From NCBI GenBank assembly GCA_950054395.1, contig CATLOZ010000005.1:1-39876 (forward strand): a stretch of DNA of 39,876 bases, given 5' to 3'. A model generated the notes under the pieces. The model saw nothing but the letters and a program-made list of their open reading frames with translations. It did not search any database and had not been told where the DNA came from. This DNA is from an uncultured Chloroflexota bacterium (GTDB lineage Bacteria > Chloroflexota > Dehalococcoidia > Lucifugimonadales > GCA-002694895). This document shows positions 1-39,876 of this stretch, piece after piece (within the stretch, counting starts at the first letter, position 1; every line of letters begins with the position of its first letter). A program made the translations under genes and the position numbers.

Positions 1-849
1 ATTAATATTTTTATTTAAAATCACATCTTTAATAATCTCAATACTGATCTCAATTAAATAATTAAAATATAAATAATCTTCTTTTAATAAATTTAAGTAT
101 TTCTCAGAATTTGAAAGTTTAAAAAACATTGGGGAAAAGATAAAATCGATAAATTCTTTAACTTCTACATCGAATTTAATTAACAAATCTATATCATCAA
201 GTAAAAGTAAAGTTAGCCAAATCTTACCTCTTGATACAAACCAAATTTTATCAATTAATTCTTTATCTAAATCCTTATTCGAAGATGTGATATCTATAAA
301 TTTTGAATATGGAAAATTTAATAAATTATAAACTTCACATCTTGAAACAATAGTATTTGGAATTTTTTTTATATCTGGGGTGGTAAGTATAAACAGTTTT
401 TGTGTTAAAGATTCTTCAAATAATTTTAATAATGCATTAGATGCTTGCTTTGTCATAAAATTAGCATCCTGTACTGCAAGTACTTTACCTTCAGAATTTA
501 CGGAACTTAAATATGAATGTTTTATTATATAATCTTCTACAGTTTCTGATTTAATGGAATAATTATAAGAGATGGAATCATTCGATGAAATTAAATGAAA
601 ATCAGAATACTTATTATCAATTATGATAGTACAGTTTTTACAATATGAATTATTAACCAAGCATTTTTCTGAACACAGATAAAATGAAGCTATAATTCTA
701 AGTAATTCATAAACACCATCATACCTAGTCCCAACAATTATCAATGGTTTAACAGAATAATTATATGATAAATTGATTAAAATGTTTTCAAGAAGTTCTT
801 CAGTGAAATTTGAAAGTGATTTTATTTTATCCAATAACAATTTACACAT
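1..849 (-). CDS. holB: DNA polymerase III subunit delta' (partial, runs off left edge)
   Basis: An open frame of 283 codons runs from an ATG at 849-847 to the window edge without a stop, so the C-terminus is missing. Visible are a degenerate nucleotide-binding segment (LIIVGTRYDGVYELL) lacking a true Walker A lysine, a four-cysteine cluster (CSEKC then CKNC) like the zinc module of clamp-loader subunits, the sensor-type stretch ASNALLKLFEES, and IPNTIVSRCEVY matching the SRC motif of the gamma/delta' family. The degenerate P-loop favours delta', the non-ATPase clamp-loader subunit that helps place the sliding clamp on DNA, over gamma/tau (DnaX). The start overlaps the lysA stop by 8 nt (ATGTGTAA), implying coupled translation. 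Family assignment is fairly sure; the delta' role is inferred from the missing Walker lysine. Confidence 0.8.
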   Translation of the reverse strand, partial: MCKLLLDKIKSLSNFTEELLENILINLSYNYSVKPLIIVGTRYDGVYELLRIIASFYLCSEKCLVNNSYCKNCTIIIDNKYSDFHLISSNDSISYNYSIKSETVEDYIIKHSYLSSVNSEGKVLAVQDANFMTKQASNALLKLFEESLTQKLFILTTPDIKKIPNTIVSRCEVYNLLNFPYSKFIDITSSNKDLDKELIDKIWFVSRGKIWLTLLLLDDIDLLIKFDVEVKEFIDFIFSPMFFKLSNSEKYLNLLKEDYLYFNYLIEISIEIIKDVILNKNIN

Positions 850-2152
850 CCATTTTAAACAAATCTGAAAGGGATTCTCTTTTTCTAATTATTGAATCCA
901 TTCCATCTTTAACAGAAATAATAACTGGTCTAGGAATCATATTATAATTACTTGCCATAGACGTAGAATAAGCTCCGGAGACGGGTATCGCTATGATATC
1001 TCCTGATTTAATTTCGGGTAACAATATATCTTTGATTAAAATATCTCCAGATTCACAATATCTTCCTACTATAGTCACTTTCTCCTTAGGTCTTTCATCC
1101 CATAATCTATTAATAACAACTGCTTCATATTTTGCTCCGTATAAAGCTGGGCGAATATTATCACCCATTCCTCCATCTACAGAAATATACTTTCTTACGT
1201 TTTCTATATTTTTAATTGCCCCAACAGAATATATTGCTACTCCTGCAGGTCCTATAATTGCTCTACCAGGTTCTATTATTAATTTAGGTTTTGGCATATT
1301 AAAAAAATCCAAAGACTCATTTAAAGTATTACAAATTGCTTCAGCGTACTCTTTCACTGATGGGGTTTTATCTTCAATAGTGTAAGGTACAGCGAAACCT
1401 CCTCCTGGACTAAATTCTTTTAATTTTAAATTTTTAAATTGAGATAAAAATTCAATCACTTTCTTTATACCCAATACATAAGGAACTATACTAAATATAG
1501 GTGAACCTAAGTGAAAATGAATTCCTATAAGATTTAAATTATTCATACTTTCAATTAAATTAATAGCTTTTTCAGCATCTCCATTATCAATTGCAAATCC
1601 AAATTTACTATCTAAAATACCAGTAGTTGTATATTTATGAGTTCTTTCATCAAGTTCTATAGCAGGGGATAATCTAATTAAAATATCTTGTATTACGTAA
1701 TTATTCTGAGATAAAGAATTTAATAATTCCAATTCATGGAAACTATCTACTACAATTTTACTTAATCCTGCTTCTTGTGCTAATTTAAGCTCAATTTCCG
1801 TTTTGTTATTTCCATGAAAATATATCTTTTCAGGATTTATCCCACATAGAATTGCTAATGTCAGCTCTCCTCCTGAAACAACATCTGCACCTAGTCCTTT
1901 GTCCAATATAATTTTAAATATTGATTTATTAGCAAATGCTTTAGAACCATAAACTACTTGTGTATTTTGGTACCTACTAATAAATTCTGTATTATAGGTA
2001 TCGCACACATTTTCAATATGTTCACTATCAAATATATAAAAAGGAGTTCCGTATTTTTGTGCTAAATTTTGCACATCACACCCTCCTATTTCCAATTTTC
2101 CTAAACTAGTAATTTCAGATGTATTAGGAAAAACTTTTTCAATAACTTCCAT
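842..2152 (-). CDS. lysA: Diaminopimelate decarboxylase
   Basis: 436 residues, normal for LysA, which decarboxylates meso-diaminopimelate to lysine using PLP. The PLP-binding lysine is K71 in VVYGSKAF. The alanine-racemase-like barrel follows, with HFHLGSPI and a glycine-rich phosphate-binding run near EFSPGGGFAVPY. EPGRAIIGPAG, CESGDILIKD and GAYSTSMASNYN are the substrate-site motifs of the C-terminal beta domain. CESGD is the signature that separates decarboxylases from racemases. The ATG at 2152 has a GAGGA ribosome site 6 nt upstream (2159-2163). The gene is first in a minus-strand unit with holB. Lysine synthesis ties it to lysC further right in the window. Confidence is high. Confidence 0.95.
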   Translation of the reverse strand: MEVIEKVFPNTSEITSLGKLEIGGCDVQNLAQKYGTPFYIFDSEHIENVCDTYNTEFISRYQNTQVVYGSKAFANKSIFKIILDKGLGADVVSGGELTLAILCGINPEKIYFHGNNKTEIELKLAQEAGLSKIVVDSFHELELLNSLSQNNYVIQDILIRLSPAIELDERTHKYTTTGILDSKFGFAIDNGDAEKAINLIESMNNLNLIGIHFHLGSPIFSIVPYVLGIKKVIEFLSQFKNLKLKEFSPGGGFAVPYTIEDKTPSVKEYAEAICNTLNESLDFFNMPKPKLIIEPGRAIIGPAGVAIYSVGAIKNIENVRKYISVDGGMGDNIRPALYGAKYEAVVINRLWDERPKEKVTIVGRYCESGDILIKDILLPEIKSGDIIAIPVSGAYSTSMASNYNMIPRPVIISVKDGMDSIIRKRESLSDLFKMDV

Positions 2153-2158
2153 TAATTA

Positions 2159-2214
2159 TCCTCAAAAAATAATAACTACATTTCTATCTTAATTCTTATA
2201 ATTTAATCTATCAA
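2159..2214 (-). promoter_or_regulatory. Predicted sigma-70 promoter and RBS for lysA-holB
   Basis: On the minus strand TTGATA (2214-2209) and TAAGAT (2191-2186) are separated by exactly 17 nt. They match 5/6 and 4/6 of the sigma-70 consensus. The GAGGA site at 2163-2159 sits in front of the lysA ATG. In such AT-rich DNA chance matches are common, so this is moderate support only. Confidence 0.45.
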
Positions 2215-2241
2215 CTGAGATAGAGAGTGTTATAAATAAAA

Positions 2242-2250
2242 TGTTATAAT
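2242..2250 (+). promoter_or_regulatory. Predicted extended -10 promoter for prs-secA operon
   Basis: TGTTATAAT is a perfect TATAAT preceded by the TGn extended -10 element, 48 nt before the prs ATG. No good -35 hexamer is visible, which extended -10 promoters tolerate. It is divergent from the lysA promoter within the same 146-nt gap. Confidence 0.45.
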
Positions 2251-2298
2251 TCAAATGTCTTAATATAATAATTACTTAAATTCTAAGTTGGGAATTAT

Positions 2299-3267
2299 AT
2301 GGTAAATAGAGCTTATGGTGAATTAAAAATCTTTGCAGGTACTTCTCATCCTGAATTAGGAGAAAAAATATGTAACTATCTAGATATTAAGCTTGGAAAA
2401 TCTGAAATATTTAAATTTAGTAATGACAATACATTTGTTCGTATATTAGAAAACATAAGAGAAAAAGACATATTCATAATTCAACCTGTCTCTACTCCTG
2501 TAAATGACAACTTAATGGAATTATTAATTTTTATTGATGCAGCTAAAAGGGCTTCTGCAGGAAGGATTTCTGCTGTTATTCCTTATTTTCCTTATGGAAG
2601 AACAGATAAAAAAGATCAACCAAGAGTACCAATAACAGCAAGATTAGTTGCAGATTTGATTACAATTTCAGGTGCAGATAGAATTTTAACTTTAGATTTG
2701 CATGCTGGGCAAATCCAAGGATTTTTTAATATCCCTGTAGATGAATTAACCGCCAGCTCAATCCTAGCAAATAAATTAAAATCTATTATGAAAGATAAAG
2801 ATGATGCTGTAGTAGTTGCCACTGATCTAGGTGGAGCGAAAATTGCAAGAGAAATTGCCAAAATACTAAACACATCAATTGCAATAATTGATAAAGCACG
2901 AAATGATAATAGCGAAACAGTAAAATCTCATAATTTAATTGGTGATGTAGCCGGAAGGGATGCGTTTATAGTAGATGACGAAATTGGCACCGGAGGAACA
3001 ATAGAATCTACTGTAGAAGTATTAAAAAGTAATTTTGTTAAAAATATTTATTGTGCGGCAACTCACGGGGTATTTTCAAGAAATGCTATTGAGAAATTAT
3101 CAAAATTAAATATTAATAAATATTTTATAACTGATTCATTACCCCACAATTATAATAAAAATACTCAATTCAACAATGTTTCTATTGCAACCTTATTTGG
3201 AGAAGCAATCAAAAGAATACATGAAGGTTCATCAGTGGGTGAATTATTTAAAAAAAATAACATATAA
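2299..3267 (+). CDS. prs: Ribose-phosphate pyrophosphokinase (PRPP synthase)
   Basis: 322 residues, a normal length for class I PRPP synthase, which makes phosphoribosyl pyrophosphate from ribose 5-phosphate and ATP for nucleotide, histidine and tryptophan synthesis. Family motifs include KIFAGTSHPELG at the N-terminus, PYFPYGRTDKKDQ, LTLDLHAGQIQGFF (active-site histidine), ATDLGGAKIAREIAK (flexible-loop region) and the ribose-phosphate loop VDDEIGTGGT at residues 225-234. The usual loop reads VDDxxDTGGT, so the third acidic residue is glycine here. The gene heads a plus operon, with secA starting 11 nt after its stop. Identification is secure; the effect of the substitution is unknown. Confidence 0.94.
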   Translation: MVNRAYGELKIFAGTSHPELGEKICNYLDIKLGKSEIFKFSNDNTFVRILENIREKDIFIIQPVSTPVNDNLMELLIFIDAAKRASAGRISAVIPYFPYGRTDKKDQPRVPITARLVADLITISGADRILTLDLHAGQIQGFFNIPVDELTASSILANKLKSIMKDKDDAVVVATDLGGAKIAREIAKILNTSIAIIDKARNDNSETVKSHNLIGDVAGRDAFIVDDEIGTGGTIESTVEVLKSNFVKNIYCAATHGVFSRNAIEKLSKLNINKYFITDSLPHNYNKNTQFNNVSIATLFGEAIKRIHEGSSVGELFKKNNI

Positions 3268-3278
3268 ATTTTCTGAAA

Positions 3279-5879
3279 ATGATTACTAATTTAATAAACA
3301 AAATTTTTCCTGATAATAACGAAAAATTTATTAATAAAAACTCTCATCTTCTTATAAAAATTAATGAAGAAGAAAGTAAATTAATTAACTTATCCGATGA
3401 GGAATTATCTAAATATTCTCGGCAACTATTATCATCAAACAATACGAGTACAAATGAAGAATTAATTGTAAAAAGCTTTTCAATAGTAAGAGAAGCTTCA
3501 AGGAGATTTCTTGGGATGAGGCATTTTGATGTACAAATACTAGGAGGGCTTGCTTTAAATGAAGGTAATATAACAGAAATGAAAACAGGTGAAGGTAAAA
3601 CTTTAGTTGCCACTCTGCCCTCTTATTTAAATGCCATATCTGATAATAAAGTGCATGTAGTCACAGTAAATGATTACTTAGCAAAAAGGGATGCTATATG
3701 GATGGGGGAAATATATAGCTTTTTAGGATTAAGTGTAGGATATTTACAAAACAATTCATCATACAAATTAACAACTGATCAAAATAACAATATTACATCT
3801 ATTGCATCTGAAAGAAAAGAAATTTATGAATGTGACATTGTTTATGGAACTAACAGTGAATTTGGATTTGATTATCTTAGAGATAATATGATTTATGAAC
3901 AATCGCAAAAAGTTCAAAAAACTCTTGATTTTGCAATAATAGATGAAGTTGATAATATTTTAATTGACGAAGCAAGAACTCCTCTTATAATAAGCGGATC
4001 TTCCAATCAACAAAGTAATGATTACCTAACATTTGCCAATCTCGCAAATAGATTAATATTAAATTCTGATTTCGAAATTGATGAAAAAAGTAAATCAGTA
4101 TATTTAACTGAAGAAGGCATCTCTAAAGCAGAAAGTGCACTTAAATTATCAAATTTATATGATACGGAAAATGTTAAATCTTTGCATTTCTTAGAAAATT
4201 CCTTAAAAGCTAAAGCTATTTTTGAAAAAAACAAAGATTATGTAGTAAATGATAACAAAGTTATTTTAGTTGATGAATTTACAGGAAGATTAATGCCAGG
4301 ACGTAGATATTCTGATGGACTGCACCAAGCAATTGAAGCTAAAGAAAAAGTAACAATTCAAAGCGAAAGTATTACTCAAGCAACTATAACTCTTCAAAAT
4401 TATTTCAGAATGTACACAAAGTTATCTGGCATGACAGGAACTGCAACTACTGAGGCTGAAGAATTATTGAAAATATATGGGATAGAAGTCATTAGCATTC
4501 CCACTAACAAACTAAATATAAGAAAAGATTTTACAGATTTTGTATTTAAAACGGAAAAATCAAAATATAAAGCAGTAATTCAAGATATAAAAAAAACACA
4601 TACCTCAGGACGACCAATACTAATCGGAACAGCTAGTATAGAAAAATCAGAACATTTAAGTAAATTATTGAAAAATGCAAAAATCACTCACCAAGTACTA
4701 AATGCTAAAAACCATGAAAAAGAAGCTATGATAATAGCTGAAGCAGGCAAAATTAATGCTGTCACTGTAGCTACAAATATGGCTGGAAGAGGTACTGATA
4801 TTATACTTGGAGGATCAGACACCACTGAAATGGATATATGGCAAAACCAACATAATGAAATAATTAATTTAAAAGGGTTATATGTAATTGGAACAGAAAG
4901 ACATGAAGCTAGAAGAATAGATAATCAATTAAGAGGAAGATCTGGAAGACAGGGAGATCCGGGAAGCACAAGGTTCTATGTTTCATTAGAAGATGAATTG
5001 ATGACAAGATTCGGTGGTGAAAAAATTAAAAACTTTATGGAATGGGCTGGGATTGAAGATGATATCCCTATAGAAAACAAAATGATAACAAAAACATTAG
5101 AAAATGCCCAGGTGAAAATAGAATCATATAATTTTGATATAAGAAAACATTTGGTCCAATTTGACGATGTCACCAATACTCAAAGAGACATTATTTACAA
5201 ATTAAGAAGAAATTTAATCGAAAAAGACAATATAACGAAAATCATTGAATCTTTATCAGAACAAACAATACAAAAATTTATATCAGATATTCAGATTAAT
5301 AAAGATAAATCAGTTATAAATCTCTTTGATTTAATTAATCAAGAATTTACAAATAAATTTGGAATGGAAATACTTTTATCAAATAATACAGATATAGAAA
5401 AAAAGAAATCTGACCAATTAGAGGAATTAATATTCGATAAATTAATGAATGTATATGATGAAAACAAAAATTCTTTTCCTAGTGAAGACCACTATTTAAA
5501 TATAATCTCATCTTTTTCTATTAGAATAATTGATTATTATTGGATAAATCATTTAACAAGCATAGAAAATCTAAGACAAGGAATTGGGCTGCAATCTTAT
5601 GCCCAAAAAGATCCCTTGATGGCATTCAAAAAAGAAAGTTTGGTATTATTTGAGGACCTAATTGAAAATATTCATTTTGGCATAATAAAAAATGTACTGC
5701 ATACTACAACTTCTAATAACATTCCAAATCAATCAATTAACCTAAAAAGTAGCTCTATACCAACTAAATTACATTCTCATAATAATTCAAAAAAACTTAA
5801 GAGAAATGATCCTTGTCCTTGTGGATGTGGTTTGAAAATTAAAAAATGCCCTAACGGACAATTAATACTGAACTCCTAA
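3279..5879 (+). CDS. secA: Protein translocase ATPase SecA
   Basis: 866 residues. SecA is the cytoplasmic motor that pushes unfolded preproteins through SecYEG. Seen in order: Walker A-type MKTGEGKT in nucleotide-binding domain 1, VTVNDYLAKRDA, YGTNSEFGFDYLRDNM, Walker B region IDEVDNILIDEARTPLI, the preprotein cross-linking region, motifs VATNMAGRGTDI and QLRGRSGRQGDPG of domain 2, and a helical scaffold/wing region. A C-terminal SEC-C-like tail is at residues 841-860. In the tail the metal ligands read C846, C848, C850 and C857, followed by P858 where the family has Cys or His. Both lipoproteins later in this window would be Sec substrates. The gene sits between prs (11-nt gap) and a hypothetical gene (8-nt gap). 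Confidence 0.97.
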   Translation: MITNLINKIFPDNNEKFINKNSHLLIKINEEESKLINLSDEELSKYSRQLLSSNNTSTNEELIVKSFSIVREASRRFLGMRHFDVQILGGLALNEGNITEMKTGEGKTLVATLPSYLNAISDNKVHVVTVNDYLAKRDAIWMGEIYSFLGLSVGYLQNNSSYKLTTDQNNNITSIASERKEIYECDIVYGTNSEFGFDYLRDNMIYEQSQKVQKTLDFAIIDEVDNILIDEARTPLIISGSSNQQSNDYLTFANLANRLILNSDFEIDEKSKSVYLTEEGISKAESALKLSNLYDTENVKSLHFLENSLKAKAIFEKNKDYVVNDNKVILVDEFTGRLMPGRRYSDGLHQAIEAKEKVTIQSESITQATITLQNYFRMYTKLSGMTGTATTEAEELLKIYGIEVISIPTNKLNIRKDFTDFVFKTEKSKYKAVIQDIKKTHTSGRPILIGTASIEKSEHLSKLLKNAKITHQVLNAKNHEKEAMIIAEAGKINAVTVATNMAGRGTDIILGGSDTTEMDIWQNQHNEIINLKGLYVIGTERHEARRIDNQLRGRSGRQGDPGSTRFYVSLEDELMTRFGGEKIKNFMEWAGIEDDIPIENKMITKTLENAQVKIESYNFDIRKHLVQFDDVTNTQRDIIYKLRRNLIEKDNITKIIESLSEQTIQKFISDIQINKDKSVINLFDLINQEFTNKFGMEILLSNNTDIEKKKSDQLEELIFDKLMNVYDENKNSFPSEDHYLNIISSFSIRIIDYYWINHLTSIENLRQGIGLQSYAQKDPLMAFKKESLVLFEDLIENIHFGIIKNVLHTTTSNNIPNQSINLKSSSIPTKLHSHNNSKKLKRNDPCPCGCGLKIKKCPNGQLILNS

Positions 5880-5887
5880 TAAATTTT

Positions 5888-6526
5888 ATGCCTCATTTAA
5901 TTCAAGAATTAAAAAGTAAAATTGAAAATGGGATAAATTGGGAAAAAGCAGTTGTTGATTGTATATCTGATTGGGATATAAGCGAAGAATTTTATAGAGG
6001 ATACAAATATAAATATTGGATAAATAACGAAGCGTTTGACTGGATGTCATTAACAGAAAGATTGGGCTCAGCAATAAAATCATATTTAAATAAAAAAAAA
6101 TACCATGAATTAATTTTTACAGGTCTATTACCCAGTAAAAGTAGCTATGAATATATGAAAAAAGTAATTTCAAAAAATAAACTGAGTCAAATGCGTAATT
6201 TTTATTATGGAATAATCATAGAAGATTTAATTTATATACAAAAATCACAGCAATATTTAAAAAACTCTATATATACCACAAATGAATATGATGGTTATGA
6301 GGAAATTTATGGCAAAAATATAAATTTATTATTTCAGCAATTTGCTAAAATTACGAAATTTACCAACCAAACCAAAATAAATCTCTACACATATAAAGAA
6401 TTCATATATTGGCTTTTTAAATTCAGAATAAAAAATTCAGATAAAACTAAAGTGGCAAGTGATACAAATCTATCTATAAAATTAGCAAAAAATATTTTAA
6501 ACGAAAAAATAACAATGCTTTTTTAA
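5888..6526 (+). CDS. Uncharacterised 212-residue protein, third gene of the prs-secA operon
   Basis: I do not recognise a characterised family. The protein is soluble-looking, with no signal peptide or membrane segment. It is rich in aromatic residues and lysine and probably mostly helical. A block NNEAFDWMSLTERLG near residues 47-61 resembles an AFDWL..AERL motif that I recall from uncharacterised Chloroflexota proteins; that memory is unverified. A second block, YYGIIIEDLIYIQKSQQYLKN, lies mid-protein. It starts 8 nt after the secA stop, so it is very likely co-transcribed with prs and secA. It could be a translocation accessory, but proximity is the only argument. Base composition is like its neighbours. 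The ORF is well supported by length and context; the function is unknown. Confidence 0.75.
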   Translation: MPHLIQELKSKIENGINWEKAVVDCISDWDISEEFYRGYKYKYWINNEAFDWMSLTERLGSAIKSYLNKKKYHELIFTGLLPSKSSYEYMKKVISKNKLSQMRNFYYGIIIEDLIYIQKSQQYLKNSIYTTNEYDGYEEIYGKNINLLFQQFAKITKFTNQTKINLYTYKEFIYWLFKFRIKNSDKTKVASDTNLSIKLAKNILNEKITMLF

Positions 6527-6640
6527 TCTTTGGTAACTGAATAATTAATATTTTTTTTAATATATATAGTATAAATACTCCATTAAATTGTTAAGATTTT
6601 AAATAAATAAAAATTATGAGACAAAAACTTAACAGAAGGG

Positions 6641-6669
6641 TTGACAGATTTCCTTCAGACCAATATTAT
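6641..6669 (+). promoter_or_regulatory. Near-consensus sigma-70 promoter for the collagen-like lipoprotein
   Basis: TTGACA (6641-6646, perfect -35) is followed 17 nt later by TATTAT (6664-6669, 5/6 of the -10 consensus). This is the best promoter in the window. Predicted initiation near 6676 would give a leader of about 100 nt. The rest of the 6527-6773 gap shows no gene I can support. Confidence 0.75.
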
Positions 6670-6760
6670 TTATCAACATATATTGTAATCAACTTTATTA
6701 GATTTTAGTTAGCTTTATAGATATAAAAAGATTTATTTCTATAATTAGTTTACTTAATTT

Positions 6761-6768
6761 AGAGGGGA
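6761..6768 (+). promoter_or_regulatory. Strong ribosome binding site of the collagen-like lipoprotein
   Basis: AGAGGGGA lies 5 nt before the ATG at 6774. Most genes here have weak or no Shine-Dalgarno match, so this one, together with the near-consensus promoter, suggests high expression. Confidence 0.7.
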
Positions 6769-6773
6769 AAATA

Positions 6774-7346
6774 ATGAAAACAAATTTAAAAAATATTAAG
6801 ATGTCCACTCTGATAGTAATATCATTATTACTAAGCATTGGATTAATAGCATGTGCAGGCCCAGCTGGAACAGCTGGTGCATCTGGTGCGCCTGGTCTCC
6901 CTGGTCTTCCTGGGTTACAAGGTGCTGACGGAGCTCCTGGCAATCCTGGTCTTCCTGGTCTTCCTGGAATGCAGGGCGTACAAGGTAAGCCTGGTCTTCC
7001 TGGTCTTCCTGGTCTTCCTGGGTTACAAGGTAACATCGGTGATACCGGTTCAGCAGGTCCTCCTGGTCCACCTACATACTTGGTAGCTGATGCTACAACT
7101 GCTGGTGGTTCAACTAGTATTTACGGCGCTGGCTTTAAAGCAAATGGCCAAGTTGCTGTAACTGCTATAGCAGCTAAAGGCGGATTAGATAAATTCTTAG
7201 TTGGTGGTAAAGCTAATTCAAGCGGAGCTGTTTCATTAACAGTAAGTATTGCAGATGACTGGCCAGAAGGTGTTTATACTTTGATTGCTGAAGGAGAAGG
7301 CGGCGGAAAAGCTGCTGCAGCTCTTAAAATTACTGTTTCTAAATAA
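6774..7346 (+). CDS. Collagen-like lipoprotein, 190 aa (24 Gly-X-Y triplets plus one C-terminal beta domain)
   Basis: The N-terminus has a basic start, a hydrophobic stretch and the lipobox LIAC with the lipidated cysteine at C27, so it should be a Sec-exported, lipid-anchored surface protein. Residues 29-100 form 24 uninterrupted Gly-X-Y triplets. Many are GLP, and the run ends in GPPGPP, so a triple helix and hence a trimer is expected. Residues 101-190 form a compact beta-rich domain ([18 protein letters not shown] ... [10 protein letters not shown] ... ALKITVSK) resembling IPT/TIG or Ig-like folds; that is inference. The same domain occurs twice in the next gene. The codons of the repeat make this segment far more GC-rich than its surroundings. 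Good promoter, RBS and terminator signals suggest an abundant protein. Its binding partner is unknown. Confidence 0.9.
6900..7031 (+). repeat. GLP-coding 9-nt repeats with a duplicated 24-nt block
   Basis: The unit GGTCTTCCT (Gly-Leu-Pro) recurs in short tandem runs, and a 24-nt block ending in GGGTTACAAGGT is present identically at 6900-6923 and 7008-7031. This fits internal duplication of the collagen-like region. Such runs can expand or contract in 9-nt steps without shifting the frame. Confidence 0.8.
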
Positions 7347-7371
7347 ATAAACTAAAAAATTATTTAAACAA

Positions 7372-7423
7372 TCAACTTGAAAAGGGGAACTGAGTTTAAA
7401 CTCAGTTCCCCTTTTCAAGTTGA
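7372..7423. terminator. Perfect 52-nt palindrome, bidirectional-type terminator
   Basis: Positions 7372-7397 and 7398-7423 are exact reverse complements: 26-bp arms with a central TTTAAA. The core AAAAGGGGAACTGAG ... CTCAGTTCCCCTTTT is a GC-containing stem flanked by an A tract and a T tract, the form of an intrinsic terminator that works in either direction. It lies 25 nt after the stop of the first collagen-like gene and separates it from the second. No other stem in the window is as long. Confidence 0.85.
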
Positions 7424-7516
7424 AAGTTAATGAAATATATACTTAAAACAAATTCCAAATAATGAATTAAATCAATAATATTATATTATTATTAACAAGT
7501 AAGTAGACAAATATTT

Positions 7517-8338
7517 ATGATCAAAGCCAAAACTATAATATTTTATGTATTACTTTTTTCCTTAACAATATCATGTACAGTAGAAGGAGAAATAGGTCCT
7601 AAAGGACCAATAGGTAATCAAGGAGAAATAGGATCTCAGGGAGAAAAAGGCAATCCTGGAGTCCCTGGAATTCAAGGAGTAAGCGGTCCTCCAGGTCAAT
7701 TAGGCAAAACTGGACCACAAGGGCAAGATGCTCCTCAACCTCAAGCAACTATAATTACAATAAATAATACAGTATTTACAATTCAAGAAGAAATTGAAAT
7801 ATGGGGGTCTGGATTCAAATCAGAAGAAACAATAACTTTATATATAAAAATTTCTGATACATTAGAATCTATAATCGGCACGGCGATATCTACAAAAAAC
7901 GGGTCTTTTACTACAAAAACAAAACCATTATTCAATAATTCTAAAATAAGTTCTCAAATTGTAAATCAATCGATTTATACAATTTTAGCTAAAGGATCGA
8001 AAAACAGTAAATCAAGTACTGCAATTCAAATTATACCTAAGCAAATTATACCTAAGCATCTTATTTCTCCTGACGCAAATTTGATAGTTTCGGCTACTGT
8101 ACCTAATGGCTCTACAGTAGCTTATGGATCAGGATTCAACTCGGATGAGAATTTTATTTTAGGTATTATATTAAATTCTAATACAACAAAAATACTTGGT
8201 TCTGGCACATCTAATAGTTCAGGTGCATTTAAATTAGAATCTACTATTGATTTGGGGACAGGAATTTACACTGTTATTGCAGAAGGAAAACAAGGATCTT
8301 CAGCTAGCGCGCCACTTTTGATTTCTTTATATAAATAA
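7517..8338 (+). CDS. Collagen-like lipoprotein, 273 aa (16 Gly-X-Y triplets plus two C-terminal beta domains)
   Basis: Paralogue of the preceding gene. The signal peptide ends in the lipobox LTISC with C20. Residues 24-71 are 16 continuous Gly-X-Y triplets, richer in charged and Gln residues (GPK, GEI, GEK) than the GLP-rich first protein. Two copies of the C-terminal domain follow. The first starts near IWGSGFKSEETITLYI and ends near YTILAKG. The second runs from VAYGSGFNSDENFI to GIYTVIAEG ... LLISLYK. They are joined by a linker containing a short duplication (IIPKQ/IIPKH). No strong Shine-Dalgarno site is seen, and the palindromic terminator lies between the two genes, so expression is probably separate and lower. 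The stop abuts the convergent glmU stop with no intervening base. Confidence 0.87.
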   Translation: MIKAKTIIFYVLLFSLTISCTVEGEIGPKGPIGNQGEIGSQGEKGNPGVPGIQGVSGPPGQLGKTGPQGQDAPQPQATIITINNTVFTIQEEIEIWGSGFKSEETITLYIKISDTLESIIGTAISTKNGSFTTKTKPLFNNSKISSQIVNQSIYTILAKGSKNSKSSTAIQIIPKQIIPKHLISPDANLIVSATVPNGSTVAYGSGFNSDENFILGIILNSNTTKILGSGTSNSSGAFKLESTIDLGTGIYTVIAEGKQGSSASAPLLISLYK

Positions 8339-9724
8339 TTATCGTAAATTCCTAATTTTCTTAGCTGGTACTCCATAAACTAAAGAATATTTTTGAACAT
8401 CTTGAGTTAATACAGATCCAGCTCCAATTTTAGCTCCTTCATTAATAATAATAGGAGCAATTATCATTGTACCGGATCCAATAAAAGCTTTCGATTTTAT
8501 ATTAGTTTTATGCTTTTTATCCCCATCAAAATTACAAGTTACAGTACCTGCTCCAATATTCACCAATTGCCCTATAACACTATCTCCAATATAACAATAA
8601 TGTCCTAATTTAGACTTAGAATCAATGATAGAATTTTTAATTTCAACATTTGTTCCTATAAATACATTATCTTTTATATCTGTGTATTGCCTAACATGAC
8701 TAAATGGCCCAACGTGTACTTGCTTACCTAATTTTGATTTTGTAACAATAGAATGATTTATAATAGAATTATTCCCGATAATTGAATCATGCAATTCTGA
8801 ATTAGGTCCAATTTTACAATCTTTTCCTATAATACTTTTACCCTTAATATGTGTCCCTGGATAAATAATAGTGCCCTCCTCAACATCAGAGTTGTAATCT
8901 ATATAAGTTGAATTAGGATCAATAATAACCACTCCTTTAGTCATTAATTGTTTATTTTTTCTAATTCTCGCAATATTATTAGCCAAACTAAGCTCATAAT
9001 TATCATTTATGCCAAAAGATTCATCTGAATCTTTTGCATAAGAAGTTCCTATATTAAATCCTTGCTTATATGCTATTTCCACTAAATCAGTAATATATTT
9101 TTCTCCATTAGAATGGGTTGCTAAACTTGGAAGGCAATCTTGTAGCCAATTAACTTCAAAACAATAAACTCCTACATTAAATTGAGTGGTGTTGTCTTTA
9201 TTAAACTCATAATGAATTCTTGATTTTTCCTGAATAGATTTGATATTGCCATCATTTGATTTTTCAATAATGCCATAATCCCCTGGTATAGTATCTGTTA
9301 AATTATCTTGGATCAATGATAAAGTTAATTTTTTATTTTCATGATTATTCATTAAATTAAGATATGAAGATTGAGTAATTAATGGGACATCAGCATTAAC
9401 AACTAAAACATACTTAGATTTCAATTTTTTTAAGGCATGGAATAACGCATCACCGGTACCTTTAGGATTGTTTTGAACGGCATATACAAATTTATTATCA
9501 ATATTATTTATTTTAGATTGAATATTTTCATAATTTGGAGAAACAACTACAATTTTATTATTAAAATTCTTAATAGGTAAATTCAACAACAAATATTCTA
9601 TTAATGTTATTCCATTTAAAAGTTGCATAGGCTTACTCAAGGTTCTTGATTTCATTCTAGAACCTTTACCTGCAGCTAATACAACAATATCAAATGTATT
9701 TAAAAGAGATTTTATCTTAATCAT
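8339..9724 (-). CDS. glmU: Bifunctional UDP-N-acetylglucosamine pyrophosphorylase / glucosamine-1-phosphate acetyltransferase
   Basis: 461 residues, the usual GlmU size. The N-terminal uridyltransferase has the LAAGKGSRMKS nucleotide motif, a following lysine (LSKPMQLL), and VVNADVPLI at the metal site. The C-terminal half is a left-handed beta helix of hexapeptides, with the acetyltransferase signature HYCYIGDSVIG (catalytic His), NIGAGTVTCNFDGDKKHKTNI and AFIGSGTMIIAPI. The two activities convert glucosamine-1-phosphate to UDP-GlcNAc for cell-surface polymers. About ten residues precede the usual start of the family. It is transcribed toward the lipoprotein genes, and its stop codon begins at the base after theirs. 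Confidence 0.93.
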   Translation of the reverse strand: MIKIKSLLNTFDIVVLAAGKGSRMKSRTLSKPMQLLNGITLIEYLLLNLPIKNFNNKIVVVSPNYENIQSKINNIDNKFVYAVQNNPKGTGDALFHALKKLKSKYVLVVNADVPLITQSSYLNLMNNHENKKLTLSLIQDNLTDTIPGDYGIIEKSNDGNIKSIQEKSRIHYEFNKDNTTQFNVGVYCFEVNWLQDCLPSLATHSNGEKYITDLVEIAYKQGFNIGTSYAKDSDESFGINDNYELSLANNIARIRKNKQLMTKGVVIIDPNSTYIDYNSDVEEGTIIYPGTHIKGKSIIGKDCKIGPNSELHDSIIGNNSIINHSIVTKSKLGKQVHVGPFSHVRQYTDIKDNVFIGTNVEIKNSIIDSKSKLGHYCYIGDSVIGQLVNIGAGTVTCNFDGDKKHKTNIKSKAFIGSGTMIIAPIIINEGAKIGAGSVLTQDVQKYSLVYGVPAKKIRNLR

Positions 9725-9790
9725 TATTTATAATTAAATCATAAATATTAAAGAATTATGAAGTATAATCATTAAAATTAATGAATAAAA

Positions 9791-10552
9791 ATGAATAAAC
9801 TTACATTTATACCAATTATTGGTATTCCTGAAATAAAATCAGGAGATAATATCCCAAAAATAATAAATAAAGGATTAAATACTAATAAAATAAATCTAAA
9901 AAATAATGATGTATTAGTAATAACACAAAAAATAATATCAAAATCTGAAGATAGAATAATAAATCTTACTTCGGTTAACCCAGAAAACAAAGCAGTAGAA
10001 CTCGGGGAAAAGTTAAAGAAAAACCCAAAGCTTATTCAGCTCATAATAGATGAAAGCAAATCAATAATTAAAATTGATAAAAATAGAGGGATAATTATTA
10101 CAGAAACTAAATTAGGACATATTTGTGCAAATTCTGGAATAGATTCATCAAATATTTATGGAACAAATAACGTTTCTTTGCTTCCTAAGGATCCTGACAA
10201 ATCAGCAAAATTTATTTATAAAAACTTAAAACAAAAATTCAAACTAGAAAATTTAGGTATTATTATTAGTGATACTTTTGGAAGACCATGGAGAATAGGC
10301 CAAACTAATATTTCAATAGGAAGTTATGGAATTAATCCATTCATTGATTACCGTAATAATACTGATGCATTTGGAAAAAAACTAAATACAACTAAAATAT
10401 GTATAGTTGATGAATTGTCTGGTGGCGCTGAAATATTAATGGAAAAGTCTTTAAAAATACCAGCTGTTCTAATAAGAGGAGTTAAGTTTCAATTTTCTAA
10501 TCAGGGGAGTAAAGAAATTCTTAGAGATAAAAATCTAGATCTATTTAGATAA
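9791..10552 (+). CDS. cofE: Coenzyme F420-0:L-glutamate ligase
   Basis: 253 residues. CofE adds gamma-linked glutamates to F420-0 in a GTP-dependent reaction. Supporting motifs are GIPEIKSGDNI at the N-terminus, DVLVITQKIISKSEDR, and the core SDTFGRPWRIGQTN / DYRNNTDAFGKKL, followed by DELSGGAEILMEKS. The protein is the single ligase domain; the C-terminal nitroreductase-like domain found fused in actinobacterial FbiB is absent. ATG at 9791 is chosen because the ATG at 9781 runs only five codons to a TAA that overlaps this start. No other F420 gene lies in the window. F420 narrows the host to lineages such as Chloroflexota, Actinomycetota or archaea. Confidence 0.9.
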   Translation: MNKLTFIPIIGIPEIKSGDNIPKIINKGLNTNKINLKNNDVLVITQKIISKSEDRIINLTSVNPENKAVELGEKLKKNPKLIQLIIDESKSIIKIDKNRGIIITETKLGHICANSGIDSSNIYGTNNVSLLPKDPDKSAKFIYKNLKQKFKLENLGIIISDTFGRPWRIGQTNISIGSYGINPFIDYRNNTDAFGKKLNTTKICIVDELSGGAEILMEKSLKIPAVLIRGVKFQFSNQGSKEILRDKNLDLFR

Positions 10553-10732
10553 TTAAATTGTTTCAGAATCAGAGTTATATTCAGATGACCAAACAGAAGT
10601 ATCAGTATAATTATAAAATTCTTTGGTTTTTCCGCATTTTTTACATCTGCCAATGCTTTTTGAACCAGATGGCTCTTCTATTACCCAATAACATATACAA
10701 TTTAACACTTCGAGTTCACTATTAACATCCAT
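10553..10732 (-). CDS. Small zinc-ribbon protein, 59 aa
   Basis: A complete small ORF (ATG at 10732-10730, TAA at 10555-10553) of 59 residues. It has a cysteine pair near the N-terminus (C12, C14 in NCICYWVIEEP) and a CxxCG knuckle (C30, C33 in GRCKKCGKTKEF), typical of a compact zinc ribbon. The W-V-I-E-x-P-x-G ... S-x-G-x-C-x-x-C-G-x-x-x-x-F layout matches small uncharacterised proteins I recall from Chloroflexota and Actinomycetota; this is memory, not a search. The tail is Ser/Tyr/acidic. Its stop abuts the cofE stop exactly, as at other convergent junctions in the window. It may be a regulatory or RNA/protein-binding accessory; the function is unknown. Confidence 0.8.
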   Translation of the reverse strand: MDVNSELEVLNCICYWVIEEPSGSKSIGRCKKCGKTKEFYNYTDTSVWSSEYNSDSETI

Positions 10733-10858
10733 AAATTAATTATCTCCAAATTGTGAAATATTTAACATATGAAATTATAACATATTAATTAATAAATGTC
10801 ATAAAATTATGCTTAATATAATAAAATATCATATAATAACAAAAAATATTACACATTT

Positions 10859-11314
10859 ATGAATTATTGGTTATTTAAATCTGAACCTTCAGACTATTCA
10901 TTTGAAAATTTCATTTCTGATAAAGAAACTTGCTGGGAAGGTATAAGAAATTATCAAGCTAGAAATTTCATTAGAGATGATATAAAGATAAATGATGAGG
11001 TCTTATTTTATCATTCAAATATATCCGAACCTCATCTTGTTGGACTTGCAAAAGTTATTCGTGAAGCATATCCAGATCATTACTCCTGGAACAAAGAACA
11101 TAAATATTATGATCTGAAAAGTTCTCCTGATAATCCTAGATGGTTTATGGTAGATATTAAAGCTATAAAGGAATTAAAAAGAATAGTTTATCTTAAAGAA
11201 ATAAAACAAGAACCAAAATTATCTAAAATGATTTTGTTAAATAATTCTAGACTTTCAATTCAACCTGTAAAAAAATGTGAACGGGATTTAATTATCAAAA
11301 TGTCAAATAATTGA
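10859..11314 (+). CDS. EVE-domain protein
   Basis: 151 residues filled by one EVE domain (thymocyte nuclear protein 1/YTH-related PUA-like fold). The hallmarks are MNYWLFKSEPSDYSFE, TCWEGIRNYQARNFIRDD, DEVLFYHSN, VGLAKVIREAYPD and PRWFMVDIKAI. Family members bind modified bases in DNA or RNA through an aromatic cage, and the bacterial ones are often stand-alone genes of unknown role. No methyltransferase or restriction gene is adjacent, so the target cannot be inferred. Its 3' end overlaps the convergent leuB gene by 12 nt. Identification is strong from the N-terminal motif. Confidence 0.92.
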   Translation: MNYWLFKSEPSDYSFENFISDKETCWEGIRNYQARNFIRDDIKINDEVLFYHSNISEPHLVGLAKVIREAYPDHYSWNKEHKYYDLKSSPDNPRWFMVDIKAIKELKRIVYLKEIKQEPKLSKMILLNNSRLSIQPVKKCERDLIIKMSNN

Positions 11315-12403
11315 CCTAATTTGTGAAGCTATAGAATCACCCATTTCAGAAGTTTTACACCATTTAGAATCGTGTGAAATATCTTTTGTTCTAAGACCAG
11401 AATTGATAACATTATCTACTGATTTGGTAATTAATTCAGAAATATCTTTATGTTCAAAAGCAAATTCAAACATCATAGCAGTACTCAAAATCATACCTAT
11501 CGGATTTGCAATAGATTTACCCGCTATATCAGGAGCACTCCCATGAATAGGTTCGTATAAACTTTTTAAATTACCATTAATATTCTCACCTGGGAAAAAT
11601 GATAATGAAGCCGAGGGTAACATCCCTAAAGAAGCGGATAATATAGAAGCTTCATCAGATAATATATCACCAAAAGTATTTTCTGATACTATCACATCAA
11701 ATTGTGAAGGATTTAAAATAAGCTGCATGGCAGCATTATCAACTAAAATATGATTTAATGTTACATCCGGATAATCTATGGCCAATTCATCAACAATTTT
11801 TCTCCATAATTTTGAAGTTTCAAGAACATTCGATTTATCTACTGACGTAAGTTTTTTAATTCTTGATTGAGCAATTTTAAATGACATTCTTACAATTCTT
11901 TCTATCTCATACTCATCGTAATACATAGTATCCACAGCTGCTCTTTTGGAATTATCATCAATTTGTTTTTTAGGCTGTCCGAAATACAAACCACTTGTTA
12001 ATTCTCTAATAATTAAAATATCTACATTATTTAATATTGATGATTTTATTGGTGAGGATTCTTTTAAAGCTTCAAATATTTTTACTGGACGTAAATTTGC
12101 ATATAAATCCAATCTTTTTCTTATATTTAAAATACCAAGTTCAGGTCGAAGATTACTTTCCAAATTATCCCATTTCGGACCTCCTACTGCACCAAAAAAT
12201 ACAGCTTTGCTATTTTCAATTAATTTTATTGTATCTTCAGTCAGTGGAGTGCCAAATTTATCAATTGATTCTCCACCAACAATTCCATATTCCAAATCAT
12301 ATTTATTTCCAGTAACATCTTCAATTGATTTAATAATTTTAATTGCTTCTTTAATAACTTCAGGACCAATACCATCTCCTGGTAAAACTGCTATATAACT
12401 CAT
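11303..12403 (-). CDS. leuB: 3-Isopropylmalate dehydrogenase
   Basis: 366 residues, normal for LeuB, which oxidatively decarboxylates 3-isopropylmalate to 2-oxoisocaproate with NAD in leucine synthesis. Motifs are LPGDGIGPEV, AVGGPKWDNL, RPELGILNIRKRLDLYANLRPV (substrate loop with the LeuB-type E-L-x-x-x-R), ELTSGLYFGQPK, VDNAAMQLILNPSQFDVIVSENTFGDILSDEAS and YEPIHGSAPDIAGK. The loop distinguishes it from the second dehydrogenase of this fold at 14879. It is the last gene of the tRNA-Nudix-dehydrogenase-leuS-leuB unit, 10 nt after leuS. Pairing leucyl-tRNA synthetase with a leucine enzyme hints at co-regulation, though no attenuator is visible. Confidence 0.95.
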   Translation of the reverse strand: MSYIAVLPGDGIGPEVIKEAIKIIKSIEDVTGNKYDLEYGIVGGESIDKFGTPLTEDTIKLIENSKAVFFGAVGGPKWDNLESNLRPELGILNIRKRLDLYANLRPVKIFEALKESSPIKSSILNNVDILIIRELTSGLYFGQPKKQIDDNSKRAAVDTMYYDEYEIERIVRMSFKIAQSRIKKLTSVDKSNVLETSKLWRKIVDELAIDYPDVTLNHILVDNAAMQLILNPSQFDVIVSENTFGDILSDEASILSASLGMLPSASLSFFPGENINGNLKSLYEPIHGSAPDIAGKSIANPIGMILSTAMMFEFAFEHKDISELITKSVDNVINSGLRTKDISHDSKWCKTSEMGDSIASQIRSII

Positions 12404-12413
12404 AATTATTCCC

Positions 12414-14858
12414 TTATTTAACTACTAAATTAAGTAATTTATTTTTAACATATATAGATTTCAAAATTTGTTTTTTCTTAATATATTTTTTAACATTTTC
12501 AGATCTTAAAGCCAAATCTTTTAATTCATCTTCGTTCAAAGCATTTGATATATTTAAAATATCTCTAACTTTACCATTAACCTGAATAACTATTGTAAGA
12601 GTATCAGTAATTATCAATGTATCATCATATTTCGGTAATGATTGTTGATGTATTGAAAAATTATTACCTATAGTTTCCCACAATTCTTCTGCAATATGAG
12701 GAGCTAAAGGAGCAAGATGTAAAAGTAATCTTTCTATTGAAGATTTCCATAAATTTTTTGAAATTTGAAAATTGTCATATCCGCGTAATAATTCAGTTGA
12801 ATATTCCATTAATGTTGCAATAGAAGTATTAAATTTGAAAGCTTTCATGTCAGATATTACTTTCTTGGTTGTTAAATGAGAAATTCTTACAAAATTTTTC
12901 TCTATATGTTCCTCTAAATTATCATTAAGCACTGATATATCTTTATGGACTAAATCCCAAATCCTCAGCAGCCATCTTCTAATACCATTCATTCCTGAAT
13001 CAGACCAATCTCCTCCTTGATCCCATGGTCCAAGAAACATTAAATAACATCTTAATGTATCTGCTCCAACATTTTTCACTATTGGATCAGGAGTTAAAGG
13101 ATTAGATCTCTTTGAAATTTTCTTATGTTCTTTGATCAACATACCTTGATTAGTTAATTTGGAATAAGGTTCATCAAAATTAAGGAAACCTAAATCTCTA
13201 AGTGCTTTGTTAAAAAACCTTGCATATAAAAGATGCATAACTGCATGTTCAGCACCACCCATATAATGTGTTACAGGCAGCCATGATGAAATTTTTTCAT
13301 TGTCAAAAGGTTTTTCATTAGAATTGGGGCTTGCGAATCTTAAATGATACCAAGCAGAGCATACAAAAGTGTCTAATGTATCAGTTTCTCTCTTAGCAGG
13401 CTTATTACATTTTGGACAACTGGTATTTAAAAACTCTGGCAATTTAGTTAATGGGGATTTTCCATCAGATTCAAATTTTACTTTTTCAGGTAGTAAAACT
13501 GGTAAATCTGAATCCGGAACAGGAACTGTGCCACAATCATCACAGTAAACTATTGGTATAGGTGTTCCCCAATACCTTTGACGTGATACTAGCCAATCTC
13601 TTAAATGATATGTAGCAGTTTTGTATCCCCAATTATTTTTTTCTACTTTATCTGCTATTAAATTTTTTGCATCTGTATTAGACAAACCATTAAATTCAGC
13701 TGAATTTACTTGAAAACCTTCTAAAGTGAATGCCTCTGAAAATTCTTTACCATCCCAATTCCTAGGCGATATAACAACCCTAATATCTAATCCGTATTTT
13801 TTTGCAAATTTGAAATCTCTTTGATCATGTGCAGGGACTCCCATTACTACACCTGTTCCATAAGTAGCGAGAACATAATCCCCAATAAAAACAGGTATTC
13901 TTTCACCATTTAAAGGATTAATACAATATGCCCCCGTTTTAACTCCTGTTTTTTCCCTGTTTGTTGATGTCCTATCTATTTCGGTTTGTTTACTAGTATT
14001 TTTTATATAATCATTAACATCTTTTTCATAACCTGGCTGTACAATATTTTTTACTATAGGATGTTCCGGCGCTAAAACTACAAAAGTCACACCAAAAACT
14101 GTATCAATTCTTGTAGTAAAGGTTTCAATTTTTTCATTTTGTAAAAATTCACTTATATCAAAAGATAATGTAACTCCGGTAGATTTACCAATCCAATTCT
14201 TTTGCATGATTTTTATTTTTTCAGGCCAATCCATTGAATCCATATCTAATAATTCATCTGCATATTTTGTAATAGCAAAAAACCATTGAGGTAAATCTCG
14301 TTTTGATACAATGGATTCGCATCTTTCACATGCCCCTTCCTTCACCTGTTCATTTGCTAAAGTAGTTTGACATTTTGGACACCAATTAGCCTGAGCGTGT
14401 TCTCTATATGCTAATCCTTGTTTATAAAATTTAAGAAAAAAATACTGATTCCATTTATAATATTCTGAATCAGAAGTAATTAACTCTCTATTCCAATCAT
14501 AAGAAGTTCCCATCTCTTTAAACTGTCTACGAAAATTATCAATATTGTTATAAGTCCATTCTCTAGCATCTGCTCCTCTTTCTATAGCAGCATTTTCTGC
14601 AGGAAGCCCAAAAGAGTCGAATCCTTGGGGATGCATAACATTATAACCTTCCATACGCTTAAATCTAACATGAGCATCAGCCGGAGCAAATGCATACCAA
14701 TGACCCATATGTAAATCACCTGACGGGTATGGAAACATTGTTAAAGCATAATAATTTTCTTTACCACTCACATTATCTTGAGCATTATAAATACCATCTC
14801 TATCCCATTTCATCTGCCATTTTTTTTCTATTTCTGAATGATTATAAATATTTTTCAA
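12414..14858 (-). CDS. leuS: Leucyl-tRNA synthetase (TTG start)
   Basis: 814 residues, a normal bacterial LeuRS, which charges tRNA-Leu. The catalytic HIGH motif is HMGH at residues 50-53. A zinc knuckle (WCPKCQ ... CERC) follows. The CP1 editing domain has TRIDTVFGVTFVVLAPEHP and GTGVVMGVPAHDQRD. The KMSKS loop reads KISKR (residues 580-584) instead of KMSKS. The anticodon-binding helices and C-terminal domain are present. The start is TTG at 14858: an in-frame TAA lies just upstream, the next ATG would remove the conserved N-terminal helix (SEIEKKWQ), and AGGA sits 11 nt before TTG. The start lies 20 nt after the preceding dehydrogenase stop. Confidence 0.95.
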   Translation of the reverse strand: MKNIYNHSEIEKKWQMKWDRDGIYNAQDNVSGKENYYALTMFPYPSGDLHMGHWYAFAPADAHVRFKRMEGYNVMHPQGFDSFGLPAENAAIERGADAREWTYNNIDNFRRQFKEMGTSYDWNRELITSDSEYYKWNQYFFLKFYKQGLAYREHAQANWCPKCQTTLANEQVKEGACERCESIVSKRDLPQWFFAITKYADELLDMDSMDWPEKIKIMQKNWIGKSTGVTLSFDISEFLQNEKIETFTTRIDTVFGVTFVVLAPEHPIVKNIVQPGYEKDVNDYIKNTSKQTEIDRTSTNREKTGVKTGAYCINPLNGERIPVFIGDYVLATYGTGVVMGVPAHDQRDFKFAKKYGLDIRVVISPRNWDGKEFSEAFTLEGFQVNSAEFNGLSNTDAKNLIADKVEKNNWGYKTATYHLRDWLVSRQRYWGTPIPIVYCDDCGTVPVPDSDLPVLLPEKVKFESDGKSPLTKLPEFLNTSCPKCNKPAKRETDTLDTFVCSAWYHLRFASPNSNEKPFDNEKISSWLPVTHYMGGAEHAVMHLLYARFFNKALRDLGFLNFDEPYSKLTNQGMLIKEHKKISKRSNPLTPDPIVKNVGADTLRCYLMFLGPWDQGGDWSDSGMNGIRRWLLRIWDLVHKDISVLNDNLEEHIEKNFVRISHLTTKKVISDMKAFKFNTSIATLMEYSTELLRGYDNFQISKNLWKSSIERLLLHLAPLAPHIAEELWETIGNNFSIHQQSLPKYDDTLIITDTLTIVIQVNGKVRDILNISNALNEDELKDLALRSENVKKYIKKKQILKSIYVKNKLLNLVVK

Positions 14859-14878
14859 TTTATTTTATTTCCTATGTA

Positions 14879-15937
14879 TTAACTCATTATATTTAATACT
14901 ACATTTTTAATAACTTCTTCAGTAGAATTATTACCACCCATATCTTTTGTAATAATGTTATCATTTATAGTTTTTTGTACAGCTTTTCTAATTATATCTT
15001 CAATCTTAGAATAACCTAAATAAGATGCCATCATAGAACATGATAAAATTGCAGCTAATGGATTTGCTATACCTTTACCTGAAATATCAGGTGCACTCCC
15101 ATGAACGGGTTCAAACATGGAAAGAGAATTTTTAGAAGGGTTAATATTAGAGCTTGGAGCAGTACCCATACCCCCAGTAATACCTGCACCCAAATCGCTT
15201 AGAATATCTCCAAAAAGATTACTAGCAACTATAACATCAAAATCTCCGGGTCTTCTAACTAAATCCATACATGCAGCATCGACTAATAAAGATTCTGTTT
15301 CAATATTTGGGTATTTTGCAGATACCTCTTTAAAGCAATTGTCCCACATAACCATCCCGAATGCTTGTGCATTTGATTTTGTTATAGAAGTAACTTTTAA
15401 TTTATTATTTCTACTGATAGCATGTTCAAAAGCATATTCAATGATTCTTATACAACCCATTCGCGTAAATACTGCTGTTTGTATAGAAGTTTCAAATTCA
15501 TTACTAGAATGTAAAAACCCACCAATATTTGCATATTCACCCTCAGAATTTTCTCTGATAATAACAAAGTCAAGATTTGAAATATTTTTTAATACACTGT
15601 CTGTATTTTTCCATAAATAACATGGTCTAACAGAAACATATTGATCAAATCTTCTTCTAATTGGAAGTAATAACCCATTTAAAGTAATATGATCAGGTAC
15701 TTTTGGATGCCCAACTGCACCTAATAAAATAGAATCAAACTTTGATAACACATCTAAAGCATTCTCGGGCATCATTTCATCATTTTTCAAATAATAATCT
15801 GACCCCCAATCAAAATAATGGAAATCAAACAAATTAATATCAGATAAAATTTTTTCCGATTTTTTTAATACTTTAATAGCTCCTTCTATAACTTCTATCC
15901 CAATACCATCTCCTGGAATAATAGCTATATTTTTCAT
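14879..15937 (-). CDS. D-malate / tartrate-type dehydrogenase (beta-decarboxylating family)
   Basis: 352 residues of the isocitrate/isopropylmalate dehydrogenase fold. The sequence follows the D-malate/tartrate dehydrogenase branch: WGSDYYLKNDEMMPENAL, LLGAVGHPKVPDHITLNGLLLPIRRRF is the branch pattern (quoted in part: GAVGHPKVPDHITL), DQYVSVRP, IIRENSEGEY, VFTRMGCIRI, ITKSNAQAFGM, VASNLFGDILSDLGAG and FEPVHGSAPDISGKG. Members use NAD and Mn/Mg to oxidise and decarboxylate D-malate, tartrate or 3-isopropylmalate-like acids, so substrate cannot be fixed from sequence. ATG at 15937 overlaps the Nudix stop (ATGA). With leuB at the other end of leuS, two paralogues share one operon. A role in branched-chain or C4-acid metabolism is possible. 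Confidence 0.85.
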   Translation of the reverse strand: MKNIAIIPGDGIGIEVIEGAIKVLKKSEKILSDINLFDFHYFDWGSDYYLKNDEMMPENALDVLSKFDSILLGAVGHPKVPDHITLNGLLLPIRRRFDQYVSVRPCYLWKNTDSVLKNISNLDFVIIRENSEGEYANIGGFLHSSNEFETSIQTAVFTRMGCIRIIEYAFEHAISRNNKLKVTSITKSNAQAFGMVMWDNCFKEVSAKYPNIETESLLVDAACMDLVRRPGDFDVIVASNLFGDILSDLGAGITGGMGTAPSSNINPSKNSLSMFEPVHGSAPDISGKGIANPLAAILSCSMMASYLGYSKIEDIIRKAVQKTINDNIITKDMGGNNSTEEVIKNVVLNIMS

Positions 15938-16422
15938 GTCCCACCTTCTGATATATTAAATAATTCTATACACAAATTAATCAATTCATCTGTTAAATAT
16001 ATATCTGATGATTGATTATAACTTTCATTAATATGATTTAATATCTCTTTTTTATTAAACCATCTCCATGAATCATCTTTTAATTCACCACCAACAATTT
16101 TGCACAAATATATCATATCAATGTGTTCATGAAATCCTTCTTTTATATCATTAATAGGTTCAATAAATATGGTATGGGGAGGAATAATAGAAATAACATT
16201 TTTAAATTTCTTTATATGAGTATTTGAAGTATTAATTATTTGTATTTTATAACCTGTTTCCTCCAAAATTTCACGTTTTACTGTTTCTATAGGATCTTCA
16301 TTTAGTTCAACATGACCTCCTGGTGGCAACCATAAGTGTATTTTCGGATGTAAATGTAACAAAACAGAATCGTTTTTAATTATTAATCCTGTTGCAGTAA
16401 AATGTCTATTCATAAAATCCAT
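15934..16422 (-). CDS. Nudix hydrolase
   Basis: 162 residues with a complete Nudix box starting at GGHVELNEDPIETVKR and continuing EILEETGYK (pattern G-x5-E-x7-R-E-U-x-E-E-x-G-U). Nudix enzymes hydrolyse nucleoside diphosphates linked to other groups, using Mg held by the REXXEE glutamates. Substrate is unknown. The ATG at 16422 starts only 5 nt after the 3' CCA of the tRNA-Asp sequence; a second in-frame ATG at 16413 is an alternative start. The 3' end overlaps the next gene by 4 nt. Tight spacing implies co-transcription with the tRNAs and the downstream dehydrogenase. Confidence 0.88.
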   Translation of the reverse strand: MDFMNRHFTATGLIIKNDSVLLHLHPKIHLWLPPGGHVELNEDPIETVKREILEETGYKIQIINTSNTHIKKFKNVISIIPPHTIFIEPINDIKEGFHEHIDMIYLCKIVGGELKDDSWRWFNKKEILNHINESYNQSSDIYLTDELINLCIELFNISEGGT

Positions 16423-16427
16423 AAAAA

Positions 16428-16503
16428 TGGCGACCCCGACCAGATTCGAACTGGCGATCTCCGCCTTGACAGGGCGGCGTGTTAACCGCTACACCACGGG
16501 GCC
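16428..16503 (-). tRNA. tRNA-Asp(GTC), CCA encoded
   Basis: Read on the minus strand, 76 nt fold as a cloverleaf. The acceptor GGCCCCG pairs with CGGGGTC (one G-U). The anticodon stem CCGCC/GGCGG encloses loop CTGTCAA with anticodon GTC. The T arm carries GTTCGAATC. Discriminator G and an encoded CCA end at 16428. It directly precedes the Nudix start codon. Confidence 0.96.
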
Positions 16504-16512
16504 GAATAAAAT

Positions 16513-16585
16513 TGGGCGGTATTGGGGTCGAACCAATGACCTCTGCGATGTCAACGCAGCACTCTAACCACTGAGCTAACCGCCC
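16513..16585 (-). tRNA. tRNA-Val(GAC), CCA not encoded
   Basis: On the minus strand the acceptor GGGCGGT pairs with ACCGCCC, followed by discriminator A. The anticodon stem CTGCG/CGCAG holds loop TTGACAT with anticodon GAC. The T arm is ATTGG/CCAAT with TTCGACC. The sequence after the discriminator is ATT, so CCA must be added by nucleotidyltransferase. It is 9 nt upstream of tRNA-Asp in the same transcript. Confidence 0.96.
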
Positions 16586-16605
16586 AATGAAATTTAATTA
16601 AAAAA

Positions 16606-16634
16606 AGTTTAACAAATTCAATAATAGTATGCAA
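16606..16634 (-). promoter_or_regulatory. Possible promoter of the tRNA-Val/tRNA-Asp operon
   Basis: TTGCAT (16634-16629), 17 nt, TAAACT (16611-16606) on the minus strand; the -10 ends 20 nt before tRNA-Val. Matches are 3/6 and 4/6, so support is modest. Read-through from rpoC is the alternative, as I see no clear terminator in the 107-nt gap 16586-16692. Confidence 0.35.
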
Positions 16635-16692
16635 ATTTGTTTTAATATAAAATCACAACTTTAATCAAAGGATCATTATCGGTTCTGTTTTT

Positions 16693-19600
16693 TTAATTAG
16701 GATCTTTATCTATCAAAATATCAGAATTTAAACCATTTACTGAGTTCTCAATATCAAAATCAAGATTATCTAATAAATTTAATTCATTATCTAATTTATC
16801 AAATCCTAATTTTGCTCTACCTTCTTCAGTTTCATCAAATCTTGCAGGTATTAACCTTCCAATGATTACATTTTCCTTTAATCCTCTTAATTCATCTACT
16901 TGTCCATTTGTTGCCGCTTCAGTTAACACTCTTGTTGTTTCTTGAAAAGAAGCCGCTGCTAAGAAACTATCCATATTTAATGAAGCTCTTGTAATACCTA
17001 ACAAAACTGGACTTGCTGTAGATGGTTCTCCACCCTCAGCCATAATTTCTTCATTTTTATTACTAAAATCATTAATGACTACAAGCTCACCAGGTATATA
17101 GTCTGTATCACCTTGTGAAGCGATTCGTACTTTTCTAAGCATTTGAGAGACTATAACCTCTATATGTTTATCATTTATAGAGACACCCTGAGATAAATAA
17201 ACATTTTGTACTTCTTCAATAAGGTATTCCTGTACAATATTTATACCTTGTATAACCAAAATCTGCTGAGGGCTTTTCGGACCAAGAGTTAAAGGATCTC
17301 CAGCTTTAACGGGATCTCCTTCTGAGACAATCAGGTTTGATGCAGCAGGAATCAAATATTCTCGTGTTTCTTCATTTTCCCATATGATTGTAATTTTTTG
17401 TTTAGTTACCTTTAATTTTCCTGACACCACAGCATAAGATGATTCTGATTGTACTATTTTGCTTGGATTTGATTTTGTATCTTTAGCACTTATAGATTGA
17501 TTTTTTGGAGAAATAAGTTCTGTTCCAACTATAACACTATCGCCATCCTTAACTTTAATTTCCCAACCCTTAGGCACAGCTATTTCTTGCTGCATGGTTT
17601 CTCTATCACTAACCTGAATTACCAATCCATCAGAAGTTTCTAACAAATCAACCATTCCATCAATATCACTTAATATTGCCTGCCCTTTTGGAGTTCTCGC
17701 TTCAAACAATTCTTCTACTCGTGGCAAACCACTTGTTATATCAGCTACTGAAGCTATACCTCCTGTATGAAAAGTTCTCATAGTAAGCTGTGTACCGGGT
17801 TCACCTATACTTTGAGCAGCTATTATCCCAACTGCTTCACCTATCATCACAGGATTCCAATTTGCTAAAGAACCACCATAACATTTTTTGCATAATCCTC
17901 TCTCAGTCTTACAAGTCAAAGGAGAGTATACAGAGGCTGAATCTATTTTATCCTCTTGATCAGCAATTTTATTAATAACTTCATCATCAATATATGTATC
18001 TTTTTCAACAAATATTTCCCCTGTTTCACTGTTAACTAATGGCTGAGCTATATATCTGCCTTTAATTTTTGAAATTATTGATCTTTTAAATTGATCTTCA
18101 GGTTGATTTTTATAAACAACCCTAAAATCATCAGTGCCACAATTATCATTAATAATTGTCATCTCTTGAGCTACATCAATTAGCCTTCTAGTTAAATACC
18201 CACTATCAGCAGTTCTTAACGCAGTATCTGCCAAACCTTTTCTAGCTCCATGAGTTGAAATAAAATATTCTAATACTGTTAAACCTTCTCTGAAGTTAGA
18301 TTTGATAGGCCTATCGATAATTTTACCTTTTGGATCAGACATTAACCCTCTCATACCAGCCATCTGTTTTATTTGTGCAATATTACCTTTTGCACCAGAT
18401 GTAGCCATAAAATACAAACCTCCATAATTTGATAAGTCACTTTCAATTGTATCTGTCACTTCTTCATTTGCATCTGTCCAAATTTTAACTGCAGATTGAT
18501 ATTTTTCATCATCTGTAATAAAACCTTGATCATATTTATTTTCTAATAATTTAATTTGATTTTCAGCTTTGTGAACAATTTCATATTTAGATTCCGGGAT
18601 CTTAATATCATTAATAGCAATAGTAATTCCTGATTTTGTTGCATATTCAAAACCAACTGATTTTAACCTGTCTAATAAATCGGCAGTTTCTTCATTTCCT
18701 AATGCTTTAAATGATCTTAAAGTAATATCTTTTAGGTGGGATTTATCTATAGTAAAATTATAGAATTCAAAAGAGTCGGGTAAATTAGAATTAAAAATTA
18801 TCCTACCAACTGTTGTAGTAATAATTTCATTATTTTCAGATTTATCATTCCTAACTTTAACTAAAGATCTCAAATTAATTAAACCAAGATTATGTACTAA
18901 TAACACCTCATCAAAGTTTGAGTATAATTTTAAGTCAGTTTCTATATTTTCATTTTCCGGACCTGTTAAATAAAAACAACCTAAGACAATATCTAACGTA
19001 GGTGCTACGATAGGTTCTCCAGAACTAGGAGTCAACATATTATTTGAACTTAACATAAGTTTTCTACTTTCAATAATAGCCATCTTTGATAATGGCAAAT
19101 GTACTGCCATTTGATCCCCATCAAAATCAGCATTAAAAGCAGCGCACACTAAAGGATGTACTCTAATAGCACTTCCGTTAATTAAAACCGGTTCAAAAGC
19201 CTGTATCCCTAATCTATGCAATGTTGGAGCTCTATTTAAAAGTACAGGTCTATCCTTTGAAACATCTTCTAAAATATCCCAAACTTCTGAGCTTCCTCTA
19301 TCAACTAATCTTTTTGCTGTTCTAATATTATGAGCATACCCTTGTATCACCAATTGATGCATCACAAATGGTTTAAATAATTCTATAGCCATTTTTCTTG
19401 GTAATCCACATTGATTTAATTTTAATTCAGGACCAACTATAATTACAGATCGAGCACTATAATCCACTCTTTTTCCAAGTAAATTTTGTCTAAATCTTCC
19501 CTGCTTGCCACGTAATAAATCAGACAATGATTTTAAAGTATGATTATGACTGCCCAAAACCGGACGTCCTCTTCTTCCATTATCTATTAAAGCATCAACA

Positions 19601-20706
19601 GATTCCTGTAACATTCTTTTTTCATTTCTAACAATAATTTCAGGAGCATGTAATTCCAATAATCTCTTTAATCTATTATTTCTATTAATCACTCTTCTGT
19701 ATAAATCATTTAAGTCACTTGCAGCAAATCGACCACCATCCAATTGAACCATCGGCCTTAATTCAGGAGGTAAAACTGGAATGATTTCTAATATCATTGA
19801 TGACAATTCATTCCCGCTTTTTCTAAAAGCTTCAACAACTCTTAATCGTTTAACTGCTTTTTTTAACCTTTGGCCTGAAGTTTCCCTTATTTCCTTTTGT
19901 AATTCATCTCTTAATAAATCCAAATTTATATTTGCCAAAACTTTTGCAACAGCTTCAGCGCCCATTTCTGCAGTAAAAATATCCATTTGAAATTTAATTG
20001 TTATTGTTCTAAGTGATTTATATTTTTGATCAGTTAACAATTCACCTAATTTTAAATTTTCAAGATCAGTAATTACTAAATTAATTTCAGCAATTTTATT
20101 TTCTTTGTCTTCTTCAGACAATATAATTAAATTATCTTGATTTTCTTCTTGTTTAATATCATCATCTTTTGAAGAATCTAAATCATCATTATTTTGCTCT
20201 TCTGCTTCTTCCGTGGCATCACCTGATTTTAATTTAATGACTTCATTATTTAAAAGTTTTATAAGTTTATCTTGGGATTCAATATTTACTTTTGTTACCA
20301 AATACTGCGCGAAATATAAAATCCTCTCAAGATTTCTTGGTGATAAATCTAATACCATTCCAAGTCTGCTCGGTGATCCTTTGGCAAACCAAATATGTGC
20401 TACAGGTGCAGCTAAAGTTATTGTTCCCATTCTTTCACGCCTTACCTTAGAACGAGCTACTTCTACTCCACACCGATCACAAATTACTCCCCTATATCTT
20501 ATTTTTTTATACTTTCCACAGTAACATTCCCAATCTTTAGTAGGACCAAAGATTTTTTCACAAAACAAACCGTCTTTTTCTGGCCTCAAAGTCCTGTAAT
20601 TTATTGTTTCGGGCTTTGTCACTTCTCCATAAGACCATAATTTAATCTTTTCAGTAGAAGCTAATCCAATTTTTATAGAATCAAAACTAGTAGATGTTTG
20701 TACCAT
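16693..20706 (-). CDS. rpoC: RNA polymerase subunit beta'
   Basis: 1337 residues. It forms the catalytic half of RNA polymerase with RpoB. The N-terminal zinc finger has C61, C63, C76 and C79. The Mg-binding NADFDGDQM lies at residues 525-533. [40 protein letters not shown] (trigger-loop region, quoted in part: [14 protein letters not shown]) and the second zinc site ([16 protein letters not shown]) follow. [17 protein letters not shown] is intact. An acidic, Asn/Asp/Glu-rich insert occupies about residues 161-200, where many bacteria have little. The C-terminal 40 residues are also acidic. ATG at 20706 has GAGG 10 nt upstream. It is 29 nt downstream of rpoB, in the usual rpoB-rpoC order. Confidence 0.98.
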
Positions 20707-20735
20707 AATTTATATACCTCAATATTTATTAATTT

Positions 20736-23700
20736 TTATTCCTTATTATTAATGTCGGAATCTAAGTTTTCTTCATCTTTAAGTTCAGGAATATCATCTA
20801 AAGTTATATCTACTTGATCTGTAGTGGCATCCGAACTTTCACTAACAACTTCTTCTATATCAGTATTTTCCAGATTATTACTAGGTATATCATCTAAACT
20901 AATATTTTCAGATAATAATTTCTCATCAACATTATCTACATTATTGTCAGAATTTCCACCTGCAGATAGAAGATTACTTCCTTCATTGATACTTGTTATT
21001 AAATCAACATCATCAACAATATCTGATAGATCTAAATCAGATTCACTATCAAAATCATGCATCAGATCAACTGATAAGGCCAAACTTTGCAGTTCTTTTA
21101 ATAAAACATGAAAAGATTCAGGAATACCTGGTTGAGATATAGGTTCACCTTTAACGATAGATTCATAAGTTTTTACTCTACCTACAACATCATCAGATTT
21201 AATTGTTAAAATTTCTTGAAGGTTATGAGCAGCACTATATGCCTCTAAAGCCCAAACTTCCATTTCACCAAATCTTTGTCCACCAAATTGTGCTTTACCT
21301 CCCAAAGGTTGTTGCGTAATTAATGAATAGGGGCCTGTTGATCTTGCATGAATCTTATCTTCTACCATATGAATTAATTTCAACATATACATAAATCCTA
21401 CTGCAATTGGCTGGTCAAATAATTCTCCTGTTCTTCCATCATATAATTTTTCTTTTCCAAAATTAGGTGAAGAAAATTTATTTAACTTATTAAGTTCATC
21501 TACTTTTTCTTTTAATTCATCAATAGAACATTCACTGACATTTTCGTTAATTTCTTCCTCAAACCATAATCTTAAACATTCTTCTTGTATATTAATTGAA
21601 CTAGGAGTTTTCTTATCTGTATCAGTAAAAAATCCCATCAGGTTTTCTTTATTCTTTAATTTTAGCCATTCGTAAAGTCTGTCATAATTTGTCTGTTGAT
21701 AACTTAAATGATCATCTATAGAGTCATCTAAAGCACCTGATTTTCTAATAACCCAAGCTTTTAATAAAGCTTCTTCTATCTCCTTATCTGTAAAACTTTC
21801 AAAAACTGAACTGTTAGCTGATTTCATACCTAAAGCTTTAGCAGCCCAACCTAAATGTAATTCAAGAACCTGCCCTAAATTCATTCTTGAAGGAACTCCT
21901 ATCGGATTAAGAATAATATCAACTGGGGTCCCATCTTCTAAATATGGCATATCTTCTTGTGGCAGTATTTTTGCAACAACACCTTTATTTCCGTGTCTAC
22001 CGGCCATCTTATCCCCTTCTGAAATCTTTCTTGTTTGTGCAATCCATACTCTTACTTGCCTGTTGACACCAGGTGGTAAATCTTTAACTTCTTTAGAATC
22101 AAGAATTTTTACATCAATAACTTTACCCCTTTGGCCATGTGGAACTCTTAAAGATGTATCTTTTACGTCTCTAGCTTTCTCTCCAAATATTGCTCTCAAT
22201 AATTTTTCTTCGGCACTTAACTCTGTTTCTCCTTTAGGCGTGATTTTACCAGCCAAAATATCTCCTGGCCCAACTTCAGCACCAATTCTCACTATACCCT
22301 CCTCATCCAAATTCTTTAATGCTTCTTCGCCAATATTAGGTATATCTGCAGTAATTTCTTCAGGCCCCAATTTAGTATCTCTCGCTTCAATTTCTAATTT
22401 TTCAATATGTATTGAAGTATAAGTATCACACTTAACTAATCTGTCACTCAATATAATTGCATCTTCAAAGTTATATCCATCCCAACTCATAAATGCACAC
22501 AAAATATTCTGGCCTAATGCCAAATTTCCTGATTCAGTAGAAGAGCTATCACACAAGATCTGTCCTTTGCTAACAATATCACCTTTTGAAACAATTGACC
22601 TTTGGCTTATAGTTGTTCCCTGATTACTTCTTACATATTTTTGCAAAGGATATTTTTCAATTTTATTCTCTTTATCCATAATTTGTATTTCAATACCTGT
22701 TGAGCTTATTACCAAACCATCAGATTTAGAAATTTGAACCTGTCCGCTATCTCTTGCTACAATTTTTTCCATACCTGTACCAACTATTGGAGCTTGTGGT
22801 GAAATTAATGGAACAGCTTGTCTTTGCATGTTTGAACCCATTAAAGCTCTATTCGCATCATCATGCTCTAAAAAAGGAATTAAAGAAGTTGAAACGCTTA
22901 CTAGTTGCATTGGTGATATATCTATTAAATCAACTGTTCCTGCAGGAACAACAACAAATTCTTCTCCTTTTCTAATTTCTATCCCAGCATTTATAAATTC
23001 ACCATTATTATCAATGGGAGAGCTTGCTTGAGCTATATTATAATTTGTCTCTAAATCTGCAGATAAATATTTTATATCATTAGTTAAACTTGAAACATAA
23101 GATACAACAGAAAGATCATGTTCTGGAAGTTTTAATATTTCTTCAATAACTTTTTTTGTAATTTTTTTATTTTCAGAAAGTATAACTTTTTTTCCAGCAG
23201 TGACATCTTCAGTAACCGTTCTACCCAATATAGATGGGTCTTTACTATTAATTGTTTTTTTAATAAGTCTGTACGGAGTCTCAATAAAACCATGTTCATT
23301 TGTTCGTGCAAAAGTAGCAAGTGATCCCAATAATCCAATATTTGGTCCTTCAGGTGTTTCAATTGGGCATATTCTACCATAATGAGAAGAATGCACATCT
23401 CGTACATCAAATCCTGCTCTTTCTCTAGATAATCCTCCAGGGCCTAAAGCAGATAATCTTCTTTTATGAGTTAACTCAGCTAAAGGATTTGTTTGATCCA
23501 TAAACTGTGACAACTGAGATCCTCCAAAAAATTCTTTAACTGCAGCAACAACAGGACGAATATTTATCAATGCCTGTGGCGCAGTTTCTTGTGGTTCCAT
23601 AGCAGTAATCATCCTTTCTTTAGCCACTCTCTCCATTCTCAGCAAACCTACCCTCATTTGATTTTGAATAAGCTCTCCTACTGCCCTAACCCTTCTATTT

Positions 23701-24641
23701 CCCAAATGGTCTATATCATCTGTATGCTCTAAACTATTATTTATCAAAATCAGTTTTTTAATAATATGGATAAAATCATCTCTATCCAAGGTTTTGAGAT
23801 CAATATTTTTCCTCCCTAACCTATTATTTAATTTATATCTACCAACATTACCAAGATCATATCTTCTTTCATTAAAAAATGTAGTTTCTATAAGTTCCTC
23901 TGCATTTTTTTCATTTGGAGGTTCGCCTGGTCTAATACGTTTATAAAATTCTATAAGAGATTCTTTTCTTGATTTAACATCATCATTATCATTATCAAGG
24001 GTTGTCTTTATATAACCATCGATAGGTGAATCTACATCTGAAAATATATTAAGCATTTCATCATCTTCATAACCCAGAGCCCTAAGAAAAATGCTAATAG
24101 GAATTCTTCGTTTTCTATCAATTTTTACAGATAAAATATTCTTTGTACTAGTTTCAAATTCTACCCATGAGCCTCTTGAAGGAATTAATTTTGCATTAGC
24201 TAAGGGTCTGCCTGAAATAGGTTCATTAGTTGCACTAAAATAAACTCCTGGAGATCGTACTAATTGACTAACTACAACTCTTTCTGCGCCATTTATAATA
24301 AAAGTACCATTTGATGTCATTATAGGTAATTTTCCTACGAAAATTTCCTGTTCCTTTTCTTCTTTTGTTTCCTTAATTTTCAGTAATGCCGTAAACCACA
24401 ATGCAGCATCATACGTTATTTCCCTTTTTCTGCACACTTGCTCGCTGTTCTCAGGTTCTTTAAATTTATGATTAATAAATTTCAATTCAAATCTGCCATC
24501 TTCTATAGGAGAAATATCTTCCAGTATGTCTTTTATTCCTTGATTTTGAAACCATTCAAAAGAATCTAATTGTACTTGAATTAAATTTGGTATTAAATCT
24601 TGTCCATCGAAATTTGATTTTTCATTCAATCTTATCTTCAT
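20736..24641 (-). CDS. rpoB: RNA polymerase subunit beta (with ~106-residue acidic tail)
   Basis: 1301 residues. The rifampicin pocket near residue 370 reads [15 protein letters not shown] and [20 protein letters not shown], resembling sensitive enzymes. Active-site and assembly motifs [11 protein letters not shown]-like ([11 protein letters not shown]), GHKGV-type ([12 protein letters not shown]), and [20 protein letters not shown] are present. The normal beta C-terminus ([17 protein letters not shown]) is followed by about 106 extra residues (1196-1301, nt 20739-21056). These are low complexity and strongly acidic (34 Asp/Glu against 3 Lys and no Arg by my count), with a repeated S/T-LDDIP motif. 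The start has AGGAGT 7 nt upstream. Ribosomal-protein genes rplJ/rplL, which usually precede rpoB, are absent; thrB diverges instead. Confidence 0.98.
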
Positions 24642-24648
24642 AATAAAA

Positions 24649-24654
24649 ACTCCT
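24649..24654 (-). promoter_or_regulatory. Ribosome binding site of rpoB
   Basis: AGGAGT on the minus strand, 7 nt before the ATG at 24641. It is one of the few strong Shine-Dalgarno sites in the window and fixes the rpoB start. Confidence 0.7.
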
Positions 24655-24822
24655 GAAAATTAAAATCCAAGTAAATTAAAATATGGAATTTTATATATTT
24701 GAAACAAAATATACAAAATAAATAAAATGATATAAAAATTTAGAAAAAATATTCCTAAATCTTTTATATAATTGTATGATATTTGATGTCTTAAGAGCGA
24801 TATATTCATCTGCCAAACAAGT

Positions 24823-24851
24823 ACATTACATAATAACAGTTACAGTGTCAA
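24823..24851 (-). promoter_or_regulatory. Possible promoter of rpoBC
   Basis: A perfect TTGACA (24851-24846) is followed after 17 nt by TAATGT (24828-24823), 3/6 of the -10 consensus but with the key T1, A2 and T6. The implied leader is about 175 nt. The 340-nt gap 24642-24981 holds no ORF or RNA gene that I can support beyond these signals. Confidence 0.4.
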
Positions 24852-24914
24852 TAATTAATTGTGACTTTTATAAGGAATTTTATTCAATTTTACTAAAATA
24901 TACCCTAAGTATTA

Positions 24915-24943
24915 TGGTTAATAAATTATCCAAGTGTTAAAAT
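24915..24943 (+). promoter_or_regulatory. Possible promoter of thrB-lysC
   Basis: TGTTAAAAT gives an extended -10 (TGn plus TAAAAT, 5/6), 38 nt before the thrB ATG. TGGTTA 17 nt upstream is a weak -35 (3/6). It diverges from the rpoB promoter in the same gap. Confidence 0.4.
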
Positions 24944-24981
24944 CTGATTCTTGTATTTATTCTTATATATGAATTAGCATA

Positions 24982-25920
24982 ATGCCAACTTTAAATTACA
25001 TAAAAATATATAGCCCTGCAACAATTGCAAATATGGGACCTGGATTCGATTGTATAGGTGGAGCAATAGATTTATGGAATGAATTTGAATTTATATTTCA
25101 TCCCAAAAACAATAAAACTATTGAACTCAAAATTGAAATAAAAGAAGAGGGAGAAAATACCCTGTCAGTAGATAAATCAAATCTGGTTTACAAAGCATTT
25201 TCAATACCATTCAAACTATTAAAAATAAATATTCCAAAAATAAATATTAAAATAACAAATAATATCAAACTTGAAAGCGGCCTAGGAAGTAGTTCATCTG
25301 CTATATCTGCAGGATTATTAGCCGCAAATTATTATATTAATAAAAACCATGGCCAATGTTTCAATAAAATAAAACTTTTAACCATAGCAAAGGAATTAGA
25401 AGATCATTACGATAATTTAGCTGCATGTATTAATGGTGGAATTAAATTATGCATACAAAATAAATCAGAGGTCATAATTTCAAATATTGAATATGATCCT
25501 AATATAAAATTAATAATAATAATTCCTAATAATAAAACCAATACGATTGAATCTAGAATAAAGTTGCCAAAAACTATTTCAGTCGAAAAATTCATTCATA
25601 ATATGAGTAGATTATCTCTATTAACAAATAGTTTGAAATCGCCAAATACAAATACAATCAAAATTGCATTTGATGATGTATTTCATCAAAACATCAGATT
25701 AAAAAACTATCCAAAATTATTAAAATTATTAAACAAGATCCCTGAAATTGGAGGATTAGGTTCTTTTTTATGTGGCTCAGGTCCAACAATAGCAGGAATT
25801 ACAACTAAAAATCCTATGAGCTTTTTTTATGAAGTAGCCGATTATTGTGATAAACAAAATATCGAAGCTAAACTTTTAATAACTTCTTTTACCAGTAAAG
25901 GAGCATATATAAGAAATTAG
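24982..25920 (+). CDS. thrB: Homoserine kinase
   Basis: 312 residues, a GHMP-family kinase that phosphorylates homoserine on the way to threonine. Seen: motif 1 YSPATIANMGPGFDCIGGAID at the N-terminus (quoted in part: SPATIANMGPGFDCIG), the ATP-binding loop ESGLGSSSSAIS around residues 98-109, and motif 3 GGLGSFLCGSGPTIAG near the C-terminus. NMGPGFD is the phrase typical of homoserine kinases within GHMP. It is followed after 3 nt by lysC, so the first aspartate-pathway kinase and the threonine-branch kinase are co-transcribed. Confidence 0.93.
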   Translation: MPTLNYIKIYSPATIANMGPGFDCIGGAIDLWNEFEFIFHPKNNKTIELKIEIKEEGENTLSVDKSNLVYKAFSIPFKLLKINIPKINIKITNNIKLESGLGSSSSAISAGLLAANYYINKNHGQCFNKIKLLTIAKELEDHYDNLAACINGGIKLCIQNKSEVIISNIEYDPNIKLIIIIPNNKTNTIESRIKLPKTISVEKFIHNMSRLSLLTNSLKSPNTNTIKIAFDDVFHQNIRLKNYPKLLKLLNKIPEIGGLGSFLCGSGPTIAGITTKNPMSFFYEVADYCDKQNIEAKLLITSFTSKGAYIRN

Positions 25921-25923
25921 ATT

Positions 25924-27180
25924 ATGGAAATAATAGTAAGAAAATATGGTGGGACATCTCTAGATTCAATAGCTAAAATTAAAAAAATAGCTGAAACAAC
26001 AAAAAAATCTATAGATCAAGGCAAAAAAATTGTTTTAGTAGTATCAGCGATGGGAAAATCTACAGATGAACTCTTGAAAAAAGCAAAAATGTTATCAAAG
26101 CATGCAAATACCCGAGAATTAGATTTATTAATGTCTTCTGGGGAAATAGTCTCAAGTGCTTTAATGTCTATAGCGCTTCAAGAACTTGGATTAAAAGCAA
26201 TTTCGTTAACAGGATTCCAAGCAGGAATTGATACAAACTCAACTTTCGGGGAAGCTCAAATCATTTCTATTGATAACAAAAGAATACATAATGAAATAAA
26301 TAAGGGGCGAATCGTAGTAATAGCCGGTTTTCAGGGGTACAATGAAAATTTTGAAATAACAACTCTTGGAAGAGGGGGGTCTGATACAACAGCAGTAGCA
26401 TTAGCAGCTAGTTTAAAAGCTTATATTTGCGAAGTTTACACTGATGTAGAAGGTATATTTACAGCTGATCCTAGAATTGTTAAAAATGCCAAAAAAATTG
26501 ATTATTTATCTTATGAAGATATGTTAGAACTAGCAAATTATGGTGCTAAAATGCATCCAAGATCAATTGAATTAGGTTTACATTATAATATGCCAATTAT
26601 TATTAAATCTTCTTTTGAAAATAAAACTGGAACTATAATTTGTAATATAGAAAAATTAAATGATTTACAAAAAAGAGGTATAATTTTGAACAAAATAACC
26701 GAAAATAGGAATAAAGTTACAGGAGTCACTTCTGAACGGAATATATCAAAAATTACATTACATAGTATTCCTGATAAACCAGGAATTGCAGCAAAAGTGT
26801 TTAAACCTCTAAGTGAAGCAAGGATAAATATAGATGTAATAGTACAAAATATAAGCAGAAATCATAAAACAGATTTAACGTTCACGGTAAAAAATGAAGA
26901 TTTAGATCATGCTTTAATCATAGTACAAAATAAATCAATCAAAAATATAAATTATGAAAATATAACTTCAGGAAGTAATTACGCTAAAATCAGTATTATT
27001 GGATCAGGGATCCAAAATACACCTGGTTATGCTGCTAAATTTTTTGAAACTTTATTTAAATCTAAAGTAAATATAGAAATGATAACAACATCAGATATAA
27101 GAATTACTTGCTTAATTAATGACACTGATTTGGATAAAGCAGTTAATAAAGTACACAATGTTTTTGATTTATTTAAATAA
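25924..27180 (+). CDS. lysC: Aspartate kinase
   Basis: 418 residues, monofunctional (no homoserine dehydrogenase fusion). It phosphorylates aspartate at the entry to lysine, threonine and methionine synthesis. The kinase domain shows VRKYGGTSLDS, VVSAMGKSTDELL, TLGRGGSDTTAVALAASLKA, VYTDVEGIFTADPRIV and YGAKMHPRSIELG. After about residue 265 two ACT-type regulatory domains follow (ITLHSIPDKPGIAAKVF and ISIIGSGIQNTPGYAAKFF), so end-product feedback inhibition is expected from the family. The gene is directly downstream of thrB and functionally linked to lysA at the left of the window. Confidence 0.95.
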   Translation: MEIIVRKYGGTSLDSIAKIKKIAETTKKSIDQGKKIVLVVSAMGKSTDELLKKAKMLSKHANTRELDLLMSSGEIVSSALMSIALQELGLKAISLTGFQAGIDTNSTFGEAQIISIDNKRIHNEINKGRIVVIAGFQGYNENFEITTLGRGGSDTTAVALAASLKAYICEVYTDVEGIFTADPRIVKNAKKIDYLSYEDMLELANYGAKMHPRSIELGLHYNMPIIIKSSFENKTGTIICNIEKLNDLQKRGIILNKITENRNKVTGVTSERNISKITLHSIPDKPGIAAKVFKPLSEARINIDVIVQNISRNHKTDLTFTVKNEDLDHALIIVQNKSIKNINYENITSGSNYAKISIIGSGIQNTPGYAAKFFETLFKSKVNIEMITTSDIRITCLINDTDLDKAVNKVHNVFDLFK

Positions 27181-27271
27181 ATCAAATAAAAACACTAAAA
27201 AAGTATTGCAAAATGCTCACATTAACAAATAGAATCCTAACGATTTTATAAATGTATTAAACTTGATCTGT

Positions 27272-27979
27272 ATGGAAGTAAAAGCTAAAACTAACGTTAA
27301 CTCTCTGATAAAATCAGCTATCAGAGAAGCCTCAAATAATAATTGGGAAAAAGCAAAAAAATTGAATTTAGTAATTTTGAATATTTCAAAAAATAATATC
27401 GAAACACTTAATAGACTTGGAATTTCTTATATGAAATTATCTAACAAAGTTAATGCAACTAAATGTTTTAAAAATGTATTAAAAATTTCTCCTAATAATG
27501 TGATTGCTCAAAAAAATTTAAATAAATTACAATTAAATTTACCCGAAATAACTATTAATCTTAGCAAAATTGATTCGGCCAATTTAATAAATGAGACCGG
27601 AAAATCAATACATTTAAAATGTGATATCAAGAATTCAAAGAAAATTTTAAATCAAGGCATTGATACCGGATCAAAATTAACTATTAGAAATGAAAAAGAT
27701 TCAATAGGAATTTATAAAGGTAATAGTAAAATACATATAATAGATAACAGTATAGCAAAAAGAATATCTAATCTAATAAATCTTGGAAATGAATATACTT
27801 GTACAGTATTAGGTGTGTCAGAAAATTCAATAAATATCAACATTAAAGAAACATCCAAATCAAAAAAGACAATGCAAATAATATCATTCCCGGAATATTT
27901 AAATTCAGATCTTCATAAAACGTCAATAAATCAAAATATAAAAAATTTAAATCTCGTCAATGTTGATGAAATTGATTAA
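27272..27979 (+). CDS. TPR-containing protein with C-terminal small beta domain
   Basis: 235 residues from the ATG at 27272; a TTG three codons upstream is also possible. Residues 10-90 contain TPR-like helical pairs (NNWEKAKKLNLVILNIS, IETLNRLGISYMKLSNK, NATKCFKNVLKISPNN). The second half (GSKLTIRNEKDSIGIYKG, IAKRISNLINLGNEYTCTVLG, SININIKE) looks like a compact beta barrel, somewhat HIRAN-like in having a small-domain strand followed by an A-x-R-I helix. That comparison is inference. There is no signal peptide, so it is probably cytoplasmic. The gene stands between lysC and an MBL-fold hydrolase, separated by 91 and 111 nt, so it may be its own unit. Function is unknown. Confidence 0.78.
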   Translation: MEVKAKTNVNSLIKSAIREASNNNWEKAKKLNLVILNISKNNIETLNRLGISYMKLSNKVNATKCFKNVLKISPNNVIAQKNLNKLQLNLPEITINLSKIDSANLINETGKSIHLKCDIKNSKKILNQGIDTGSKLTIRNEKDSIGIYKGNSKIHIIDNSIAKRISNLINLGNEYTCTVLGVSENSININIKETSKSKKTMQIISFPEYLNSDLHKTSINQNIKNLNLVNVDEID

Positions 27980-28059
27980 TTCTATTATTTAAATAAAAAC
28001 TATTGATAATAGTCTTTTAAAATAAGCATTGTTTCCTGTCTTGCAAGCTAGTACTATCA

Positions 28060-28084
28060 TAATTCAATTAGACTAATTGAATTA
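28060..28084. promoter_or_regulatory. 25-nt inverted repeat just upstream of the MBL hydrolase start
   Basis: TAATTCAATTAG and CTAATTGAATTA are exact reverse complements around a single central A. The repeat ends 6 nt before the ATG at 28091, where a dimeric repressor could bind or an RNA hairpin could mask the start. It lacks GC content and a T tract, so it does not look like a terminator. Confidence 0.4.
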
Positions 28085-28090
28085 AATCAA

Positions 28091-28762
28091 ATGAATAAAC
28101 AAACTTTTGAACAAAATGATTTATTTTATACTAAAAATATTGTAGATCCATTATTTAACAATATATGGCTGATAGGATCGAAAAAAACTAAAAATGCAAT
28201 ATTATTAGACGCACCGCCTGATATTAATAATATAAAAAAATTTTTAATTAATAATAATCAATGGAACATCAATTCAATATTTATAACTCATAACCATTAT
28301 GATCATATTGACGGACTGAAAGATATTATAAGTTTTTTAAATAAAGAAATTATAATATGGATTGGGATAAATGATTCAAACAAATTAAAAGAATTGAAAA
28401 TAAATCCAAAATACATAAAATATTATGAAAATTCAAAGCAATATAAACTAAATCAAACAATTATACAGTTTATTAGTACCCCAGGGCATACTCCAGGCTC
28501 AACTTGTATATTAATTGAAGATAATTTATTTTCAGGTGATACTTTATTTCCCGGAGGTCCAGGAAGAACACAAGATTCAAAAAGTTTCAAAATACTCATT
28601 GATAATATAGAAAAGAAATTGTTAAATCTTTCAGAGCATATTATAGTACACCCAGGACATGGGGATGATACAACTATTAAAAATTCTTTAAATGAATTTC
28701 AAATATTTAAATCAAAAAATTTAAATATTGATAATCTTAGCGGGAACATTACTTGGCAATAA
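28091..28762 (+). CDS. Metallo-beta-lactamase-fold hydrolase (glyoxalase II-like)
   Basis: 223 residues. The di-metal motif THNHYDHIDG (HxHxDH) is followed by TPGHTPGS, FSGDTLFPGGPGRT (bridging Asp) and HPGHGDDTT, all in the order of the glyoxalase II/YcbL group. These hydrolases usually cleave thioesters such as S-lactoylglutathione, but many have other substrates, and glutathione use in this organism is not established. The protein has no signal peptide and is expected in the cytosol. trpA starts 7 nt after its stop, so the two are probably co-transcribed. A palindrome lies just before the start codon. Confidence 0.9.
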   Translation: MNKQTFEQNDLFYTKNIVDPLFNNIWLIGSKKTKNAILLDAPPDINNIKKFLINNNQWNINSIFITHNHYDHIDGLKDIISFLNKEIIIWIGINDSNKLKELKINPKYIKYYENSKQYKLNQTIIQFISTPGHTPGSTCILIEDNLFSGDTLFPGGPGRTQDSKSFKILIDNIEKKLLNLSEHIIVHPGHGDDTTIKNSLNEFQIFKSKNLNIDNLSGNITWQ

Positions 28763-28769
28763 AACAAAA

Positions 28770-29582
28770 ATGAATGAGAACAAATTAGATCAAATTAAAA
28801 ATTATAAAAAATCAATCCTAACTTTATATCTCACTTCAGGGTATCCGGATTTTAATTCATCCATTGAAATAGCTCGAATATTAATTAATTCAAATATTGA
28901 TATTTTAGAAATAGGAATACCATTTAGCGATCCCATTGCTGATGGACCTACAATTCAGAATACTTCATTTAAAGCTATCGAATCAAAGAATAAAAATAAA
29001 ACAAAACCTATTATTGATTCAACATTAGAAATAATAAAAATTCTTAGAAAAATAAATAGAAAAAAACCTATTATTATTATGAGTTATCTAAATCCAATAT
29101 ATCAATTTGGAATTACAAAATTCTCAGAAAGTGTAATGAAAGCAGGTGTTGATGGAATTGTAATACCTGACCTACCATTTGAACAATCAAGAAAAATAAA
29201 TCAAATATTTAATAACAATAATATTTATTTAATAAACATGCTTACACCCACAACTTCAAAATCAAAAATAAAAAAAGTGACTCAAAATTCTAAAGGGTTT
29301 ATATATTATGTTAGTTCTACTGGAGTTACTGGATCCAGAGATAAATTATCATCAAAAAATCTAAAAATTATTAATATAATTAAACAAACTTCATCAATAC
29401 CAGTATTAGTAGGTTTTGGGGTTTCAACAAATGAGCATATCAAAACTATAGACAAATATGCAGATGGAGCTATTATTGCAAGTGCTCTTATTAATAAAAT
29501 ATCTCCAATTATAGAAAGGAAAAGTCAAGATGATGACCTCAAAATAATCATAAATAATTTTATAAATAATCTCAGAAAATAA
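28770..29582 (+). CDS. trpA: Tryptophan synthase alpha subunit
   Basis: 270 residues from ATG 28770, chosen because it follows the upstream stop by 7 nt; an in-frame ATG at 28728 would overlap that gene by 35 nt. TrpA cleaves indole-3-glycerol phosphate to indole. Catalytic acids are visible: E47 in ILEIGIPFSDP and D58 in IADGPTIQ. IMSYLNPIYQFG, IVIPDLPFEQS, YVSSTGVTGSR and VLVGFGVSTNEH (phosphate site) complete the barrel. trpB, its normal partner and neighbour, is not in the window. aroH and DAHP synthase follow, making an aromatic amino-acid cluster. Confidence 0.94.
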   Translation: MNENKLDQIKNYKKSILTLYLTSGYPDFNSSIEIARILINSNIDILEIGIPFSDPIADGPTIQNTSFKAIESKNKNKTKPIIDSTLEIIKILRKINRKKPIIIMSYLNPIYQFGITKFSESVMKAGVDGIVIPDLPFEQSRKINQIFNNNNIYLINMLTPTTSKSKIKKVTQNSKGFIYYVSSTGVTGSRDKLSSKNLKIINIIKQTSSIPVLVGFGVSTNEHIKTIDKYADGAIIASALINKISPIIERKSQDDDLKIIINNFINNLRK

Positions 29583-29596
29583 ATAAAACACAATAT

Positions 29597-29986
29597 ATGT
29601 TAAACAAATTATTATCTTTATTTAAAACTACAAATATTGTATCTGTACGTGGTGCCATTACTGTAACAAAGGATACAAAAAAAGATATAGAAATTGAAAC
29701 AAGTAAATTATTACAAGAAATATTTTCTTTAAATAATATTACAAAAAAAGATATTTTATTTATTATATTTTCTTCTACTGAAGATTTGAAATCTCATTAT
29801 CCTGCCTCTGTAGCAAGGGAAAATTTTGGATTACTTAATGAATCTTTATTTAGCACAACTGAACCTAAAATAAAAAATAATTTAAAACTATGCATAAGAA
29901 CATTAATGGTTTTTAAAAGTAAAATACCTCAAAAAAATTTAAAATTCATCTATCTTGAGAATGCAAAGAATTTACGCATTCAATAG
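29597..29986 (+). CDS. aroH: Chorismate mutase, AroH class
   Basis: 129 residues, the size of the trimeric Bacillus-type chorismate mutase that converts chorismate to prephenate. Matching features: SVRGAITVTKDTKKDIE with the active-site Arg, a conserved acidic/Ser stretch IIFSSTEDLKSHYPASVAR (quoted in part: FSSTEDLKSHYPASVAR) and CIRTLMVFKS with the second Arg. About 12 residues precede the usual family start. It lies 14 nt after trpA. It is the branch toward phenylalanine and tyrosine, whereas trpA serves the tryptophan branch. Confidence 0.87.
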   Translation: MLNKLLSLFKTTNIVSVRGAITVTKDTKKDIEIETSKLLQEIFSLNNITKKDILFIIFSSTEDLKSHYPASVARENFGLLNESLFSTTEPKIKNNLKLCIRTLMVFKSKIPQKNLKFIYLENAKNLRIQ

Positions 29987-30036
29987 TTTCATACAAACTT
30001 TAAACTAAAACTTTATAATTAGATATTTAAATTCTA

Positions 30037-30045
30037 TGATACAAT
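30037..30045 (+). promoter_or_regulatory. Possible extended -10 promoter for the DAHP synthase
   Basis: TGATACAAT (TGn plus TACAAT, 5/6) lies 73 nt before the ATG at 30119, in the 132-nt gap after aroH. No convincing -35 is visible. No other feature is supported in this gap. Confidence 0.33.
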
Positions 30046-30118
30046 GTTTCTCTGTTTAAAATACGAAAACATATTAGTGAATAATTATTCTGTAATTTAA
30101 TTACATTTTTAAAGCAAA

Positions 30119-31174
30119 ATGACCAATTCTTATAACAAAAATATACACAACGTTAACCTCGAATACATTAAGCCATTGTATTCCCCGGAAAAATTTATTG
30201 ATATGATTCCAGTAAAACCTGAACAAATTCATACAGTGTATAAATCAAGAGACGAAATTCAAAATATTATTGATGGGAAATCTGAAAAATTACTATTAAT
30301 TGTTGGACCTTGTTCAATACACGATGTACAATCTTGCCTAGAATATGCAAACAAGTTAAAAAATATTTCTGAAAAAGTCAAAGATAAAATTCTTATAATC
30401 ATGAGAGTTTATTTTGAAAAACCAAGAACTACTACAGGATGGAAAGGCTTCATAAATGATCCTAATCTCAACAATACTTTTGATGTCCATGATGGACTAA
30501 GAAAAGCTAGAGGATTTCTTAATCAAGTTTTACACATAGGTCTTCCTGCTGGAACAGAATTTCTTGATCCATTTATTCCTCAATATTATGCTGACCTAAT
30601 TTCTTGGGGAGCAATAGGAGCCAGGACAGTAGAAAGTCAAACACATAGACAATTATCTAGCGGTCTTAGTATGCCTATCGGATTTAAAAATGGTACTGGA
30701 GGTACAGTTCAAATAGCACTTGAAGCTATTATTACAGCACAAAATCAACATGTATTTTTAGGTATAAATGAAAAAGGTCAAGCATCTGTAGTAAAAACAA
30801 AAGGAAATGCATATGGACACTTAATTCTCAGAGGTGGTAAAAATGGAACTAATTATGATGAAAAATCTATAAAAAACGCTGTGGAATTATTAAATAAAAA
30901 TAATTTAAATTCCCAACTTATTGTTGATTGCTCTCACGGAAACTCAAATAAAGACCACAGAAACCAATCTAAAGTTTTTAAATCAGTCCTAAATCAAAAA
31001 ATTAATGGGCAAAAATCTATTTTTGGAATCATGTTAGAAAGCCATCTTAATCCTGGGAATCAAGATCTTTCATCTGATACTAAAAATCTTGAATATGGTG
31101 TTTCAATTACAGATGAATGCATAGGATGGGATGAAACCTCAGAATTAATTCAATGGGCATACAATAAATTATAA
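30119..31174 (+). CDS. 3-Deoxy-D-arabino-heptulosonate-7-phosphate synthase, class I AroG/F/H type
   Basis: 351 residues, the length of the enteric AroF/G/H enzymes that condense PEP and erythrose 4-phosphate as the first shikimate step. Visible motifs are VGPCSIHDVQSCLEYA, MRVYFEKPRTTTGWKG, PAGTEFLDPFIPQYYAD, SWGAIGARTVESQTHRQLSS (quoted in part: GAIGARTVESQTHRQ), IGFKNGTGG, HLILRGG, and IVDCSHGNSNKDH (metal ligands). The enteric type carries an N-terminal extension used for feedback inhibition by Phe, Tyr or Trp; which one applies here is unclear, so no single gene symbol is given. Together with aroH and trpA it forms an aromatic amino-acid group. Confidence 0.93.
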   Translation: MTNSYNKNIHNVNLEYIKPLYSPEKFIDMIPVKPEQIHTVYKSRDEIQNIIDGKSEKLLLIVGPCSIHDVQSCLEYANKLKNISEKVKDKILIIMRVYFEKPRTTTGWKGFINDPNLNNTFDVHDGLRKARGFLNQVLHIGLPAGTEFLDPFIPQYYADLISWGAIGARTVESQTHRQLSSGLSMPIGFKNGTGGTVQIALEAIITAQNQHVFLGINEKGQASVVKTKGNAYGHLILRGGKNGTNYDEKSIKNAVELLNKNNLNSQLIVDCSHGNSNKDHRNQSKVFKSVLNQKINGQKSIFGIMLESHLNPGNQDLSSDTKNLEYGVSITDECIGWDETSELIQWAYNKL

Positions 31175-31220
31175 TTAAAGATATAATTGTATTTGTTAAA
31201 ACAATACTGAAATTTTAAAT

Positions 31221-32171
31221 ATGCCAGTAATCCATAAAATTACTCATTTATCAGAATTATCTAAAATAATTGGAAGTAAATCAGGGTATAGTATAACAAT
31301 CGGTGTATTTGATGGAATACACTTAGGTCATCAATTCCTAATTAATGAAACAGTTAAAGTTGCCAATAATCAAAATTATAATTCATGTATAATTTCTTTC
31401 TCTAATTCTCCATATCACTTTTTAACTAAAAAAAATGACTCCAATAATTATTTATCTACCGAATGTGAGAAAACCAATATATTATCAACATATAAAATCG
31501 ATGAAATTTTCTTAGTTCAATTCAATGATGAAATAGCTAATACAAAAGCATATGATTTTTTAAAATATTTAAACACTTCTTTAAATCTCAAATCTCTTGT
31601 CATTGGTCCAAATTTTTCATTAGGTAAAAATAAGGAGGGTAATATAAATTATTTAAATAAAATGCAAAGTACTTTTAATTATAAGTTATATGTAACTAAA
31701 CCTTATCTTTCTCAAAATCAAATAATCAGTAGTACTTTAATAAAAAAACTTATAGATCAAAAAAATATAATAAAGGCAAATAAGTGTTTAGGTTATTATT
31801 ATAATTTAACAGGCAAGGTTATAAGAGGAGGGAACAGAGGGAAAACTTTAAATATGCCTACAGCTAATTTATTAATAAATCAAAAAAAATTCATTCCTCC
31901 AGAAGGGATTTATGCATGCAAGGTAGAATATAGAAAAAAGAAATATATAGGCGCATTAAGTATTGGCAAGAATCCTACATTTGGAAATAATAATCCTTTA
32001 AGTATCGAAGTACATATCGTAGGTTTCGCTAAATCCTTATACAATGAAACCCTAACAATAGAAATTCATAAATATATTAGAGAACAAATAACATACTCAG
32101 ATATTATAAAATTAAAAGAACAAATGCAAAAAGATTTAATTAATATAAAACAATTTTTTAACAATGAATAA
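31221..32171 (+). CDS. ribF: Bifunctional riboflavin kinase / FAD synthetase
   Basis: 316 residues. The N-terminal FAD synthetase (nucleotidyltransferase) has TIGVFDGIHLGHQFLI with the HxGH motif at residues 34-37 and a second site near SSTLIKKLI. The C-terminal riboflavin kinase has GKVIRGGNRGKTLNMPTANL with the PTAN motif, then PPEGIYACKV, SIGKNPTFG and EVHIVGF. It makes FMN and FAD from riboflavin; FMN/FAD enzymes and F420 share the deazaflavin/flavin precursor pool. Its stop overlaps the tyrS start by 8 nt, implying translational coupling. Confidence 0.95.
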   Translation: MPVIHKITHLSELSKIIGSKSGYSITIGVFDGIHLGHQFLINETVKVANNQNYNSCIISFSNSPYHFLTKKNDSNNYLSTECEKTNILSTYKIDEIFLVQFNDEIANTKAYDFLKYLNTSLNLKSLVIGPNFSLGKNKEGNINYLNKMQSTFNYKLYVTKPYLSQNQIISSTLIKKLIDQKNIIKANKCLGYYYNLTGKVIRGGNRGKTLNMPTANLLINQKKFIPPEGIYACKVEYRKKKYIGALSIGKNPTFGNNNPLSIEVHIVGFAKSLYNETLTIEIHKYIREQITYSDIIKLKEQMQKDLINIKQFFNNE

Positions 32172-33354
32172 TATTGAAAAAATACTTACTAGAGGAGTTG
32201 AAGAAATAATTCCTAGAAACGAATTTATTTCCAATCTCAATAAAAATCATAATTTAAGGTTAAAAATGGGCTTTGATCCTAGCGCCCCAGATATACATCT
32301 TGGGCATGCAGTAGGATTAAGAAAACTAAGACAACTGCAAGATTTAGGCCATACAGTAGTATTAATTGTAGCTGATTGGACTGCACAAATCGGAGATCCA
32401 AGTGGACGATCAGAAACAAGGCCAATGTTAACATATGAAGAAGTGAAATATAACGCAGAAACATATTTAAAACAATTCTTCAAAATTGTAAATAAATCAA
32501 AAACCGAAATAAGATGGCAATCAGAATGGTATGGAAAGTTCAAATTAGAAAATATTATTTCATTGACAAGTAAATTTACTATTGCTCAATTTTTAGCCAG
32601 AGAAGATTTTGCAAAAAGATATAATGCAAACCAACCAATTACTATCACAGAATTACTATATCCACTTTTACAAGCATATGATTCTGTAGTAATAAATTCA
32701 AATGTGGAATTTGGTGGTACAGATCAAAAATTTAATTTACTAGTTGGACGTGAGCTACAACAAAAAGAAGGCCAATCACCTCAACAATGTTTTCTTGTTC
32801 CATTAATACCTGGCACTGATGGAAAACGAAAAATGAGCAAAAGTTTAAATAATTATATAGGTATAACAGAACACCCAAATGAAATATATGGAAAAATCAT
32901 GTCTATACCAGACCATTTAATTGAAATATATATGAGATGTTTAACTGATATAGAAGACCATATAATTCAAGAATTAAAAAATGGATTAAATTCTAATAAT
33001 ATTAACCCTATGGATTATAAAAAATTACTTGCACACGAAATAGTAAAACAATTTCACACTCAAAATGAAGCTAATTTATCTGAAAAAAATTTCAAAGAAT
33101 CTGTACAAGAAAAAAATGTAAAATTCGAAAAAATAAAATTTCAAATCAATGAATTAAACTCAAAAGAAAAACTAAGTAAAATACTTTTTAATAAAAATAT
33201 AATTACAAGTACATCAGAATTTAAAAGATTGATAAAGCAAAATGGTGTAAAATTAAATGGAAAAACCCTTTCTGAAGACATAAGTATATCCGAGATTAAA
33301 AATGGATATCAAATTAGCCTTGGAAAAAGAAAAAACATCGAAATCAATTTTTAA
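32164..33354 (+). CDS. tyrS: Tyrosyl-tRNA synthetase
   Basis: 396 residues. The class I signature HLGH at residues 45-48 (APDIHLGHAVGLRKLRQLQD) and an intact KMSKS at 223-227 are present. VADWTAQIGDPSGR, VEFGGTDQKFNLLVGRELQ and a C-terminal S4-type RNA-binding domain (SEFKRLIKQNGVKLNGK) support TyrRS of the TyrZ-like group rather than TrpRS. The ATG starts inside the ribF stop region (ATGAATAA). The next gene begins 6 nt after its stop. Confidence 0.94.
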   Translation: MNNIEKILTRGVEEIIPRNEFISNLNKNHNLRLKMGFDPSAPDIHLGHAVGLRKLRQLQDLGHTVVLIVADWTAQIGDPSGRSETRPMLTYEEVKYNAETYLKQFFKIVNKSKTEIRWQSEWYGKFKLENIISLTSKFTIAQFLAREDFAKRYNANQPITITELLYPLLQAYDSVVINSNVEFGGTDQKFNLLVGRELQQKEGQSPQQCFLVPLIPGTDGKRKMSKSLNNYIGITEHPNEIYGKIMSIPDHLIEIYMRCLTDIEDHIIQELKNGLNSNNINPMDYKKLLAHEIVKQFHTQNEANLSEKNFKESVQEKNVKFEKIKFQINELNSKEKLSKILFNKNIITSTSEFKRLIKQNGVKLNGKTLSEDISISEIKNGYQISLGKRKNIEINF

Positions 33355-33360
33355 CTTACA

Positions 33361-34476
33361 ATGCAAAAATATTTATCAGATTCAAACGAAATAAATCTAA
33401 GATTACCTGGGCCTGTACCTGTTCCAAAAGAAATACTTGAAGAACAATCAAAGCCTTTAATAAATCATAGGGGAAATGATTACAAATTACTTTTAAATGA
33501 ATGTACCAAAAATTTAAAAAATATATATGCCACAAATAATGATCTTTTTATCTTTACCTGTTCCGGAACAGGTGTAATGGAAGCATCTGTATCAAATTTT
33601 TTATCTGAAAATGATGAAATAATTGTTGCTTCAGTAGGTTGGTTTGGAGATAGATTTTCAGAAATAGCGAATTCTTATAATATTAAAGTTAATAATATTA
33701 ATTTTGAATTGGGTGAAATAATTAATATTAATATTCTTGAGGAATTTATTAAATCTAATCCAAATGCAAAAGCACTATATATAACTCATAATGAAACATC
33801 TACCGGAGTTCAAAACGACCTAAAATCTATTTCATTTTTAGCTAAAAAATATTCGTTATTATATGTTGTAGACGGTATTAGCAGTGTTGCTTCTGTACCT
33901 TGTAATACCGATGAATTAGAAATTGATGTTTTAATTTCAGCATCTCAAAAAGGATGGGTAGCTCCACCGGGACTAGCTTTTATGTCTATTAGTAAAAAAG
34001 CATGGGAATTCCATTGTAATTCTTCAAGTCCAAAATATTACTTTGATATATCTCAATATAAAAAATATTTAGAAAAAGGGCAACCTCCGTTTACTCCAGC
34101 AATAGGGATAATGTATGCACTTAACAAATCATTAAAATTACTTCTAGATGAAACTATGACAAAAGTTTATGAAAGGCATACAGATGCTGCTAATAAAATT
34201 AGAAGCAAATTACAAGAAATTGGCTTTGAATTATTTCCTAAAAATGAATCTTTTGCTTCAAATACTCTAACTGCTGTCAAAGTACCTGAAAACATAAACT
34301 GCTCTAAATTTTTAAATATATTAGAAAATGAACACCAAGTAATTATCTCAACAGGGCAAGGAAATCTCAGTGGAAAAATACTTAGAATTGGACATCTAGG
34401 AATTGTTTCAGATGAAGAAATAAACTGGTTGATTAATTCAATATTAGAAACCCTTAAATCGTTAAATAATGAATAA
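33361..34476 (+). CDS. Class V aminotransferase (alanine/serine-glyoxylate type)
   Basis: 371 residues of the fold-type I PLP family. The start RLPGPVPVPKEILEE and the segment SGTGVMEASVSNFL (cofactor phosphate loop) are typical. The PLP lysine is K197 in SASQKGWVAPPGLAF, preceded by YVVDGISSVASVP with the cofactor-binding Asp. The best-known relatives are alanine-glyoxylate and serine-glyoxylate/serine-pyruvate aminotransferases. The exact donor cannot be fixed from sequence. Its stop overlaps gcvT by 8 nt (ATGAATAA), a strong hint that it feeds glycine into, or works with, the glycine cleavage system encoded next. Confidence 0.88.
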   Translation: MQKYLSDSNEINLRLPGPVPVPKEILEEQSKPLINHRGNDYKLLLNECTKNLKNIYATNNDLFIFTCSGTGVMEASVSNFLSENDEIIVASVGWFGDRFSEIANSYNIKVNNINFELGEIININILEEFIKSNPNAKALYITHNETSTGVQNDLKSISFLAKKYSLLYVVDGISSVASVPCNTDELEIDVLISASQKGWVAPPGLAFMSISKKAWEFHCNSSSPKYYFDISQYKKYLEKGQPPFTPAIGIMYALNKSLKLLLDETMTKVYERHTDAANKIRSKLQEIGFELFPKNESFASNTLTAVKVPENINCSKFLNILENEHQVIISTGQGNLSGKILRIGHLGIVSDEEINWLINSILETLKSLNNE

Positions 34477-35554
34477 TTTATTAAAAACTTCTTTACATCA
34501 AACACATATTAACTCAAAGGCAAAATTAGTTCCTTTTGCCGGATGGGAAATGCCAATACAATACTCTTCTATACTTTCTGAATGTAAAGCAGTCAGAAAT
34601 CAATCTGGAATATTTGATGTCTCACATATGGGAAGATTTTACATATCAGGAAATGACGCATCATTAGCTTTAGATAAAATATTAAGTGTGAATCCTTTTA
34701 TAATTGAAGAAGGGCAAGGAAAATACAATGTAATATGTAATCAAAATGGCGGGATCATAGATGATGCTATAGTTTATAAAATTAATGATAAAAAATTTCT
34801 ACTAATTCCAAATGCTTCAAATGCAGACACAATACATGAATGGATCATAGATAACACAAAAGAATTAGATTTTAATATTGACGTTGTAACAAAAAACACA
34901 GCCATGATAGCGTTACAAGGCCCAACATCAACAACAATTTTAAATAATATATTTTCTGAATTACCTAAGATTAGAAGATTTAGGTTTATTCAAACAAAAT
35001 ACAAAGATAAAAATGTTATTATTGCTCGGACTGGTTATACTGGAGAAAATGGTTTTGAAATAATATTAGATAACGATATTTCTCAAAACTTTTGGGAATT
35101 ATTACTTAAAAACGGGGCAACTGAATGTGGGCTAGGTGCAAGAGATGTATTAAGACTTGAAGCTGCTTTAGCACTGCATGGTAATGAAATCACAGTAAAA
35201 ACCAATCCTTTTGAAGCTCAATTATCTAGATTTGTAGAATTAGATCGTGAAAATTATATTGTAAACAATACATTAAATAATATTAAATCCCAAGAATTAT
35301 CAAAAAAATTAATAGGTTTTGAAATACAAGGTAGAAAGATAGCAAGATCTCACAATATAATTAAAGACGATAATAATAATATCATTGGAGAAGTAACAAG
35401 TGGGACTTACTCTCCAACATTAAATAAAAGTATAGGATTAGGATATATATCAAACAAATCTTTAGATATCAATTCCGAAATAACGATTGAAATCCGATCA
35501 AAAAATATACTTGCTAAAATTATAAAAATACCATTCTATAAAAGGAGTAATTAA
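34469..35554 (+). CDS. gcvT: Glycine cleavage system T protein (aminomethyltransferase)
   Basis: 361 residues, a normal GcvT, which transfers the methylene group from the H-protein lipoyl arm to tetrahydrofolate and releases ammonia. FAGWEMPIQYSS, FDVSHMGRFYISG, GGIIDDAIVY, ALQGPTS, RTGYTGENGFEI, CGLGARDVLRLEAALALHGN (quoted in part: GLGARDVLRLEAALALHG) and the C-terminal barrel with GEVTSGTYSPTL are all present. SHMGR and RTGYTGE separate it from folate-binding sarcosine/dimethylglycine relatives. The stop is followed immediately by the gcvH ATG, with no gap. Confidence 0.95.
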   Translation: MNNLLKTSLHQTHINSKAKLVPFAGWEMPIQYSSILSECKAVRNQSGIFDVSHMGRFYISGNDASLALDKILSVNPFIIEEGQGKYNVICNQNGGIIDDAIVYKINDKKFLLIPNASNADTIHEWIIDNTKELDFNIDVVTKNTAMIALQGPTSTTILNNIFSELPKIRRFRFIQTKYKDKNVIIARTGYTGENGFEIILDNDISQNFWELLLKNGATECGLGARDVLRLEAALALHGNEITVKTNPFEAQLSRFVELDRENYIVNNTLNNIKSQELSKKLIGFEIQGRKIARSHNIIKDDNNNIIGEVTSGTYSPTLNKSIGLGYISNKSLDINSEITIEIRSKNILAKIIKIPFYKRSN

Positions 35555-35938
35555 ATGTACCCTGAAAATTTAAAATATTCTGAAGAACACGAGTGGTTAT
35601 TGGAAAATAACGGAATTGCCACTATTGGAATAACATCTTTTGCTGTAGAAAGTCTTGGTGATATTGTTTTTATAGAATTACCTCAAACTGGTACTGAAAT
35701 TACTCAGTTTTCTACATTTGGTGAAGTTGAATCAGTTAAAGCCGCATCAGAAATATACAGCCCTATAAGCGGAAAAATTATTGAAATTAATGAAAAACTA
35801 GAAACAGAACCGGAGTTATTAAATAATTCTCCGTATGAAGATGGATGGCTTATAAAAGTAGAAATTTCAGATAATTCAGAATTTAAAAAACTTATGACAG
35901 CTAAAGAATATGAATCATTTGTAAATGCCGGGAGCTAA
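35555..35938 (+). CDS. gcvH: Glycine cleavage system H protein
   Basis: 127 residues. The lipoyl carrier lysine is K62 in GEVESVKAASEIYSP. The N-terminus LKYSEEHEWL, the loop GDIVFIELPQTG and the C-terminal NSPYEDGWLIKVE are standard. It shuttles the aminomethyl group between the P, T and L proteins and must be lipoylated; no lipoylation gene is in the window. It begins at the base after the gcvT stop. Confidence 0.96.
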   Translation: MYPENLKYSEEHEWLLENNGIATIGITSFAVESLGDIVFIELPQTGTEITQFSTFGEVESVKAASEIYSPISGKIIEINEKLETEPELLNNSPYEDGWLIKVEISDNSEFKKLMTAKEYESFVNAGS

Positions 35939-35945
35939 AAAAATC

Positions 35946-37277
35946 ATGGTTAATGAATATCAATCTACTTACAGTCCGAATACTCCAAAAATAAAAAAAC
36001 AAATGTTATCTGATATAGGTGTTGATTCATACAAAAATCTATTTTCTGATATCCCTGAAAAATATAGGTTTCCTGAATTAAATTTACCGGCTCCTACTTC
36101 AGAATTAGACTTAAAAAATGAACTTTCTAAAATAGCAAATAAAAATTCAACCCCCGGTGACTATAGCTCATTTTTAGGTGCTGGAGCATATAGGCATTTC
36201 ATTCCCAGTGTAGTTAAACAAATCACATCAAGAAGTGAATTCATGACTTCATACACCCCTTACCAACCAGAAGTTTCTCAAGGTACTTTACAAGCCCATT
36301 TTGAATTTCAAAGCATGGTTTGTGAATTAACTGATATGGAAGTAGCAAATGCGGGAATGTATGATGGAGCAACTAGCGCTGCAGAAGCAGTTTTGATGGC
36401 TTGCAGAGTTAACAAGAAATTGAAAGTGGAAATTGTGGGGACTGTATCTCCTCTTTATACAGATGTTATTACAACACTTACCCAAGCAACAGGAATTGAA
36501 ATATCTTATAACAATATAGAAACTATTTTACAAAACAATAATGATGAAGCACCTGCATGTTATGTTATACAACAACCTAACTTTTTAGGAGAAATTTCTG
36601 ATCTTGACCAATTAAAACTTTTATCAAACAAAAATAATGCTCTATTAATAGTGATATCAGAACCAATGTTTTTAAGTATGTATCAGACTCCTTCTTATTA
36701 TAATGCTGATATTGTGGTAGCTGAAGGACAACCATTTGGTGTATCACTAGCATATGGAGGCCCATATGCAGGTTTGTTTGCTTGCAAAAAAGATTATATC
36801 AGGCAGTTACCTGGAAGGATTGTAGGTGAAACCATAGATTCTAAAAATAAAAAAGGATATGTATTAACTTTACAAACAAGAGAGCAACATATTAAAAGAG
36901 AGAGAGCAACTTCAAATATATGTACTTCAGTAGGCTTAATTGCATTAATGTCTACAGTATATATGGCATTACAAGGGAAAAAAGGTTTAAAATATCTATC
37001 TGAACTTTGCTACCATAAATCTCATTATGCTGCAGCAAAAATCAACAATTTACCCGGATTCGAATTACAAACAAATAATTTCTTCAAAGAGTTTGCAATA
37101 TCCTGTCCTATCCCTGTTAAAGAAGTAAACGAATACTTACATGAAAACAAAATAATTGGTGGGTATGATATCTCTAATTTTATAAAAAATGGTATGTTAC
37201 TTGCTATTACAGAAATGAACTCAAAAGAAGAAATTGACAATTTAATTACCTTACTCTCTCAGGTAAAACCTTTATGA
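35946..37277 (+). CDS. gcvPA: Glycine decarboxylase subunit 1 (P protein, N-terminal half)
   Basis: 443 residues from ATG 35946; an in-frame ATG at 35925 would add seven residues and overlap gcvH by 14 nt. The downstream ATG is preferred because the family starts just before the Y-x-P-x-T-P phrase (YSPNTPKIKKQML here) and GGGAG lies 11 nt upstream. This is the split P protein, as in Gram-positive bacteria, archaea and Chloroflexota. Motifs are GAGAYRHFIPSVV, TPYQPEVSQGTLQAHFEFQS (quoted in part: TPYQPEVSQGTLQ) and NAGMYDGATSAAEA. It ends in an ATGA overlap with gcvPB. Confidence 0.94.
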   Translation: MVNEYQSTYSPNTPKIKKQMLSDIGVDSYKNLFSDIPEKYRFPELNLPAPTSELDLKNELSKIANKNSTPGDYSSFLGAGAYRHFIPSVVKQITSRSEFMTSYTPYQPEVSQGTLQAHFEFQSMVCELTDMEVANAGMYDGATSAAEAVLMACRVNKKLKVEIVGTVSPLYTDVITTLTQATGIEISYNNIETILQNNNDEAPACYVIQQPNFLGEISDLDQLKLLSNKNNALLIVISEPMFLSMYQTPSYYNADIVVAEGQPFGVSLAYGGPYAGLFACKKDYIRQLPGRIVGETIDSKNKKGYVLTLQTREQHIKRERATSNICTSVGLIALMSTVYMALQGKKGLKYLSELCYHKSHYAAAKINNLPGFELQTNNFFKEFAISCPIPVKEVNEYLHENKIIGGYDISNFIKNGMLLAITEMNSKEEIDNLITLLSQVKPL

Positions 37278-38743
37278 AAAATTCAAATATTCGAAAATTA
37301 TTAATGGATAGAAGTATAGAAGGCAAAGTAGGTGCTACAATGCCCTCCATCGACGTACCTCTTCAAACATTACCAAATAAAAAATTTCTAAGAGAAAATT
37401 TAGCAATGCCGGAAGTTTCGGAAAATGAAATTGTGAGATATTTTTCATCAATTAGTCAAATGAATTTTTCAATTGATCATAATTTTTATCCATTAGGAAG
37501 TTGTACAATGAAATACAACCCTAAACTAAATGATGATATTGCTGGGTTTCCTGGTTTTAATGAAATACACCCTCTTCAAAACATTGATACAATCCAAGGG
37601 GCTTTAGAAATAATGTTTGATTTGCAAAACATATTAGCAGAAATAACAGGTATGTCAGGTACATCTCTTGCACCTATGGCCGGAGCTGAAGCAGAACTTG
37701 CAGGAATGCTAATGATAAGAGCATATCATAGAAATAGAGAAGATTTTAAACGAAAAAAAGTCATTATCCCAGATAGTGCTCATGGGACAAATCCTGCCTC
37801 AGCTGTTATGGCTGGTTTTGAAGTTATAAGTATCCCTACAGACACCAATGGAAATACTGATTTAGAAGCACTGAAAAATGTTGTTGATGCTTCTACTGCA
37901 GGATTAATGTTAACTCAACCAAGTACATTAGGATTATTTGACACAAATATTCTAGAAGTAGTAAAGATAATCAACTCTAATGGTGGTTTAATTTATGGCG
38001 ATGGGGCAAACCTTAATGCAATACTAGGTAAAGTTAAACCTGGAGAAATTGGTTTTGATCTTGTCCACTCTAATCTGCATAAAACATTCACTCAACCTCA
38101 TGGAGGTGGAGGTCCTGGTGCAGGAGCTATAATGGTAAGCGATAAATTAATCGATTTCCTTCCTGACCCTATTGTTACTAAAGATAAAATAGATAAATTT
38201 GACCTGTCAAAACCACAAAAATCTATAGGTAAAATGGGTGCATTCCATGGTAATTTTGGTGCTTTAGTACGAGCTTATTCTTATATTAGAACTCTAGGTA
38301 AAGAAGGTATAAATAATATTAGCGAAGACGCTGTTATTAATGCTAACTATTTAAGAATCAAATTAAAAGACACATTAGACTTACCCTATGACAGGATTTG
38401 TAGTCATGAAGTAGTTTTTTCAGCTAAAACTATAAAAGAAAAATATGGCGTAAATGCACTTGATATCGCAAAAAGATTAATTGATTATGATATCCATCCT
38501 CCTACTATGTATTTTCCTTTAATAGTAGAAGAAGCTTTACTAGTTGAACCTACTGAAACTGAATCCAAAGAAACACTTGATGAATTCATAGAGACTGTTA
38601 AAACTATATGTGAAGAAGCGAAAACTAACCCAAATTTATTACATAATGCACCACATAATACACCTAACACAAGATTAAATGAAGCTCTTGCTGCTAGAAA
38701 TCCAAAATTAAATTGGAGAAATACGATAGAAGAAGCAAATTAA
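37274..38743 (+). CDS. gcvPB: Glycine decarboxylase subunit 2 (P protein, C-terminal half)
   Basis: 489 residues. It carries the PLP site: K270 in NLHKTFTQPHGGGGPG. Other motifs are FYPLGSCTMKYNPK, PDSAHGTNPASAVMAGF and the C-terminal PLIVEEALLVEPTETESKE region (quoted in part: PLIVEEALLVEPTE). With GcvPA it decarboxylates glycine and passes the aminomethyl group to GcvH. The L protein (dihydrolipoyl dehydrogenase) is not encoded here. It is the last gene of the tract starting at ribF, and its stop directly abuts the stop of the convergent methyltransferase. Confidence 0.95.
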   Translation: MKNSNIRKLLMDRSIEGKVGATMPSIDVPLQTLPNKKFLRENLAMPEVSENEIVRYFSSISQMNFSIDHNFYPLGSCTMKYNPKLNDDIAGFPGFNEIHPLQNIDTIQGALEIMFDLQNILAEITGMSGTSLAPMAGAEAELAGMLMIRAYHRNREDFKRKKVIIPDSAHGTNPASAVMAGFEVISIPTDTNGNTDLEALKNVVDASTAGLMLTQPSTLGLFDTNILEVVKIINSNGGLIYGDGANLNAILGKVKPGEIGFDLVHSNLHKTFTQPHGGGGPGAGAIMVSDKLIDFLPDPIVTKDKIDKFDLSKPQKSIGKMGAFHGNFGALVRAYSYIRTLGKEGINNISEDAVINANYLRIKLKDTLDLPYDRICSHEVVFSAKTIKEKYGVNALDIAKRLIDYDIHPPTMYFPLIVEEALLVEPTETESKETLDEFIETVKTICEEAKTNPNLLHNAPHNTPNTRLNEALAARNPKLNWRNTIEEAN

Positions 38744-39823
38744 TTAATCCTTTAATTTACCTAATACTAGATTATGATTAAAATTATTTAATCCTTTTGA
38801 TACTCCTAAAACAATATAATCTCCGAATATATCATCATTTATTAAATCTTCCAATGTCCTTATATATTTTAATGCTTCTGACATATTTACAGCATTTTCT
38901 AAATAAGATTTTGTAAAATTAACAATACGCAAATCTTGTAAAAATTTTGATTGTTTATCTGAAAACATAAAATCAAAACCAAATTCTTTAAACCAATCGA
39001 TTAATAAATCAAAATTCACAAATGAGCTGATATCAACTAAATCTTCAGAATATATATTATTCATGATATTCTGTTTATTAATTATTCTTGCATCAGTCAT
39101 CAAATTTTTATTCTTTTTTAAATCATTAAATAAATATCCATAATCTATAGTCAAAACTACCCCAGATCTCATACCTGCAGCAATATCTTCTATCATTTTT
39201 TTTTGTGATGGTGAATAAGCAAAAACTTTTCCCGGTATTGAATATATTTCTTTAGGATATTTACTGAAAGGATTATATTTAATTTCGAATTCTTGTTCTT
39301 CAAAGTCATTGCAATAATTTGTAAATATTTCATAAAATTTATTTTTTTTATATATAAATCTTTTAAATGGCAAAGCATCAAATAATTCATTTGAAATAAT
39401 AACACCTGTAATATTTTTTAAATTGAAACTATCACTGTTAATTAATTTAATATTTTTATAAAATTGCAAATCATTTTTAAAATTACGATCGATTACAACA
39501 ATATTTAATAAATCAGCAAATTTGGATGATAGTTTTTTAATCCCATCAAATATATTATTTATAAAATTTAAATTACCCCCTCCTATTTCTATTAATGAAA
39601 AAGTATTAGGTGAATTCATAGAAATCCAAACTGCATATACATATTTTGCAATCAGTAAACCAAAAGCAGGATGAACTATAGGTGAAGTCATATAATCAAT
39701 TCCCCATAATTCTTGATTTTTTTCGGAATAATATCCTTCATTTAGATCATATAATTTGTATTCCATAAATTGATCATATGAAATTAATTTAGTATGAAAT
39801 TTGTGATGTAATTTGTTTTGCAT
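38744..39823 (-). CDS. MidA/NDUFAF7-family SAM-dependent methyltransferase
   Basis: 359 residues. The N-terminus SYDQFMEYKLYDLNEGYYSE and TSPIVHPAFGLLIAKYV match the MidA family (quoted phrases shortened below 20). The SAM loop reads IEIGGGNLNFI. SNELFDALPF is the family's most typical motif and is thought to lie at the substrate site. LTIDYGY follows in the second half. The eukaryotic homologue NDUFAF7 methylates an arginine of a complex I subunit; the bacterial substrate is unknown. It converges on gcvPB with no intergenic base. The 53 nt to the right edge hold no supported feature. Confidence 0.88.
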   Translation of the reverse strand: MQNKLHHKFHTKLISYDQFMEYKLYDLNEGYYSEKNQELWGIDYMTSPIVHPAFGLLIAKYVYAVWISMNSPNTFSLIEIGGGNLNFINNIFDGIKKLSSKFADLLNIVVIDRNFKNDLQFYKNIKLINSDSFNLKNITGVIISNELFDALPFKRFIYKKNKFYEIFTNYCNDFEEQEFEIKYNPFSKYPKEIYSIPGKVFAYSPSQKKMIEDIAAGMRSGVVLTIDYGYLFNDLKKNKNLMTDARIINKQNIMNNIYSEDLVDISSFVNFDLLIDWFKEFGFDFMFSDKQSKFLQDLRIVNFTKSYLENAVNMSEALKYIRTLEDLINDDIFGDYIVLGVSKGLNNFNHNLVLGKLKD

Positions 39824-39876
39824 AGAATGAATTATTAATACAAAAATGATTTAACAATTATTTTCTATGTTCAATT

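Follow-up and report, generated by a model that had tools for sequence, protein, structure and literature searches.

The window (the whole stretch of 39,876 nucleotides analysed) carries on its reverse strand, at 10553..10732, a small zinc-ribbon-like gene, here called ZnR, which has an ATG start and 59 codons plus a stop and encodes the 59-residue protein MDVNSELEVLNCICYWVIEEPSGSKSIGRCKKCGKTKEFYNYTDTSVWSSEYNSDSETI. The preliminary description had read a 59-codon frame at exactly this place, its stop adjoining that of cofE, and had noted a W-V-I-E-x-P core with four cysteines, and we read it the same way: the protein has exactly four cysteines (C12, C14, C30 and C33), and the core appears as WVIEEP. 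An in-frame stop two codons upstream of the ATG leaves no longer ATG, GTG or TTG start. A putative ribosome-binding site, GGAG (10744..10747, reverse strand), can be read off the sequence 11 nt upstream of the ATG. Beyond it lies the promoter-like ATGACA-N17-TATAAT (10774..10802, reverse strand; 11 of 12 matches, with TG before the second hexamer), the best of the nine promoter-like sites in the stretch scanned, a number lower than in shuffled sequence (mean 16.1). The site also occurs in one of four congeners (L053) and was not found at the corresponding place in the other three (L052, L054 and L055).

The cofE gene (coenzyme F420-0:L-glutamate ligase; 9791..10552, forward strand; TIGR01916 at 238.3 bits, cut-off 180.65) converges on ZnR, and the two stop codons touch at 10552 and 10553. 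On the other side an EVE-domain gene (10859..11314, forward strand) diverges from ZnR, occupying the place that a SufR-like regulator takes in many relatives, and is followed by a leuB-like gene (11303..12403, reverse strand) whose synteny is kept across the genus. Far from these, a midA-like methyltransferase gene (PF02636; 38744..39823, reverse strand) marks the site of a second group of ZnR copies, group B, in relatives. Elsewhere in the window, a 212-aa ORF at 5888-6526 (forward strand) follows secA, has no Pfam match at E<=0.001 and has a related ORF in L055. Collagen-like GLP/GPP/GEK repeats mark two adjoining proteins, secreted or lipoprotein-like, that are encoded at 6774-7346 and 7517-8338 (forward strand); ORFs related to them lie nearby in L003 and L005.

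A possible objection is that there is no gene here and that the frame between cofE and the EVE gene is open by chance: the ORF is short, the window is AT-rich, and further frames of 40-70 aa are open in it too, many of which overlap real genes. Several lines of evidence refute this. First, all four congeners have a stop-free ZnR homologue in the syntenic position, neither stops nor lost cysteines appear there, and the gene order leuS-leuB-EVE/ZnR/cofE-glmU is common to the window and these four genomes. Second, the protein is well conserved: it is 73-75% identical to its counterparts in the three more distant congeners, compared with 58-67% for cofE, 63-69% for EVE and 68-73% for leuB, while identity to the nearest congener (90%) is slightly below that of the neighbouring genes (94-97%). 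Third, dN/dS, computable in seven of 10 congeneric pairs, ranges from 0.017 to 0.277, a rough estimate given that several pairs have dS >1 and dS is saturated in three, and it indicates purifying selection in close relatives. Fourth, of 60 genomes of the same order, the window's own genome included, 54 have ZnR matches (E<=0.01), 81 in total. Together with the promoter-like site these observations are more than chance would give. We conclude, with a probability of about 0.97, that ZnR is a real gene and its family uncharacterised, as the preliminary description proposed in calling it a genuine but easily missed small gene; the chance-frame explanation has next to no probability left. One of its arguments we do not retain. 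The touching stops were said to support the gene, but the stop-to-stop gap between ZnR and cofE, 0 bp in the window and in L002, is 15 bp in L004 and -12 bp in L003 and L005, and where the two genes converge in other families it ranges from 5 to 264 bp; contact of the stops is not conserved and is therefore weak evidence for the gene, an incidental detail.

At least two ZnR matches are present in 24 genomes of the order, which is probably SAR202-like, and six genomes have none, so ZnR is not strictly essential. In a wider sample of the phylum, ZnR was detected (E<=0.001) in 25 of 400 genomes, 24 of which belong to the same class; the single genome outside the class, G298, gives a weak match that is interrupted by a stop. 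Within the class, all nine listed genomes of family f42 lack ZnR. One locus, L007, carries the label Anaerolinea, by name another class. The family is thus nearly restricted to the class Dehalococcoidia, and the earlier term 'widespread' is apt within the class and hardly beyond it. The phylum sets are samples in which at most 14 candidates per genome were scored for ZnR and at most seven for SufR-like proteins. Neighbourhoods were read from 40 loci fetched from the 81 order matches, and from 39 loci fetched from 54 listed phylum matches plus one from an earlier set. The highest number of family matches in the 400-genome search was seven, in G394 (family f61). Phages and plasmids gave no tblastn match with one ZnR relative as query, and viral sequences gave none with another ZnR query; a viral homologue suggested by a single query (L170) was rejected as a chance frame opposite a longer ORF on a phage-like contig.

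Among 33 aligned members, C12, W16, G28, C30, C33, G34 and F39 are invariant, and the usual core is C-x-H-x-W ... G-x-C-x2-C-G. The window protein presents two knuckles with four Cys/His ligands (C12, C14, C30 and C33), the pattern of a zinc ribbon, and the corresponding places hold Cys or His in most other members read. A motif picked out 78 rows, of which 73 have His as second ligand and five, those of the window and its four congeners, have Cys; the motif required C-x-[HC], which biases these counts, and the 17 loci that it missed were read separately. Their first knuckle is HxH in seven, CxH in seven and ambiguous in three, and in three of the 17 the second knuckle is C-x-C. The four cysteines of the preliminary description are accordingly present in the window and exceptional in the family, where the usual set is Cys-x-His ... 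Cys-x2-Cys, with His-x-His in some distant members. Its zinc-ribbon-like core and its placing in an uncharacterised family are otherwise upheld, with zinc binding itself something that we infer from the ligand pattern. Zinc sites tolerate an exchange of Cys and His such as this, which argues against an obligate disulphide switch. The motif C-x-H ... C-x2-H is that of Rieske proteins, and the usual ZnR pattern, C-x-H-x15-C-x2-C, is one residue short of it; a Rieske-type Fe-S site was rejected, the last ligand being Cys in the window protein and in the 33 aligned members.

AlphaFold predicted strands at residues 14-18, 25-30, 36-40 and 47-50 of the window protein (mean pLDDT 62.5), and one helix with three strands for a Tepidiforma relative (mean pLDDT 63.5). 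Both models place strands around the second knuckle, so that the predicted outline is ribbon-like, at low confidence. With the window model Foldseek returned no match at E<=0.001 and the best Z in the fold search was 3.1; the model is poor, and this says little.

Three syntenic groups stand out among the copies. Group A, to which the window gene belongs, is found in contexts comprising a convergent cofE and/or a head-to-head winged-helix regulator and/or mrp; cofE is convergent within 600 bp, measured from match ends, in 29 genomes of 19 families. Near-consensus promoters lie upstream of group A genes (mean best score 9.12 versus 7.85 for 723 other genes). In group B the gene is flanked by gltA and midA, all in the same orientation (gltA-ZnR-midA), and the group is a single clade (support 100/94). 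Group C, from Tepidiforma and relatives, follows rimM (Pfam RimM in the two loci tested), has tRNA-Ala within about 250 bp downstream in 15 of 17 loci, and also forms one clade (support 92/72). Group A is not one clade (6 changes) in a tree from this short alignment, from which repeats or near-repeats (L002-L005, L133, L134 and L161) had been left out. Further copies occur elsewhere in other contexts. Within 5 kb of 81 ZnR rows, which still include L161 (a repeat of L064) and L133 (apparently the same record as L016), and with gene calls that are longest-ORF picks, we counted the regulator in 15, mrp in eight, cofE in 20, gltA and/or midA in 18, and none of these in 31. A divergent subfamily (CSHAWEIDRPNQQVSHGRC...) was seen in family f56 (L149 at about 6007, L151 at about 5922 and L152 at about 5768); the three genomes share its neighbourhood, with a malic enzyme gene and a NUDIX gene nearby.

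The recurrence of convergent cofE across those 19 families could be taken to mean that ZnR is dedicated to coenzyme F420 synthesis or use. Tail-to-tail genes have no common promoter, however, and cofE occurs in 288 of the 400 phylum genomes against 25 with ZnR, which makes the contact poor evidence for an F420 role; moreover, for six of the 25 ZnR genomes no cofE is shown (two listed as negative and four not among the listed positives). We consider an F420 role very unlikely, and cofE is probably an old neighbour in the gene order and not the functional partner of ZnR.

The regulator neighbour is more informative. Its best NCBIfam match is TIGR02702 (SufR), at 47.2, 64.2, 46.7 and 59.2 bits for four proteins; these are below the equivalog cut-off of 178.8 bits, hence the name SufR-like. 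The proteins combine a winged helix with three cysteines, invariant in all 16 aligned copies, at the x12 and x27 spacing of the proposed Fe-S ligands of Rv1460 (the regulator's cysteines are C163, C176 and C204 in L073). Where an order genome has the regulator (E<=1e-20) it is head to head with ZnR in 16 of 17 cases, and in the exception (G029) the two genes are on different contigs. The seeds of the regulator model (A3) were themselves neighbours of ZnR, so that the counts independent of its construction are those of non-seed genomes: the regulator is adjacent to ZnR in eight of nine order genomes outside model building, and in two of the three best non-seed class hits of the phylum draw (G438 and G347 yes, G327 no). 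With the six seeds included, the best class hits of that draw number nine, of which eight are adjacent and G327 is again the exception. Weaker SufR-like hits (E<=1e-30) occur in 204 of the 400 phylum genomes, most without ZnR; the tie to ZnR is therefore a property of the head-to-head subgroup and not of the SufR-like family as a whole.

Elsewhere in the class, mrp, an Fe-S carrier gene, lies beyond the regulator in five loci, and in three more it is directly divergent from ZnR (two of the mrp loci were identified by Pfam). A shared operator finds no support in 15 regulator-ZnR intergenic regions, where the best inverted repeats average 4.83 against 4.33 in shuffled sequence; L125 alone exceeded its shuffles (0 of 60). 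At about 3720-3760 of L125, a 7-bp inverted repeat is placed exactly between the promoter hexamers upstream of ZnR and is possibly an operator. We regard the SufR-like/mrp link as the best lead to ZnR function, at about one chance in three. A regulator of this kind next door in many relatives makes Fe-S shortage a candidate condition for ZnR production.

The window's own lineage lacks this arrangement. The regulator was not found in five genomes of the genus or in two of family f23 (genomes 65-89% complete), and at E<=1e-20 none is present in the genus or in 37 more of the 60 order genomes; ZnR must therefore work without it there. Mrp is present on other contigs in the genus and f23 genomes, each of which has one ZnR. 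At the group B site, gltA adjoins midA with no room for a gene between them in four congeners and both f23 genomes; the window contig ends 53 bp upstream of midA, placing gltA outside it. On the grounds of this adjoining pair and the absent regulator, copy B and the sensor appear to have been lost in the window's genus and copy A kept. That small genomes drop a paralogue and a sensor yet keep one ZnR suggests a function independent of either neighbour.

Our best guess for the function, a tentative one, is that ZnR is a structural zinc-ribbon adaptor ancestrally under the control of Fe-S status. The protein would fold around one structural zinc, with C-x-[H/C] as first knuckle, C-x2-C-G as second, and flexible ends. 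Ancestrally its gene would have been paired head to head with that of a SufR-like repressor that senses Fe-S status, with mrp after the repressor in several families; when clusters became scarce or oxidised the repressor would leave the shared intergenic region, and ZnR (and Mrp) would be made. ZnR may then act in trans, as an adaptor in the biogenesis of Fe-S or respiratory enzymes. In the small-genome genus of the window, sensor and copy B would be gone, leaving one ZnR that has a promoter to itself and lies tail to tail with cofE. Against the adaptor explanation, copies of groups B, C and others have unrelated neighbours, the intergenic regions reveal no shared operator, the regulator scores below the SufR cut-off, and six of the 60 order genomes do without ZnR.

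The same scatter of copies over several unrelated contexts would be expected if ZnR were instead a general translation or transcription accessory that binds RNA, the ribosome or RNA polymerase in trans, its neighbours reflecting inherited order only. Many small zinc ribbons bind these partners as accessories, and the position of group C after rimM and, in most loci, before tRNA-Ala would suit such a role. This explanation is possible, if somewhat on the unlikely side: it does not explain why one SufR-like subgroup is so closely paired head to head with ZnR, and no RNA-binding feature was identified in ZnR. A more elaborate proposal is a clade-specific Fe-S-stress module. It would comprise a SufR paralogue dedicated to ZnR, and ZnR, together with Mrp, would carry or pass on iron or an Fe-S cluster; later, in the lineage of the window, the sensor would have been dropped, ZnR made constitutive and His replaced by Cys. 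We think this improbable.

ZnR stays below the cut-off of every Pfam and NCBIfam model, and thus adds a conserved small-protein family that neither database models at that level. The nearest Pfam model is PF19134 (DUF5817), which matches the ribbon core weakly. The window protein scores 18 bits, below the gathering score of 31, and 20 of 33 aligned members, for which the comparison is by E-value, match at E<=0.1 (best 0.00046). The best NCBIfam match (E 0.013) is far below cut-offs, the best in PHROGs has E 0.015, and the best by sequence among solved structures has E 1.2. In the literature, nothing naming DUF5817 was found, nor a paper with both 'small zinc ribbon protein' and Chloroflexota, nor SAR202 together with zinc ribbon, nor any combining three of Dehalococcoidia, zinc ribbon, hypothetical protein and SufR; the titles and abstract openings name no such family. 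We take ZnR to be a small, previously undescribed family that is zinc-ribbon-like and in this respect of a known kind.

Resemblances to characterised ribbons are local. The G-x-C-x2-C-G half is alike in zf-ChsH2 for two of the 33 members (best E 0.0021), in Zn_ribbon_LapB for one (E 0.0029) and in the N-terminal finger of RadA (E 1.8), none of them significant. Rubredoxin-like zinc ribbons have C-x2-C as first knuckle, whereas that of ZnR is C-x-H. A parallel in architecture is Ruc (Rv0991c) of M. tuberculosis, described as a small zinc protein with one zinc-ribbon-like domain and a tail without predicted structure (PMC7448276), to which the small ribbon-like core and low-confidence tails of ZnR are similar. 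ZnR might by this parallel be, as Ruc is, a redox-regulated chaperone, in which oxidation causes zinc loss and disulphide formation and a disordered tail binds unfolded clients. This is unlikely: Ruc carries four Cys and its disordered part is longer, whereas in ZnR Cys and His interchange and most members have at least one His among the first-knuckle ligands, leaving no conserved four-Cys switch; the tail of the window protein has only about 18 residues; and among the genes at the loci read none was recognised as coding for a chaperone. For the regulator the likeness extends to SufR and Rv1460: C203, C216 and C244 of Rv1460, shown to be needed for function and proposed as Fe-S cluster ligands (PMC6034842), are spaced identically (x12/x27) to the three cysteines of the regulator, and the winged helix is shared as well. 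The regulator differs from SufR in that it adjoins ZnR and sometimes mrp.
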